From assembly GCF_022340605.1 (NCBI RefSeq), contig NZ_JAJDNQ010000018.1, positions 1 through 64,000 on the forward strand: a stretch of 64,000 nt of DNA. Direction: 5' to 3'. This DNA is from Thiohalocapsa sp. GTDB lineage: Bacteria > Pseudomonadota > Gammaproteobacteria > Chromatiales > Chromatiaceae. The notes below the pieces were generated by a model, which was given only the letters and a program-made list of their open reading frames with translations, was not told the DNA's origin and did not search any database. Positions within the stretch are counted from its first letter, which is position 1. Every line of letters begins with the position of its first letter. Shown piece by piece: positions 1 to 64,000 of the stretch. A program made the translations under genes and the position numbers.

Positions 1-2
1 AC

Positions 3-215
3 CTTCTGGAGAGGGCCCCTGAGCTTTGGTCTGCCGGTACGAGCGAGGGTGGTCGCGAGGCGCAAAAGGAGATCGATTACAATGGATCGGACGCGTGGAG
101 ATTCGGCGTAGCGGACCTCACCGACAACCCGAAGGAGACCGCGCAGCCCCTGAAGGCGGACGTGGAGAGGGCATTTCAGTCGCTGATGGGCGCTATTGAT
201 GCAGTAGACGGGTAG
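3..215 (+). CDS. C-terminal end of an unidentified protein (5' truncated by the window)
   Basis: Frame 3 is open from the first bases to a TAG at 213-215 and gives about 70 residues ending ...GAIDAVDG. It has no start inside the window, so it is absent from the ORF track. The peptide is acidic and hydrophilic, with a Lys/Glu-rich middle (DNPKETAQPLKADVERAF), and has no membrane segment or motif I recognise. The open frame and balanced composition suggest a real C-terminus, but a chance open frame in high-GC DNA is possible. No function is proposed. Confidence 0.45.
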   Translation, partial: LLERAPELWSAGTSEGGREAQKEIDYNGSDAWRFGVADLTDNPKETAQPLKADVERAFQSLMGAIDAVDG

Positions 216-246
216 GCGAGATGTATGGGCTCGATTGAGGAAGCTA

Positions 247-322
247 GGTCGGGTTAGCGATAGCGTAACCCGACAGTCAACGGCGCACCGTCGCCCATCG
301 TCGGGTTACGCTGCACTACTAA
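247..322. repeat. GGGTTAGCGATAGCGTAACCC-type intergenic repeat
   Basis: An inverted repeat (GTCGGGTTAGCG / CGTAACCCGAC) is followed 27 bases later by a second TCGGGTTACGCTGC arm. A nearly identical two-part copy lies at 61392-61472 and a single arm at 38339-38366. It fills most of the gene-free stretch 216-515, which otherwise shows only a lower-GC patch (about 320-430). Such short palindromes are common mobile intergenic elements in gammaproteobacteria; any role in termination is inference. Confidence 0.75.
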
Positions 323-515
323 GCCGCTCGGTAGTAGTGTCACATCGCATTTAAAGTAACCGCCTGTCTTGTCAAGCATCCGGTTTTGAGCGATCCTGAC
401 ATTACTAACGCTACGATCAGTAACCCGACTTACGTCGAATACTCTCACAGTCTCGAGCCAGTGAGAGCGGGGTTCGCACCGCGACGTGCTTTGCGAGTAC
501 CTCCATCAGGACCTG

Positions 516-1445
516 CTATGAATGACCGAGCAGCTCCGCCAGGATCTGCGGCGCGTAGCGGATGGGCACGGAGTAGTGGCCTTCGCCGGGCAGCTCGGTG
601 AGGTGGGCGTTGGGGAGCTGCCCGGCGAGCCAGCGGGCGTGGCCGATGGGGACGGTGCCGTCGGCCGCGCCGTGCCAGATGCGGATGGGCTGGGTGATGT
701 CGCCAAGAGCGAGCTGCCAATCGTTGGTGTACAGGGTGAGGTCGCGGCGGGCGCCGGGGGCGCCGTTGCGCATGGCGTCGGCGATGGTCTGGTTGAGGAT
801 GGCGGCGGTGTCGCCCTCGTGCAGTACGGCGCGGTCGGCGGGTGGGGCGGCGATGTGGCGGAATTGCTCGACGAGGTTTGGCCAGTGCGCCAGCACGGCG
901 GTGGTGGGGGCGCCGTAGACCAGGTTCGCGAGCCAGGCGGGCTGGCGGCCGAGCAGGAGGCTGGCGCGCGCGGCCGGGTTCATCTGGTCCAGCAGCTCGT
1001 CGCGGTAGATGGCGCCGAGGGGGCAGACCAGGGTGCAGGCACTGAGCGCGCCCGGTAGTCGGCTGGGCAAGTGCAGGGCGCACGCCAGGGCGTAGGGGCC
1101 GCCGCCGGAGACGCCGACCATGGCGAAGCGCCCGAGTCCGAGCTCTCCGGCCAGCGCCGCGCAGTCGTCGGCACAGTCGGCCAGGGTGCGGCCGGGGGCG
1201 TCGTCCGAGTCGCCGTAGCCAGGCCGGTCCGGGGCGATGATGCGGGCGCCGGTGGCGAGCGCGGCGGCGTGCAGCAGCCGTGCCTCGCGCCGGGAGCTCG
1301 GGAAGCCGTGGCAGTACAGCACCGGCTCGCCGCCGGCGACGCCATACTCGGCATAGGCCAGGCGACGGCCGTCCGGCAGTCGGATGAAGTGCGGCTCGTC
1401 GCGCGGTGGTGGCGGGGGGGCTTGGTCGGCTCGGGTGTCGGTCAC
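516..1445 (-). CDS. alpha/beta hydrolase
   Basis: A 309-residue alpha/beta-hydrolase fold protein, probably cytosolic. In order: an oxyanion-type HG motif (YCHGFPSS, near residue 45), the nucleophile elbow GVSGGG (near 115), a late acidic segment (WHGAADGTVP) and the catalytic His in GEGHYSV near the C-terminus, giving a full Ser-Asp-His set. No signal peptide is seen. I chose the GTG that reads VTDTRADQ, because the much longer track ORF only runs through the antisense-shifted region of pyk. It starts 23 bases after the pyk stop on the same strand, so co-transcription with pyk is likely. The substrate cannot be told from sequence; an esterase or haloalkane/epoxide-type hydrolase are both possible. 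Confidence 0.85.
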   Translation of the reverse strand: MTDTRADQAPPPPPRDEPHFIRLPDGRRLAYAEYGVAGGEPVLYCHGFPSSRREARLLHAAALATGARIIAPDRPGYGDSDDAPGRTLADCADDCAALAGELGLGRFAMVGVSGGGPYALACALHLPSRLPGALSACTLVCPLGAIYRDELLDQMNPAARASLLLGRQPAWLANLVYGAPTTAVLAHWPNLVEQFRHIAAPPADRAVLHEGDTAAILNQTIADAMRNGAPGARRDLTLYTNDWQLALGDITQPIRIWHGAADGTVPIGHARWLAGQLPNAHLTELPGEGHYSVPIRYAPQILAELLGHS

Positions 1446-1468
1446 GGGTCTGATGCAGCTTTCGGATC

Positions 1469-2917
1469 TCAAACGCAGCGCGGCGAGCGCTCGCCGTCCA
1501 GCTCGATGATCTCGAGCCTGTGGTTGCCGCAAGGGTACTCCTCGGACGGCCCCTGGGTGAGCAGGACGAGGCCCTGTTCGATGCCGTGCTCGGCAAGCCA
1601 GTCGCGCACGAAGTCGGTCCAGTCCGCCAGGTCTGCGTCCGTCTCCTGAGCGTGCACGCCATAGCTGAAGCAGAGCCGCTGGGCGGTGTCCGGGTTGGGC
1701 GTGAAGGCCACCAGCTGGGAGGGCAGCCGGAAGCGGGCGATGCGTCGCGCGGTGTTGCCGCTGCGCGTCGGCACCACCACCAGCCGCGGTTCGCTGCGCT
1801 CGGCGGTGTGGTAGACGCTGCGGGCGATGAGGTCCACGGCGCGGCGGCTGCCGTTGCTGTCGTAGGCGCCGACGCGCTCGGCCTGGAGGCGCAGATTGCG
1901 CTCCGGCTCGATGGCGCCGGCGATGCCGGCCAGCATCTGCACCGATTCCACCGGGAAGCGCCCCATGGCGGACTCCGCCGAGAGCATGACGCAGTCGGTG
2001 CCGCCCAGGATGGCGTTGGCGACGTCGGTGGCCTCCGCGCGCGTGGGTCGGCGCATCTTCACCATGGACTCCAGCATCTGGGTGGCGGTGATGACGGGCT
2101 TTCCAGCGCGGTTGGCGAGCTCGGTGATGCGCCGCTGGGCGACGGCGATGGTCTCGATGGGGATCTCCACGCCGAGGTCGCCGCGGGCCACCATCAGGCC
2201 GTCGGCGGCGGCGAGGATGGCCTCCAGGTTGTCGAGCGCCGTCGCGCGCTCGATCTTGGCGATGACGAAGGGGTCGTAGCCCAGGTCCTGCGCCGCGGTG
2301 CGCAGGTCTTCGAGGTCCTTGCTGCCGGCGACGAAGGACTGGCTGACGGCGTCGATGCGGTGCTCGGCGGCGAAAGCGAGCCACGCTCGGTCGTCGTCGG
2401 TGAAGGCGCTGATGCCGAGATCGATGCCCGGCAGGTTGAGGCCCTTGCGCGAGCGCAGCTCGCCGCCGGCGCGCACGTTGCAGACCACGTCGTTGCCGTG
2501 CACCTCGACGACCTTGAGCAGGATGAAGCCGTCGTTCAGGAACAGCCGGTCCCCCGGCTGCACCGCCGCCGGCAGGCCGGGGAAGCTGACGCTGACGCGC
2601 TCGGCGCTGCCGACGCAGTCCTCGGTGGTGAGCGTGATGCGCTCGTCGCGCACCAGCTCCACGGGCTCGTCGGCGAGGTCGCCGATGCGCATCTTGGGGC
2701 CGGGTAGGTCGCCCATGATGGCGACGCGCCGGCCGGTGGCGGTCGCCGCGTCGCGGATGCGCTCGATGAGTGTCGCGTGGTAGCCGGCGTCGCCGTGGGA
2801 GAAGTTGAGCCGGGCGATGTCGAGCCCGGCCTCGATGAGGTCGCGCAGCATCTCGGGCTCATCAGACGCCGGCCCGATGGTGGCGACGATCTTGGTCTTG
2901 TGGGGACGGTACTGCAT
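1469..2917 (-). CDS. pyk: pyruvate kinase
   Basis: Pyruvate kinase, converting phosphoenolpyruvate and ADP to pyruvate and ATP at the end of glycolysis; cytosolic, usually tetrameric. 482 residues, normal for the family. The N-terminus carries RPHKTKIVATIGPAS and ARLNFSHG (substrate and metal binding). The mid-region holds FVIAKIERATALDN, the family signature with the catalytic Lys, followed by MVARGDLGVE. The C-terminal part is the allosteric domain (RSGNTARRIARFRP-like). The ATG at MQYRPHK was chosen over the track start because AGGA lies 7 bases upstream and the extra N-terminal residues are low-complexity. The alpha/beta hydrolase follows closely downstream on the same strand. Confidence 0.96.
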   Translation of the reverse strand: MQYRPHKTKIVATIGPASDEPEMLRDLIEAGLDIARLNFSHGDAGYHATLIERIRDAATATGRRVAIMGDLPGPKMRIGDLADEPVELVRDERITLTTEDCVGSAERVSVSFPGLPAAVQPGDRLFLNDGFILLKVVEVHGNDVVCNVRAGGELRSRKGLNLPGIDLGISAFTDDDRAWLAFAAEHRIDAVSQSFVAGSKDLEDLRTAAQDLGYDPFVIAKIERATALDNLEAILAAADGLMVARGDLGVEIPIETIAVAQRRITELANRAGKPVITATQMLESMVKMRRPTRAEATDVANAILGGTDCVMLSAESAMGRFPVESVQMLAGIAGAIEPERNLRLQAERVGAYDSNGSRRAVDLIARSVYHTAERSEPRLVVVPTRSGNTARRIARFRLPSQLVAFTPNPDTAQRLCFSYGVHAQETDADLADWTDFVRDWLAEHGIEQGLVLLTQGPSEEYPCGNHRLEIIELDGERSPRCV

Positions 2918-3071
2918 GGTTGGGTCCTGGTCGTGAGCGGCGCCGCCACGTCGGCCGGCGCCCGCGGATGCCGCGATGTTAGCGGAGGCCATGCAGCGGC
3001 GTACGTTGCGGTCTCGTGAACGGCGACGGGCTGTCGTGGGAGCGCGGCCTGCTGTGCGCCATGGAAGCGCC

Positions 3072-3140
3072 GTGGGAGCGCCGTCTTCGGCGCGACGGGG
3101 GCGGCTGGGCCGGCGATCGCGGCGAAGACGCCGCTCCCAC
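3072..3140. repeat. GTGGGAGCG inverted repeat unit (REP-like), copy 1
   Basis: A 69-base unit beginning GTGGGAGCGCCGTCTTCGG and ending in the mirror arm GACGCCGCTCCCAC. It has the same length and internal layout as the three units at 3679-3931. It lies just downstream of the REP-type transposase gene, so that gene is bracketed by its repeats. Confidence 0.85.
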
Positions 3141-3160
3141 GGGGCGGACTCAATCGACCA

Positions 3161-3631
3161 TCAAACCCAGATCGCGTCCCAGAGCGGATAGTCGCCCAGT
3201 CTGGAGCACAGGCCGGCTCGCAGCGGGTTTGCGACGATGTACCGCGCGATGTCTTTGACGTCGTCCTCCGCGCGGAGCGCGCGATCGAAATATCCCGACT
3301 GCCACACCGCCCCGCTGCGCTGGAGTTGCGCATTGATGCGATGCGCGCTGAAACCCTTCACGGCTTGCATCACCGCGTCCAGCCTGGCAGAGCCGGTGAG
3401 GCAAAGTAGCCAGTGCAGGTGATCCGGCATGACCACGAAGGCGAGGCTCTCCACATGGCCGTGCTCGTGCTGGTAGCGCAGTGCTCCGACCACCTCGCGG
3501 CCGACGTAGAGATGATTGAAGAGCGGCAGGCGCCGATCCGTGGCGGTCCGGACGTGATAGATCCGCCCTGCCTCGCTGACGCGGCCTTTGCGCAGGTCGC
3601 GGCTGTGCGGCTTATGGGATCGCGTCGTCAT
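3161..3631 (-). CDS. REP-associated Y1 transposase (RAYT)
   Basis: A 156-residue HUH/Y1-type transposase of the REP-associated (TnpA_REP) kind, which nicks and rejoins single-stranded palindromic DNA. The strand order fits: a GRIYHVRTATDRRLPLF start, the metal-binding HUH pair in MPDHLHWLL (near residue 75), then the KGFSAHRIN helix and a tyrosine-containing ARYIVANPLRAGL near the C-terminus, where the nucleophile Tyr is expected. The ATG at MTTRSHK was chosen; the longer track frame is low-complexity repeat DNA. One repeat unit lies 20 bases beyond its stop and three lie within 300 bases upstream of its start, the usual arrangement for a RAYT and its REPs. Intact by eye. Confidence 0.88.
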   Translation of the reverse strand: MTTRSHKPHSRDLRKGRVSEAGRIYHVRTATDRRLPLFNHLYVGREVVGALRYQHEHGHVESLAFVVMPDHLHWLLCLTGSARLDAVMQAVKGFSAHRINAQLQRSGAVWQSGYFDRALRAEDDVKDIARYIVANPLRAGLCSRLGDYPLWDAIWV

Positions 3632-3678
3632 GCGCCCGAGTGTACACGCTGCGCTGTCGCTGCGCCGTGCTGGCGGCC

Positions 3679-3931
3679 GTGGGAGCGCCGTCTTTGGCGC
3701 GATGAGGGCGTCGGGGCCGGCGATCGCGGCGAAGACGCCGCTCCCACGGGGCAGGCGCGGCGAGCTGGCCGTGGGAGCGCCGTCTTTGGCGCGACGGGGG
3801 CGTCGGGGCCGGCGATCGCGGCGGGGACGCCGCTCCCACAGGGCGAGCGTGACGCGTTGGCCGTGGGAGCGCCGTCTTCGGCGCGATGGGGGCGGCTGGG
3901 CCGGCGATCGCGGCGGGGACACCGCTCCCAC
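3679..3931. repeat. three-unit GTGGGAGCG repeat array with exact 92-base period
   Basis: Units start at 3679, 3771 and 3863. Each is a 69-base inverted-repeat pair (GTGGGAGCGCCGTCTT... to ...ACGCCGCTCCCAC) separated by a 23-base spacer. This array fills nearly all of the 314-base gap between the transposase and the flavin reductase-like gene. Confidence 0.9.
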
Positions 3932-3945
3932 GGGGCGCTTGGCCG

Positions 3946-4584
3946 TCAGCGCGTGTCGTGCGCTGCGCGCCAGGCGCGGATGGCGTCGGCATCGATGCCG
4001 CCGTCGCGCGCGTAGAGCCGATCGAGCTCGGCGCGCTTGTCGGCGGGGGCCAGTTCCGTCAGCCGGCCGGCGGTGAGCGGTGCCGTGGTGTCGTCGAGCA
4101 CGCCGCCGCCGTTGACCTCGGCCAGGTAGATGCTGCGGTCGCCGGTGCTCATGGCGTTCTCGACGCGGCAGTCGAGCCAGGCGATGGGGCCGTCCACGCG
4201 CGGGTTGCCGAGGGGCGTGCGGACGTCGGGCAGGCCGGCGAGCTTGTCGACGTCCTTGCCGGTGTCGAGCCCGAAGCGCCAGACGAGGTCCAGGGCGGAC
4301 TCGGGGAGCAGGTACACGGCGAAGCACCGGCTCGCCTCGATCATGCGCCAGGTGTGGTGATGGCGGGCGATGCCGGCCACCATCCGCGGCATGTCGCGCA
4401 CGATGGCGGCGCGGGCGACGAAGGTGGCGATGCAGCCGCCGCGCCGGCTGCCGGGTGCCGGGGATTCCGCGGCAGTCACCAGCCACAGCGGCGGGTCGTA
4501 GAGCTGGTAGACGGCGTTGACCGCCGCGGCGGTGGCCTCGCTCAGCGGTTGCGGATGCTCGGGCTTGGCAGTGTTGTCGGGCAT
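3946..4584 (-). CDS. flavin reductase-like FMN-binding protein
   Basis: A 212-residue protein resembling the flavin reductase-like FMN-binding split-barrel family. Supporting stretches are the PPLWLVTAAES strand, GGCIATFVARAAIV (barrel and FMN phosphate region) and MVAGIARHHHTWRMIEASRCFAVYLL, matching the family's pattern of binding, waiting and hiding residues. No signal peptide. The C-terminal third, after DGPIAWLDCRVE, follows the barrel closure and ends in a charged tail. It is followed 39 bases before the next stop on the same strand by a universal stress protein. It could act as an NAD(P)H:flavin oxidoreductase or simply bind flavin or heme; sequence alone does not say which. Confidence 0.75.
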   Translation of the reverse strand: MPDNTAKPEHPQPLSEATAAAVNAVYQLYDPPLWLVTAAESPAPGSRRGGCIATFVARAAIVRDMPRMVAGIARHHHTWRMIEASRCFAVYLLPESALDLVWRFGLDTGKDVDKLAGLPDVRTPLGNPRVDGPIAWLDCRVENAMSTGDRSIYLAEVNGGGVLDDTTAPLTAGRLTELAPADKRAELDRLYARDGGIDADAIRAWRAAHDTR

Positions 4585-4619
4585 GGGCCGGCGTGCTCGG
4601 GCTGCGCTTGGGTGTTGCC

Positions 4620-5045
4620 CTAATTGACCAGCTCCACGGGGATTTTCAACCGCCGGGTCACGTTCTGTGCCACGGAGCCCATCAGCAGGTGGGTCATGCC
4701 GGTGCGCCCGTGGGTGCCCATGACCACCTTGTCGAACTGCTGCTCCTCGGCGAAGCGGGCAATGGTCTCCGCGACGTGGCCTACCAGTACGTGCCAGCGG
4801 TAGTCCACGCCGGCGGCGTCGAGCCGCGCCCTGTAGGGCTCGAGCACGGCCAGGCCCTCGTCGCGGTGGTAGGCGGCGATGTCGTCGTCGGAGACGAACA
4901 TGCGCGCGTGACCGGAGTCGATGGGCAACTGCACGGATAGCAGGTGCAGTTCCAGCCGCTCACCGCCGTGAGCCATCCGCAGCACCTGGTCCAGGGCGCG
5001 ATTGGAGAACGCCGAGCCGTCGACGGGCAACAGGACCTTGGTCAT
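4620..5045 (-). CDS. universal stress protein (UspA family)
   Basis: A 141-residue single-domain universal stress protein, a cytosolic alpha/beta fold of the HUP type. The N-terminus TKVLLPVDGSAFSNRAL is the first strand plus the conserved Asp that contacts ATP in ATP-binding members. The C-terminal VVMGTHGRTGMTHLLMGSVAQNVT contains G-x2-G-x9-G(S/T), the ATP-phosphate motif, so an ATP-binding UspA is likely. The start at ATG 5045 gives the usual family length; the longer track frame has no homology-like content. It lies in a same-strand run with the TerC protein upstream and the flavin reductase-like gene downstream. Confidence 0.92.
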   Translation of the reverse strand: MTKVLLPVDGSAFSNRALDQVLRMAHGGERLELHLLSVQLPIDSGHARMFVSDDDIAAYHRDEGLAVLEPYRARLDAAGVDYRWHVLVGHVAETIARFAEEQQFDKVVMGTHGRTGMTHLLMGSVAQNVTRRLKIPVELVN

Positions 5046-5083
5046 CGCGCCGGACCTCGCTAGGTTGTTCTTGCAGGTGCAGA

Positions 5084-5827
5084 TTACCCCGGTTTGTGCA
5101 CGTCCTCGGCGTGGCCCCCGGCGGCCACCTCCTCCAGCGGCCGCGGCGGTGCCCGCCGCGCCAGCCAGGTGCCGGCGGCGACGACGAAGATCGCGCCCAG
5201 GCCTGCCGCGACGTAGCTGAGCCAGTGCGGCCATTGCGCTACGTGCTCTGCCACCAGGGCGTCGGACACCAGCATCTTCGCGCCGATCCAGCCCAGCAGC
5301 GCACCGCCTAGATTAATGATGACCGGGAAGCGGTCCATCAGCAGCAGCACCAGCTTGCTGCCCCAGACGATGATCGGGATGCTCACGACGATGCCGAAGG
5401 CCACCAGCAGGATGTCGCCGTCGGCGGCGCCGGCCACCGCGATGACGTTGTCCAGGCTCATGATGGCGTCGGCGACGACGATGGTCCTGACCGCGCCCAG
5501 CAGGTTGCCGGGCGCCTCCACCGCGCCCTCGTGCAGCTCCGGCTCCGGCTGCAGTAGCTTGATACCGATCCACAGCAGCAAGAGCCCGCCCACCAGCTTG
5601 AGAAAGGGCAGGGCCAGCAGTTGCAGCGCGAAGAAGATCAGCACCAGCCTGAGCGCGATGGCGCCGAGCACGCCCCAGAGGATGCCCTGGTTGCGCTGCG
5701 CCTGTGGCAGCCGCCGGCAGGCGAGGGCAATGACCACCGCGTTGTCGCCGCCGAGCAGGATGTCGATTGCGATGATTTGCAGCACCGACACCCAGAAGCC
5801 GCCGTCGGCCAGCGCCAGCTCATGCAT
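5084..5827 (-). CDS. TerC family integral membrane protein (YjbE type)
   Basis: A 247-residue polytopic membrane protein of the TerC family. About seven hydrophobic segments run from VSVLQIIAIDILLGGDNAVV to YVAAGLGAIFVVAAGTWLA. The two acidic family motifs are present: DILLGGDNAVVIAL (near residue 22) and DAIMSLDNVIAVAG (near 118), the buried Asp/Asn pairs thought to bind metal. Family members act in metal-ion efflux (notably manganese) or tellurite resistance. GGAG lies 10 bases before the ATG. It sits upstream of the universal stress gene on the same strand. Confidence 0.9.
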   Translation of the reverse strand: MHELALADGGFWVSVLQIIAIDILLGGDNAVVIALACRRLPQAQRNQGILWGVLGAIALRLVLIFFALQLLALPFLKLVGGLLLLWIGIKLLQPEPELHEGAVEAPGNLLGAVRTIVVADAIMSLDNVIAVAGAADGDILLVAFGIVVSIPIIVWGSKLVLLLMDRFPVIINLGGALLGWIGAKMLVSDALVAEHVAQWPHWLSYVAAGLGAIFVVAAGTWLARRAPPRPLEEVAAGGHAEDVHKPG

Positions 5828-5905
5828 GCCGGCGGGCTCCGGTGGCCAGGCGTTGGCAACGGCTGCGGCTGTCGCGCCCGCGGGCGCGATTGTTGTGCGC
5901 CGCCA

Positions 5906-6520
5906 TCAGCCCGCCGCGGGCTCGGGCTGTGCTTCGGGCGCGGCAGCCTCGGCGCTGTGGCGGCCCGCGTAGAAGCGCGTGGCCGCGAAGCCGATCAGCC
6001 GGGTCACCGCGGCCATGGACAGCGCACCGGCGCCCACCGAGACCATGGGGCCCAGCTTGTACCCGGCGAGCAGTTGCGGCGCGGTGGCGCCCATGCCCGT
6101 GGCGGCGATGACCGCGACCATCTCCGGCACCCGGGCGAGGTCGTCGATATCCTCGCCGTAGACGCAGGCGATCTCCAGTATCAAGTACAGGTGCATGCGG
6201 GTCAGTATGGAGGCGGCGCCGACGACGCCGGCGAATGTCAGGAACTGCCCGGCGGCCGGGAACAGCCCCGGCACGTACAGGAGCCCGCCGCCCAAGGCCG
6301 CGAGCCCAGTCTTCGCATCCACCAGGCGCCGGGCGCGCTGGCGCAGATCGTCCTCCGGATACTGCTCCTCGAGCGTGCGCACGGTGCGGCGGATCTCGTT
6401 CTTGCGCAGGCGCAGGAAGAAATAGAAGAACTCCTCGGCGGCCAGCGACTGGCGGTGGCCGAGGGAATGTGCCGCTCGGTCTTCGGGCTGGTCGGAGGTG
6501 TTGCCGTCGTTGGCGGTCAT
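5906..6520 (-). CDS. hypothetical protein with hydrophobic core, EcsC neighbour
   Basis: A 204-residue protein I do not firmly recognise. A charged N-terminal helix region (EEFFYFFLRLRKNEIRRTVRTLEEQYPEDDLRQRARRL) precedes several glycine/alanine-rich hydrophobic stretches (AALGGGLLYVPGLFPAAGQFLTFAG; VAVIAATGMGATAPQLL; MVSVGAGALSMAAVTRLIGF) and an Ala/Glu/Pro tail. The layout of a charged helix followed by a glycine-rich hydrophobic hairpin recalls EcsC-type proteins, and the divergent neighbour at 6810 is EcsC-like, so the two may be paralogous or functionally paired. This is inference. Weak ribosome-binding site. Confidence 0.7.
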   Translation of the reverse strand: MTANDGNTSDQPEDRAAHSLGHRQSLAAEEFFYFFLRLRKNEIRRTVRTLEEQYPEDDLRQRARRLVDAKTGLAALGGGLLYVPGLFPAAGQFLTFAGVVGAASILTRMHLYLILEIACVYGEDIDDLARVPEMVAVIAATGMGATAPQLLAGYKLGPMVSVGAGALSMAAVTRLIGFAATRFYAGRHSAEAAAPEAQPEPAAG

Positions 6521-6653
6521 GGTGATCGTTGGCTGTCCGGATTATTCGTGCTCAGGATAACGGAAGTCGGCGAACGAGCGGCGGACCGCCACAATTTGGG
6601 CGCCGTCGGTGACGCGCCCGACACCATTGTCGCTCGCGGCGCGCACGCCATCG

Positions 6654-6725
6654 CGCCGGGGACGGCGCTCCCACGGCGCGCAGTAGGCCGTGCCCGCTCC
6701 GTGGGAGCGGCGTCCCCGCCGCGAT
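6654..6725. repeat. GTGGGAGCG repeats, two units back to back
   Basis: One arm reads GCGCCGGGGACGGCGCTCCCAC (end 6674) and the other starts GTGGGAGCGGCGTCCCCGCC at 6701, so they point outward relative to the units near 3.7 kb. They sit in the divergent promoter region between the two EcsC-like genes. Confidence 0.75.
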
Positions 6726-6809
6726 CTCCGCAAGATGGCCGGCACGGCGGGCGGACATGCGCACCGGCGCCGGTGGCCGCCGTCGCGTAATTTCGCATAA
6801 GATTCAGTT

Positions 6810-7706
6810 ATGAACAGCACCAATCAGCCTTCATTCGCCGCGGGCTGCGGCGACGCGGCCACCACGGCGCTCACCGCTGCCCGGCTGCCGGGCCCGGCCG
6901 CGCAGGAACTCGCCTGGGCCTACGAGCGCCTGGAGCATCCATCGCTCGCCGCGCGCCTCAGCGATGTGCTGGCCTCGCCCTTCGAGGAGGCCATGAAGCT
7001 GCTGCCGCCGCGCTGGAAGCAGCGCCTGGACCGCAGCGTCGAGAACAACATGTACCGTGCGCTGAAGATGGCCATGGGCTCCATGGACACCCGCGCGCCG
7101 ATCCCGTCGAAGGACTGGCTGCACCGGGCGCTGGTGGCCGGCACCGGCGCCGTGGGTGGCTTCTTCGGGCCGCTCACCGTGCTCGCCGAGCTGCCGGTGG
7201 CCACCGCGCTGATGCTGCGCTCCATCGCCGACATCGCCCGCAGCGAGGGCGAGGACATCATGGGCAACCGCGAGGCGCGGCTCGCCTGCGTGCAGGTATT
7301 CGCCCTCGGCGGGCGCACCAAGGACGACGACGAGGCCGAGGTCGGCTACTACGGCATACGCGTCGCGCTCGGCCTGCACTTCGAGAACATCCTGGAGTTC
7401 GCCGGCAAGATGGACGGTCCGCACATCCCGGCGGCCGTGCAGTTGGCGCGCGCCCTGGCCGCGCGCTTCGGCGTGGTCATCTCCGACAAGCTCGCCGCGC
7501 AACTGGTGCCGGTGGCGGGCGCCCTCAGCGCCGCGACGCTGAACCTGATCTTCATGCAGCACTACCAGGACGTCGCCCGCGGGCACTTCATCGTCCGGCG
7601 GCTGGAGCGCGATTTCGGTGCCCAGGCCATCCGCGACGCCTATGGGCTGCTGCGCGAGCAGGAGCGCCTCGGCGTGCGGGAGTTCAGCCCCATCGAGGGC
7701 TGGTGA
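6810..7706 (+). CDS. EcsC family protein
   Basis: A 298-residue EcsC-family protein. Family-like features are the AYERLEHPSLAARLSDVLASPFEEAMKLLPPRW start, the long central GAVGGFFGPLTVLAELPVATALMLRSIADIARSEGED segment, and the SDKLAAQLVPVAGALSAATLN(L)IF glycine-rich hydrophobic hairpin near the C-terminus. The last region (HYQDVARGHFIVRRLERDFG) is also typical. EcsC of Bacillus accompanies an ABC transporter, but no transporter genes are here and the molecular role is unknown. Poor ribosome-binding site; the ATG at 6810 gives a full-length product. Divergent from the hypothetical membrane protein at 5906-6520. Confidence 0.85.
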   Translation: MNSTNQPSFAAGCGDAATTALTAARLPGPAAQELAWAYERLEHPSLAARLSDVLASPFEEAMKLLPPRWKQRLDRSVENNMYRALKMAMGSMDTRAPIPSKDWLHRALVAGTGAVGGFFGPLTVLAELPVATALMLRSIADIARSEGEDIMGNREARLACVQVFALGGRTKDDDEAEVGYYGIRVALGLHFENILEFAGKMDGPHIPAAVQLARALAARFGVVISDKLAAQLVPVAGALSAATLNLIFMQHYQDVARGHFIVRRLERDFGAQAIRDAYGLLREQERLGVREFSPIEGW

Positions 7707-7807
7707 GGGCGCGACGGCCTGCGCCGGGGCGCTGGCGTGGCGAAGGCAATCGACCAAGCTCCCCGGCGGCAGGTTATCGAGATCGTTGTAGAACCGGCGG
7801 ACTGGCG

Positions 7808-7902
7808 TAGGTCGGGCCGACGTCAGGAGGCCCGACGGTCGGCCGTGCCTGTCGTGGTCGATGTCGGGCTTCGTTGTCCGTCTGCCCGACCTACGGCGGA
7901 CG
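7808..7902. repeat. GTAGGTCGGG-type hairpin repeat
   Basis: GTAGGTCGGGCCGACG...GGAGGCCCGAC is followed by a second inverted arm, TGTCGGGCTTCG...CTGCCCGACCTAC. The same family recurs at 35003-35030, 48437-48487 and 61236-61266. It lies between the convergent EcsC-like and hydrolase genes and could help terminate both. Confidence 0.7.
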
Positions 7903-7939
7903 CTTGCCCTGTCTCTGGCAGCTCATCGTGCCGCCGGTC

Positions 7940-8716
7940 TCAGCGCCCCCGCAGCACCTGCCGCGCGATGCGCTCGGCACACTGGCGGGCGCTGAGCTCG
8001 GTGGCGCGGTCGCGGGCGCGGAAATCGGGGGAGCCGATGCGCTCGTCCAGGATGCCGAAGTGGTTGACACCGGGGAGCCACTCGATGCGGGTGTGAAAGG
8101 CGTCGGCGAGCTGCTGCAGGCCGGCGGGGTCGACGACACCGTCCTCGGTGCCGGCCAGCAGCCGGATGCGGACCTGTCTGGATGTCGGCGGCCGCCACGG
8201 CTCGTGCAGGCTGGAGGCGCCGAGCAGGACGATCTCCAACGGTTGGCCATCGGCGCGGCGCTGGAAGCCCGCGGACAGCACCCAGCCGCCGAGGCTGTAG
8301 GCGAGGATGCGCAGCGGCGGTGCCGAGCGGGCGGCTCCGCCCGCGCTCGTTGCCGGCAGCCGGCCGGATGCCAGCCCACGCGCCGGCAACTGCCGCCGCC
8401 GCAGCCGCTGCGCGGCGCGCCAGGCCCGGGAGGTCTCGGCCGGCTCGTTCCTGAACAGCGCGGGCCAGCGGTAATCCAGCGTGAGCACCACGGTTCCGCG
8501 GGCGGTGAGGGCGTCGAGCAGTTCCGGATAGTCGGCAGGGCCGGTCAGCGCGCCGGGGCTGAAGATGATCCAGGGTCGCGCCGTGCGGCGGCTCACCGGC
8601 AAGCGCTGGCTGACGCGCACCCGACCCAAGCCGGGCAGCCGCAGCCGCAGGTGCCGCAGGGCGCCGCGGCGTACCGGCCTGGCCATCCGGGGCAAGCGAT
8701 CGTGCCGCATGGTCAT
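7940..8716 (-). CDS. alpha/beta hydrolase-like protein
   Basis: A 258-residue alpha/beta-hydrolase fold protein. After an Arg-rich N-terminus, ARPWIIFSPGALTGPADYPELLDAL is the first strand with the oxyanion loop, and GTVVLTLDYRWPALF the second. ILAYSLGGWVLSAGF carries the nucleophile elbow (A-Y-S-L-G-G, near residue 140). GTEDGVVDPAGL supplies the acid and LPGVNHFGILDE the catalytic His. The first 28 residues are unusually Arg-rich, so the true start may be further downstream, or the stretch may be a twin-Arg-free basic extension; no hydrophobic signal is evident. Substrate unknown; similar proteins are annotated as esterases or dienelactone hydrolase-like enzymes. Confidence 0.75.
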   Translation of the reverse strand: MTMRHDRLPRMARPVRRGALRHLRLRLPGLGRVRVSQRLPVSRRTARPWIIFSPGALTGPADYPELLDALTARGTVVLTLDYRWPALFRNEPAETSRAWRAAQRLRRRQLPARGLASGRLPATSAGGAARSAPPLRILAYSLGGWVLSAGFQRRADGQPLEIVLLGASSLHEPWRPPTSRQVRIRLLAGTEDGVVDPAGLQQLADAFHTRIEWLPGVNHFGILDERIGSPDFRARDRATELSARQCAERIARQVLRGR

Positions 8717-8848
8717 GCGGATTCCGCCCGCTGGGCGAGGCGTGCACGCGGTGTCGCCGCCGCTTCAGGGCGCGGCCGGCCTTCGGCTGTCTCATCGCCG
8801 CTGTCGCGGCACATGTGGACGTACTGAATGTTCATGGTCTGCTGTCTA

Positions 8849-11056
<2,208 letters not shown>

Positions 11057-11202
11057 GGGGAACCAGGGCGTCTGTGCGGGGGATCTGTGCGGGGGCTGTG
11101 CGTCTGGCTGCATTGTGCAGCAGCCGCCGCGTGCCGCGGCATACACGAACCCCAACCTGGATCAATCCCGATGCAGATTTGGCGGCGCAGACTGGCGCCG
11201 GG

Positions 11203-12339
11203 TCATCGCCACCGTTGCGATGCCGCGTCATGTCCGGGGGGCGGCGCGAATGCTCGCCGCACAGCCGCGTCGATGCCTGCCGCCTGCCGCTCAATGTCGG
11301 CCACCAGCGCAAGTTGGCGCCGCGCCTTGGTCAGGTTCTCGCCGCGGTGGCGCACGTGGAAGTACCGGTCGCCCTGCAGGTGATCGGTGAGGAAGCGGAT
11401 ACCGAGCTCCAGCGGAATGAGCCGGATCGCGGGTGCGACCAGGTCGATCTCGGCATCGCTCAGCAGCCCCGGCGCGGTCTCGGCGTAACCGACCAGGAGG
11501 GCCTCGCAGAGTGCCAGGTCGAAGCGCACCGATTCGGCGCCGGCCTCACCGGCGCGGTTGCAACAGGAGCGCAGACAATCGCCGATGTCATGGTGCAGCA
11601 GCCCGGGCTGTACCGTGTCCAGGTCGATCAGGCAGAGCGCGTGTCTGCCCTCGGCATCGAACAGCAGGTTGTCCACCTTCGGATCGCCGTGGATCAGGCG
11701 CAGGCGGGTGCGACCCCGGGCCAGGGCATCGTCGAGCACGCCGACCAGTCCCCGGCGGGCGTCGATGAAGGCAAGCGCGTCGCGGCTTTCGGCGTCCGGC
11801 TCCGTGGCGGCCGCCGCGGCGTCCAGCGCGGCGAGATAGCTCGGCGTGTGATGGAAGCCCGGCAGCGTCACCGCCAGCGTCGCCGGGTCCAGCCCGGCGC
11901 CGAGCCGATGAAAGCGCGCGAGTACCCGACCCACCTCGGCGGCCTGCTCAGTGCCGGCAAGGCGCTTCAGGGTGCGGCTTGGCTCGATGCACTCCATCAG
12001 CCGCCAGACGTCGCCGTCGGCATCGCGCACGTAGGCCAGGTTTCCCGATGTCGCCAGTGCTGGCAGCCGCACCTTGAGCTCCGGATGCCTGGCGGCGGCC
12101 GCCGCCAGCGCGGAGAGGTTGTCCATGATCCGCTCTGGTGCCGGAAATACGGCGCCATTGATGCGCTGGAGCACGAAGGCCGCGCCGGGTGCGTCGACGC
12201 GATAGGTGTGGTTGATGAGCCCGTCGCCGAGGGGCGCGACGGTGAGCGGGGTTGTACTATCCCGGAGGAAGCGCCGGGCGATGTCCATTAGCAGGCGCTG
12301 CGGCGGCATCTGGCGCGAGGTGTCTTCGAGGTCCGACAT
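11203..12339 (-). CDS. phosphotransferase of the APH/choline kinase fold
   Basis: A 378-residue aminoglycoside-phosphotransferase-fold kinase. GDGLINHTYRV (nucleotide loop) is followed by FVLQRIN with the probable ATP-contacting residue, then the Brenner-type catalytic loop LIHGDPKVDNLLFD (near residue 228) and the metal Asp in LIDLDTVQPG. The C-terminal half forms the helical substrate lobe. Members phosphorylate sugars, choline, homoserine or antibiotics. The neighbouring alpha-amylase on the same strand (47 bases after this stop begins the amylase's longest possible frame) makes a sugar kinase attractive, and N-acetylhexosamine kinases share this fold. That is inference; antibiotic resistance is not indicated. 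Confidence 0.85.
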   Translation of the reverse strand: MSDLEDTSRQMPPQRLLMDIARRFLRDSTTPLTVAPLGDGLINHTYRVDAPGAAFVLQRINGAVFPAPERIMDNLSALAAAAARHPELKVRLPALATSGNLAYVRDADGDVWRLMECIEPSRTLKRLAGTEQAAEVGRVLARFHRLGAGLDPATLAVTLPGFHHTPSYLAALDAAAAATEPDAESRDALAFIDARRGLVGVLDDALARGRTRLRLIHGDPKVDNLLFDAEGRHALCLIDLDTVQPGLLHHDIGDCLRSCCNRAGEAGAESVRFDLALCEALLVGYAETAPGLLSDAEIDLVAPAIRLIPLELGIRFLTDHLQGDRYFHVRHRGENLTKARRQLALVADIERQAAGIDAAVRRAFAPPPGHDAASQRWR

Positions 12340-12485
12340 GGCGCGGTTCTACCAGCGGCGACGGGCGGGAGCAACCGCTTGGGCGTCGATGACCCGCGCC
12401 CGGGCCGCCGACCGACGACCGAGCTGAACATGACGGCGCGTCCAGCCCCGCAATGGAACTGCCGTGTCGGCGTTTCGCTGACCCG

Positions 12486-13487
12486 TCAGCGCGGCTCGGT
12501 CAATGTGTCTTCGATCGTGCGCCAGACGAGGTCAGCCAGGATCGCCTGTCCGCTGCGCGAGGGGTGAAAGCAGTCCAGCCCGCTGACGTCTTCCGATGAG
12601 AATGGCTGGTCGTAGATGCCGGGCGCAAAGCGGACGCGGACGCCGTTGCGGCCTTCATACTCATCCGCCTTCTCTGCCAGGAGCGTGTTGAGCGCCAGGT
12701 TGAAGTCGCCCGCCGCGGCCCGCGCCGCGTCGGTCGAGGCACTGTTCAACACGTTGGCGCAGGGGAACTCGTCGCCGCCGATGCCTTCGAACAGCCCCGC
12801 CATGAGCTTGGCGATCCACTCACGGGTGAACGTGTGGAACTCCGGCACGCTGCTGCACAGCCAGTCGCCATAGAGATCCGCGCAAACCGCGGCTACGGTC
12901 GCCTCATTGAGTGCCTGGTAGTCCAGGTCCCACAGTGCCTGGCAGGACTGGAACAGAAAATGCGGCTCCGCGGCCATGTGCTCGCGCAGCCAGAGCACGT
13001 CCGGCACTTCCGCCAGCACCACATAGCCACCGCTCGGCAACTTGTCGGTGAGATACGTCAGGGTATCATCGATCCGCCCCTCCACCCAGTCCAGGCTGGG
13101 CGGCGATCTTCCCAGGCTCTGGCAGACGTCGTTGCCGCCGAGCTCAATGGTCACCAGGGAGATCCCGGGCAGGGCCATCAGCTGCTGTGCCTGCGGCAGG
13201 GCGTCCTCCCAGCTTGCGCCATTGACGGCCGCTGTCTGCGAGGCGCTGAAGCTGAAGGGCAGCAGACGACTGGCAATGGACCAGGGCTGACTGCCGGTGG
13301 CGAAGCTCCATGCCCAATCCTCCCCCAGGTTGCCGAGACATTCCACTGCACCGTCGCAGCCATCGTCGGCGTCCATTGCGGTACTGATGCTGTCGCCGAT
13401 GGCGCCGAGGTCCTCGGGGTACGCCGCGCCCATCGTGACCGTGAGCCATAGCGTGCAAACGATGCGTAGCACCAGTCGCCTGGTCAT
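12486..13487 (-). CDS. secreted SGNH/GDSL hydrolase
   Basis: A 333-residue GDSL-type hydrolase with a signal peptide (RRLVLRIVCTLWLTVTMGAA). Blocks in order: AIGDSIS with the nucleophile Ser (block I), TIELGGNDVC (block III, with the oxyanion Asn) and GLDCFHPSRSGQ (block V, Asp-x2-His). A cluster of Cys residues (DDGCDGAVECLG; PHFLFQSC; DWLCSS; EFPCAN; LDCF) fits an exported, disulfide-stabilised protein, resembling the phospholipase B-like SGNH group. The likely role is an outer-membrane or periplasmic esterase, lipase or phospholipase. It is downstream of the barrel-like gene at 13885, separated by a palindromic element. Confidence 0.85.
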   Translation of the reverse strand: MTRRLVLRIVCTLWLTVTMGAAYPEDLGAIGDSISTAMDADDGCDGAVECLGNLGEDWAWSFATGSQPWSIASRLLPFSFSASQTAAVNGASWEDALPQAQQLMALPGISLVTIELGGNDVCQSLGRSPPSLDWVEGRIDDTLTYLTDKLPSGGYVVLAEVPDVLWLREHMAAEPHFLFQSCQALWDLDYQALNEATVAAVCADLYGDWLCSSVPEFHTFTREWIAKLMAGLFEGIGGDEFPCANVLNSASTDAARAAAGDFNLALNTLLAEKADEYEGRNGVRVRFAPGIYDQPFSSEDVSGLDCFHPSRSGQAILADLVWRTIEDTLTEPR

Positions 13488-13719
13488 CCGCGTTACCTCC
13501 AGTGGCTACTGGCGCGCACCTCCGCGCCAACCGCGAAAGACTCGCTCCATCGGCTGCGCCAGGCAATCGGGGTGAATTCCCATCGCCTGCACGGCAGACG
13601 ACCGGCTACGCATCGGTGCTCTGGACGGATTGCCCGGCGCTCGCCGGCGTTGCCCTGCGCGATCCGGGGGCTGCGCTGGACTGGCTGCAAGGGAAGCGCC
13701 GAGAAATCGGCGCTTGCGC

Positions 13720-13888
13720 TAGTCCAACAGTGCGCGATTTCCGAGACCGTCTCTGGTCGTTGTCGTGGTAGTGGTCGTGGTCGTGGTCGTGATCATGGCC
13801 TCAACCGTGCGGAGGTTCGATGACGACTCCGATTGCGACAACCTCAACGAGGGAACTCGGTCTCGGAACTTGCGCAACGAAATACTAG
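13720..13888. repeat. GTGGTC-rich palindromic element, long copy
   Basis: Inverted arms TTCCGAGACCG (13739) and CGGTCTCGGAA (13858) enclose a GTGGTCGTGGTC-type core. The outer ends CTAGT...TGCGCGAT and TGCGCAAC...ACTAG also mirror one another imperfectly. A shorter copy is at 28514-28603. The right end includes the TAG stop of the barrel-like gene. It occupies much of the 397-base gap 13488-13884; the rest, 13488-13719, shows no gene. Confidence 0.75.
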
Positions 13889-14895
13889 AACCGGTATTCC
13901 GCGCCGAGCGTGACGAGGGTGTCGTCCGTGCTTGAGCCAGTGCTGAGCTCGACAGCGCTCTTAAGGGTGAGATCGGGGAAGGGGCTGCGGGAGATACCGA
14001 GCTTCGTGCGCTGCTCGCCCGTTTGCGATTGCGAGAAGCTGAGATCCGTCGTCCGGCGTCCGCTCGGTCCCCGCCGCGTGTCCGTGAGGCGCATGGCCTG
14101 GATCGCGTCTCCGTCTGGCGACACTGCCAGTTCGGCGGCCAGTTCCGCGGTATGACGTTCCAGGCCGAGATAGCGCAGCGGTAGCGCCGCGCCCGCGGAG
14201 TAGACGCTGCGCGCCCCGGTGTCCACATCAACCCGGTGGCTGTAGTCGGCGCTGAGGCGGGTACTGCCGTGGGCGAACGCCAGCTCGACGGTGCTGCTGG
14301 CACGCCGGGCGGAATCGCGTGCAGGCCCCTGCAGCCGCCATTCGCCGTGCTCGATGCGTGCCGACAAGATTTTGCCGAGCAGTGATGCGTCCAGTTGCAG
14401 GTCGGCTCCGCTGATGCACTGCTCGCCACCCGATTGCCGGGTCAAGTTGAGCTGCGACCGGAGGCCCGGCAGATCGAGCCTGGTCTCCATCGCGATCAGT
14501 GTTGCGCCGTCGCCGCCGAGCAGGGACTCCGTCCGCTCGAGGTGTGCGCGCAGGGAGAGACCGTCATCGAGGAGCGGCGCCAGCGTGACGGCGTGCTGCT
14601 CCATCGATTGGTCGGCAGAGCGCGACCAGTGGTACTGGGCAGCGATGGGCGCATCCGCGAGGCTCAGGAGCAGATCCGCAAGGCGCTCCCGGCGCTTGGG
14701 CGCCAGCTGGACGCCCTGACAGGTCTGCGACGGGCGGGCGTCGACCACGATGTCGAGTATCCCAAGGCGACCCTTCCCTTGCTGGTCGTAGGCTGCCGCG
14801 CCACTCGGGCACTCGGCGCTGGCGCCGATCAGATGTGCGCTGAGCAGCGCGCCTGCCAGCAGGTGGAGCATGAGCGCCCGGTCACGTTTGTTCAT
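13885..14895 (-). CDS. putative outer-membrane beta-barrel protein
   Basis: A 336-residue exported protein of unknown function. The start ATG 14895 has a strong AAGGAGG 6-7 bases upstream and begins a signal peptide (KRDRALMLHLLAGALLSAHLIGASA). The mature part consists of alternating polar/hydrophobic strands with an almost regular spacing of long amphipathic segments (HGSTRLSADYSHRVDVDTG, RTTDLSFSQSQ). It ends in GAEYRF, a C-terminal aromatic residue typical of outer-membrane barrels assembled by BamA. Two Cys near the N-terminus may pair. The function, adhesion, porin or otherwise, cannot be told. The stop codon lies in a palindromic repeat element. Confidence 0.7.
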   Translation of the reverse strand: MNKRDRALMLHLLAGALLSAHLIGASAECPSGAAAYDQQGKGRLGILDIVVDARPSQTCQGVQLAPKRRERLADLLLSLADAPIAAQYHWSRSADQSMEQHAVTLAPLLDDGLSLRAHLERTESLLGGDGATLIAMETRLDLPGLRSQLNLTRQSGGEQCISGADLQLDASLLGKILSARIEHGEWRLQGPARDSARRASSTVELAFAHGSTRLSADYSHRVDVDTGARSVYSAGAALPLRYLGLERHTAELAAELAVSPDGDAIQAMRLTDTRRGPSGRRTTDLSFSQSQTGEQRTKLGISRSPFPDLTLKSAVELSTGSSTDDTLVTLGAEYRF

Positions 14896-15082
14896 CCGAG
14901 CCTCCTTAAGGACTGCAAACGCGATGGCCGTGCTGTAGGCGGACATCGGTCCGTGGCCCGTGACGCGCGGTCGCGTGCACGTACTCTCGCTTGCGGGCAC
15001 GAAACGTTTGCGTCGCTCTTGCCTCAATCGACGTGCGCCTGCCCCGTCTCACAGCTCGCCCGGAGGTGCCCCTCCCATTCCC

Positions 15083-15772
15083 TCAGCCGGTCATGATCCG
15101 GCCTCCCGCCTGATCCATGTGCCATTGCACCGCGTGGCGCACCAGCTCGCTGCCGCTGGCGAGCTGCAACTTGCGCTTGATGTTCTCGCGGTGGGTTTCG
15201 ATGGTCTTGGCGCTCAGGTGTAACTGCTCGGCGATCTTGGACGTGGGCCGCCCCTGGCCGATCAGGCGGAAGACCTCGAGCTCGCGGTCGCTCAGATCCT
15301 CGACGCTGGCGACGCCGCCGCTCTTCTTGTTACCGAGTCCGTCGATCAACCGCCCCACCATCTTCTCGCTGAGATAGACGCGGCCGGCGAGCACCTGGCG
15401 AATGGCCTTGAGCACCTGCTCCGGCAGCTCGTGCTTGTTGACGTAGCCGTGGGCGCCGGCGTTGATGGCGCGCTGGGCGAACAGCGTTTCCTCGTGCATG
15501 GAGCACACCAACAGCCTCAGCTCCGGCGCATCGTTCTCCTGCTCGCGCTGCTTGATGCGCCTGACGAGCTCGATGCCGTTGCCGTCCTCGAGGGAGATGT
15601 CGATCAGCGCCAGATCCGGCTTCTCGTCGCGTGCCGCCTTAAGGGCGTCCCTGACACTGCCGGCCTCGGCGCAGATGGTCAGGTCGGGCTCGGTCTCGAT
15701 CAGATTGCGCAAGCCGGTGCGCACCAGCGGGTGATCGTCAACGATGAGAATACGGCTTGGTTGGTTGACCAT
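15083..15772 (-). CDS. NarL/FixJ-family response regulator
   Basis: A 229-residue two-component response regulator. The receiver comes first: ILIVDDHPLVR (acidic pair), ALIDISLEDGNG with the phosphoacceptor Asp (near residue 60) and a conserved Lys in GYVNKHELP. A LuxR-type helix-turn-helix follows (LSDRELEVFRLIGQGRPTSKIAEQLHLSAKTIETHRENIKRKL), ending in SGSELVRHAVQWHMDQAGG. The ATG for MVNQPSR has AGGAG 9 bases upstream and is preferred to the longer track start. No cognate kinase is adjacent; the barrel-like gene lies downstream on the same strand, so that gene could be a target, though this is a guess from position. Confidence 0.92.
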   Translation of the reverse strand: MVNQPSRILIVDDHPLVRTGLRNLIETEPDLTICAEAGSVRDALKAARDEKPDLALIDISLEDGNGIELVRRIKQREQENDAPELRLLVCSMHEETLFAQRAINAGAHGYVNKHELPEQVLKAIRQVLAGRVYLSEKMVGRLIDGLGNKKSGGVASVEDLSDRELEVFRLIGQGRPTSKIAEQLHLSAKTIETHRENIKRKLQLASGSELVRHAVQWHMDQAGGRIMTG

Positions 15773-16608
15773 GAAATCGTGCTCCTGAGGTGTCTGTGCC
15801 AAGCAGAGATGGCCCTTTCACTGCCGCGCCCGGGGCGGCTTCAAGCCCGGCTGCGCAAACTGCCCGGGCGCGTCCCGGTCCCGTGCACGGGCGCTCGTTC
15901 TGCATCTCGTAGGCCCGCCCGGCTCGGTGCCCGTGGCGCCGACTGATTCGTGCGATCCATATCCATGCTGAATATTGGCGGAGATCCGCCCATGGGCCTA
16001 TGGATGGCAGGCGAATCGCCTGTTAAGTCTGGCGCAGAGATCAAGATAAGGATACCCCCTATCTCATCGTAGAAAAACCCTGAAGCAGTGGCGCGGACGC
16101 TGCAAGCCTGCGGCGCTGTCCGAGCGCATTGCTCGCGCGTGTGTGCGATGCGGGGTCACGGTAATCCGCAGGCGGCCTTGTTCAACGACGTGACGATGCA
16201 GGCGCGGTTGCCGCGGGAGTTGGCCCCGGGAAATACTTGTGTCTGACGGGTGGGCGGGATTCCGGGGCGCTCGGAAAAACGCCGATGCGTTGGCGTTTGG
16301 GTCGGTCCGCGCCGTTCGTCGGTGTAATAGACCGAAAGTTTATAGGGTAAAAGCTTAATAGTAGATGAGGGATAAATGCAGGAGACCGCGAAGATGCTGA
16401 CCGCTCGGCAGCGGGCATCGACGCAGAACCGACCTTTTGCGCCGTTGGATCGCCCGCCGACACTGGTGACAGCATGGCCGCGTCCACCGGCGGTCCTGTC
16501 CGGTGCGATGCTCGGACGCTCGATTGCCCGCGGGCGCGACCAGCCAAATGCGGTTGCGGCCTGCCCTACCGCAAACCGTGCACGCGCATCCGCGAGGAGA
16601 AGACAACG
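15773..16608. other. 836-base gene-free stretch
   Basis: I see no credible gene here on either strand; the track ORFs are low-complexity and overlap one another. It holds a locally A+T-rich block (16320-16380, around AAAGTTTATAGGGTAAAAGC) that probably carries the promoter of the secreted-protein gene at 16609. An imperfect palindrome GATAAGG...CCTATC lies near 16043-16062, upstream of the NarL-type regulator. Divergent transcription of the two flanking genes is expected to start in this interval. Confidence 0.4.
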
Positions 16609-17397
16609 ATGCCAATGATGATGATTCGGGCGGCGTTCGCCTCCGTGCTCCTGGTGTTGGCGCCTGTCACGCAGGTGACTGCGCAGGAACAGTTGACGCC
16701 GGCCGAAGCGGTGGTCCTGGGTCAAGAAGTCTGGAACGGCCGGCCTACCGTGTTCAAGATCTGCCCGGAGTCGGAGTCATCGGAACAGAAGTACGCACTC
16801 TGTGCTGCTGCGCAGTGCTTCACCATCGATAACGTCGCTTACTGCAAGTGCGAAAGGAAGGTAGGACAGAGTATCTCCTTGCCTTTCTTCTTCCCCGCGG
16901 ACCAAGCCGCCGAATCCGGTGCAATCGGTGACGTCTGCGATCTGATGGCCGTGTCCGACCAAGGGAATTTTCTTGTCAGCACGTACTCTCTCCCGCCCCA
17001 GCTCCAGAAGTCATACGATGGGCCGGACGCGCTGGCGCTGTACACCTGTCCCGGTGCCTCGAATCTGTCGGCGCAATGCGACGGTGGGCTTTGCATCGAT
17101 GGGACCACGGGAACGAACTGGCCCTTCCTGGGCGAAATCGGTCCCGACGAGATCGTCTGCTCCTGTCCGATCGCGGCGGCGCCATCCGTGGGATTTCAGT
17201 TTGTTGGTCCCGCGGATTGCGACCAGGCGTTCTTCGACCAATATTGCGGGGTGCGACCAGGCGGCCAGGATGAGACGACCATTCCCACCGGAACGCAATT
17301 GGCCGTCGGCGCGGTGACTGGCAGCGGGGTGATACTGACGAAGCTGCTCTCGGGCAGCGTCCCGGCCCTCAACACCTGCACGTTTCCGGCCGAGTAG
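16609..17397 (+). CDS. secreted cysteine-rich hypothetical protein
   Basis: A 262-residue protein not recognised as any family. A signal peptide (MMIRAAFASVLLVLAPVTQVTA, cut near residue 23-25) leads into a mature chain with many cysteines in C-x-C and paired patterns (YALCAAAQCF, YCKCERK, IVCSCPIA, DQYCGV). This suggests a disulfide-rich periplasmic or extracellular protein with two similar halves (CFTIDNVAYCKCE and CIDGTTGTN...IVCSCP), possibly an internal duplication. The ATG at 16609 has GAGGAG 8 bases upstream; the longer frame upstream overlaps A+T-rich non-coding DNA. Followed by a GTGGTC/GACAAC repeat. Confidence 0.75.
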   Translation: MPMMMIRAAFASVLLVLAPVTQVTAQEQLTPAEAVVLGQEVWNGRPTVFKICPESESSEQKYALCAAAQCFTIDNVAYCKCERKVGQSISLPFFFPADQAAESGAIGDVCDLMAVSDQGNFLVSTYSLPPQLQKSYDGPDALALYTCPGASNLSAQCDGGLCIDGTTGTNWPFLGEIGPDEIVCSCPIAAAPSVGFQFVGPADCDQAFFDQYCGVRPGGQDETTIPTGTQLAVGAVTGSGVILTKLLSGSVPALNTCTFPAE

Positions 17398-17430
17398 TAC
17401 GCGGCTGCGGCCAACTTTGCGACTCCTATT

Positions 17431-17483
17431 TCGTGGTCGTGGTCGTGCGGATACTCGACAACGACAACGACAACGACAACGAG
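17431..17483. repeat. GTGGTC/GACAAC hairpin element
   Basis: TCGTGGTCGTGGTCGT is followed by CGGATACTCGAC and a run of AACGAC units, near mirror images. A second copy with the same central CGGATACTCGAC lies at 61337-61383. It is just downstream of the secreted-protein stop. No gene is seen in the rest of the gap 17398-17736. Confidence 0.65.
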
Positions 17484-17736
17484 CCAGAGTCTGCCATCAG
17501 GTTTCTCGGTGCCGGCTCTGCTGGGCCGACAGCTGCAACATTGGCGGAAAGGATGCACTACAGGGGCGGGCCGTTGTTGGCGGCGAGCGTGACTACGTGC
17601 CCCGTCTCGACCCGAATCCGTCAACGCGGCTCGATGGCATTGCAGAGGATGCCGTGCAAACCGTGCAAACCGTGCACCCGCGGCCGTTGCCGAGGTGTTA
17701 GCGTCCGCGGCATCTACCACCAACTCAGGGATAGTC

Positions 17737-18576
17737 ATGCAACAGCTCACCCCAGAAGGTCAGCGTCTGGTCGCCGACCTCTCCCAGCGCCACGGCTTCA
17801 GCCCGGACGCCGTCACACACATGCTGTTTGCGGTGCTGCACGGCAACGGCAGCATGGCGCAGTTCGATCACCCTGAATTCGCCGGCTCCGGCCAGTGGAT
17901 GCAGGGTGGCATGCTGATGCTGGGCAACATGTTCGACTACGCCCTCAAGGCCCGGGTGGACGCCCTCTGCAACGAGCTCTCGAACATCCTGGCCAACCAG
18001 CCAGGTCTGCTCCAGACCGGCAGCTTCCAGAGCCAGTCCCAGTCGGGCCCGCATTCCGCCGGATCCCAACAACAGCAGCACGCGGGCGGCATCATGGGCG
18101 AGTCCAGCCTGTTCGTGCCGGACCCCGCCCAGCACTGGTGGCCGCGGGAGCTCGGCCAGCCCAGCGCCACCGGCAGCCAGAACAACGTGCAGTACGCCTA
18201 CTTCGCTGGCGCGCGCCGGCTGGCGGTCAAGACCGGCGGCCAGGTCTGGGTCTACGACACGCTGGACCACCAGATCGGCGGCTTCTCGCAACAGCAGGGC
18301 GCCGGCGGCTCCATCCTGTTCACCAGCCAATACGGCACCGTGGTGCTGAGCTCGCTGCCGGTGGTGTCCATCGATGGGCGGCCGCAACAGCCGGCGGCCC
18401 CGACGGCCCCTGTCGGTGGCCCTGCGCCGAGGCCGCCGGCATCGGTAGCCTCGGCACCCGCGGCCGACGCGGACATCTTCAGCGCCATCGAGCGGCTCGG
18501 GAAGCTCCGCGCCGACGGGCTGCTGACCGAGGAGGAGTTCGCCGCCAAGAAGGCAGAGCTGCTGGGGCGACTATGA
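17737..18576 (+). CDS. SHOCT-domain protein
   Basis: A 279-residue protein. The N-terminal part (LTPEGQRLVADLSQRHGFSPDAVTHMLFAVL) resembles the short helical region found in many SHOCT proteins. A Gln/Ser-rich linker (residues about 95-125) joins it to a strand-rich middle (VQYAYFAGARRLAVKTGGQVWVYDTLDHQIGGFSQQQG) and an Ala/Pro linker. The last 35 residues are a SHOCT motif (IERLGKLRADGLLTEEEFAAKKAELLGRL). SHOCT is thought to mediate oligomerisation. The ATG at 17737 has CAGGGA upstream and was preferred to the earlier ATG in the track. Confidence 0.8.
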   Translation: MQQLTPEGQRLVADLSQRHGFSPDAVTHMLFAVLHGNGSMAQFDHPEFAGSGQWMQGGMLMLGNMFDYALKARVDALCNELSNILANQPGLLQTGSFQSQSQSGPHSAGSQQQQHAGGIMGESSLFVPDPAQHWWPRELGQPSATGSQNNVQYAYFAGARRLAVKTGGQVWVYDTLDHQIGGFSQQQGAGGSILFTSQYGTVVLSSLPVVSIDGRPQQPAAPTAPVGGPAPRPPASVASAPAADADIFSAIERLGKLRADGLLTEEEFAAKKAELLGRL

Positions 18577-18750
18577 GCGTCTACTTGTGCCGCCGCGCGA
18601 GGTTGCCTAGCGCTTGAGCCCTTCCTTGGTAACTTTTCACAGCCTTTGCGCTCCACTTGCTCATCACCGTGTGCCGGCAGCGGCGAGATGCATACCGCCG
18701 GCATTGCACGCGATAGCGCGCCAACCGCGCGTCAGCCGAGCCGCCGCACC

Positions 18751-19023
18751 TCACGCCGCCTCCCCGAGCCTCGCGTTCACGACCCTCCAGAAGGTCGCGA
18801 CGGCAGCGGGTTCGTCGTCGAAGAAATCCTCGAACAAGCCCGGGGCGTTGAGCTCGGGCGGGTAGGCATAGTGCTCGCCGCCCGCGCCGGTCTCGGTGAT
18901 CCATTTGCTGGGCTGTTTCGGGTCAACGACTTCGAAGGCGCTCGCGGGATATAGGTGCGGGCGGCCGGAGTCGTTCAGGAGCCGGTAATCGTCGGCGTCG
19001 ATGCCGATGACGCTGTATTGTTG
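18751..19023 (-). pseudogene. small hypothetical protein, start missing (probable remnant)
   Basis: About 90 residues of ordered, gene-like sequence (QYSVIGIDADDYRLLNDSG ... AYPPELNAPGLFEDFF ... VATFWRVVNARLGEAA) ending at a stop at 18751. No usable ATG, GTG or TTG lies close to the coherent part; upstream codons on this strand run antisense into lhr. The composition (Asp/Pro/aromatic, ending in a helix) looks like a small soluble protein. Either it uses an unusual start or the 5' end was lost. Downstream, 18581-18664 on this strand encodes a 27-residue basic peptide (AKAVKSYQGRAQALGNL) that may be another fragment. Confidence 0.45.
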
Positions 19024-19065
19024 TCCGGATCGGACTCGCTCCCCCGAGCCCCCACCTGTTGCTGC

Positions 19066-24108
<5,043 letters not shown>

Positions 24109-24402
24109 CCACGGCTTGGTGCCGACGTCGCGCGATCAGATGGCAAGAACGCCTCGGTCAGCACCCAGGCTCAACCCCAAGGTTTTGCAGCGGCGCTCAC
24201 CAATAGTGGGGTGCCGTCTTCAGGAAAACATCCAGTCTTCATTTGTCAATATATAGAGCTGGCCAAAAATCGAATAATATTTACCGTCGATCTGAAAAGT
24301 GGCTTGCGCTGCATCAATTTCCGGGTGATGCCGTGTTCTAGACTCTGAACTCTCTGAGGGTGCGGTCGGGCTCTTGGGGACAGGCGCTTCCCCCTGTTTG
24401 CC

Positions 24403-25281
24403 ATGGGAACTGCACGCTTGCTGCCGCTCATGCTCTTGCTGGTGTTGCTCGTGTCGCCCGTGCCCGCGGCGGCGGCGGACGTGGTCCGTTTCGCGCCCTT
24501 GCCGCTGGAGGACCCGAAGATCATCTACGAGCAGTTTCGCGGCCTCGCGGACTACCTGGCACGCGCAACGGATACGACCCTGCGCTGGGTGGCCCACGAC
24601 GACTACGCGGACATTCTGACCGGCTTTCGCGACGGCGCCCTGGACCTCGCGTACCTGGGGCCGCTGCCCTACGTGGTGCTGGAGCGCATCGACCCGTCAG
24701 CCGAGCCGCTGGGCTGCTTCCGCGATGCGGACGGAGCGGCGGACTACACCTGCTCGCTGGTGGTGTTCGGCGGCGGCATCCGCCCCGCAGACATCCGCGG
24801 CATGCATATCGGCCTGACGCAACCCTATTCCACCTGCGGCTATCTCGCCGTCAGCGAGATGCTGCACGCCGCCGGCCGCAGCCTGGAGCGGGACGGCAAC
24901 CACTTCGACTATGCCGGCAGCCATTCCGAGGCCGCGCTGGGCGTGGTCCGCGGCCGCTACGACGTCGCCGGGGTCAAGACCGCCATCGCCCATCGCTACG
25001 CTCACCTGAACCTGGAGCGCATCGCCGAGAGCCGCCCGTATCCGGGCTTCACCCTGGTGGCCAACACCGCGACGCTGCCGCCGGAGGTTCTCGCACGGCT
25101 GCGCCAGGCGGTGCTGGCGCTCGACCGTGAGCGCAACCCGCGGGTGCCGGGGATCACCGCCGGCTGGGGTGCGCAGATCCGTCATGGCACCGTGCCGCCG
25201 GAGCGCTGTGACTACAGCGGCATTGCCGCCACCCTGGAGCGGCTGCCCTGGCCTATCCCCGGCGCGGAGCCGCTGCAGTGA
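24403..25281 (+). CDS. PhnD/SsuA-like periplasmic binding protein
   Basis: A 292-residue exported solute-binding protein of the phosphonate/phosphite-type (PhnD-like) family. A signal peptide (LLPLMLLLVLLVSPVPAAAAD) is followed by VVRFAPLPLEDPKIIYEQFRGLADYL, the family start. DLAYLGPLPYVVL and GLTQPYSTCGYLAVSEMLHAAG match the hinge and ligand-loop pattern. No transporter permease or ATPase follows, only the GGDEF-EAL protein, which it overlaps by 4 bases (GTGA). It is therefore more likely a periplasmic sensor partner than an import protein. The 294-base gap before it (24109-24402) contains an A+T-rich patch (24245-24290) that is the probable promoter. Confidence 0.85.
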   Translation: MGTARLLPLMLLLVLLVSPVPAAAADVVRFAPLPLEDPKIIYEQFRGLADYLARATDTTLRWVAHDDYADILTGFRDGALDLAYLGPLPYVVLERIDPSAEPLGCFRDADGAADYTCSLVVFGGGIRPADIRGMHIGLTQPYSTCGYLAVSEMLHAAGRSLERDGNHFDYAGSHSEAALGVVRGRYDVAGVKTAIAHRYAHLNLERIAESRPYPGFTLVANTATLPPEVLARLRQAVLALDRERNPRVPGITAGWGAQIRHGTVPPERCDYSGIAATLERLPWPIPGAEPLQ

Positions 25282-28200
25282 GCCGTGCGACACTGCTGGC
25301 GCTGCTGGCCTTCCTGCTCGCGGAGCTGCTGCTGAGCTGGGCGCTGTGGGGCATGTTCCGGCTGGAGTCACGGCAGTTGCTGGCCATGCACCAGCACGAG
25401 CTCGAGCACAGTTACGCGGACACCATCGACGGCTTCGACCGACTGGTGGACGTGGTCCACGACCAGAGTATCGATACGCCGCGGGTACGGGGTCTGCTCG
25501 CGGCGCTGGCGGAGGCCGAAAATCTGCCCCCGCAGCAAGCCGCCAGCGAGCGCCGCCGGGTGCGCGGCACGCTCTACCGTGAGCTGTACGACAGCTATGC
25601 GGTGCTGCGCCGCAACGACGTGCGGACGCTGTTGGTGGTGACGCCGGACGGGCGTGCCTTTCTGCGCTTCCATCGGCCCGACCTCTACGGTGATCCCATC
25701 GCGGCGGATCGCCCGCTGATCGGTGCTGCCATCGCTACCCAGAACGCCCGCCGCGGCTTCGAGAACGGCCGCGTCGTGCCGGGCTACCGGTTCGTGCTGC
25801 CGCTGCTCGCGGACGGGCGGCTCCTGGCCGTGGTCGACTACGGCCTGTCCTACGACGCGCTGCGGCGCGTGTTGCGCCGCGCGGATGGCGGCGACGACCA
25901 CGCGAGCCGGTTTTTATTGCGGCGGGCGCCGCTGCGGCGGGTGGCGCACCCCACCGCGCTCGCGCTGTTCGAGCCGGCGGCGCTCGGTCCGGACCTCCTG
26001 GTTGAGCGTGCGCGCAGTCCGCTGCGCACGACCCCCGCCGCGTCGCCACGGCTGCCGGTGGACGCCATCGACCGGCGGCTCGCGGCCGTCCCCGCCGTGC
26101 AGCGCGCGATGGCCGAGGGCCGCAGCGCTGCCCGGCACCTGTGTCTGGGCTTCGCCGACTGCACGGCCGTCGCGCTGCTGCCGATCCCGGATAGCGCCGG
26201 CCTGACGGCGGGCTATTTCGTGACCTATCACCAGGAGCCCGAATTCGCCGCCTTGCGCGTGCAGTTCCTGGGCCTGCTCGGCGTCGGCAGTCTGCTGCTG
26301 CTGGGGGCGGGCTTCACGCTGCGGCGCTGGCTGGCATCGCGGCAGCGGTTGCGCACCATCACCGAGCACATGGCCGAAGGGCTTTACGTAATGGATCTGC
26401 GCGGGCGGATCATCCATGTCAATGACGCCGCCTGCACGCTGCTCGGCTTCGAGCGTCGCGCGCTGCTGGGCCAGGATGCGCACGTGCTGCTGCACGCCCA
26501 CAGCGACGGCGAGAGCCTGCCGGCACACCTGTGCCCGGTGCGGCATGAGCCTCGGCTCGGCAGGATCTACCGCAACGACGACGAGATATTCCGTCGCAGT
26601 GACGGCACGCTGGTGCCGGTCAGCGTGCTCGCCTCGCCGCTGCGCGAGGAGAGGCAGGTCGTCGGCAGCATCGTACTGTTCCGCGACCTCACCGAGGAGC
26701 GCGCGGCGCGCGAGCGGCTGCGGCGCGCCGACATCGCCTTCCGCAACCTCGCCGAGGCGGTGGTGGTCACGGACGCTGATGCTAACATCCAGGCGGTGAA
26801 CCGCGCCTTCACCGCCATCACCGGCTATGCGGAGGCCGAGGTGCTCGGCCGCAACCCGCGCATGCTTCAGTCCGGGCGCCACGACGGGCGCTTCTACAAG
26901 CGCCTTTGGCATCAACTCGTTCGCACTGGCCGCTGGGAGGGCGAGATCTGGAATCGGCGCAAGAGCGGCGAGGTCTACCCCGAATGGCTCAAGATCAATG
27001 CCGTCGTCGGCCGCGGCGGCACCATCCTGGGCTACGTCAGCGTGTTTTCTGACATCACCGAGCTGCGCGCCAACCAGGAGCGCCTGCGCCGGCTCGCCTA
27101 CGAGGACCAGCTCACCGGGCTCTACAACCGCAGCGCCTTCATGGAGGCGTTGCAGCAGGCGCTACAACACGCGCGCGGCGTCGGCACGCGCCTCGCGCTG
27201 CTGTATCTGGACCTGGATCGTTTCAAGCGCATCAACGACAGCCTCGGCCATGTGACCGGCGACGCGCTGCTCGAGGAAGTCGCCGGGCGCATCCGCGCCG
27301 TCCTGCGCCCCCAGGACGAGGTGGCGCGGCTCGGCGGCGACGAGTACGTGCTGCTGCTGGATGACGTGAGTGAGCGCACCAGCCCGGCGCGCGTCGCTCA
27401 CGCGCTGTTGGCGGCGGTGCGCCGGCCGATGGTGCTCGACGGCCGCCGGCTGCACATCACCGCCAGTGTTGGCATCGCCCTGTTCCCCGACGACGGTGGC
27501 GACGCCGGCACCCCGCTCAAGCACGCGGATGCGGCCATGTACCTGGCCAAGCAGCAGGGCCGCGACGGCTATCGCTACTTCACCGGCGCCATGGCCGTGG
27601 AGGCACGGCGGCGCTTCGAGCTGGAGGCCGCGCTGCGCGAGGCACTGCGCCGCGACCGGTTGCGGCTGGTCTACCAGCCCAAGGTGTCCCTGGCAGACGG
27701 CGCCGTGATCGGGCTGGAGGCGCTGCTGCGCTGGGAGCATCCGCGGGACGGACTGCTGGCGCCCGGGCAGTTCCTCGACGTGGCGCGGGACGCCGGCCTG
27801 ATGCAGCCCATCACCGAATGGCTGCTGCACGAGGCCGCCCGCCAGTGCCGCACCTGGCGGGACGCCGGGCTGCGCTGCGGCCGGATCTCGGTGAACCTCG
27901 ACACGGGCTTTTTCCAGCCGCTGCCGCTGGAGGGGCTCTTGTTGCAGATCGTCGCGGAGGCGGGCATCTCGCCGGACGACCTGGAGCTGGAGATCCTCGA
28001 GACCGCCATGCGCGCCGACGCCGAGACCGCCGCGCTGTGGCAGCGGCTGGTGGGCGCCGGCTTCGAGCTGTCCATCGACGACTTCGGCACCGGCGAGTCG
28101 TCGCTCGCACGCATCAAGCAATTGCCGGTGCGCACGCTGAAGATCGATCGCAGCTTCGTCGCCGACATCGAGCACGACGACAGCGATCGCGCGGTCATCC

Positions 28201-28451
28201 GCACCATCATCGCCATGGCCAAGACGCTCGGCAAGCGCGCCCTGGCCGAGGGCGTGGAAACCGAGGCGCAACTCCGCTTCCTGCTGCGCGGGGGCTGTGA
28301 TGCGGTGCAGGGCTTCTATTTCAGCCGGCCGCTGGTGCCGGAGGCCGTGCCGGAGCTCTTGCGTGCCCCGACCTTCGCGGCGCGGCTGCGGCGGGTGCGT
28401 GACCCCGGGGTGGAAGCGCGCGCGGTAGTGCGGCGGCTGCCGGTGGGGTGA
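25278..28451 (+). CDS. membrane Cache-PAS-PAS-GGDEF-EAL c-di-GMP enzyme
   Basis: A 1057-residue cyclic-di-GMP protein. TM1 (residues 5-27) and TM2 (about 331-350) enclose a roughly 300-residue periplasmic region of Cache type (TLLVVTPDGRAFLRFHRPDLYGD). Two PAS folds follow (about 358-475 and 481-600). The GGDEF domain carries LGGDEYVLLL near 686, with the inhibitory RPQD five residues before it. The EAL domain has GLEALLRW, SVNLDTG, EILETAM, SIDDFGTGESS, LKIDRSF and AEGVE, so all main phosphodiesterase residues are present. The GTG start overlaps the stop of the PhnD-like gene by 4 bases. The GGDEY variant at the fifth position and intact EAL leave the net activity open. Confidence 0.93.
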   Translation: MSRATLLALLAFLLAELLLSWALWGMFRLESRQLLAMHQHELEHSYADTIDGFDRLVDVVHDQSIDTPRVRGLLAALAEAENLPPQQAASERRRVRGTLYRELYDSYAVLRRNDVRTLLVVTPDGRAFLRFHRPDLYGDPIAADRPLIGAAIATQNARRGFENGRVVPGYRFVLPLLADGRLLAVVDYGLSYDALRRVLRRADGGDDHASRFLLRRAPLRRVAHPTALALFEPAALGPDLLVERARSPLRTTPAASPRLPVDAIDRRLAAVPAVQRAMAEGRSAARHLCLGFADCTAVALLPIPDSAGLTAGYFVTYHQEPEFAALRVQFLGLLGVGSLLLLGAGFTLRRWLASRQRLRTITEHMAEGLYVMDLRGRIIHVNDAACTLLGFERRALLGQDAHVLLHAHSDGESLPAHLCPVRHEPRLGRIYRNDDEIFRRSDGTLVPVSVLASPLREERQVVGSIVLFRDLTEERAARERLRRADIAFRNLAEAVVVTDADANIQAVNRAFTAITGYAEAEVLGRNPRMLQSGRHDGRFYKRLWHQLVRTGRWEGEIWNRRKSGEVYPEWLKINAVVGRGGTILGYVSVFSDITELRANQERLRRLAYEDQLTGLYNRSAFMEALQQALQHARGVGTRLALLYLDLDRFKRINDSLGHVTGDALLEEVAGRIRAVLRPQDEVARLGGDEYVLLLDDVSERTSPARVAHALLAAVRRPMVLDGRRLHITASVGIALFPDDGGDAGTPLKHADAAMYLAKQQGRDGYRYFTGAMAVEARRRFELEAALREALRRDRLRLVYQPKVSLADGAVIGLEALLRWEHPRDGLLAPGQFLDVARDAGLMQPITEWLLHEAARQCRTWRDAGLRCGRISVNLDTGFFQPLPLEGLLLQIVAEAGISPDDLELEILETAMRADAETAALWQRLVGAGFELSIDDFGTGESSLARIKQLPVRTLKIDRSFVADIEHDDSDRAVIRTIIAMAKTLGKRALAEGVETEAQLRFLLRGGCDAVQGFYFSRPLVPEAVPELLRAPTFAARLRRVRDPGVEARAVVRRLPVG

Positions 28452-28513
28452 GATCGGGCGAGTATTCGATGTAGGTCGGTCGACCATTCCAAGCGCGTGT
28501 ACCAGTGCATCAG

Positions 28514-28603
28514 TTCCGAGACCGTCTCAGGTCGTGGTCGTGGTCGTGGTCGTGGTCGTTGTCGATGGAGCCCGGTCTCGGAATTTCCGCAGCGAAGCAC
28601 TAG
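28514..28603. repeat. GTGGTC-rich palindromic element, short copy
   Basis: TTCCGAGACCG (28514) and CGGTCTCGGAA (28573) flank a (GTGGTC)n core and the copy ends GAAGCACTAG, matching the long copy at 13720-13888. It lies between two convergent genes, 34 bases from the gatB stop. It may act as a two-sided terminator, but the main evidence is the repeat itself. Confidence 0.75.
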
Positions 28604-28637
28604 GAATGCCGAATGGAACTCGGCGCCGCCGGGGGCG

Positions 28638-30071
28638 TCAGCCCTTGAGCTTTTGCTTCAGCAGGGCATTGACTTGTTGCGGGTTGGCCTTGCCCTGGCT
28701 TTGCTTCATCACCTGGCCGACGAAGAAGCCGAACACCTTCTCCTTGCCGGCGCGGTACTGCTCCACCTGCTGGGGGTTCGCTTTGAGGATGGCGTCGATC
28801 ATGGCCTCGATGGCGCCGGTGTCGGTGATCTGCTTGAGGCCCTTGGCCGCGATGACCTGATCCGCGTCGCCCCCGCCGGCCCACATGGCGTCGAACACCT
28901 GCTTGGCGATCTTGCCGGAGATGGTGTTGTCCTGGATGCGGGCGATGAGCCCGGCCAGTTGCTCCGCGCCCACGGGGCTGTCGGCGATGTCCAGGTCCGC
29001 CTTGTTCAGCGCCGCCGCCAGCGCGCCGGTGATCCAGTTGGCGGCGAGCTTGGCGTCGCCGCAGCCGGCCGTCACCTGCTCGAAATAGGCGGCCATGGCC
29101 AGGCTCGAGGTGAGCAGCGCCGCGTCGTAGTCGTTGAGGCCGTACTGCGCCATGAAGCGATGCCGCATGGCGTCCGGCAACTCCGGCAGGCCGGCGGTGG
29201 CCTCGCCGATGAAGGCGTCGTCGATCGTTAGCGGCAGCAGGTCCGGGTCCGGGAAGTAGCGGTAGTCGTTGGCCTCCTCCTTGGTGCGCATGGAGCGGGT
29301 CTCGTCCTTGTCGGCGTCGTAGAGGCGGGTCTCTTGCACGACCTCGCCGCCGTCCTCCAGGATGTCCATCTGGCGCTCGATCTCGAACTCCAGCGCCTTT
29401 TGCAGGAAGCGGAAGGAGTTGATGTTCTTGATCTCGGCGCGGGTGCCGAGCCTCTCTTCGCCCTTGGGCCTGAGCGAGATGTTGGCGTCGACGCGGAACG
29501 AGCCCTCCTGCATGTTGCCGTCGCTGATGCCGATCCAGCGCACGAGCTGGTGGATCTTGCGGGCGTAGGCGACGGCCTCCGCCGGCGAGCGCATGTCCGG
29601 CTCCGAGACGATCTCCAGGAGCGGCGTGCCGGCGCGGTTCAGGTCGATGCCGGTCTCGCCGTGAAAGTCCTCGTGCAGCGACTTGCCGGCGTCCTCCTCC
29701 AGGTGCGCGCGGGTGATGCCGACGGTCTTCACCGCGCCATCGTCCAGCACGATCTCGACACTGCCCTTGCCCACCACCGGCAGCTCGTACTGGCTGATCT
29801 GGTAGCCCTTCGGCAGGTCGGGGTAGAAGTAGTTCTTGCGCGCGAACACCGAGCGCGGCGCGATCTCCGCGCCGACGGCGCGCCCGAACTGCACCGCCCG
29901 CTGCACCGCGGCCCGGTTCAGCACCGGCAGCACGCCGGGCAAGCCTAAGTCCACGGCGCAGGCCTGGGTGTTGGGCGCGGCGCCGAAGGCGGTGGCCGCA
30001 CCGGAGAAGATCTTGGATTCAGTGGCGAGCTGGGTGTGGATCTCCAGCCCGATGACGGGTTCCCATTGCAT
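28638..30071 (-). CDS. gatB: Asp/Glu-tRNA amidotransferase subunit B
   Basis: GatB, the kinase-like subunit of GatCAB, which turns Glu-tRNA(Gln) or Asp-tRNA(Asn) into Gln- or Asn-tRNA in bacteria that lack GlnRS or AsnRS. 477 residues, normal length. The cradle domain starts [22 protein letters not shown] and runs through [19 protein letters not shown], ending in the YqeY-like tail ([22 protein letters not shown]). gatC and gatA are not adjacent, unlike the common gatCAB operon; upstream on the same strand are HicB and a hicA remnant. A weak GAGA precedes the ATG at 30071, and a hairpin of AACTCGGCGCC type lies right after the stop. Confidence 0.97.
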
Positions 30072-30150
30072 GGTATTTTCTCAATTTGCTTACAGCTTTT
30101 CCCAGATTGGCGATGAGCTGGCGTCGGGAGATCGGCCCGAAGGGCGGCAT
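30019..30150 (-). pseudogene. hicA-like toxin remnant, truncated
   Basis: The 43-residue frame starts MPPFGPISRRQLIANLGKAV, the usual N-terminus of a HicA toxin (a small mRNA interferase). It then leaves the family pattern after about 20 residues and terminates inside the gatB start region. The expected catalytic His (in a GGKHQ-like stretch) is absent. Its ATG overlaps the hicB stop by one base, preserving the operon junction. It is therefore a toxin remnant whose 3' end was replaced by the gatB 5' region. Confidence 0.75.
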
Positions 30151-30392
30151 CAGGCGACCCTTTCGATCCGGATGCATTTGCCGTCGATTAGCGGCAGTTC
30201 CAGGCCCTGCGAGACCCGGAAAAGGATCCAGTCTTCCAGCACCTCGGCCAGTTGGTCTCGACAGGCCTCCAGCGTGTCCGCGTTGGCGAACACGCCGGAG
30301 CATGGCGGCATCTCGCCATAGAAGCCCTCATCGTCATCCAGAATCTCGTAGCGGGCGTGGCCCATGGCCGCGTGCATGCAGTCGATCAACAT
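30150..30392 (-). CDS. HicB-family antitoxin (orphan)
   Basis: An 80-residue HicB-family antitoxin, of the RNase H-fold type that neutralises HicA. Features: YEILDDDEGFYGEMPPCSG, then ANADTLEACRDQLAEVLEDWILFRV, matching the family's central sheet and helix. No C-terminal DNA-binding extension is present. The ATG at 30392 has AGGTAA 8 bases upstream. Its toxin partner next door is truncated, so this looks like an antitoxin left without its toxin. Confidence 0.8.
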   Translation of the reverse strand: MLIDCMHAAMGHARYEILDDDEGFYGEMPPCSGVFANADTLEACRDQLAEVLEDWILFRVSQGLELPLIDGKCIRIERVA

Positions 30393-30712
30393 CGTGCAGT
30401 TACCTGCGGTCGTTTGCGCCAGGGGGCAGCCTCGCTCAGCCCGACCTGGCGACCGTGCCCTTTGCGGCGCGTCGCTCGGCAAAGCGGCATTGTGGGAGAT
30501 CGCATCCTGCAAAGGAAGCGCTTGGCCGAGTGATTGGAAGCGCTTGTGGGAGCGGCACGCTTCGTGCCGCGACGGCCGGTAAGGCAGCACGGCACGCCCG
30601 GAGCAACTGCCAATCGCCAGGCAGCCGGGCGGCGGTGATCGCGCCACAAACGGCAGTGGCGCTCCCGCGGTGCCGGCGCACCTACCGCAGGCTCCGGCCG
30701 CCGAATCCAGGG
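30393..30712. other. 320-base non-coding stretch with repeats
   Basis: No credible gene is seen. It contains a GTGGGAGCGGCACGCTTCGTGCC repeat arm (30546-30570) and a second, weaker copy near 30490 (TGTGGGAGATCGCATCCTGC). It separates putA from the HicB gene, and both flanking genes lie on the minus strand. Confidence 0.5.
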
Positions 30713-33700
30713 TCAACGGCTTGCGCCGGCGTCGTCCTCGTCCATGGACAACAAGGCCGCGTTGCCGCCGCTGGCGGCGGTGTTGATGCTGACGGTGCGT
30801 TCCACCGCGAAGCGGGTGAGGTAATCCGGACCGCCGGCCTTGGGTCCGGTGCCGGACAGTCCCTCGCCGCCGAACGGCTGCACGCCCACCACGGCGCCGA
30901 TCATGTTGCGGTTCACGTAGCTGTTGCCGGCGTGGATGCGACCGGTGATGGCATCGATGCGGGCGTCGATGCGGCTGTGCACACCGAAGGTGAGGCCGTA
31001 GCCCAGGGCGTTGATGCGCTCGATGAGCCCGTCGAGGTCCTGTGCCTGAAACCGCAGCACGTGCAGCACCGGGCCAAAGACCTCGCCCTGCAGCCGTTCC
31101 AGGCCATCGATCTCGTAGGCGCGCGGTGCGAAGAAGTGGCCGTGCTCGCAGCGCGGCGGCAGTGCGCAACGGTGGATGAGCCGGGCCTCGCGGTCCATGC
31201 GCGCGGCGTGGGCTTGCAGCATGGCAAGGGCATCGGAGTCGATCACCGGGCCGACGTCGGTGGCGAGGTCCAGTGGGTCGCCGATGCGCAGCTCCGCCAT
31301 GGCCCCGCTGAGCATATCCAGCAGGCGCTCTGCCACGTCGTCCTGGACGCAAAGCACCCGCAGCGCCGAGCAGCGCTGGCCGGAGCTCTGGAACGCGGAG
31401 GCCAGTACGTCCGTCACCACCTGCTCCGGCAGCGCGGAGGCGTCCACGATCATGGCGTTCTGCCCGCCGGTCTCGGCGATGAGCGGGGCGATGGCGCCGG
31501 TGCGCTCTGCCAGCGCCCGGTTGATGGCCCGCGCGGTGTCCAGCGAGCCGGTGAAGGCGACGCCGTCGATGCGCGGGTCCGCCGCCAGCGGCGCGCCGAC
31601 GCCGGGGCCGTCGCCGGGCAGGAGTTGCAGTACGTCCGCGGGGATGCCGGCCTCGTGCAGCAGTCGGGTGCCGAGCGCCGCCGTCAGTGGCGTCTGCTCC
31701 GCGGGCTTGGCGACGACGGCGTTGCCGGCGGCGAGCGCCGCGGTCACCTGGCCCGTGAAAATGGCCAGCGGGAAATTCCAGGGGCTGATGCAGGCGAAGA
31801 CGCCGCGGCCGTGCAGTGAGAGCAGGTTGTGCTCGCCGACGGGGCCGGGCAGCTCCCGCGGCGCGCCGAAGCGCTCGCGGGCGCGGGCGGCGTAGTAGCG
31901 GCAGAAGTCCGCGGCCTCGCGCACCTCGGCGATGCCGTCCGGAATGCTCTTGCCGGCCTCGCGGCCGCACAGCGCGACGAAGTTGCCGAGGTGGGCTTCC
32001 AGCAGGTCCGCGGCGCGCTCCAGGCAGGCGGCGCGCGCGTCAGCCGGCGTGTGCGCCCAGCCGGGTGCGGCGGCGCGGGCGGTGTCCAGGGCCCTGTCGA
32101 GGGTCGCCCCGTCGGCATCGCGGACCTGGCCAATCTCACGGCGCACATCAGCGGGGTCGTGCAGCGTTTTCGCCGCGCCGCCAGGTGGCGCGGCGCCGTC
32201 GGGCTCCGCGTGGGAGCGGCGTCCCCGCCGCGATTCGCCCGGATCGGCGCCACCGACCACCATCGGCTCGGCCTGCCAAATGCCGCCCGGTTGCTCGGCG
32301 AGGGCTTGGTCCACGCGGGTCGCCAGCGCTCCCAGGGCCGCGGGGTCGGACAGGTCCAGCCCGCGGGAGTTGCGCCGGTCCGGCTGGAATAGGTCCACCG
32401 GCGCCGGGATGCGCGGGTGGCGGGCACCCGCGCCGCGGGCGTCCTGTTCGCGGGCGACGGCGATGGGGTCCGTCACCACGGTTTCCACGGGCGCGGAGGC
32501 GTCCGCGAGCCGGTGCACGAAGGAGCTGTTGGCGCCGTTCTCCAGCAGCCGCCGCACGAGATAGGGCAGCAGGTCCGCGTGGCTGCCGACGGGGTCGTAG
32601 GCGCGGCAGGGCGTGCCGGTCTCGTCCAGCACCAAGTCGTGCAGGGCCTCGCCCATGCCGTGCAGGCGTTGCAGCTCGAAGGGGCGGCCGTCCGCCAGCG
32701 CCAGCGCCGCGGCAATGCTGTGCGCGTTGTTGGTGGCGAACTGCGGATAGATCCGGTCGTCGTGGGCGAACAGCCGCGCCGCGCACGCGAGCCAGCACAA
32801 GTCCGTGTTGACCTTGCGCGTGAACACCGGGTAGCCGGGCAGACCCTGCTGCTGGGCGAGCTTGATTTCCGCGTCCCAGTAGGCGCCCTTCACCAGCCGT
32901 ACCATGATGCGCCGGCGTTGTCGCGCGGCGAGCTCGGCCAGGAAGTCCACCACGGCCAGGGCTCGCGGCTGGTACGCCTGCACGGCGATGCCGAGTCCGT
33001 TCCAGCCGGCGAGCGCCGGGTCCGCGCACAGCGCCGCGAACAGGTCCAGCAGCAGGTCGTGCCGCGACGCCTCCTCGGCGTCGATGGTGAGGCCGATGTC
33101 GGCCGCCGCGGCCTGTCGGGCCAACTCGCGCAGGCGCGGCAGCAGCTCACCGGTAACGCGCTCGGCTTGGGCGTATTCGCAGCGCGGATGCAGCGCCGAG
33201 AGCTTGATGGAGATGCCCGGGCCGTCGACGGGGCCGGCGCCGGCGGCCGCCTCGCCCACGGCCGAGATGGCCGCCTGGTAACGGTCGAAATAGCGGCGGG
33301 CATGGGCGTCGGTGCGCGCCGCCTCGCCCAGCATGTCGAAGGAGTGTCGGCAGCGGGCATCGAAGCCTCTGCCCGCGCGTTCGAGTGCCGCGCCGATATC
33401 CCGGCCCATGACGAACTGCTCGCCGAGGATGCGCATCGCCGCCCGCAGCGCCTGGCGCACCAGCGGCTCGCCGCTCTTCTCCAGGCGCCGGCGCAGCGCG
33501 CCGAGCAGGTCGCGCTCCGGGTCCTCGTGCCAGCTCAGAACCTTGCCGGTCAGCATCAGTGCCCAGGTGGAGGCGTTGACGAACAGCGAGCCCTGGCCCG
33601 AGCCAGCGCTGTCATGTCCCGCTGCCGGGCGCCAGTCCGCCGTCACCAGCTTGTCGCGGATCAGCGCGTCCAGCGTCGCCTCATCCGGGATGCGCAGCGC

Positions 33701-33970
33701 CGCCTCCGCCAGGCACAGCAGCGCGACGCCTTCGCGGCTGGTCAGCGAGTGCTCGGCGAGAAAGCGGTCCAGCAGGTTGGCCGAGCCCGGACGCTCGCGG
33801 AGCTTCTTTACCCAGCCGCGGGCACGCGCCAGGATTGCGGCGCGCTGCTCGTCCGGCCAGTCCAGCTCTGCCAACAGCGCGCCACGCAGTCGCGCCTCGT
33901 CGCCGAAGCGCTCGGCATTCAGGCGCTCGTAGGCAGCGTCCTCACACAGCGCCGGGAGTGGATAGCGCAT
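30713..33970 (-). CDS. putA: bifunctional proline dehydrogenase / pyrroline-5-carboxylate dehydrogenase
   Basis: PutA oxidises proline to glutamate in two steps. 1085 residues, closer to minimalist PutA forms than to the 1320-residue E. coli type. A helical N-terminal part (residues 1-120) leads into the proline dehydrogenase barrel (QYAQAERVTGELLPRL..., LTIDAEEASRHDLLL, MVRLVKGAYWDAEIKLAQQQGLPGYPVFTRK). The second half is an aldehyde dehydrogenase: FSPWNFP-like ISPWNFPLAIFTGQ, VAFTGSLDTARAINRAL, LIAETGGQNAMIVD and the catalytic Cys in SSGQRCSALRVL (near 867). A GTGGGAGCG repeat is inserted in frame near residue 579, between the domains. No N-terminal DNA-binding domain is seen. Confidence 0.95.
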   Translation of the reverse strand: MRYPLPALCEDAAYERLNAERFGDEARLRGALLAELDWPDEQRAAILARARGWVKKLRERPGSANLLDRFLAEHSLTSREGVALLCLAEAALRIPDEATLDALIRDKLVTADWRPAAGHDSAGSGQGSLFVNASTWALMLTGKVLSWHEDPERDLLGALRRRLEKSGEPLVRQALRAAMRILGEQFVMGRDIGAALERAGRGFDARCRHSFDMLGEAARTDAHARRYFDRYQAAISAVGEAAAGAGPVDGPGISIKLSALHPRCEYAQAERVTGELLPRLRELARQAAAADIGLTIDAEEASRHDLLLDLFAALCADPALAGWNGLGIAVQAYQPRALAVVDFLAELAARQRRRIMVRLVKGAYWDAEIKLAQQQGLPGYPVFTRKVNTDLCWLACAARLFAHDDRIYPQFATNNAHSIAAALALADGRPFELQRLHGMGEALHDLVLDETGTPCRAYDPVGSHADLLPYLVRRLLENGANSSFVHRLADASAPVETVVTDPIAVAREQDARGAGARHPRIPAPVDLFQPDRRNSRGLDLSDPAALGALATRVDQALAEQPGGIWQAEPMVVGGADPGESRRGRRSHAEPDGAAPPGGAAKTLHDPADVRREIGQVRDADGATLDRALDTARAAAPGWAHTPADARAACLERAADLLEAHLGNFVALCGREAGKSIPDGIAEVREAADFCRYYAARARERFGAPRELPGPVGEHNLLSLHGRGVFACISPWNFPLAIFTGQVTAALAAGNAVVAKPAEQTPLTAALGTRLLHEAGIPADVLQLLPGDGPGVGAPLAADPRIDGVAFTGSLDTARAINRALAERTGAIAPLIAETGGQNAMIVDASALPEQVVTDVLASAFQSSGQRCSALRVLCVQDDVAERLLDMLSGAMAELRIGDPLDLATDVGPVIDSDALAMLQAHAARMDREARLIHRCALPPRCEHGHFFAPRAYEIDGLERLQGEVFGPVLHVLRFQAQDLDGLIERINALGYGLTFGVHSRIDARIDAITGRIHAGNSYVNRNMIGAVVGVQPFGGEGLSGTGPKAGGPDYLTRFAVERTVSINTAASGGNAALLSMDEDDAGASR
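32210..32234. repeat. GTGGGAGCG repeat copy inside putA
   Basis: GTGGGAGCGGCGTCCCCGCC is read antisense as part of PADPGESRRGRRSHAEPDG, in the interdomain region of PutA, where it lengthens the linker by about 20 residues. The flanking DNA (GACGGCGCCGCGCCACC) is also repeat-like. It shows the same class of insertion as in lhr. Confidence 0.7.
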
Positions 33971-34219
33971 AGGTAGCCCCCGGAAACCGAAGCAATGAAG
34001 CAAGGTTAGCCCCAACGTCCCGGCCTGCAAGGCTTTGGCGACTGGAGAGCGGCTGCGCCGCTTCCGGCGGTCTCCCGAAGCAGCGCTTCGCGACTGCGGT
34101 CGCGACGCTGGACCGTCCAGGCACGTTGCGGTGCCTCGCGAGAGGCAGTGGGTGCACGACCTGACCTTGGACGGCGCTGCGCCGCCAGATCGGATCGATG
34201 GGGCAAGGCCGGCGCTCGC

Positions 34220-34924
34220 TCAGCAGCCAGGCCGGCTCCACCAGCGCGAGAGCCGACGCTGGAACGCCCGTTCCGGCACGCCCTCGTAGTGGGAGACGTC
34301 GTTGAAGACCCGCAGCCGCGCGCGGGTGACACTGGCAAAGTCCAGAATCGTCAGCGCCGCCGGGCTCTGGTCCAGCCGGTCGCGGTAGCCGCGCGCGTCG
34401 AAGCCCAGCAGGCTGCTCACCAACAGCCGATTCGTGCCCTTGTGGGAGACCACAAGCACCGAGCCGTGCTGGTGCTGCTGCACGATGCGGCGTATCACCG
34501 GCAGCGCCCGGGCCAGCACCTGGATGCCGGACTCGCCGCCCGCAGGCGCAATGGTGAGCGGGTCCTCCTGCCAGGCCTCGTACTCGTCGGAGTGCTCGGA
34601 CTCGATCTCGTCGCGGGTCTTGCCCTCCCAGCGCCCGTAGTCGATCTCGCGCAAGTCCGGTTCCTCGATCGGCTCCAGGCCATGCGGCTCGGCGATGATG
34701 CTCGCCGTCTCCAGCGTGCGGCCCATGGGGCTCGCGTAGATGGCGTCCAGCGTGTCGCGGCGCAGCCGCTCGGCGAGCGCCGCTACCTGATGCCGGCCTT
34801 CGTTGGACAGGGGCACATCGGTGGAGCCCGCGAAGCGATCTTCAGCGGTCAGCTCGGTGGCACCGTGGCGGACGAGATGGAGGCGGGTGGGCATAGCGAG
34901 CTCGAGTTGGTTGGCTTGCTCCAT
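34220..34924 (-). CDS. histidine phosphatase family protein
   Basis: A 234-residue member of the histidine-phosphatase (phosphoglycerate-mutase-like) superfamily. The N-terminal LHLVRHGATE carries the RHG motif with the phosphohistidine; the second catalytic His is in LVVSHKGTNRLL. YASPMGRTLETASIIAEPHG and the acidic E in DYGRWEGKTRDEIE match the proton-donor region. A cytosolic phosphatase of small phosphorylated substrates is likely; a phosphoglycerate mutase role is possible but unproven. The ATG at 34924 has CAGGGCAAC upstream and was preferred to the internal ATG at 34894. Confidence 0.88.
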   Translation of the reverse strand: MEQANQLELAMPTRLHLVRHGATELTAEDRFAGSTDVPLSNEGRHQVAALAERLRRDTLDAIYASPMGRTLETASIIAEPHGLEPIEEPDLREIDYGRWEGKTRDEIESEHSDEYEAWQEDPLTIAPAGGESGIQVLARALPVIRRIVQQHQHGSVLVVSHKGTNRLLVSSLLGFDARGYRDRLDQSPAALTILDFASVTRARLRVFNDVSHYEGVPERAFQRRLSRWWSRPGC

Positions 34925-35317
34925 GTTGCCCTGAGGTGTTGGCGTCGCGGCGAGAGCACAACCGTCAATCCCGACATAGCGCGCGTCGTAAGCGCCGGAT
35001 TGCCGGGTCTCCTTCGTCGGCCCGACCTACAGGAACCTGCATTGGACGGAGGTAAGCGCGGATATTTGCCTAGTCTCAGGAGCGTGGGAGCCAGACCTGA
35101 GGTAGCGCGGAGCCGATGCGCTCGCGGCATTCGGCAAAGCGTCGTGCCGGTGCAGTCAGCGCACTCTCGATGGCGTCGAGCACGAGCCGAGAGGAAGCGT
35201 GGCGGAGCCGCAGGTGCCGCCGGCGCAGTAGGTACCGCCCGTGTCCGCGGGCCGGCCGCCGGCGCGCGCTGCGCCGGCGGCCGTGACGGGACTGGGTGAG
35301 CGCTTGCGCGCTCGGAC
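34925..35317. other. 393-base non-coding stretch with hairpin repeats
   Basis: No gene is seen. It includes a GTCGGCCCGACCTAC repeat arm (35003-35030), a GCGGATATTTGCCTAGTCTC stretch (35057-35078), and a strong GC-rich hairpin GCCGCCGGCGCGCGCTGCGC / GCCGGCGGC near 35258-35284 immediately downstream of the ccp stop, a possible intrinsic-type fold lacking a T run. Confidence 0.45.
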
Positions 35318-36406
35318 TCACTTGTGTGGATTCTGGTTCTGGGCCATGTGCGGGTCCACCGGTGGGATCACGCTCATGCCGGGGGTGCCGGGCAGGCGCG
35401 GCATGGCCATCTCCGGAAAGTCGCCGGAGAGGGCGTTGAGGAAGGCCACCAGGTCCGCCGCCTGCTCGTCGGTGAGGTCCTTGTTGAGCTGGGTCTTGGC
35501 CATGACGTGCACAGCCTCGTTCAGGGTCGGCACCGAGCCGTTGTGGAAGTAGGGTGCGGTGAGGGCCACGTTGCGCAGCGTCGGCACCCGCCACATGTGC
35601 TTGTCGGCATCGTTGCCGGTAGCCTCGAAGCGGCCGTTGTCCGTGGTGAGGTCGTATTTGGCCTCGTAGTCGCTGCCGGGATAGGTCGGGAACTTCTGGA
35701 AGAAGCCGGTTCCCATGGGTAGCTGCGGGCCGCTGAAGTTCGCTCCGGAATGGCAGGCCGTGCAGCCGAGCTCGGCGAAGGTCTCCATGCCGCGCACCTG
35801 CTGCTCGGTCATCGCGCTGTCGTCACCCCTCGCGTAGCGGTCGTAGGCGGAATCCGGCGTGATCAGCGTGCGCTCGAAGGCGGCCACGGCCTTGGCGGCG
35901 TTGTCGGCGGTGACCGGGTTATCGTCACCCGGGAAGGCCGCCTGGAACATCGGTGTATAGCCGTCGATCTGCCGCAGCCGCGCCATGGCCGCCTCGAGGT
36001 TCTCCATGCCCATCTCGACGGGGTTCACCACCGGCCCCTTGGCCTGGTCCTCCAGCGTGGCGGCGCGGCCGTCCCAGAACTGCACGGAGTAGAAGGCGGC
36101 ATTCCAGACCGTCGGCGCGCTGCGCCCGCCGCGGGCGTCGTGCATGCCGATGGAGTTGGGGCGGTTGTCGTCGCCGGCGGCCATGACGTTGTGGCAGGAG
36201 TTGCACGAGAGCGTGCCGTGCTCGGAGAAGCGGGGGTCGAAGTAGAGCGTCTTGCCCAGTAGGATCTTGGCGTCGTTCTGCGGGTTGTCGGCTGGGATCG
36301 GCGGCTGTTCGGGCAGCGCTTCCCAGGCGGCGAGGGCCATGGACGAGGACAGGGTGAAGCCGAGGCTCAGGGCGCCGGCAAGCAGCACCGGTGTGCGCGG
36401 GGACAT
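35318..36406 (-). CDS. ccpA: di-heme cytochrome c peroxidase
   Basis: A periplasmic di-heme cytochrome c peroxidase (CcpA/MauG-like), reducing H2O2 with electrons from cytochrome c. A signal peptide (VLLAGALSLGFTLSSSMALA) leads to two heme-binding CxxCH motifs, LSCNSCHNVMA (near residue 75) and LGCTACHSGANF (near 222), with the conserved Trp in QFWDGRA between them. 362 residues is a normal length. The ATG at 36406 has an excellent AGGAG 7 bases upstream. Nothing in the operon shows regulation, but a 115-base repeat element lies directly upstream (36493-36609). Confidence 0.92.
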   Translation of the reverse strand: MSPRTPVLLAGALSLGFTLSSSMALAAWEALPEQPPIPADNPQNDAKILLGKTLYFDPRFSEHGTLSCNSCHNVMAAGDDNRPNSIGMHDARGGRSAPTVWNAAFYSVQFWDGRAATLEDQAKGPVVNPVEMGMENLEAAMARLRQIDGYTPMFQAAFPGDDNPVTADNAAKAVAAFERTLITPDSAYDRYARGDDSAMTEQQVRGMETFAELGCTACHSGANFSGPQLPMGTGFFQKFPTYPGSDYEAKYDLTTDNGRFEATGNDADKHMWRVPTLRNVALTAPYFHNGSVPTLNEAVHVMAKTQLNKDLTDEQAADLVAFLNALSGDFPEMAMPRLPGTPGMSVIPPVDPHMAQNQNPHK

Positions 36407-36492
36407 GTGTACTTCTCCTGTTGTCACCTGTTGTCGATAATTGGGGGCAAGCGCCGATGGCTCGGCGTTGGCGGTGCGGGCCGCAAAGCCCT

Positions 36493-36609
36493 GCCATTTT
36501 CAAGCGCCGAAGCGACGAGGAAACGCAGGAAGCGGGAGGCCGCCCAATGGCTGGACAAGCCCCGCTTCCGTCTGCTTCCTGGCCGGGATGACCAGTGAAC
36601 CAGTGTTTC
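36493..36609. repeat. about 115-base dispersed repeat upstream of ccp, copy 1
   Basis: CCATTTTCAAGCGCC...CGACGAGGAAACGCAGGAAG...GACCAGTG shares about three quarters of positions with 47440-47557. It carries an inverted pair, GGAAGCGGG and CCCGCTTCC. It lies 90 bases upstream of the ccp start, with the same strand orientation as copy 2 relative to its gene. It fills most of the non-coding interval 36407-36731. Confidence 0.75.
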
Positions 36610-36731
36610 TCCGGGCCGGGCATAGGGCTCGGCCGCGCGACAGGATATCGCTATCAACTGAAATGCTTAATTGATGCCGGTCACGCTGCGGGGACTGCCC
36701 CAGGGAGTGTCCGTCTTCGCCGGCGCGCGCA

Positions 36732-38132
36732 CTAAGGCGTCGGTGGCGCCAGCGCGTCGGCGAGCAGTTGTGCCAGGTGCCTTGGGCGCCGGCTCGAATG
36801 GGCGCGGATCTGCTGGCGGCACGAGAAGCCGTTGGCAATCACCTCGGCGCCGGGCTCGGCCTGGAGCTCGGGCAGCAGGGCCAGCGCCGCCATCTGCCGG
36901 GACAGCCCGGCGTGCTCCCGCTCCAGCCCGAAGGTGCCGGCCATGCCGCAGCAGCCGGTGTCCAGCAGGTCGAAGTCCAAGTCCGGCACGAGCTTGAGGA
37001 CGCGGCGCACCGGCTTCATGCCGCCGACGGCTTTCTGGTGGCAGTGGCCGTGGACAAGGACCTTGGCGCTCGCGGCGTCGGGCACGCTTGCACCTGCCGG
37101 TCGCAGGGGGAGTTGCAGGCGCTTGGCCATGATCTCCTTGGCCAGGAATTCCTCCAGCAGCAGGCAGCGCTCGGCCAGCTCCCGCGCCGACTCGCCGAGC
37201 CCTAGCGCCAGGTAGTCGTCGCGCAGGCCGAGCAGGCAGGAGGGCTCCAGGCCGATGATCCAGCGCCCGGCGCGGGCATGCGGCAGCAGCGCCGCGAGCA
37301 TGCGGCGGGCCTCGGCGGCGGCCTGTTCCACCATGCCCTGGGCCAGGTAGGTGCGCCCGCAGCAGAGTGGCCGCGTGGGCTCCGGGTCCGTTGCCGCGGG
37401 CGTGGCGACGTGCACGCGGTAGCCAGCGACTTGGAGCAGCCGCAGCGCATCCCGGGCGATGTCTGGCTCGAAGTGACGGGCGAAGGTGTCCACCAGCAGG
37501 ACCAACTCCGGGCGCTCGGTTTCGGCCGCCTCCGCCGCGCCCGGAGCGCTTGCCGGCGCGCCGGCGGTAAACGGCGCCGACGACGGCTCCGGTAGCGGGA
37601 CGGTGGCGGTAATGCCGAGCAGCCGCTCGCTGAGCCGGGCGAGCCACGGATTGCGATTGCGCCTCCTGATGAGCCAGCGGGCAAGGGTGCGGTGGCGGTG
37701 CAGCCAGCGCGGCAGCCCAGCGAACAGCCGCGCGCGCACGCCGAAGCCCCGCCGCCGGGCCTGTTGCGCCATGTACTCGCTCTTGATCAGCGCCATGTCG
37801 ACGTTGTTCTCGCACTCGCGCTTGCAGCCCTTGCACGCGACGCAGAGGTCCATGGCGCGGGCGAGCTCGGGCTCGGCGAGGGCGGCCTCTGCAAGCTCCG
37901 CGTTGAGTGCGGCCTTCAACAGGCGCACCCGCCCGCCGGTGGAGAGCGCCGGATCGCCGGTGACGCGGTAGCTTGGGCACATGACGCCCTTGGCGGTCTC
38001 GTCCTCGCAGCGGCGGCTGTTGATGCAGACCGCGATGGCCTTGGCGAAGTCGCCGCCGTGCTTTGGGATGTCCGCGTAGGCGTCGCCCATGCCGGCGTCC
38101 GCGTAGGCGGACCAATCCAGTACGGTCTTCAT
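36732..38132 (-). CDS. Fe-S oxidoreductase with CCG domains (FAD domain absent)
   Basis: A 466-residue Fe-S protein resembling the C-terminal half of FAD-linked oxidases of the D-lactate/glycolate dehydrogenase (YdiJ-like) kind. The N-terminal INSRRCEDETAKGVMCPSYRVTG and MDLCVACKGCKRECENN are ferredoxin-like 4Fe-4S motifs. Two CCG-type domains follow (CCGRTYLAQGM..., GCCGMAGTFGLE). Membrane-associated electron transfer from a hydroxy-acid dehydrogenase is typical of the group, but the FAD-binding half expected upstream is not here. The start at 38132 overlaps the stop of a 31-residue ORF by 4 bases (ATGA). It could be a separate subunit or the surviving part of a fused gene. Confidence 0.82.
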   Translation of the reverse strand: MKTVLDWSAYADAGMGDAYADIPKHGGDFAKAIAVCINSRRCEDETAKGVMCPSYRVTGDPALSTGGRVRLLKAALNAELAEAALAEPELARAMDLCVACKGCKRECENNVDMALIKSEYMAQQARRRGFGVRARLFAGLPRWLHRHRTLARWLIRRRNRNPWLARLSERLLGITATVPLPEPSSAPFTAGAPASAPGAAEAAETERPELVLLVDTFARHFEPDIARDALRLLQVAGYRVHVATPAATDPEPTRPLCCGRTYLAQGMVEQAAAEARRMLAALLPHARAGRWIIGLEPSCLLGLRDDYLALGLGESARELAERCLLLEEFLAKEIMAKRLQLPLRPAGASVPDAASAKVLVHGHCHQKAVGGMKPVRRVLKLVPDLDFDLLDTGCCGMAGTFGLEREHAGLSRQMAALALLPELQAEPGAEVIANGFSCRQQIRAHSSRRPRHLAQLLADALAPPTP

Positions 38133-38224
38133 CGTGGCAATGGCGTCGTCGTGGTGGCGGGCTGCGGCTGGTCGGGTGCCGCGATGTCGGGGTCTCCCGC
38201 GTCGCGGCTGGTAATGCGGCTCAT
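38129..38224 (-). CDS. 31-residue coupled ORF upstream of the Fe-S oxidoreductase
   Basis: MSRITSRDAGDPDIAAP... gives 31 residues ending in a stop that overlaps the next ATG (ATGA). GGAGA sits close to its start, so it may well be translated. It is too short for the ORF track. The Pro/Thr-rich tail is not a recognisable domain. It could be the start of a lost FAD domain joined to a stop by deletion, or a leader for translational coupling. The track ORFs here are shadows. Confidence 0.4.
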   Translation of the reverse strand: MSRITSRDAGDPDIAAPDQPQPATTTTPLPR

Positions 38225-38766
38225 GCTGTCTCCGGCTGGTGTCTCGATGCGTGGTTCACGATGAGACCGTGAAAGTGTTAGGTGTAGGTCGAGCTAGCGC
38301 AGCGCAGGCCGACGTTGAGCGTGGGTAAGCCGTTGATGGTCGGGTTACGCTATTGCTAACCCGACCTGCGATCCGCTCGAATTCGGCGTTGCGAGCAATA
38401 CTTGCCCAGTCTCGATCGGTCATCACTCGCAGCTATCCATAGAGGATAAGCAATGCGCGCGCCAATAACGTGGCCACGATCAGGCAGGCGGCCCGGCGCG
38501 GGCCCGGCCGGACGGTCCGCGGCAGGCACGACTGCTCAGGCGACGGCGGCATCGAGGCAGGGCTTGACGCGACCCTGGGTAGTGCGCTCGCGCCCATAAG
38601 GGTGAATCACCGATGGGCGTTTCGGGGTGGAGGTGCACAATGACGGCTCCTGCGCACCGCTCCGGTGGGCGCCGCTGTCGGCCGCCCATTTCGGCCGCCC
38701 GCGCGCTGCCCCGGGCGCCCGGGGCGCACGACTGAAGTCCATGTCCATCCGGGAGTTGGCCCCATC
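38225..38766. other. roughly 540-base stretch without a clear gene
   Basis: No gene is supported. It holds a GGGTTACGCTATTGCTAACCC inverted repeat (38339-38366), the short motif GTTGCGAGCAATACTT (38388-38403), seen again at 53961, and a GC-rich region up to the putative start of the L,D-transpeptidase. The real start of that gene may lie in this interval. Confidence 0.4.
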
Positions 38767-39951
38767 GTGACCGCAAGTGTTGCCCTGCCGCCGAGTACCG
38801 GCGCCCGTCCTGAGCCTGCAAGACACCGGGGAATCCGTGCACGAGAGCCCGGTGCGGCGGCGCCCGGCCAAGCCGGCGCCCCGGGGCGCGCATCGCGATA
38901 CACCCGCCGCGGCCTGCCGATACCGTTGCTGCTGCTGCCCGCACTGCTGTTGCTCTCGGGGTGCGCGTCGTTCCCGGAATTTGGCCTCTTAATGCAGGAG
39001 CCGGAGCGCACCGATCGATTCGTGCTGCCGGACGAGAACACCGACGTCATCGGCAAAGTGCAGTACGTGGTTGCGCACGACGAGGACACGCTGCCGGACT
39101 TCGCCCGCCGTTATGGCCTCGGCTACGAGGAGATCGTCGCCGCCAACCCGGACGTGGACCCCTGGCTGCCCGGTGCCGGCACCCGTGTGGTGCTGCCGAC
39201 GGAGTTCGTGCTGCCCGATGCCCCGCGCGAGGGCATCGTCCTCAATCTCGCGGCATTGCGGTTGTTCTACTACCCGCCGGTGGAGGACGGGCAGCGGCAG
39301 GAGGTGATTACGCACCCGGTGGGCATCGGCCGCGAGGGCTGGCGTACGCCGGTCGGGCAGATGCGAATCACGCAGAAGATCGCGAATCCGGCGTGGCGGC
39401 CGCCCGCTTCGGTGCGGGCCGAGCACGCGAAGCAGGGCCACCCGCTCCCCGCCGTGGTGAAGGCCGGGCCGGACAATCCCCTCGGCGCCTACGCCATGCG
39501 CCTCAGCCGGCCGAGCTACCTGCTGCATGGCACCAACAAGCCCGACGGCGTCGGCATGCGCGTGAGTCACGGCTGCGTGCGGCTGTACCCGGAAGACATC
39601 GAGCGGCTGTTTGGCGAGGTCCCGGTCGGCACCAAGGTGCGCGTCATCAACCAGCCCTATATCGCCGGGTGGAAGGATGGCGAGCTCTATCTGGAAGCCC
39701 ATCAGCCACTGGCCGAGGACGCGCGCCGCTGGAAGGGCAGCCTCGCACCCATGGAGCAGGTGGTGCAGGCGGCCGGCGGTGATGCGCCGGGCGCAGTAGA
39801 CTGGCAGAAGGCGCAGGAGGTGGCGCGCGATGCGCGCGGCCTGCCGGTGCCCATCGCCCCCGGCAGCCCGGGGATGGACAAGGTGATCGCCGACGCCCAC
39901 CGGGTGCCGCGCGTGCCGCCCTGGTCGGAGACCGAGCCGCGGGCCGACTGA
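38767..39951 (+). CDS. L,D-transpeptidase (YkuD) lipoprotein with LysM domain
   Basis: A cell-wall L,D-transpeptidase that makes 3-3 peptidoglycan cross-links or attaches lipoproteins. LPIPLLLLPALLLLSGCAS is a lipobox (LSGC). A LysM-like domain follows (VQYVVAHDEDTLPDFARRYGLGYEEIVAANPDVDPWLPG), then the YkuD domain with the active Cys in VSHGCVRLYPEDIE. The C-terminal tail has no recognised domain. The start is uncertain: the GTG at 38767 (VTASVALPP) is plausible, but the track start is GTG-poor and the long N-terminal stretch before the lipobox may be non-coding. About 394 residues from this start. Confidence 0.85.
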   Translation: MTASVALPPSTGARPEPARHRGIRAREPGAAAPGQAGAPGRASRYTRRGLPIPLLLLPALLLLSGCASFPEFGLLMQEPERTDRFVLPDENTDVIGKVQYVVAHDEDTLPDFARRYGLGYEEIVAANPDVDPWLPGAGTRVVLPTEFVLPDAPREGIVLNLAALRLFYYPPVEDGQRQEVITHPVGIGREGWRTPVGQMRITQKIANPAWRPPASVRAEHAKQGHPLPAVVKAGPDNPLGAYAMRLSRPSYLLHGTNKPDGVGMRVSHGCVRLYPEDIERLFGEVPVGTKVRVINQPYIAGWKDGELYLEAHQPLAEDARRWKGSLAPMEQVVQAAGGDAPGAVDWQKAQEVARDARGLPVPIAPGSPGMDKVIADAHRVPRVPPWSETEPRAD

Positions 39952-40022
39952 TTCCGCTGTCGCGACTCTGGAACGGTTCGCGTCTGACGTGCCCGCCATC
40001 CATGGCGGGCGCGGGTCGTCGC

Positions 40023-40879
40023 TCAGCGCCGGGCGCGCCGAACCAGGGTCAGCGGCGGCACCAGCAGCAGCGAGGTCGCAGGCGCGGGGGCAGCGAAGGT
40101 CTCGGCATGGGCGAAGATCTCGGGGTGTAGGCGAGATCGGTGGGATCGACCGCGAACGCGAGGACGTAGTTGGGCTGATCGGAGCGGAAGTCGTTGTCGT
40201 TGTCGTTGCCGATCAGGAGCAGGTGACGGCCGTCGTCGAGTTCGGGGCCGAAGGCGATGCCCTCGAGCTTCTCGGGAAACAGGTCGAAGGTAGCAGCCCC
40301 GGTCAGCAGCGTCTGGAGGTTGGCGAAATCGGTGATTCCGGTCGAGCTGCCGTCGACACCGACGATCAGGTCCATGAACAAGCTCTGGGCGACGCTGGTG
40401 TAGGTGCCGGCGTCGTCCAGGTCGGCGATGCCGGCGACGTTCGTGGCGCCGTCGAGGTCGATCTTGATGATGCGCTTGGCTTGGGCGGCGGTGCCCTCGT
40501 TCTTGTCGCGCTCGATGATCAGGAACTCACGGTCGTTCACCGCGACGATTTCGCTCACCACCATGCCGGTGCCGGCGCCGGTGTTGAGCTCATAGACGTA
40601 CTCGTCGGGGGCCGCGCCGGGGTCGACAGTGTCCCAGACCAGGATGCGCACCTCGCTGCCGGAGGTGCCGCCGTCCTGCTGCAGGGCGTTCTGCATCATG
40701 CCGACGAGCTTGCTGCCGTCCGGAGTCAGCGTGAGGCCTTCCATGCCGCGATTGGTGACGCGGCGCGGGTCGACGCTGGCGGGCACCGCAGTGAGGTCGT
40801 TCTCCACCGATCCCCTATGCGTCTGGATCGATACGCCCGGATACATCCGGTCGTGTCGAAAAAGGTCTTGCGGCTCCAT
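40023..40879 (-). pseudogene. phytase-like esterase-domain gene, truncated and frameshifted
   Basis: The encoded chain resembles esterase-like phytase-domain proteins (PF13449-like): NRGMEGLTLTPDGSKLVGMMQNAL, then FLIIERDKNEGTAAQAKRI and FPEKLEGIAFGPELDDGRHLLLIGNDNDND. The N-terminal half of the family fold is missing. At the 3' end a C run (near 40122-40125) looks one base short; in the next frame the chain reads FAAPAPATSLLLVPPLTLVR ending RR, a PEP-CTERM-like sorting tail. So it looks both truncated and frameshifted, unless the frameshift is a sequencing error. Confidence 0.7.
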
Positions 40880-41049
40880 CGGCGGGGCGTGCGCGATGTT
40901 GGCCGCGAATCAGGGTACCGGGGGACTGTGACCGCCGCGTTGCGGCATGCGCCGCGCGGCGTGGGGCGTGGTCACCGAGTCGGCGCGGTTGCTGCTGGTG
41001 CAGGCGGCGCTGGTCGAAAACCCCTCCTACGACGCCGTCGTCAAGGGCC

Positions 41050-41421
41050 ATGGACGACTGGACGCTGGAGGAAGGCACCGGGCCGCTCATGGCGCGCAAG
41101 GTGCTGCGGGCCGTCGATGACGGCCACTGGATCGTTGCGACCCTCTGGAGCCCGCACTGGCTGTTCGCCGAGACCGAGCTGCGCTACCTGGACGACCCGG
41201 GCGGGGCCTTCGCGCCGCGCGAGTCCGTGCACGCCCTGGCGCGGCCCGGCTTCGAGGCCGACTACCCCGAGGTCGCGGCCTTCATCCGCCGCTTCTGGCT
41301 CAATCTTTCCGACATCGAGGCGATGATGGCCGCCGCCCGCTCCAAGGGCCATAAGCAGGCGATCCGCGACTTCATCGCCGCCAACCGGGCGCGTGTTGCC
41401 ACCTGGATGAACGGCCGCCGA
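41050..41421 (+). pseudogene. C-terminal fragment of a glycine-betaine binding protein (OpuAC-like)
   Basis: The chain DDWTLEEGTGPLMARKVLRAVDDGHWIVATLWSPHWLFAETELRYL... to ANRARVATWMNG is the C-terminal third of an OpuAC/ProX-type substrate-binding protein, which binds glycine betaine or choline. Its aromatic cage side and signal peptide are absent, and it opens in the middle of a domain. Past residue 125 the frame reads through low-complexity repeat DNA. It is a remnant: N-terminal two thirds lost and no in-window partner genes. Confidence 0.75.
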
Positions 41422-41486
41422 GCTGGTGCAAAAGGGAATCGAAGCCCGAGGTCTTCCCACGCATTGCCCGCACCCGCCGGCTCACT

Positions 41487-41620
41487 GGGAGCGCCGGCTC
41501 GCAGCCGGCCCACCCCGTGCGCGACTTTTACCGGGAGCGCCAGCTTCCAGCCGGCTCGCCGCGTGCGCGGCTTACTGGGAGCGCCGGCTTCTAGCCGGCT
41601 CGCCGCGTGCGCGACTCAGT
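41487..41620. repeat. three tandem GGGAGCGCCGGCT units, about 45-base period
   Basis: Units begin at 41487, 41533 and 41577 (GGGAGCGCCGGCT with the inverse AGCCGGCT). They are shorter and distinct in sequence from the 92-base-period array near 3.7 kb. They lie directly downstream of the second Y1 transposase gene. Confidence 0.8.
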
Positions 41621-41669
41621 GCCGGGCACGTGGCGTCTACCATCGAACGTGCTGGTACCGGGGCACCCC

Positions 41670-42616
41670 GTCAGGTCTTGCATTCAAGCATTCTTCGGCC
41701 TGGTGCCAGCATGTGGGGCGAGCTCGGCTGTCTCTTCGAATTGGCGCACGGCCCGACTCACGGTGGAGTAATGCACGTCGAAGAAGTCGGCAATCTCCTG
41801 CATGGTGTAGACGCCGGTCTGGAAAGCCCGCGCCATGGCCTCGCGGCGGTCGCGGTAGCGGCGCGCAAACTCCACCAGGGGCTTGGCCAAGGGTCTGCGC
41901 TGGGCGCGTGGCACCTCGCGCAGCCGCTCGAGCGGCTCGCTGGCCGCGCCGCGGTGACGCTCGATGAAGCCCTCGCTGCCGAGAAAGACCTGATGGCGAA
42001 GCCCTTCCCAGACGCTCGGCTCGTCGATGCCTTGGCGGACGAAGTCCGCATAACCAGCCTGCGCACGTGCGCGCTCCGCACCGAACTGCCCGAGCAGCCA
42101 GTCCGTCTCCAGCCACGCGGGCGCGACCTCCTGCCCGACCACCGCGCGATAGCTGCTCCAGGGCCAGTCGCCTGCCTGTTGCACGATCCCGGCGCGCACG
42201 GGATTCAGCACGACGTAGCGCGCCAACTCCAGCAGATAGGCATCGCGTTCCACCAGGATAGCCTTGAAGCGCCCCTGGAAGAGGTGTCCCACCAGCCCGT
42301 GGCGCCGATTGGTGGCCTGGGTGTATACCCCGTTGAGTTGGCGCATCCCCTTGGAGAGGTTCGCCTCGGGCGTCTCCACGACGATGTGAAAGTGATTGGT
42401 CATCTCGCAATAGGCGTGACAGCGCCAGTTGAACCGGCGGCACACCTCCCCGAGCACCGTCAGCCAAACACTGCGGTCCTCGTCATCACGATAGATCGCT
42501 TCACGCCGATCACCGCGCGAGGTGACGTGATACAGCCCACCGGCCAGCTCGATGCGTAGGGGTCTGGCCATGGCTCAAAGCATAGCGGGGAGATGCTGGA
42601 TTGCAAGACCTGACCC
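41670..42616. mobile_element. insertion-like element with GTCAGGTCTTGCA ends
   Basis: The left end GTCAGGTCTTGCATT (41670-41684) and the right end ATTGCAAGACCTGAC (42600-42614) are inverted copies with one mismatch. They lie just outside the transposase frame (41684-42571). This suggests a transposable element of about 950 bases. Y1 transposases normally recognise hairpins rather than terminal inverted repeats, so the end sequences may be the hairpin arms. Confidence 0.65.
41684..42571 (-). CDS. Y1 (REP-associated-type) transposase with C-terminal HTH
   Basis: A 295-residue Y1 transposase. The N-terminal LYHVTSRGDRREAIYRDDEDR and the HUH pair in TNHFHIVVETPEANLSKGMRQLNG (near residue 60) are the catalytic core, with YVVLNPVRAGI holding the candidate Tyr. 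The C-terminal 90 residues carry TMQEIADFFDVHYSTVSRAVRQFE, a helix-turn-helix not present in the shorter transposase at 3161. The start, stop and ends are all intact. It lies beside 45-base repeats, and flanking inverted ends are visible (see the mobile element entry). Whether it is still mobile is unknown. Confidence 0.9.
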   Translation of the reverse strand: MARPLRIELAGGLYHVTSRGDRREAIYRDDEDRSVWLTVLGEVCRRFNWRCHAYCEMTNHFHIVVETPEANLSKGMRQLNGVYTQATNRRHGLVGHLFQGRFKAILVERDAYLLELARYVVLNPVRAGIVQQAGDWPWSSYRAVVGQEVAPAWLETDWLLGQFGAERARAQAGYADFVRQGIDEPSVWEGLRHQVFLGSEGFIERHRGAASEPLERLREVPRAQRRPLAKPLVEFARRYRDRREAMARAFQTGVYTMQEIADFFDVHYSTVSRAVRQFEETAELAPHAGTRPKNA

Positions 42617-42631
42617 CGGCCGTTTGAACCA

Positions 42632-42666
42632 GCGGCGCCGAGTGCAACTCGGCGCCCCCGGGGGGC
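42632..42666. other. hairpin just downstream of speE
   Basis: GGCGCCGAGTGCAACTCGGCGCC is a perfect inverted repeat whose second arm continues AACTCGGCGCC...CCGGGGGG up to the speE stop (42667). A related AACTCGGCGCC...CCGGGGG sequence sits immediately after the gatB stop (28617-28637). It is likely a terminator-like fold at gene ends, but there is no T run. Confidence 0.5.
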
Positions 42667-43530
42667 TCAGTCCAGCGCCGCGAGCCGCTTGCGCACGAAC
42701 TCGGGCTGCGCCAGCGCCGCGGCGTGGATGTCGGCGTTGTAGTAGTGCGTGTCGAGCTGGGCTCCCGCGTCGATGCGGCGGAAGCTGGGGATGTCGGGCT
42801 CGGTGCAGGCCATAGTGGCGCTCCACCAGCCGGAGGGGTAGATGGTCTGCGGGAAGAACAGCGTCTGCGTGGCGCCGAAGCCGGCGCGCTTCAGGTCCTC
42901 GTGCATCGCGGCGATGATGTCGAGGTGGTAGAGCGGGGACTCGCTCTGCTGCACCAGCAGGCCGCCGTCGGCGAGCACGCGGCGGCAGTCGCGGTAGAAG
43001 TCGGCGGTGAAGAGCCCTTGCGCCGGGCCCACCGGGTCGGTGCTGTCGATGATGATGACGTTCAGGCTGGCGGCGGGCGCATTGGCCATCCACTTGATGC
43101 CGTCGGCGAAGAGCAGGGTGGCGCGCGGGTCGTCGTTGCCTGCCGTGAGCTCCGGGAAGAACTGCTCGGCGACGCGGGTGACGCGCTCGTCGATGTCGAT
43201 CTGCGTGACCTGCTCGACGCCGTCGTGCTTCAGGACTTCGCGCAGGGTGCCGCAGTCGCCACCACCGATGATGCAGACGTGCTTCGGGTCGGGGTGGGTG
43301 AGCAGCACCGGGTGGGCGAGCATCTCGTGGTAGAGAAAGTTCTCGCGGCTCGACAGCATGGTGAAGCCGTCGATGACCATGAGGTTGCCGAAGCCCTCGG
43401 TCTCGTGGACCTCGATGGTCTGGTACGCGCTGCGCTCTTCGTGCAGCTTGCGCCGGCAGCGCAGGGAGAACGCGCTCCCGGCGACGTCGTGGACCTCAGT
43501 GAACCAGTGTTTGTCGTCGAGGATCGGCAT
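42667..43530 (-). CDS. speE: spermidine synthase
   Basis: Spermidine synthase, transferring an aminopropyl group from decarboxylated SAM to putrescine. 287 residues, normal length. Motifs: QTIEVHETEGFGNLMVIDG, the substrate gate; VCIIGGGDCGTLREVLKH, nucleotide-binding glycine loop; IIIDSTDPVGPAQGLF with the catalytic Asp; and QSESPLYHLD. The start ATG at 43530 gives the standard N-terminus MPILDDKHWFTEVHD. The ArsR-type regulator lies upstream on the same strand, 76 bases away. Confidence 0.95.
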   Translation of the reverse strand: MPILDDKHWFTEVHDVAGSAFSLRCRRKLHEERSAYQTIEVHETEGFGNLMVIDGFTMLSSRENFLYHEMLAHPVLLTHPDPKHVCIIGGGDCGTLREVLKHDGVEQVTQIDIDERVTRVAEQFFPELTAGNDDPRATLLFADGIKWMANAPAASLNVIIIDSTDPVGPAQGLFTADFYRDCRRVLADGGLLVQQSESPLYHLDIIAAMHEDLKRAGFGATQTLFFPQTIYPSGWWSATMACTEPDIPSFRRIDAGAQLDTHYYNADIHAAALAQPEFVRKRLAALD

Positions 43531-43606
43531 GGTGAAGGCCCGTGGCTGAGCCGGTGTGGTGAGTAATTCCGGCGGGCTGTCGGTAGCTGGGCGTTTGGCG
43601 GGGTGC

Positions 43607-43951
43607 TCAGCGCGGATAGCGGTCGTCGAGGTTCGCCGGGCAGAGCACCTCGCGCATGATACCGATCAGCTCCAGCAGTTGGTGGTTACGAATCCGATAA
43701 TAGATCCGGTTCGCCTCTTTGCGGGCGACGACGATGTTCTTGTTGCGCAGTTGCTCCAGGTGCTGGGAGATATTGCTCTGCGAGGTGCCGGTACGCTCGA
43801 CGATCTCGCCGACGGACAGCTCGCGGTCGCCGAGTGAGCAGAGGATCTTCCACCGCAATGGGTGCGCCATCGCCTTCAGCGCCATCGCCGTGAGGGCAGT
43901 ATCTTCTTGAGGTGGCGGATCGTTCGGCGCCGCCGGATTGTGCTCGCTCAT
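43607..43951 (-). CDS. ArsR-family transcriptional regulator with two paired Cys
   Basis: A 114-residue winged-helix repressor of the ArsR family. MALKAMAHPLRWKILCSLGDRELSVGEIVERTGTSQSNISQHLEQLRNKNIVVARKEANRIYYRI is the standard HTH and wing. Cys38 and Cys104 are 66 apart, the same spacing as Cys41 and Cys107 of SqrR, which sense persulfide by forming a tetrasulfide. So a BigR/SqrR-type sulfide sensor is a fair hypothesis, but other ArsR classes use different sites. The start at 43951 (MSEHNP) was chosen; a 4-residue longer start exists. Targets are unknown. Confidence 0.88.
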   Translation of the reverse strand: MSEHNPAAPNDPPPQEDTALTAMALKAMAHPLRWKILCSLGDRELSVGEIVERTGTSQSNISQHLEQLRNKNIVVARKEANRIYYRIRNHQLLELIGIMREVLCPANLDDRYPR

Positions 43952-44024
43952 GGGTACTACCATCGCTTGACTTTGGTGAAGCCTGCCGCTGCTGCGGCGG
44001 GTATTCTGGTCTTGTTTGTCGTTG

Positions 44025-44957
44025 TCATTCCTTGCTCACCCCAGCCGTCAGGCGGTCTCGTGCTTGCGCGACCCCTTGGCGCGGCTCCTTGGCGCGGTAG
44101 GCGGCGTCGTCGTCGATGCGCACGTAGCCGCTCATGTCCTTCGCGATGCAGATGATCTCGCTGATCTTGCCCTCGGCATCCTTCACCGCGGTGCGTGAGA
44201 ACAGGATCGGCACCCGGGTACCGTCCTTGGCGATGAAGCGCGCCTCGATCTTCGCCAGCGCACCGGTGCGAATCAGGGCCTCGAGCCAGGTGCCCATGAA
44301 GGCGCCGGCTTCCTCATCGCCTTCTTCTTCGAAGACGTCGCCGATGGCGAGCCCGAGCAGGTCTTTCTCGGCATAGTCGAGCATGCCGCAGGCGGCGGGG
44401 TTGGCGGTCTTGATGACACCCTCGGCGTCCAGCACCAGCAATGCCTCGCCCATGTAAGTAACGATGTTCTCCAGGTACTGGCGGGCCTGCTCCAGCGCCG
44501 CGGTGCGCTCGGCGACCTTCTCTTCCAGGGCCACGTTCAGTGCCCTTTCCTTGGCGATAAGTCGGAAATAGGTGCTGATCTTGTTGATCAGAAGATTGTC
44601 GTCGATGGGCTTCAGCAGGTAGTCGACGGCGCCCACCGCGAAGCCGCGCTGTTGGAACTCCTCGGACTTGAAGGCGGCGGTAAGGAAGATGATGGGGATG
44701 TCGCGGGTGCGCTTGCGCAGCTTCAGCAGTGACGCCGTCTGGAAGCCGTCCATCTCCGGCATCTGCACGTCGAGGATGATCAGGTCGATGTTGCTGTGCT
44801 CTAGCGTGACATCGATGGCCTCACGGCCGGACGACGCCTCCAGGACGGTGGCGTCCAGGTGCTTCTCGATCAGCGTGCGCAGTGTATACAGATTGTGCGC
44901 GTGATCGTCGACGATCAGGATCTTGTAGCCCGAGGCGTGTGTCATACCAGCCGTCAT
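44025..44957 (-). CDS. response regulator receiver-PAS protein
   Basis: A 310-residue protein: receiver (ILIVDDHAHNLYTL..., LIILDVQMPEMDGFQTA with the phosphoacceptor Asp, DYLLKPIDD), a coiled-coil-like linker (KERALNVALEEKVAERTAALEQARQYLEN) and a PAS domain (EALLVLDAEGVIKTANPAACGMLDYAEKDLLG to ICIAKDMSGY). No effector domain follows the PAS. The ATGA overlap with the upstream hybrid kinase gene on the same strand shows coupling, so phosphotransfer from that kinase is likely. A role in relaying a signal to a further partner is inferred. Confidence 0.92.
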   Translation of the reverse strand: MTAGMTHASGYKILIVDDHAHNLYTLRTLIEKHLDATVLEASSGREAIDVTLEHSNIDLIILDVQMPEMDGFQTASLLKLRKRTRDIPIIFLTAAFKSEEFQQRGFAVGAVDYLLKPIDDNLLINKISTYFRLIAKERALNVALEEKVAERTAALEQARQYLENIVTYMGEALLVLDAEGVIKTANPAACGMLDYAEKDLLGLAIGDVFEEEGDEEAGAFMGTWLEALIRTGALAKIEARFIAKDGTRVPILFSRTAVKDAEGKISEIICIAKDMSGYVRIDDDAAYRAKEPRQGVAQARDRLTAGVSKE

Positions 44958-47368
44958 GCGATTTCCCGTGCCGCTGCCCCGCTGGTGTGCCGGGAGGTCT
45001 GCACCAGCGCGCCGTCCAGCAGCGCCGCCAGCGCGGCCCGATCCAGGGGCTTGGCCAGGAAGCCTACGGCACCGGCGGAACGGCAGCGCTCGCGCTCGGC
45101 CTCATCGAGGTCGCCGATGACGTAGATCGGCGGTTCGGCACCGGTTGCCCCGTCATTAATGCGCTTGATCGTAGCACAGGTTTCTTCTGCGGACGCGGAG
45201 GCGGACATGAGCAGCAGGGGGCATTCCGGCTCCTCCTGCAGGGTCTCCAGCGCTTCGTCGGCATCGGCGGCGGTCTGCACCCGCACGCCCATGGACTCCA
45301 GCTGCGAGGTGGCCGTCACCAGGCATTGCACGTCGCGCTCCACCAGCAGCACCCAGCGGTTGCCGGACGGCGGCTGCACCGTGGCGGGCGCGGCCGGCGC
45401 GCTGGACGGGCGCTTGGGGGGGGGCTGCGCCCACTGCTCGGCGGCAGGTGCCGCGGGGGGCTTGCGCTCGGGTGGTGCGGCGTGGTCCTCGAGGATCTCG
45501 ACGGACTCCAGCTCGTTCGGGTCCAGCGCCGTGGGCAACAGCAGTGTGAACCGCGAGCCCTCGCCGAGGCTGCTCTCGACCTGGATCTCGCCGCCCAGGA
45601 GCTGCGCCAGCTCGCGGCTGATGGAGAGCCCGAGGCCGGTGCCGCCATAGCGCCGGCGGGTGGAACCGTCCGCCTGCTGGAACGCCTCGAAGATGATCTC
45701 CTCCTTGCCGGGCGGGATGCCGATGCCGGTGTCGGCGACGGCGATGGCCAGCGGGCGCTCCGCGGTGCCCATGCCGACGGCGATGGTGACCGTGCCCGTG
45801 TCGGTGAACTTGGCGGCATTCGACAGGAAATTCTTGAGAATCTGCCGGAGCTTGCCGCGATCGGTGTAGATGCGCTCCGGCGCGCCGGCGCCGATATCGA
45901 GACGCAGCACGAGGCCCTTCTGCGTCATCGGCGGGCGCATCAGCTCGGCCAGCTCGGCGAGCATCGGCGCGATATCCACCCACTCCAGGCTCACGGTCAC
46001 CGGCCCGGCCTCGATGCGCGAGATGTCCAGAATGTTATCGATCATGGTACGCAGGTCGCGGCCCGCCTCGTTGATGACCTGCGCCTGGCGGCGCTGCTCG
46101 TTGTCCAGGCCGGACTCCTGCGCGGCGAGCATCTTCGACAGCAGCAGGATGGAGTTCAGCGGCGTGCGCAGCTCGTGACTGACGTTGGCGAGGAACTCCG
46201 ACTTGTAGCGGTTGGACTGTTCCAGCTCGCGGGTATGCTGGCGCTCGGTGGCGATGTGCTCGGCGTGGTGGTGCGCCAGGGCGTTGAGCTGGTGGCCCAG
46301 CTCGCGGACCTCCTGCGGTCCCTTCCAGGCAAACCACTGCGGCTGGCGATCGCGCAGGATGGACTCGATGCCGCTGGTGAGCTCCTGGCCGAAGCGCTCG
46401 GCGCGGTTGGCAAGCCAGTGCGCCATCAGCAGCACCACCAGCACCAGCACCAGGATGATGGAGAGTACGCGCGCCATCAGGGCGTCGCGGAACTGCTCGA
46501 TGGGCGATGGGTCCACCGGGCGGCCCACCCACAGCGGCACGCCGTCCTCGGTGAGGAACATGGGCACCCAGAGCAGGGGCGGGCCGTGCGGGTTGCGCCA
46601 CAGGGCGAGCTTGCCCTCGGCGAAGATCTGGTCGAGCCCCGGGAAATCGCCGAACGCGGTCGCCTCGTCGCTGAGCGGCTCGCCGGCGCGCAGGTAGCTG
46701 CCGTCGTTGGTGACCCACAGCGTGTCGCGGTAATACTGGGCGAGGCCGCCGACGTCGATGGTCATCAGCAGCAGTCCGGGCGGCAGGCCGTCGGCGCCGC
46801 CGCGCTCCCCCACCGGACTCGCCAGTTGCAGCGTCATCAGCTTGCGTGGGTCCTCGCTGCCGGCGTAGGGATTGATACGGATGCGGCTGACGATCACCTC
46901 GCCGGAGTTCAGCTTGATGCCGGCGTTGACGAAGCCGCGGCTCGGCGGCTCTGGCGGCAGCGGCGCCGGCTCCCACTCGGAGGTCTGGGCATCGCGGCGC
47001 AGCCAGAAGCGCTCGTTGCCGGCGGCGTCTAGGAAAAGAATCTGGATCACGTCAAGCTGGTCCGGCAGCACTTGGTTGATCCAGCCGGTGTAGCGGGCGC
47101 GGGCGCGGTCCACCTCGTCCTCGCTGCCCCGCTGGCCGAGGATGACACCGGGCTCCGGCAGTTTCGCCAGCAGGCGGATCATCTCGTCGCGGCTCGCGAG
47201 GTGCTGGTCGAGGTCGCGGAAGTCGGCCCGCAGGTTCTGCAGGTACGCCTTCTGGTAGAACATGGCCGTGCGGTCGAGCACCAGCGGCAGGTTGATCAGC
47301 ACCGCGATGATCAGAGGCGCCAGGCCGAACAGCAGCAACAGCAGCAAAATGTAGAAGCGGAGTTTCAC
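44954..47368 (-). CDS. membrane hybrid histidine kinase with degenerate receiver
   Basis: An 804-residue sensor kinase. The GTG start at 47368 (VKLRFYILLLLLLFG) opens directly into TM1, GAGG lying 6 bases upstream; the track's longer start is repeat DNA. A periplasmic Cache-like region precedes TM2 (ALMARVLSIILVLVLVVLLMAHW). HisKA: FLANVSHELRTPLNSIL. HATPase: NFLSNAAKFTDTG, VADTGIGIPPG, GGTGLGLSIS. The C-terminal receiver fold (VLLVERD...GFLAKPLD) has MSASASAEE where the phosphoacceptor Asp should be (typically DxxMPxMDG), so it is a pseudo-receiver. The partner receiver-PAS gene overlaps by 4 bases. Confidence 0.93.
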   Translation of the reverse strand: MKLRFYILLLLLLFGLAPLIIAVLINLPLVLDRTAMFYQKAYLQNLRADFRDLDQHLASRDEMIRLLAKLPEPGVILGQRGSEDEVDRARARYTGWINQVLPDQLDVIQILFLDAAGNERFWLRRDAQTSEWEPAPLPPEPPSRGFVNAGIKLNSGEVIVSRIRINPYAGSEDPRKLMTLQLASPVGERGGADGLPPGLLLMTIDVGGLAQYYRDTLWVTNDGSYLRAGEPLSDEATAFGDFPGLDQIFAEGKLALWRNPHGPPLLWVPMFLTEDGVPLWVGRPVDPSPIEQFRDALMARVLSIILVLVLVVLLMAHWLANRAERFGQELTSGIESILRDRQPQWFAWKGPQEVRELGHQLNALAHHHAEHIATERQHTRELEQSNRYKSEFLANVSHELRTPLNSILLLSKMLAAQESGLDNEQRRQAQVINEAGRDLRTMIDNILDISRIEAGPVTVSLEWVDIAPMLAELAELMRPPMTQKGLVLRLDIGAGAPERIYTDRGKLRQILKNFLSNAAKFTDTGTVTIAVGMGTAERPLAIAVADTGIGIPPGKEEIIFEAFQQADGSTRRRYGGTGLGLSISRELAQLLGGEIQVESSLGEGSRFTLLLPTALDPNELESVEILEDHAAPPERKPPAAPAAEQWAQPPPKRPSSAPAAPATVQPPSGNRWVLLVERDVQCLVTATSQLESMGVRVQTAADADEALETLQEEPECPLLLMSASASAEETCATIKRINDGATGAEPPIYVIGDLDEAERERCRSAGAVGFLAKPLDRAALAALLDGALVQTSRHTSGAAAREIA

Positions 47369-47439
47369 ACCAGGCCTCGCAACGCGGCTTAGAGAAGACG
47401 CCGATGTATCCGGCGCTCCCGCTGCGGGGCGGGGCGCCC

Positions 47440-47557
47440 CACCATTTTCACGCCTCTGAGCGACGAGAAAATGCAGGAAGCGGGAGACCGCCGACTCTCT
47501 GAGCACGTTCCGCTCCTGTCTGCTGCTTGGCCAGGATGGCCGATAGATCAGTATCTT
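47440..47557. repeat. about 115-base dispersed repeat upstream of the hybrid kinase, copy 2
   Basis: ACCATTTTCACGCCT...GCGACGAGAAAATGCAGGAAG...TGATCAGTATC-like sequence aligns with 36493-36609 over its whole length. It starts about 70 bases upstream of the kinase start and has the same orientation. The track's longer kinase start reads through it. Confidence 0.75.
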
Positions 47558-47665
47558 CCTAGTCGATTACGATAGCTGTCTGGACATAATCATGGAATGG
47601 GCGTTTCACACTGCGGTTCGCGGGTTGCGGTTCGTCGCCGCGCCGTGCTCTGAGGGAATCGGGCG

Positions 47666-48427
47666 ATGACGGCGTTGCGGCTGTTGCACCTGGACGATCA
47701 CCTGGTCGCCGTGGACAAGCCGCCGGGGATGCTGGTGCATCGCACCCGGTTGGCGGACGGCAATGACTTTCTGCTGCAGCGTCTGCGCCGGCAACTCGGC
47801 AGGCGGGTTTACGCGGTGCACCGATTGGACCGGCCCACCTCCGGCGTGCTGGTGTTCGGGCTGACGCCGGACGCCGCGCGCCAGCTCTCCGGCCAGTTCG
47901 AGCGCCAGACTGTCACCAAGCGCTATCTCGCCGTGGTGCGCGGCTGGCCGGAGCCCGCCGGCAGCATCGACTACCCGCTCGCCGACCCGGAGGCGACCGC
48001 CCCAGCACGGCGGGCACCGCGACACGCGCTGACGGACTACCTGCGGCTCGCCGCGGTGGAGTTGCCGGTGGCGGTGGGCCGCTATCCCTCCAGCCGCTAC
48101 GCGCTGGTGCTGGTGCGTCCTCACACGGGCCGCCGGCACCAGATCCGGCGCCACTTCGCCCACATCCGCCATCCGCTCATCGGCGACACCACCCACGGCG
48201 AAGGCCGGCACAACCGCTTCTTTCGCGCGCACCTGGGGCTCCAACGGTTGTTGCTGCACGCTTGGTCGCTGGCGTTGATGCATCCCGTGACGGGGGCACC
48301 GCTGTGCATCGAGGCACGGCCGGATGCGGACTGGGGCGGGTTGCTGGCGGCGTTCGGCTGGGAAAGGGCGCTGGATCGGGGCGGCTGCGCCTGCCGGGGT
48401 GTGAGAGCGGCCGGTAGGGCGGGCTGA
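47666..48427 (+). CDS. truC: tRNA pseudouridine(65) synthase
   Basis: TruC forms pseudouridine 65 in tRNA. 253 residues, normal length. YAVHRLDRPTSGVLVFGL contains the catalytic Asp (HRLDRPTSG) of the RsuA/RluA fold. LHLDDHLVAVDKPPGMLVHRT is the N-terminal signature and VELPVAVGRYPSSRYALVLV a TruC-type stretch. GAGGGAA lies upstream of ATG 47666. After residue 215 the tail (RALDRGGCACRGVRAAGRAG) is short and odd, probably the last bases before a repeat. Confidence 0.88.
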   Translation: MTALRLLHLDDHLVAVDKPPGMLVHRTRLADGNDFLLQRLRRQLGRRVYAVHRLDRPTSGVLVFGLTPDAARQLSGQFERQTVTKRYLAVVRGWPEPAGSIDYPLADPEATAPARRAPRHALTDYLRLAAVELPVAVGRYPSSRYALVLVRPHTGRRHQIRRHFAHIRHPLIGDTTHGEGRHNRFFRAHLGLQRLLLHAWSLALMHPVTGAPLCIEARPDADWGGLLAAFGWERALDRGGCACRGVRAAGRAG

Positions 48428-48436
48428 GCGGCAGCG

Positions 48437-48487
48437 AAGCCCGACACAGCGCCGGCCGTCGGGCTTCCTTGCGTCAGCCCGACCTAC
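48437..48487. repeat. GTCGGG hairpin repeat
   Basis: AGCCCGACACAGCGC...GTCGGGCTTCCTTGCGTC...CCCGACCTAC is another copy of the GTAGGTCGGG family (see 7808). It sits between truC and bcp, which converge. Confidence 0.65.
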
Positions 48488-48589
48488 GCACGCCGCAGCG
48501 CCCTTTCGCGTGTTCTCGTGCGCGGCTTCGCGTGCGCGTTCTTCCTTTTGTCCGCAGCGACGCCACTACGGGTTTTGGCCGCATCCCGC

Positions 48590-49054
48590 TCAGAGTGCCT
48601 GAATCAGCTCCAGCACCTGGGCCGCATGGCCCTTGGGCTTGATGTCGTAGAGTGCGTGGCGAACGATGCCGGCGGAGTCGATGATGAAGGTGGAGCGCAC
48701 GATGCCCATCTTCTTGACGCCGTTCTTTTCCTTTTCGCGCCAGACGCCGTAGGCCTCGCAGACGTCGCCGTCGGTGTCGGCGAGCAGCGTCACGCTGAGC
48801 CCGTATTTGTCACGGAAGGCGCCGTGGCTGGCACAGGTATCGCGGCTGATGCCGACGATGTCCGCGCCAGCCTCCTGGAAGTCGCCGTGCAGGTCGGTAA
48901 ACTCCAGCGCCTCCATGGTGCAGCCCGGCGTGTCGTCCTTCGGATAGAAGCAGAGCACGAGTTTGCGCTCCGCCCACATTCGGGTGATGTCGACGCGCTC
49001 CATGTCCGCATCGGGCAGCGAGAAGGGCGGTGCCTGGTCACCGGGTTGCAGCAT
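48590..49054 (-). CDS. bcp: thioredoxin-dependent thiol peroxidase
   Basis: Bcp-type peroxiredoxin, reducing H2O2 and alkyl hydroperoxides via thioredoxin. 154 residues. The N-terminal MLQPGDQAPPFSLPDADMERVDI leads to the peroxidatic Cys in YPKDDTPGCTMEALEFTD, followed by CASHGAF with a second Cys that is likely resolving. GGGGGAG precedes the ATG. The next genes upstream (ompR-envZ) point the same way but are 196 bases away; no shared operon is implied. Confidence 0.93.
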   Translation of the reverse strand: MLQPGDQAPPFSLPDADMERVDITRMWAERKLVLCFYPKDDTPGCTMEALEFTDLHGDFQEAGADIVGISRDTCASHGAFRDKYGLSVTLLADTDGDVCEAYGVWREKEKNGVKKMGIVRSTFIIDSAGIVRHALYDIKPKGHAAQVLELIQAL

Positions 49055-49250
49055 GGTCTCCCCCTGGGCAGTAGTAATCGCGGCCGGCCTCGCGTCGGCG
49101 CTGCCGCAGCGGCTTTCTCGGCGTCCGCTGGTCGAATTTTCGGCGAAATGTAGGCAGGCGCCGGGCGGGCGTCAACCGGAAATGCGCCGCGGTCATGGTG
49201 CGGGTTCCAGGGGCGATGCGTTGCGCTGCAGCGCGCGGCAAGCGTCGGGC

Positions 49251-50708
49251 TCAAGCGTCGGTGACGAAGGGTGTACGAGCGCTGCTTTTGGGGTCCGCCG
49301 GGTTGCCGATGACGGGGGCGTCCAGGGCTGTCGAGGCGGGCGGCCGGGGCGCGCGCCGGGTGCCGGCACCCTGTGCCGGTGCCGGCTGCCCGTCGTCGGC
49401 GTCTTCCTCTTCCGGTGGCAGCCGCACGCTGGCGACGGTGCCACCGCCGACACGGCTGCTGAGGTGAATCTCCATATCGTTGGCTACGGCGAGCTGCCGC
49501 GCCACGGCCAGGCCGAGTCCAGAGCCGCCGGTGCGGCGGTTGCGCGATCGCTCCAGCCGGTAGAAGGGGCGGAACACCGCCTCGCGCTCCGCCTCCGGGA
49601 TGCCGGGGCCGCGGTCGAGCACGAAGATCACCGCGGCGCGGTGGTTGCAGTCCAGGCGCACCTCTACGGGCGCCTGGCTGTAGCGCAGCGCGTTCTCGAT
49701 CAGGTTGCCGAGGATGCGCCGCAGCGCCAGCGCGCTCACGGCCTGCACACAGGGCTGCGCCGGCTGCCAGACGATGCGCGGCCGCGCGCCCACCACCTCA
49801 CCGATGAGCCGTCCGATGTCCAGGCGATGGCGCTCGCCGGCACCGAGCGTGCTGCCGAGCTCCACCGCCTGGCTGATCTGGGTGTTCATCTCCTCCAGAT
49901 CGCGCTCCATGCGCGCCTTGAGTGCCGGATCGGTCTGCGCCGGCAGCATCTCCAGTGCCAGGCGCAGCCGCGTCAGCGGCGTGCGCAGGTCGTGCGAGAT
50001 ACCGGCTAGCAGCACGGTGCGGTCCGCCAGCAACTCGCGCACCTGCTGGCTGGTCTCGTTGAACTGCCGTGCCAGGTTGGCGAGCTCCCGCGGGCCGCTC
50101 TCAGGTAGCGGCTCCGGTGAGCGGCCCTTGGCCACCTCCTCGGCGGCATGCGCGAGGCGGGTCAGGGGCGACGTGACGCGTCGCGCCAGCACCGAGGCGG
50201 TCACCACCAGCAGCAGCAGTGCCAGCGTGGAGATGATGAAGACGCCTTCCAGCGGTCTGGTGTTGATGCGGTCGCGCGGAAAGCCGGCCCAGACGCGCCC
50301 CCGCGGCGTATCCAGCTCCGCCCAGAACCAGCGCTTGCCGTCGATAATGTTGCTCTGCATCCGCAGCTCGGAGTCGGTGCGGCGGCTCAGGGCCTCGCTC
50401 AGGCGCTGCACGTACGGGAAGAAGTAGTTGCGCAGGTTGCCGGGGGCGTCGTTCTCGGGGCGCAGCCAGAGCTGGTAGTCGTTGAGGAGTTTGTCCCGGT
50501 AGTCCCCCTGCATGGCCTCCGGCAGTTGCACGAGCGTGCGGGCCGAGAGCTCCATCAAGGCCGCCAGGTCCGACGTCGAGCGCTGCACCACCGGGAACAG
50601 CGCGTAGTAGACGACGGTGAAAAAGGTGATGAACGCGAAGCTGCCGAAGGTCAGCACCAGCGTCAGCAGGACGCGCGCGAACAGTGACGACGGCAGCAGC
50701 GAGCGCAA
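49251..50708 (-). CDS. envZ: EnvZ-type osmosensor histidine kinase
   Basis: An EnvZ-like sensor kinase of 485 residues. Two TM segments (FARVLLTLVLTFGSFAFITFFTVVYY; FIISTLALLLLVVTASVLA) enclose a short periplasmic domain; a HAMP follows. HisKA: LLAGISHDLRTPLTRLRLALEML, very close to the EnvZ H-box; HATPase: RILGNLIENALRY, VLDRGPGIPEAE, TGGSGLGLAVARQ. The start is TTG (50708), 4 bases after the ompR stop, with GAGGGC upstream. The C-terminal 60 residues are a Pro-rich extension not expected in EnvZ. Phosphorylates the adjacent regulator. Confidence 0.88.
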   Translation of the reverse strand: MRSLLPSSLFARVLLTLVLTFGSFAFITFFTVVYYALFPVVQRSTSDLAALMELSARTLVQLPEAMQGDYRDKLLNDYQLWLRPENDAPGNLRNYFFPYVQRLSEALSRRTDSELRMQSNIIDGKRWFWAELDTPRGRVWAGFPRDRINTRPLEGVFIISTLALLLLVVTASVLARRVTSPLTRLAHAAEEVAKGRSPEPLPESGPRELANLARQFNETSQQVRELLADRTVLLAGISHDLRTPLTRLRLALEMLPAQTDPALKARMERDLEEMNTQISQAVELGSTLGAGERHRLDIGRLIGEVVGARPRIVWQPAQPCVQAVSALALRRILGNLIENALRYSQAPVEVRLDCNHRAAVIFVLDRGPGIPEAEREAVFRPFYRLERSRNRRTGGSGLGLAVARQLAVANDMEIHLSSRVGGGTVASVRLPPEEEDADDGQPAPAQGAGTRRAPRPPASTALDAPVIGNPADPKSSARTPFVTDA

Positions 50709-50712
50709 GGGC

Positions 50713-51429
50713 TCAGCCCTCGGTATGGGGGGTGAACATGTAGCCGCGGCCCCAGACGGTGCGGATATAGCGGGGTTGCTTCTTGTTGGGCTCGATCTTG
50801 GCTCGCAGTCGCGCCACCTGGACGTCGACGCTGCGGTCGAAGGGGTTGCGCTCGTAGCCTTTCAGCAGATCCAGCAGCCGGTCGCGGTGCAGCATCTGGT
50901 TCGGATGCTCGACGAAGATGCGCAGCAGGTCGAACTCGCTGCCGGTCAGGGTCACGGCCTCGCCGTCGCGGGTGAGCTGTCGTGCGGTGAGGTCGAGCCG
51001 GTAGGGGCCGAAGACGGCCACGTCCGCGTCGTCCAGCTGCGCCATGGGCGCGCGCCGGCGCAGCACCGCTCGGATGCGGGCGAGCAGCTCGCGCGGGTTG
51101 AAGGGTTTCGCGAGGTAGTCGTCCGCGCCCACCTCGAGGCCGACGATGCGGTCGATGTCCTCGCCGCGGGCGGAAAGCATGATGATGGGGACGTCGGTCT
51201 TGGTGCGCAGGCGCCGCGCCACCGTCAGGCCATCGTCGCCCGGCAGCATCAGGTCCAGGATCAGCAAGTCTGCCGAGTGCTGCTCCAGCCAGGCGAACAT
51301 GGCCGCGCCATCCTCGACGCCGCTCACCTCGAACCCCTCCTGGCGCAGGTAGTCCGTCAGTAGCTCGCGCAGCGATGCGTCGTCGTCGATGACGAGGACA
51401 CGGGTCGGGTTTTCGTTGGCGGCGGCCAT
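50713..51429 (-). CDS. ompR: OmpR-family response regulator
   Basis: A 238-residue OmpR-type regulator. Receiver: RVLVIDDDASLRELLTDYLRQEGF, LLILDLMLPGDDGL with the phosphoacceptor Asp, DYLAKPFNP; then a winged-helix (LTGSEFDLLRIFVEHPNQMLHRDRLLDLLKGYERNPFDRSVDVQVARLRAKIE). Sequence order and several positions (RIVGLEVGADDY) closely follow E. coli OmpR. It is the first gene of the ompR-envZ pair. The 367-base upstream region includes an A+T-rich stretch (51540-51600) suitable for its promoter. Confidence 0.93.
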   Translation of the reverse strand: MAAANENPTRVLVIDDDASLRELLTDYLRQEGFEVSGVEDGAAMFAWLEQHSADLLILDLMLPGDDGLTVARRLRTKTDVPIIMLSARGEDIDRIVGLEVGADDYLAKPFNPRELLARIRAVLRRRAPMAQLDDADVAVFGPYRLDLTARQLTRDGEAVTLTGSEFDLLRIFVEHPNQMLHRDRLLDLLKGYERNPFDRSVDVQVARLRAKIEPNKKQPRYIRTVWGRGYMFTPHTEG

Positions 51430-51796
51430 GTCTTTACGTCATCGATTGTGCCGATCGCAAGGTCTTTCGGTGCGATTTTGTGACTTGGTTCCGAGACCTT
51501 CGCGAGGCTCGGCGGCACGCGGTGGCGCTCGTAACAAGTTGTCACAAATATCAGTATATGACGAAATACCTTAGTAGTTACCCGCACCCATAATTGACTC
51601 AAGCCCTAGCGAAAACCGGGGCAATGTTCAGGTTCGGCGGCAGCGGGGTCAGCCGCGGACGCAGTGCCTCGACCGGCAATGGAGATCCGATCGAACGGGA
51701 TGGCATCGCCATGCGGCGTCGAGTCGGAGTCTGAGCCGGAGTCTGAGCGGGAGTCTGAGTAAGACTAGCGCAGTCGCGGGAAACGGAGGCAGTACC
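51430..51796. other. 367-base upstream region of ompR and a small ORF
   Basis: No gene seen. It contains an A+T-rich region (51536-51600) likely to hold the ompR promoter, and a short tandem repeat of the 12-base unit GGAGTCTGAGCC (51726-51761, three units). Confidence 0.45.
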
Positions 51797-51964
51797 ATGA
51801 GTTTCGACGCATTAACCATCAGCGGTGTCCTTGCAGCGCTCGTCAGCGCGGGCCTGATCGTAGGCATCGTCCGCAACAACGACCGGCTGCGCAACCAGGC
51901 AGAGTCTAGCGAGGCTAAGCGCTTTGCCGATCAGCCGTCCAACGGCGAGCACGTTGGCGGCTGA
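51797..51964 (+). CDS. 55-residue putative single-span membrane protein
   Basis: MSFDALTISGVLAALVSAGL... gives 55 residues with one hydrophobic segment (VLAALVSAGLIVGIV) flanked by charged residues. A strong GGAGG lies upstream of ATG 51797. It is below the size cut of the ORF track. Function unknown; likely inner membrane. Confidence 0.55.
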   Translation: MSFDALTISGVLAALVSAGLIVGIVRNNDRLRNQAESSEAKRFADQPSNGEHVGG

Positions 51965-52166
51965 CGACGCAACCCTTTCTGAAACCCCGGGCCGACACTT
52001 GATCGCAGGCGCCGGCTGAGCGGCTTACCGGGGCGGCATTCGCTGCCCGGGCCCGCTCGCCGTCATGCCGCGCGCCGCGCCTGCTCGCGGCGGGTGTCGA
52101 GCAACGGCGCAGATTCATCCCGAGGCCGCACGCGGCCGCATGATTTCTGGGCAGCAAGCCAGTTGA

Positions 52167-52205
52167 CCGCCCGGCAGCACACACCCTGCCGTGGCGGTTT
52201 TTTTT
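52167..52205 (+). terminator. intrinsic terminator
   Basis: CCGCCCGGCAG and CTGCCGTGGCGG form a long stem with an 8-base loop, then TTTTTTTT. It is on the plus strand, 200 bases after the 55-residue ORF and in front of no annotated plus-strand gene end. The sequence between (51965-52166) could hold a short RNA. Confidence 0.8.
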
Positions 52206-52352
52206 CGGCCGGATGGCCAAAGCAACTGACTTTGGGCGCCGACGGCGCACCACATGGCACGCTCGTTGGGCGTTTGCTTTGGATGATGGCGCCGCCGGGG
52301 CAGGCGGCGCACCGGCGGGCGATCAGCCGCGGGCGGCTGGACCGTGCTCCAA

Positions 52353-52562
52353 TCAGCCGTGCCTTGGCGGAAGGGCGTCCGAGAGGATGTCGTAGACCGC
52401 CTCCAGGGTCTTGCGCACCTCGCGGGTGATGGCCATGGTATCGATGCCCAGCGTCTCGTCATCGCTGGCGAGATCCAGCCCGCCTTGCAGCGTGTCCGGT
52501 GCCAGGCCGAGGTGGCCCAGGTCGGTCTTGGTCAGCTCTTTCAGTTGAATGCCGCGAGTCAT
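52353..52562 (-). CDS. 69-residue hypothetical protein
   Basis: MTRGIQLKELTKTDLGHLGL... to TLEAVYDILSDALPPRHG, 69 residues. The chain is Leu/Asp-rich, with mixed helix propensity, and no membrane segment. GGAGG lies 10 bases before the ATG. Not recognised. The divergent neighbour is a CBS-domain protein; the 399 bases between (52563-52961) show no gene. Confidence 0.5.
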   Translation of the reverse strand: MTRGIQLKELTKTDLGHLGLAPDTLQGGLDLASDDETLGIDTMAITREVRKTLEAVYDILSDALPPRHG

Positions 52563-52961
52563 CGGTGGTTTGCCTCCGCCCCCGATTATTGGGAAAACCC
52601 GTACTACCACGCTTGCCGCATGCTAACCCAATTGGCCGCGAACTGTCTGCCGCTGTCGTACCCCCCGTCGGGGCATGTGCGACGCGCTTCGGGGCCGCGC
52701 CGGAGCAACAGTGTCGCGACAGTCGGTTGGACCCACACGGCGTTGACCGCCGGGGCGAGCTTGCCGCATCGCCGGTTCGTTGATCTGCGGCAAGGCGGGA
52801 GCGCTCCTGCAGGGCCGTGCGCTGCTGGGTCGACGGTTGACGTGGCGCCCCGTTTGACCCGCAGCACTTCTCAGCGCAGGCTCGCTATCGCATGCTTGCG
52901 CAATCGCAATGCCCGCAAGCGCAATCGCGCGCCGCGGACACCACCAATGGGAGTCAGTGCA

Positions 52962-53357
52962 ATGCAAGTCCGCGACTACATGAGTGCCGCGCCTGTCACT
53001 ATCGACGCCGGGGCCGATTACCAGCAGGCGTTCGCGATCATGGAAGAGAAGGGCCTCCACCACCTGCCGGTGCTCGACGGCGCCGGCAACTGTGCCGGCA
53101 TCCTGGCGCGGCGGGACCTTCAGCTCGCCGCCCGCTATTTCCACGAGGCGCCGGTGGAGGTGGGCGACGTGATGCATACGCCGGTCACCACCATCCCCCC
53201 CGAGGCGGACCTCGGCGTCGCCGTCGAGCGGATGATGGCGGAGCGCATCGGCTGCCTGCCCGTCTCCGACGACGGCGGCGACCATCTTGTCGGCATCATC
53301 ACCGAGACCGACCTGCTGCGGGCGCTGCGGGACCTGCTGGTGCAGCGCGGCGGCTGA
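52962..53357 (+). CDS. CBS-domain pair protein
   Basis: A 131-residue protein of two CBS domains. MQVRDYMSAAPVTIDAGADYQQAFAIMEEKGLHHLPVLDGAGNCAGILARRDLQ and MHTPVTTIPPEADLGVAVERMMAERIGCLPVSDDGGDHLVGIITETDLL show the repeated D-P-x-x-D pattern typical of adenine-nucleotide binding sites. No catalytic domain is attached; it is probably an energy-sensing regulatory protein or a subunit. GGGAG lies 8 bases before the start at 52962. Confidence 0.85.
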   Translation: MQVRDYMSAAPVTIDAGADYQQAFAIMEEKGLHHLPVLDGAGNCAGILARRDLQLAARYFHEAPVEVGDVMHTPVTTIPPEADLGVAVERMMAERIGCLPVSDDGGDHLVGIITETDLLRALRDLLVQRGG

Positions 53358-53403
53358 CGGCGGCCCCGCGCGGCAGCGCGGTTCTCGCCGCGCGCCGTTC
53401 GCC

Positions 53404-53775
53404 TCAGGCCGTGATGCCCTTGGGGTTTGGCCCGTACTGGTTCGCGCCCGGCGTGCTGTCCTGGACGAAGAACACGAGCAGCACGAGGGCGCCGATCAAC
53501 GGGATCGCGACGAGCAGGTACCACCAGCCGGTGCGGCTGGTGTCGTGCAGGCGCCGCACCCCCACCGCAATGCCGGGCAACAGCACGCCGAGTGCGTACA
53601 GGCCGTAGAACAAGCCCACTCCGGCATCTTTCGAGTAGGTGCCGAGCGCCATGTCGACGAGCACAAGCACGATTCCGATCAAAGTGTTGAAGAGCGCGAA
53701 GTACCAGAACTCCGCGCGCTGGGCACGGCCGCTGAAGACCGCGTATTTCTTCAGGACGTCCAGATACCAGTTCAT
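53404..53775 (-). CDS. DUF805 family membrane protein
   Basis: A 123-residue DUF805 protein. YAVFSGRAQRAEFWYFALFN is the family N-terminus, followed by four hydrophobic segments (LIGIVLVLVDMAL; GLFYGLYALGVLLPGIAVGV; WWYLLVAIPLIGALVLLVFFV) and the conserved RRLHDTSRTGWW. Inner membrane; function unknown. Convergent with the CBS gene, 46 bases away. Confidence 0.92.
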   Translation of the reverse strand: MNWYLDVLKKYAVFSGRAQRAEFWYFALFNTLIGIVLVLVDMALGTYSKDAGVGLFYGLYALGVLLPGIAVGVRRLHDTSRTGWWYLLVAIPLIGALVLLVFFVQDSTPGANQYGPNPKGITA

Positions 53776-54002
53776 GGTGTGAGCCTCCCGGGTAACGCCC
53801 CCTTGGGTGGGGAATCGCGACGGCGGGGCCGACTGACCGCCGCGGTTGCCTTCTCTGCTTCTGCGTGCGCTTGCTCAAGCGAACAGGGCTGTCAGCGACA
53901 CGGTGGCGCCATACCAGCTCGCGAGGCGGCCGCGGACGATGGCGAGATCTGGCTTTCGGTGTTGCGAGCAATACTTTCACGGTCTCCCGCGCAAGCGCCC
54001 GA

Positions 54003-55223
<1,221 letters not shown>

Positions 55224-55276
55224 GGATGACTCCTTAACGACGGACATCGGATGAGTATGCAGGATCGGGGAGCGAT

Positions 55277-55388
55277 GTGGGAGCCGCGTCCCCGCCGCGA
55301 CGAGCCCGCGCGGCTGGCAAGTGCGGCGCGCCGGGTGCGGCAGCGCCAGGCGCACGAGCGGATGTGGGAGCGGCGTCCCCGCCGCGGT
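55277..55388. repeat. GTGGGAGC repeats between argG and the GHMP kinase
   Basis: GTGGGAGCCGCGTCCCCGCC (55277) and GTGGGAGCGGCGTCCCCGCC (55364) are two copies in the same orientation. The second ends directly on the stop codon of the kinase gene at 55389. Confidence 0.8.
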
Positions 55389-56315
55389 TCAGGCCGCGGA
55401 AGCGGATATCGCCTCGCGCGGATCAGCGAATCGCACGGGCAAGCGAAGCCCCGCGGGCGCGGTCGCGAGCGTGCGGGCACGGAACACCCGGCCCAGCGGG
55501 CTGACGGCGGCCTCTATGCGCTCGAGTCGCACATCCGGCGCCGCGCCCGGCAGCAGCAGGCCGGCGCAGGTGCCGCTGTGGGCGGCCAGGACGCCGAGCA
55601 CATCCAGGCCCGGCGCCCGCTCCAGCAGATATTGGAGGAAGCCGTTCCCGGTACGCCCGACGTGCAGTTCCGTGGAGCGCTGGGCGCAGCGGGCGATGGC
55701 CGCGTCGTCCCGCGCCGCGAACGCGGCGAGCGTGCGCTGGTATAGCCGCTGGTACTCGGCGACCAGGCGCGGCGCGTAGTGGAGGTCGCGGTTGTAGGTC
55801 TCGGTGCAGACCGCGCCGCCGGCGTCCACGGCGATGATCCGGAAGTCCGGCACATAATCCAGCCTGGCGAGCAGCCGTCCGCGGCGATGGTTGTAGGCGA
55901 CGCTCGTGGCGTAGTGCAGGGCGTCGTGGGGCTCGATGTCCGCAAACAGCCGCGAGACGACCTCCCGCCCCACGCTGACACCGAACAGATGCTCGCAGGC
56001 GCGCACCACCGCGAGCATGTCCGCGGTGCTGGAGCTGAGCCCCTTGCCCACCGGCATGTCGCGCTCGAGCTCGACGTGCAGTTCCACACCTTGGCCGAGC
56101 CCCAGCGCGCGCAGCATCGCCTCGCCCGCCCGCCGCGACTTGGTGAGCGGGGCCACTACGCGCGAGCGGCCGGCGACCTGCCCGCGGACCGCCCGGCATC
56201 GGCTCCAGAGATCCACCGGCAGGGTGATGAGAAAATCCTCGCCGTCGGCGCGCCGGCCCTGGACGACCTCGCCGAAGCTGGCAAAAGCGCTGCCGGCACC
56301 GGTCCGCCGCTGCAT
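55389..56315 (-). CDS. GHMP kinase, PduX-like (L-threonine kinase type)
   Basis: A GHMP-family kinase of about 308 residues, most like PduX, which phosphorylates L-threonine for the cobalamin nucleotide loop. FASFGEVVQGRRADGEDFLITLPVDLWSRCR matches the PduX start, and PVGKGLSSSTADMLAVVRAC is the GHMP phosphate loop. The C-terminal GNGFLQYLLERAPGLDVLGVLAAHSGTCAGLLLPG holds the third motif. The ATG at 56315 (MQRRTGAG) fits the family start; the track start would add an unlike basic leader. No other cobalamin genes are in the window. It could phosphorylate another small alcohol. Confidence 0.75.
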   Translation of the reverse strand: MQRRTGAGSAFASFGEVVQGRRADGEDFLITLPVDLWSRCRAVRGQVAGRSRVVAPLTKSRRAGEAMLRALGLGQGVELHVELERDMPVGKGLSSSTADMLAVVRACEHLFGVSVGREVVSRLFADIEPHDALHYATSVAYNHRRGRLLARLDYVPDFRIIAVDAGGAVCTETYNRDLHYAPRLVAEYQRLYQRTLAAFAARDDAAIARCAQRSTELHVGRTGNGFLQYLLERAPGLDVLGVLAAHSGTCAGLLLPGAAPDVRLERIEAAVSPLGRVFRARTLATAPAGLRLPVRFADPREAISASAA

Positions 56316-56627
56316 CGCAGCCCGGGCCGGACCGACGGCGGCCCGCACCAGGCGCGGCGCATCGCCGACAACCGGTCGCGGCGCCTGCCCGGCGTCAAGC
56401 ATGGCGATTTGCAGGGGCTGGATGGCCCGTGCAGCTGGTCCGTGGACTTGCGGCGCAGCGCTCGCCGTGGGAATGGTCGTGATGCGCGGGGGCGCATCGG
56501 GAGATGGTTTGCGAAGCAAGTGCAGGTGATGTAGGCCAGGGCTTGGTCAAGTGCGGGCGTCTCGATTGGATGGTGCCGCAACGGTGGCTGTCCGCTGCGA
56601 CGTTTCGTTCAGCGAGAACGGGCTAAC

Positions 56628-56658
56628 AAAAAGGCCCCACCAGTTGCCCGGTGGGGCC
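56628..56658 (-). terminator. intrinsic terminator after tRNA-Glu
   Basis: GGCCCCACC / GGTGGGGCC form a 9-base stem with an 8-base loop followed by TTTTT, read on the minus strand. It lies 13 bases past the tRNA 3' end. Confidence 0.88.
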
Positions 56659-56670
56659 TCTTGTCGTGTG

Positions 56671-56745
56671 TGGCGCTCCCTAGGGGATTCGAACCCCTGT
56701 TACCGGCGTGAGAGGCCGACGTCCTAACCACTAGACGAAGGGAGC
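56671..56745 (-). tRNA. tRNA-Glu (anticodon CTC)
   Basis: The minus strand reads GCTCCCTTCGTCTAGTGG... with anticodon loop CTCTCAC, T loop GGTTCGAATCC and a 3' encoded CCA (56671-56673). The acceptor stem GCTCCCT/AGGGAGC is complete. The loop gives anticodon CTC, reading the GAG codon, which is common in this G+C-rich window. It has its own promoter and terminator. Confidence 0.95.
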
Positions 56746-56768
56746 GGAAGCGGGTGCGGGAATCGCGT

Positions 56769-56796
56769 ATTATACGTGAAACTTTCGGCTGCTCAA
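56769..56796 (-). promoter_or_regulatory. sigma-70-like promoter of tRNA-Glu
   Basis: On the minus strand, TTGAGC (56796-56791), a 16-base spacer and a perfect TATAAT (56774-56769) precede the tRNA by 23 bases. It overlaps the start codon region of pcnB on the opposite strand. Confidence 0.75.
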
Positions 56797-58191
56797 GATC
56801 CCTTGTCTTCACCAGCAGAACCAGAACCGCTGATCGTCCCGCGCTCGGACCATAACGTCTCGCGCAGCAATATCAGTCAAAACGCGCTGAAGGTGCTCTA
56901 TCGCCTGCGCGATGCCGGCCATGCGGCGTATCTCGTCGGCGGCGGCGTGCGCGACCTGTTGCTGGGCCACGAGCCCAAGGACTTCGACGTCGCCACCGAT
57001 GCGACACCGGAGGAGGTGCGTCAGGTATTCCGCAACTGCCGGCTCATCGGCCGGCGTTTTCGGCTTGCGCACGTGTTCTTCGGCCCGGAGATCATCGAGG
57101 TGGCCACCTTCCGTGCCAGCGCCATCCCAGCCGGACAGGACGGCACCGATGCGGATGCCGTGCGCACCGAGAACGGCATGATCCTGCGCGACAACGTCTA
57201 CGGCAGCATCGCCGAAGATGCGCTGCGGCGGGACTTCACCGTCAACGCCCTGTACTACAACATCGCGGACTTCTCGCTGGTGGATTATGCCGGTGGCCTC
57301 GCGGACCTCCGGGAGGGGCGGCTCAGGCTGATCGGCGACGACGTGGAGGCGCGCTACCGCGAGGACCCGGTGCGCATGCTTCGCGCCGTGCGCTTTGCCT
57401 GCAAGCTCGGCTTCATGATCGACCCGGCCTGCGAGGCGCCGTTGTCGGCGCTGGCAGCGCTGCTGGCGGAGGTCCCGGCGGCGCGGCTGTTCGAGGAAGT
57501 GCTGAAGCTCTTCCACGCGGGCTATGGTCTGCATGCCTTCGAGAAGCTCCGGCGCTACGGGCTGTTCGGGCAGTTGTTCCCGGCCACCGACGCCTGCCTG
57601 GAGCGACAGGAGCAGGAGTTTCCGAGCGTCTTCGTCAGCCGCGGGCTCGACAACACCGACCGCCGCGTGCTCGACGGCAAGTCCGTGGTGCCGCCCTTCC
57701 TGTTTGCGGTGCTGCTCTGGGAGCCGGTGCGCTTGCGCTACCAGGAACTGCTCGACGGCGGCACGGCCTGGGCCGACGCCATGGCGCTGGCCTCCCACGA
57801 GGTGGCGTCCGAGCAGCAGCGCCAGGTGGCCATCCCCAAGCGCTTCGGCATGCCCATGCGCGAGATCTGGTCCCTTCAGCCCAGGCTCGAGCGCCGTCAG
57901 GGCCGCCGGCCCATCGCGCTGATGGGGCATCCGCGCTTCCGCGCCGCCTACGACTTCCTGCTGCTGCGCGCCGAGGCCGGCGAGGTGGACCCGGAGCTGG
58001 CGGAATGGTGGACGAAATTCCAGGACGCCAACGCCGCCGACCGCGCCAAGATGACCGGCGCCGGCAAGAAGCGCCGCCCGCGGCGGCGGCGCAAGCCCAA
58101 GTCCGCGGGCGGCGGCGACTCTGGCGGCGACGGCGGGGCCGAGGGTGCGGCGGTCATGCATGGCCGCGCCGCGGGTGACGCCGATGACTGA
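56776..58191 (+). CDS. pcnB: poly(A) polymerase I
   Basis: PcnB adds 3' poly(A) tails to RNA, promoting decay. 471 residues from GTG 56776. Family start: LIVPRSDHNVSRSNISQNALKVLYRLRDAGHAAYLVGGGVRDLLLG with KDFDVATDATPEEVR, the nucleotidyltransferase motif; then RRDFTVNALYYNI and RLIGRRFRLAHV. The C-terminal 60 residues are a basic tail (KKRRPRRRRKPK) that suits RNA contact. The start is uncertain: the GTG lies in the tRNA-Glu promoter, and a TTG at 56803 may be used instead. Ends overlapping folK by 8 bases. Confidence 0.93.
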   Translation: MKLSAAQDPLSSPAEPEPLIVPRSDHNVSRSNISQNALKVLYRLRDAGHAAYLVGGGVRDLLLGHEPKDFDVATDATPEEVRQVFRNCRLIGRRFRLAHVFFGPEIIEVATFRASAIPAGQDGTDADAVRTENGMILRDNVYGSIAEDALRRDFTVNALYYNIADFSLVDYAGGLADLREGRLRLIGDDVEARYREDPVRMLRAVRFACKLGFMIDPACEAPLSALAALLAEVPAARLFEEVLKLFHAGYGLHAFEKLRRYGLFGQLFPATDACLERQEQEFPSVFVSRGLDNTDRRVLDGKSVVPPFLFAVLLWEPVRLRYQELLDGGTAWADAMALASHEVASEQQRQVAIPKRFGMPMREIWSLQPRLERRQGRRPIALMGHPRFRAAYDFLLLRAEAGEVDPELAEWWTKFQDANAADRAKMTGAGKKRRPRRRRKPKSAGGGDSGGDGGAEGAAVMHGRAAGDADD

Positions 58192-58786
58192 ATTGCTTCC
58201 GGCCGCCGAGACCGTCTACATCGGTCTCGGCGCCAATCTGGATGATCCGCGCGCGCACGTGGAGCGAGCCGCGGCGGACCTCGGCGGCCTGCCGGCGAGC
58301 CGGCTGGAGGGCCTGTCCTGGCTGTACCGCACCGCCCCCGTGGGGCCGGCCGATCAGCCTGACTACATCAACGCCGCCGCGCGGCTGCGCACCCGGCTCA
58401 CGCCCTGGGCGCTGCTCGGGGCCTTGCAGCAGATCGAGCGCCGGCACGGGCGCGTGCGTGATGGCACCCGCTGGGGTCCGCGCACGCTGGACCTGGACAT
58501 CCTGTTGTTCGGCATCCGCCGGCTGGCGCAACCTCGGCTGACGCTGCCGCACGCGGAGATACGCCGGCGTGCCTTCGTGCTGGTGCCGCTGGCGGATGTT
58601 GCGCCGGCTGCGCTGGACATCCCGGGGCAGGGCCGGCTCGATGTGCTGCTGGCGGCGATGCCCAAGAACGGTGTCGCGGCGCTGGCGCCCATTGCGCTCG
58701 CGCTCCCCGTCGGTACCCTGCCGGCGGAGCTCGATGCATCGGACACGAGCGTGGCTGACGAGCCGCCGCGGGCCGCCCTGTCCTGA
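58184..58786 (+). CDS. folK: 6-hydroxymethyl-dihydropterin pyrophosphokinase
   Basis: HPPK, transferring pyrophosphate to the pterin in folate synthesis. 200 residues; the C-terminus is longer than the minimal family. VYIGLGANLDDPRAHVERAAADL is the N-terminal ATP strand; RWGPRTLDLDILLFG is the catalytic PRTLDLDIL loop; LTLPHAEIRRRAFVLVPLADVAP completes the site. The start at 58184 overlaps the pcnB stop, so the two are translationally coupled. The gap to panB is 67 bases and the genes follow on. Confidence 0.93.
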   Translation: MTELLPAAETVYIGLGANLDDPRAHVERAAADLGGLPASRLEGLSWLYRTAPVGPADQPDYINAAARLRTRLTPWALLGALQQIERRHGRVRDGTRWGPRTLDLDILLFGIRRLAQPRLTLPHAEIRRRAFVLVPLADVAPAALDIPGQGRLDVLLAAMPKNGVAALAPIALALPVGTLPAELDASDTSVADEPPRAALS

Positions 58787-58853
58787 GCCGGCGACGCGAC
58801 CATCGAGCGCCAGCCGCGCCCCCACCATACCAGTCAAGAGGCCCAGCCCACTG

Positions 58854-59657
58854 ATGAACGGCGAGCGGATCACCAGCGCCACCCTGGCGGCCATGGAGCG
58901 TCGTGGCGAGCGCATCGCGTGCCTCACCTGCTACGACGCCGCCTTCACGCGCCTGTTGGAGGCCGCCGGCGTCGACGTGTTGCTGGTTGGCGACTCCCTG
59001 GGCAATGTGCTGCAAGGGCAGCCGACGACGGTGCCTGTGAAGCTGGAGCACATGGTCTACCACAGCGCCTGCGTCAGCCGGGCCGCGGACCGCGCGCTGG
59101 TGATCGCCGACATGCCCTTCCTCAGCTACGCCACCGAGGAGCGAGCTCTGGCCGCCGCCGAGCGCCTGATGGGCGACGGTGGTGCCACCATGGTCAAGCT
59201 GGAGGGTGGCGCCGAGCTCGCCGACACCGTGCGCCGGCTGACTCGTTTCGGCGCGCCGGTGTGTGGCCACCTCGGTTTGTTGCCGCAGTCCATCCACCAG
59301 CTCGGCGGCTACCGCTACCAGGGCAAGGACGACGCCGGCGCCGCGCGCATCCGCGCCGATGCGCTGGTGCTGCAAGACGCTGGTGCCTCCATGCTGGTGC
59401 TGGAATGTGTGCCGGCGGCTTTGGCCGAGGCGCTGTCCAAGGAGCTCGCCATCCCCGTCATCGGTATCGGTGCCGGCAACGGCTGCGACGGCCAGGTGCT
59501 GGTGCTGCACGACATGCTGGGCCTGTTGCCGGGCCGCTCGCCCAGCTTCAGCCGGGACTTCGCCGCCTCCACCGGCAGCGTCGCGGAGGCGCTGTCCGCG
59601 TACGTGGAGGAGGTCAAGGCCGGCACATTCCCCGGCCCCGGCGAGACACTGTTCTGA
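58854..59657 (+). CDS. panB: ketopantoate hydroxymethyltransferase
   Basis: PanB, transferring a hydroxymethyl group to 2-ketoisovalerate in pantothenate synthesis. 267 residues, the usual length. [37 protein letters not shown] holds the metal-binding Asp (VGDSLG) and the KLEGG loop ([11 protein letters not shown]) follows. The C-terminus [22 protein letters not shown] contains the catalytic Glu/Asp motif region. The ATG at 58854 (MNGERIT) is the family start. Followed by panC with a 17-base gap. Confidence 0.96.
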
Positions 59658-59674
59658 CGGAATGCCCACCACTC

Positions 59675-60538
59675 ATGCTGACCCTGTACGACATCCCGGC
59701 GCTGCGCACTCGACTCGCGGACTGGCGCGCCGCGCGCCTTCGCATCGCTCTGGTGCCTACCATGGGCAACCTGCATGCCGGCCACATCGCGCTGGTGGAG
59801 GCGGCGCTGGTGCGCGCGGACCGGGTGGTGACCACGGTGTTCGTCAACCCGTTGCAGTTCGGCGCCGGCGAGGACCTCGACGCCTACCCGCGCACCCTGG
59901 CGCAGGACGCCGAGCGGCTCGCGGCGGCCGGCAACCATCTGTTGTTCGCGCCCAGCGACGCGACCATGTACCCGCGGGGGCGCGACGGCCACACCGTTGT
60001 CGACGTGCCGGGGCTGTCCGCGGAGCTCTGTGGTGCCAGCCGGCCCGGGCACTTCCGCGGTGTCACCACCGTGGTCGCCAAGCTGTTCAACATGGTGCAG
60101 CCGGACGTGGCGGTGTTCGGGCAAAAGGACTACCAGCAGCTCATGCTGATCCGACGCATGGCGGCGGACCTGGACATGCCCATCGAGATCGATGGTATGC
60201 CCACGGTGCGGGAGGCCGACGGGCTCGCCATGAGCTCGCGCAACGGCTACCTGACCGCGGCTGAGCGCGCCCGTGCGCCGGAGCTCTACCGCACCCTGCA
60301 ACGGCTGGCGGCGGCGGTGACCGCGGGTGTCGAGCCGGCGGCGGCCGAGCGGGATGCGATGCGGGCGTTGGCCGACGCCAGCTTCACGCCAGACTACGTG
60401 AGTGTCCGCCGCCAGGCGGATCTCGCGCTGCCCGGCCACGCCGACCGGGCGCTGGTGGTGCTCGCCGCGGCCCGCCTCGGGCGGGCACGGCTCATCGACA
60501 ACCTGGAGTTCGAGCGGGGCGCCACGGCTACCGGCTGA
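59675..60538 (+). CDS. panC: pantothenate synthetase
   Basis: PanC joins pantoate and beta-alanine with ATP. 287 residues. [19 protein letters not shown] is the HxGH nucleotide motif; [21 protein letters not shown] and [19 protein letters not shown] the pantoate and KMSKS-like sites ([10 protein letters not shown]). The ATG at 59675 gives the family start [11 protein letters not shown]. Weak ribosome-binding site (GGAA); close behind panB, so coupled expression is likely. Confidence 0.96.
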
Positions 60539-60809
60539 GCTCGGGCGCCAGTCAACGGCCCTAAGGATTTCGCTTGCGGCTCCGATGCGTGCGTTGCGAC
60601 AATAGGCGCATATTGCACCGCAGCAAAATGGCTGCACCCAGATGGGAGCGAACTGGGAACGACCAGGGAACGACCTGGGACTGACCAGGGTCCGAAGCGG
60701 CCCGTGCAGACCGCGCCGGAGCGCGCTTCGGGACCATCGGCGACCGACGAGACATCATTTTCAGGCCCGCGGATGCGTATCCGGCGGTCCCGAGGAGGAA
60801 CACACGGCT

Positions 60810-61190
60810 ATGCAACTCACCTTGCTGAAATGCAAGCTGCACCGCGCCTGCGTTACCCACGCGGAGCTCGACTACGAGGGCTCCTGCGCCATCGACGAAG
60901 ACCTGATGCGCCGCGCCGGCATCCGCGAGTACGAGCAGCTGCACATCTACAACGTCACCAACGGCGAGCGCTTCAGCACCTACGCCATCCGCGCCGAGGC
61001 GGGCTCCAGGATCATCTCCATCAACGGCGCCGCCGCCCACAAGGCCAGTCCCGCCGACCGGGTCATCATCTGCTGCTACGCGGCCATGACCGAGCAGGAA
61101 GCGGCCGTCTTCAAGCCGACCCTGATCTACTGCAACGAGCGCAACGAGATCACCGGTGTTGGCAACGCCATTCCCGCGCAAGCGGCCTGA
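60810..61190 (+). CDS. panD: aspartate 1-decarboxylase
   Basis: PanD makes beta-alanine from aspartate. 126 residues. [16 protein letters not shown] holds the Gly-Ser pair (Gly24-Ser25) that self-cleaves to the pyruvoyl cofactor; [16 protein letters not shown] and [21 protein letters not shown] follow, including the conserved Arg/Tyr. AGGAGG lies upstream of ATG 60810. The 271-base gap after panC contains short tandem GGGAACGACC-type repeats (60652-60700), so it may have its own leader. Confidence 0.96.
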
Positions 61191-61816
61191 GAGGATGTGA
61201 AGAAAGCACGCAAGGGATTCGTGGCGGGAGGCTGTCGTAGGTCGGGCCGACGAAGGAGGCCCGACAAGCAGGCGGTTATGGCGGAGCGCCAACCCGGTGT
61301 GGGGCCGAAGCCGAGGAATTTGGCCGAAGTCTGCACTCGTGGTCGTGGTCGTAATCGGATACTCGACGACAACGACAACGAGAGGATGGTGGGTCGGGTT
61401 AGCGATAGCGTAACCCGACCATCAACAGCGCACCGGCGTCCGTCGTCGGGTTACGCTGCGCTAATCCGACCTCCCGTAACGGCTGCTCCAGGCGGATTGG
61501 CGTGGGAGCGCCACTGCCTCTTGTGGCGCGACGACGGCTGGGCGGTTGCCTGCCGTCTGGTAGTTACTCGGGCATGGTGCGCTGCCTTGCCGCCGGTCGC
61601 GGCACCAAGAGTGCCGCTCCCACAAGAGCCACTACACCGTATGCCTGCATAATCTCTGTTGTGTGGGAGCGGCGTCCGCGCCGCGATCCGGCGCATGCGG
61701 ACATCGCGGCGGGGACGCCGCTCCCACGACATTTGCCGGGCCTTCCAGGCGGGTGCGCTACGCGAGGCCGAATGATGCCCGGACACAGCACCTGAGATTC
61801 GATTCAGGTATCCGTG
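61191..61816. repeat. cluster of four dispersed repeat families
   Basis: This 626-base gap has no supported gene. In order it holds a GTAGGTCGGG hairpin (61236-61266), a GTGGTC/GACAAC element (61337-61383), a GGGTTAGCGATAGCGTAACCC pair (61392-61472) and GTGGGAGCG units (61502, about 61600-61627, and 61673-61727). Confidence 0.8.
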
Positions 61817-62188
61817 TCAGCCGTGGCCGTGTGCCACGCTCTCGGCACAGGGCGCGGCGCCCTGCAAGGTGCCGGTCAGATAGGCCTGCAGGGCGTCGCC
61901 GACGGTGCCGTTCGCGCCTGTGGCCGTTTGCACGCCGGCGTTGCGGAAGAAGCCGATGGCACGGCCGCCCATGCCGCCGCTGATCATGACTTCGGCCCCC
62001 TGCGCATGGATGAAAGCCGGGATCTGGCCCGGCTCGTGGGACTCGGCAAAGGGGTTGGCTAAGACGTCGGCGGCACGCACCGCGCCCTCGTGCAACTCCA
62101 CCAGTACGAAATAGGGTGCGTGTCCGAAATGTTGTGCGACGGGGCTCGCGAGCCCCTGATCGGTCTCGGCCGTAATTGCTATCTTCAT
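61817..62188 (-). CDS. NifX-like (dinitrogenase Fe-Mo cofactor-type) protein
   Basis: A 123-residue protein of the NifX/NafY-like domain, which in nitrogenase assembly carries FeMo-co precursors. MKIAITAETDQGLASPVAQHFGHAPYFVLVELHEG is the family start; AFIHAQGAEVMISGGMGGRAIGFFRNAGVQTATGANGTVGDALQAYLTG is the GG-rich core that characterises stand-alone family members. The start at 62188 fits the family. Related stand-alone proteins occur outside nitrogenase operons with DUF5320-type partners, as here. Confidence 0.9.
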   Translation of the reverse strand: MKIAITAETDQGLASPVAQHFGHAPYFVLVELHEGAVRAADVLANPFAESHEPGQIPAFIHAQGAEVMISGGMGGRAIGFFRNAGVQTATGANGTVGDALQAYLTGTLQGAAPCAESVAHGHG

Positions 62189-62351
62189 CGATCGGTGACT
62201 CCGGGGTGTTGGATTCGAAAGAGCAGGCAGGCGCCGGCGTCCGCCGGAGGTCATGCCTGACCGTGTGCCGAAGTCCCGCCCGGGGGTCGGCTCGTGATCG
62301 CGCCGGGGCCGCGACGCGGGCCCCGGCCATGCCACGCCGGGAGCGTGGACT

Positions 62352-62666
62352 TCATTTTGCCGGCGCCAAGTCGGCACCGGTCTCCAGCCGCTCCAGCTCG
62401 ACGCGCAACCGCGCGATCTCCTCGCTCAGCGGCGTGCTCACCCTGTGCTGAGCGCGATGCCGGCGGTCTTCAACCTTGCTGGAAGCGCAGATGTCACCGG
62501 TCTCGACTTGCTCGCGTCCATCGCCTTGTCGGCGCCCGCGCATGCGGCCAGCGCCGCGAGGACCGGCGCCACAGCCGCGACCACGCCCTTGACCGCGCCC
62601 CTGACCGCGTCCTCGATCCCGAACCTGTCCGGTGCCGCGCCCGCCGGCTCTGTCTTGCATCGGCAT
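62352..62666 (-). CDS. DUF5320-like Gly/Arg-rich protein
   Basis: A 104-residue protein starting MPMQDRAGGRGTGQVRDRG, the low-complexity Gly/Arg/Met N-terminus of DUF5320 proteins, and ending in a coiled-coil-like tail (SEEIARLRVELERLETGADLAP). GGGGAGG lies 8 bases before the ATG. It is the usual partner of NifX-like proteins; the gap to the NifX-like gene (62189-62351) is 163 bases. Function unknown; possibly metal or electron-transfer related. Confidence 0.7.
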   Translation of the reverse strand: MPMQDRAGGRGTGQVRDRGRGQGRGQGRGRGCGAGPRGAGRMRGRRQGDGREQVETGDICASSKVEDRRHRAQHRVSTPLSEEIARLRVELERLETGADLAPAK

Positions 62667-62743
62667 AAGCTGTACCTCCCCGATAACGGACGCGGGCCGA
62701 ACCCTCGGCCCGCCGGCGGAAGCCGGCATCGCGCGCCCCAAAG

Positions 62744-62765
62744 AAAAAAGACCGCCCGTGGGTCT
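62744..62765 (-). terminator. intrinsic terminator-like hairpin
   Basis: On the minus strand, AGACC...GGTCT forms a 5-base stem and is followed by TTTTTC. It could end transcription of draG, whose stop is 300 bases upstream (63063). Confidence 0.5.
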
Positions 62766-63062
62766 GGCACTGGCCAGCACGCCAGGACGCTGGGGCAGCG
62801 ACGCGTACGCTGCCATTGGTGACAGTATCGGCCTATTTCTGACTGAATTGCCCTGAGATTTCGCAATGCCATGCATCCGGTCGCCGCAGCTGGTGGTACG
62901 CCTCGGCGGGAGGATTGGCATGGAAACAGTCACCAAGTCAGCGCCTTGTCGGCACGAGCGCCAACGCGCGCGCATGGCGGGGCCTTTACAGGAGCGCGCC
63001 TTTTGCGACCAGCCGTTGCCGCAATAGCGCCAGGGCTGACGTTGGCGCGCGATGAGGGGCGA

Positions 63063-63998
63063 TCACGGTACGCTCAGGTCTTGGGTCTGCGCTCCCGTCG
63101 CGGCGAATAGCGGTGAGAGCTTGAGCAGGCCCTGCGCCTGCTCGATGCAGGCATGGCGCACGTCCTGGGCCAGGTGGCGCATCCAGCGCGGGGGAATGCC
63201 GGCCGGGCCGTACAGGGCGCCGGCGATCATGCCGGTGATGGCGCCGGTGGTGTCGGCGTCGCCACCGCGGTTGACGCAGTCCACCAGCGCCGCCTCGAAG
63301 CTGTCCGTCGCGAACAGGCTCTGGAATACCGTGCGCAGGGTGTCGACGATGAAGCCGCTCGGGTTCTCGCTGCGCTTGCGGCTGTAATCGAACATTCGAT
63401 CTTCCGCTACCAGCTCGTCGGCGATGGCGGCGAGGGCTGCCCGGTCGCCGCCCAGGAGCGCCGTCTGAACCATGCGCAGCACGCAGAGTGTGCCGGCGTC
63501 GGAGGTCGGGTTGTTGTGGGTGACGTGCGCCTGGGCACGGTTGGCGGCGTCCACCTGCGCGATGCTGCTGCCGAGCGTGGCGAGCGCGACCGGCAGGCAG
63601 CGCATGCAGGCGCCGTTGCCGGCGTCGTATTCGCAAGGCGGCGATTCCGGGCTGCCGGTGCGGCGGTAGGCGGCGATGCCGCGGCGCACCGTATTGCCGA
63701 TGTCGATGGGCTTGCGGCGCATCCAGTCGCTGAAGGCGGCCGCCGCGGCCTCGGCATCGACGCGACCGGCGCTGAGGATGCTCCGCCCCAGCGCCAGGGC
63801 CATATCGGTGTCGTCGGTGACCTGGCCGCGGCGCAGCCGCAACCAGCCACCGCCCACCATATCGCGGTGCACGCGGTAGGCGGCGCGGATCTCGGATGGC
63901 GTCAGGAACTCCACCGTGCCGCCGAGGGCATCGCCGATGGCAAGCCCCAGGTAGGCGCCGATGGCGCGGCGCGTGAGCAGGCCGCCGCTGTCGTCCAC
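63063..63998 (-). CDS. draG: ADP-ribosyl-[dinitrogen reductase] hydrolase-type protein
   Basis: DraG-type ADP-ribosylglycohydrolase of about 311 residues. In nitrogen fixers it removes ADP-ribose from nitrogenase reductase and so switches the enzyme on. IGAYLGLAIGDALGGTVEFLTPSE is the start; GQVTDDTDMALALG carries the metal-binding TDD; ACMRCLPVALATLG, AQAHVTHNNPTSDAG and NRGGDADTTGAITG are the other metal-site motifs, all present. The GTG at 63998 is the last possible start in the window; the gene may begin beyond the edge. Generic ADP-ribosylglycohydrolases share this fold, but the acidic start and order favour DraG. Confidence 0.85.
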   Translation of the reverse strand: MDDSGGLLTRRAIGAYLGLAIGDALGGTVEFLTPSEIRAAYRVHRDMVGGGWLRLRRGQVTDDTDMALALGRSILSAGRVDAEAAAAAFSDWMRRKPIDIGNTVRRGIAAYRRTGSPESPPCEYDAGNGACMRCLPVALATLGSSIAQVDAANRAQAHVTHNNPTSDAGTLCVLRMVQTALLGGDRAALAAIADELVAEDRMFDYSRKRSENPSGFIVDTLRTVFQSLFATDSFEAALVDCVNRGGDADTTGAITGMIAGALYGPAGIPPRWMRHLAQDVRHACIEQAQGLLKLSPLFAATGAQTQDLSVP

Positions 63999-64000
63999 CA

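Follow-up and report, generated by a model that had tools for sequence, protein, structure and literature searches.

A RAYT (REP-associated tyrosine transposase) gene flanked by REPINs, that is, by pairs of inverted REPs able to form a hairpin, is known as a REPtron, and published examples of this arrangement include some in which REPINs form tandem arrays next to the RAYT. In Pseudomonas fluorescens SBW25, near-identical REPINs form ordered tandem clusters that include their flanks, and one such cluster lies beside each RAYT (PMC3116915). The REPtron or TnpA-REP systems of E. coli, Stenotrophomonas and Marinomonas have a Y1 gene between GTRG-tagged hairpins and pairs of a REP and an inverted REP that also occur as tandem copies; for the Marinomonas REPtron, a GTGG guide was shown to select CC (PMC8266576). 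Among the REP classes of fluorescent pseudomonads, of which PF13 (GTGGGAGCGGGCTTGCCCGCGAT) is an example, copy number depends on the cognate RAYT (PMC3686654). REP heterodimers have moreover been found to be preferred over homodimers, a preference that was called unexplained and for which escape from SbcCD was suggested (PMC3733652).

The locus analysed here lies in a 64,000-nucleotide stretch of a Thiohalocapsa sp. contig (NZ_JAJDNQ010000018.1, positions 1 to 64,000; hereafter the window), and we interpret it, with a probability of about 0.9, as a REPtron in which a RAYT is flanked by its cognate REPINs and accompanied by a tandem array. Its features, together with other members of the same repeat family in the window, are as follows.

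3036-3044, plus strand: lone GTGGGAGCG, a probable REP remnant with no stem after it
3072-3140, plus strand: REPIN unit 1, with REP A on the plus and REP B on the minus strand, downstream of the RAYT stop codon
3161-3631, minus strand: RAYT gene, 156 aa, with matches to NF047646, Y1_Tnp and PDB 4er8
3679-3747, plus strand: REPIN unit 2, which opens the 92-base array, upstream of the RAYT start codon
3748-3770, unstranded: spacer 1 of the array, 23 bases, 16/23 identical to spacer 2
3771-3839, plus strand: REPIN unit 3, the middle copy of the 92-base array
3840-3862, unstranded: spacer 2 of the array, 23 bases
3863-3931, plus strand: REPIN unit 4, whose 19-base loop is identical to that of unit 1
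6650-6725, unstranded: two family REPs, tail to tail (facing away), with 31-base arms that are 90% complementary
61663-61727, unstranded: a further REPIN, 65 bases, of B/B type

An earlier sequence-only reading of this DNA had proposed the unit coordinates, the starts spaced 92 bases apart and the fourth unit beyond the Y1 gene, all of which were confirmed. Each unit is a REPIN composed of two different GTGG-tagged hairpin REPs (A and B), inverted and on opposite strands, with the anatomy GTGGGA-GCGCCG-TCTT-CGGCGC-GA ... TC-GCGGCG-(4)-CGCCGC-TCCCAC and small differences among copies. The four 69-base units share 62-65 of 69 positions in pairwise comparisons, and their outer 25 bases on each side are identical at 46-48 of 50 positions; the two array spacers have their length in common (23 bases), and their sequence less so. 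When folded as DNA, each of the four units forms one long imperfect hairpin (-24 to -35 kcal/mol). Tandem Repeats Finder delimits the array at 3675-3937, with a period of 92, 2.9 copies, 0% indels and a score of 421. The motif GTGGGAGCG occurs 20 times in the window, compared with 1.66 expected, a count reached by none of 100 dinucleotide-preserving shuffles, and an Rfam scan of the window returned tRNA only.

The Y1 transposase gene was recovered where the earlier reading had placed it, on the minus strand and encoding 156 aa, and its assignment as a RAYT is supported by a match to the NCBIfam model NF047646 ‘REP-associated tyrosine transposase’ (134.6 bits, 2.4e-39, cut-off 80); against the IS200 model it reaches 32.5 bits, under that model's cut-off of 55. 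The protein also matches Pfam Y1_Tnp (PF01797; 1.3e-11) and the E. coli TnpA-REP structure PDB 4er8 (3e-4), and H71-L-H73 together with Y131, read from the protein, correspond to the expected catalytic residues, with the same motifs present in homologs. Between congeners the RAYT has a dN/dS of ~0.12-0.24, and the protein has therefore been maintained. In the underlying alignment of 20 RAYTs, L032 and L037 were read on the wrong strand, and its invariant columns were left out of consideration; the four congeneric rows and the dN/dS values do not depend on them. Inverted, GT(A/G)G-tagged palindromic REPs flank the gene on both sides, as is the rule for RAYT/TnpA-REP genes, and a single RAYT copy is found in its own genome rather than the gene with fixed ends recurring there that would mark an IS200/IS605 element. 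This genome encodes eight Y1 proteins, the nearest of which is 37% identical to the RAYT over 94 residues, and the closest relatives of the RAYT outside the genus include Pseudomonas RAYTs (53-63%).

The locus thus has the inverted REP doublets, the tandem clusters with their flanks and the RAYT-adjacent cluster of SBW25 (PMC3116915), but its host belongs to the Chromatiaceae (Thiohalocapsa), almost every REPIN combines two different REPs, and part of the family resides in a MITE (see below). It likewise resembles the REPtron/TnpA-REP systems (PMC8266576) in its Y1 gene between tagged hairpins and in its REP pairs, tandem copies included, although the tag here is GTGG, not GTAG, and the present system is described from sequence. 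With the fluorescent pseudomonad REP classes (PMC3686654) it shares the head GTGGGAGC, a palindrome that starts 2-3 bases from the tag and the dependence of copy number on a cognate RAYT, whereas the stem and loop sequences and the A/B arms differ.

The sequence-only reading had taken the units for the probable REPs of this RAYT, and it had suggested as checks a genome-wide count and a survey of co-occurrence in relatives; both speak in its favor. Genome-wide REPIN counts were made with pattern searches for exact-end doublets, and flank statistics were drawn from ~87 sampled REPINs. In the Thiohalocapsa sp. genome itself (G000), a draft that is 87% complete, we found at least 113 REPINs, with 0 for the reversed control pattern. 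Across ten genomes of the genus, those that hold an orthologous RAYT, namely G000, Thiohalocapsa sp. ML1 (G001), a Thiohalocapsa MAG (G004) and T. halophila DSM 6210 (G008), contain 113, 36, 46 and 379 REPINs, respectively, and REPIN numbers track the RAYT in the remaining genomes as well (0 in G002, G005, G006 and G009; 1 in G003), with G007 and its 11 REPINs as the one exception. The variants are lineage-specific: G000 contains the strict A/B variant of the window 73 times, G004 and G008 have one copy each and the other seven genomes none; the GGCAT/GGCCT variant that adjoins the G004 and G008 RAYTs has 33 and 229 copies in those genomes, 10 in G007 and 0 in G000; and G001 uses GGCTTTAGCC both beside its RAYT and genome-wide. 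Each species' REPIN variant is therefore the one beside its own RAYT, and the link between the RAYT and the REPIN family is well supported. More broadly, among 75 homologous RAYT loci from public genomes with enough flank, 32 have a perfect-stem GTRGG hairpin at 500 bases or less, and 0 do when flanks are shuffled, under a strict test that misses short-loop REPs such as those of Pseudomonas. With this locus, the known systems now include a clean, lineage-specific RAYT/REPIN pair from purple sulfur bacteria; some close relatives share the pair and others lack it.

The 11 REPINs of G007 (L071, L073, L075) are of the G004/G008 type, and no RAYT ortholog was found in its fragmented assembly of 660 contigs; they appear as relics of that type, as would be expected if the RAYT was lost or falls into an assembly gap. 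In the more distant genomes G040, G055 and G063, GTGGGAGCG REPINs are present and a close RAYT is absent, and other RAYTs may be responsible for these REPINs.

If it behaves like the RAYTs that have been studied, the protein would recognise the GTGG-tagged hairpin in single-stranded DNA and cut beside it, and over evolutionary time it has very probably copied REPINs in this manner to at least 113 sites. One trace of such cleavage may be visible at the REPIN ends. Outside the 59-nt class described below, CC stands directly 5′ of GTGG at 20/41 and 23/41 REPIN ends, compared with a background of 10% (p = 2e-10 and 2e-13 at the two ends). This footprint fits cleavage by the RAYT at that position, as the published GTGG guide model predicts, although common ancestry of the REPIN ends may contribute to the signal.

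What distinguishes REP A from REP B, the two arms of the REPIN, is a single stem base pair (positions 10 and 19) that is swapped in a compensated manner (C-G versus G-C). Of 86 sampled REPINs in the own genome, 81 are A/B, 3 are B/B and 2 are A/A, an excess of A/B over random pairing with p = 4e-10, computed on the first 49 REPINs listed and with shared descent ignored. This is the same preference for heterodimers that was reported previously (PMC3733652), with the difference that in other species of this RAYT clade the symmetry is broken by other base pairs, GGCG/GGCC in Lamprocystis and GGTC/GACC in a gammaproteobacterial MAG. Among 37 homologous RAYT loci with a parsable REPIN, 23 have mostly heterodimers, 11 mostly homodimers and 3 are tied. 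In the A/B form the longest uninterrupted duplex of the outer arms is 9 bp, a limit that would be in line with the proposed escape from SbcCD (PMC3733652). Folding still prefers the long imperfect hairpin over two small ones, so the asymmetry weakens the long hairpin and does not abolish it, and we accordingly dropped the notion that the heterodimer proves that only small hairpins matter. An A/B asymmetry that has been remade with different base pairs in other species renders the unexplained preference for heterodimers testable.

Among the sampled REPINs (n = 87), one length class points to a different route of copying. Bacterial MITEs of DDE insertion sequences are short, non-coding elements with terminal inverted repeats and an 8-bp target duplication, and they have a larger relative that carries a transposase-like gene. 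The commonest length class, 59 nt (32/87), lies mostly at the center of a 122-123-bp element with inverted ends GGCCTTGATCATAA... at a fixed distance: both ends accompany 16 of the 87 sampled REPINs and a single end 18 more (~34 in total, about a third), at a threshold passed by 1% of shuffled flanks. At least one end was found for 28/32 of the 59-nt REPINs (15 with both) and for 6/55 of the others. An 8-bp target duplication matching at 6 or more of 8 positions is present in 10 of 16 cases compared with 0.7% expected; in the own genome, it is 8/8 in L020, L022 and L222 and 7/8 in L018, L201, L206, L207 and L211. The 59-nt class thus has both the terminal inverted repeats and the 8-bp duplication of a MITE. 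At the RAYT locus itself, none of the flanking units (3072-3931) has MITE ends, and the whole window contains one weak TIR-like match, at 26985.

The same ends delimit REPIN-free elements of 132 bp in G008, with perfect 8-bp duplications (L255, L261, L262), and, in more than one genome, insertion sequences of ~1.9 kb in which these inverted repeats and a target duplication enclose a gene.

L254:247-2133 (T. halophila, G008:C45): insertion sequence with a DUF6399 protein as its main gene, 1,887 bp, 16/16 TIR, 7/8 duplication
L272:1225-3140 (Candidatus Thiodictyon syntrophicum plasmid NZ_CP020371.1): insertion sequence with a DUF6399 gene, 13/16 TIR, 8/8 duplication GTCCAACC

Three DUF6399 proteins conserve D148, D222 and E474, the contexts of which resemble a DDE triad, and DUF6399 proteins are probably transposases. 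The protein had no match in NCBIfam or in a PDB sequence search and none in phage and viral collections, a single-sequence structure model was too poor to use (mean pLDDT 51), and we did not find DUF6399 mentioned in the literature searched. The insertion sequence was not located in the own genome, and its link to the REPIN-containing elements rests on ends common to other genomes. These elements resemble MITEs of DDE insertion sequences in their ends, their duplication and their larger relative; they differ in that the core is a REPIN of a RAYT-linked family and in that the protein of the insertion sequence is annotated only as DUF6399. A limited literature search found no description of a REPIN as the core of a MITE, which does not prove its absence.

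Taken together, these observations suggest that some REPINs of the family were captured as the core of a ~122-bp MITE and then multiplied by an unrelated transposase, probably the DUF6399 protein. We consider it likely that two unrelated machines multiply a single family, the RAYT acting on single-stranded REPINs and a DDE-type DUF6399 transposase acting on the MITE with a REPIN core. MITE ends with 8-bp duplications are the mark of a DDE-type transposase, and the RAYT alone therefore probably did not spread the family. Of the earlier claim that the transposase made and spread the family, the RAYT-REPIN link thus stands, and the account of its spread is incomplete, given that about a third of the sampled REPINs lie in a MITE. 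One may postulate a more extreme scenario in which the family owes its spread chiefly to the MITE/DUF6399 route, with the RAYT as no more than a passive neighbor. The ~34 of 87 sampled REPINs with at least one MITE end would be expected under this scenario; nevertheless, MITE ends are absent from over half of the sampled REPINs, among them all four at the RAYT locus, REPIN variants go with the RAYT from species to species, and RAYT loci well beyond the genus have REPs of their own on their flanks. We therefore consider a purely passive RAYT very unlikely. Also very unlikely is a functional role for the fixed 92-base spacing, for example in keeping bound RAYT dimers or host proteins in phase, an idea akin to the sequence-only reading's proposal that the invariant spacer reflects a structural need. 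A period of exactly 92 is kept in three copies despite spacers that have diverged to 16/23, and an eleven-copy array in G008 has a period of exactly 89 with 14-base spacers; few indels over a short span are, however, the plain expectation for duplication, and every array has its own period. In the own genome, other arrays have periods of 91 (C63), 83 (C84), 85 (C85), 98 (C86), 80-81 (C91) and 86 (C141). In the relatives, arrays directly beside the orthologous RAYTs of G004 and G008 have periods of ~81-84, and periods range from 81 to 94 overall, with a drift of 1-2 bases within arrays of G001 and G004. Elsewhere, spacers measure 12-29 bases and periods span 80-98, and these values are nearly constant only among the copies of a single array. 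We dropped the spacer as a structural ruler, as it differs from array to array. Copies of one array have spacer sequence and length in common, and separate arrays differ in both; the regular spacing therefore corresponds to the size of a segment that was duplicated locally, and regularity here reflects ancestry, not function. The 92-base array arose by tandem duplication of one REPIN together with its neighboring 23 bases, in agreement with the tandem replication or unequal crossing-over that the earlier reading had put forward.

The position of the RAYT within the genus bears on a possible movement of the whole REPIN-RAYT-REPIN cassette, in the manner of an IS200/IS605 element with REPIN ends, a scenario that we regard as possible but doubtful. 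Orthologous RAYTs occupy three places in four congeners: the interval between pyk and a flavin reductase gene in G000; beside a hypothetical gene in G004 and G008, next to ppc in G004; and a third place in G001. In G002, G005, G007, G008 and G009, pyk and the flavin-reductase-like gene are neighbors with no RAYT between them, and the ppc interval contains neither RAYT nor REP in G001 and G003. The sequence-only reading had named as evidence against itself the same repeats at the same loci in genomes that lack the RAYT; the pyk–flavin reductase interval of the readable relatives holds no RAYT and no REPIN pair, with one lone REP in G008. Within the genus, the RAYT and its REPINs have therefore shifted position, and transposition, horizontal gain and differential loss would each account for this. 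The identical loops of the outermost units (3072 and 3863) would suit movement as a unit, but the same pattern would result if the gene had been gained horizontally at separate places or if ancestral copies had been lost, the RAYT and pyk trees disagree and are both weakly resolved, and a single orthologous copy per genome argues against frequent transposition. An exact boundary of the cassette is not readable, the intergenic sequence at the empty pyk site being too diverged.

Among these results, the probable double origin of REPIN copies matters more widely than the locus itself. REPIN abundance is taken as a trace of RAYT-driven spread. Since a MITE with target duplications houses a sizeable share of the REPINs here, copy number has to be distinguished from RAYT activity; if both machines indeed contribute, REPIN counts would not measure RAYT activity alone. 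The novelty lies in an unrelated MITE that contains about a third of the full-length copies examined and that probably helped to copy them, and DUF6399, so far without a named function, gains a likely role as a transposase.

A second hairpin family was observed alongside the first. A second RAYT-like gene, in part 37-41% identical to the first, is found in G000:C95 (L005, L084) and G001:C24 (L171), where it adjoins or lies between arrays of the hairpin GGGAGCGCCGGC-loop-GCCGGC with a period of ~28 bases; this hairpin was matched 118 times in the own genome and 89 times in G001. In the window, an array of this family (41478-41613, period 44) is situated ~550 bases from another Y1 transposase gene (42158-42565), which is of the longer kind, a 296-aa open frame with a C-terminal extension. 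At several sites in G001, including L257 and L258 (C26 and C12), the MITE end described above lies ~200 bases from the second hairpin family (GGGAGCGCCGGCTTTCAGCCGGC), which suggests another mobile element that took up a REP-like hairpin.
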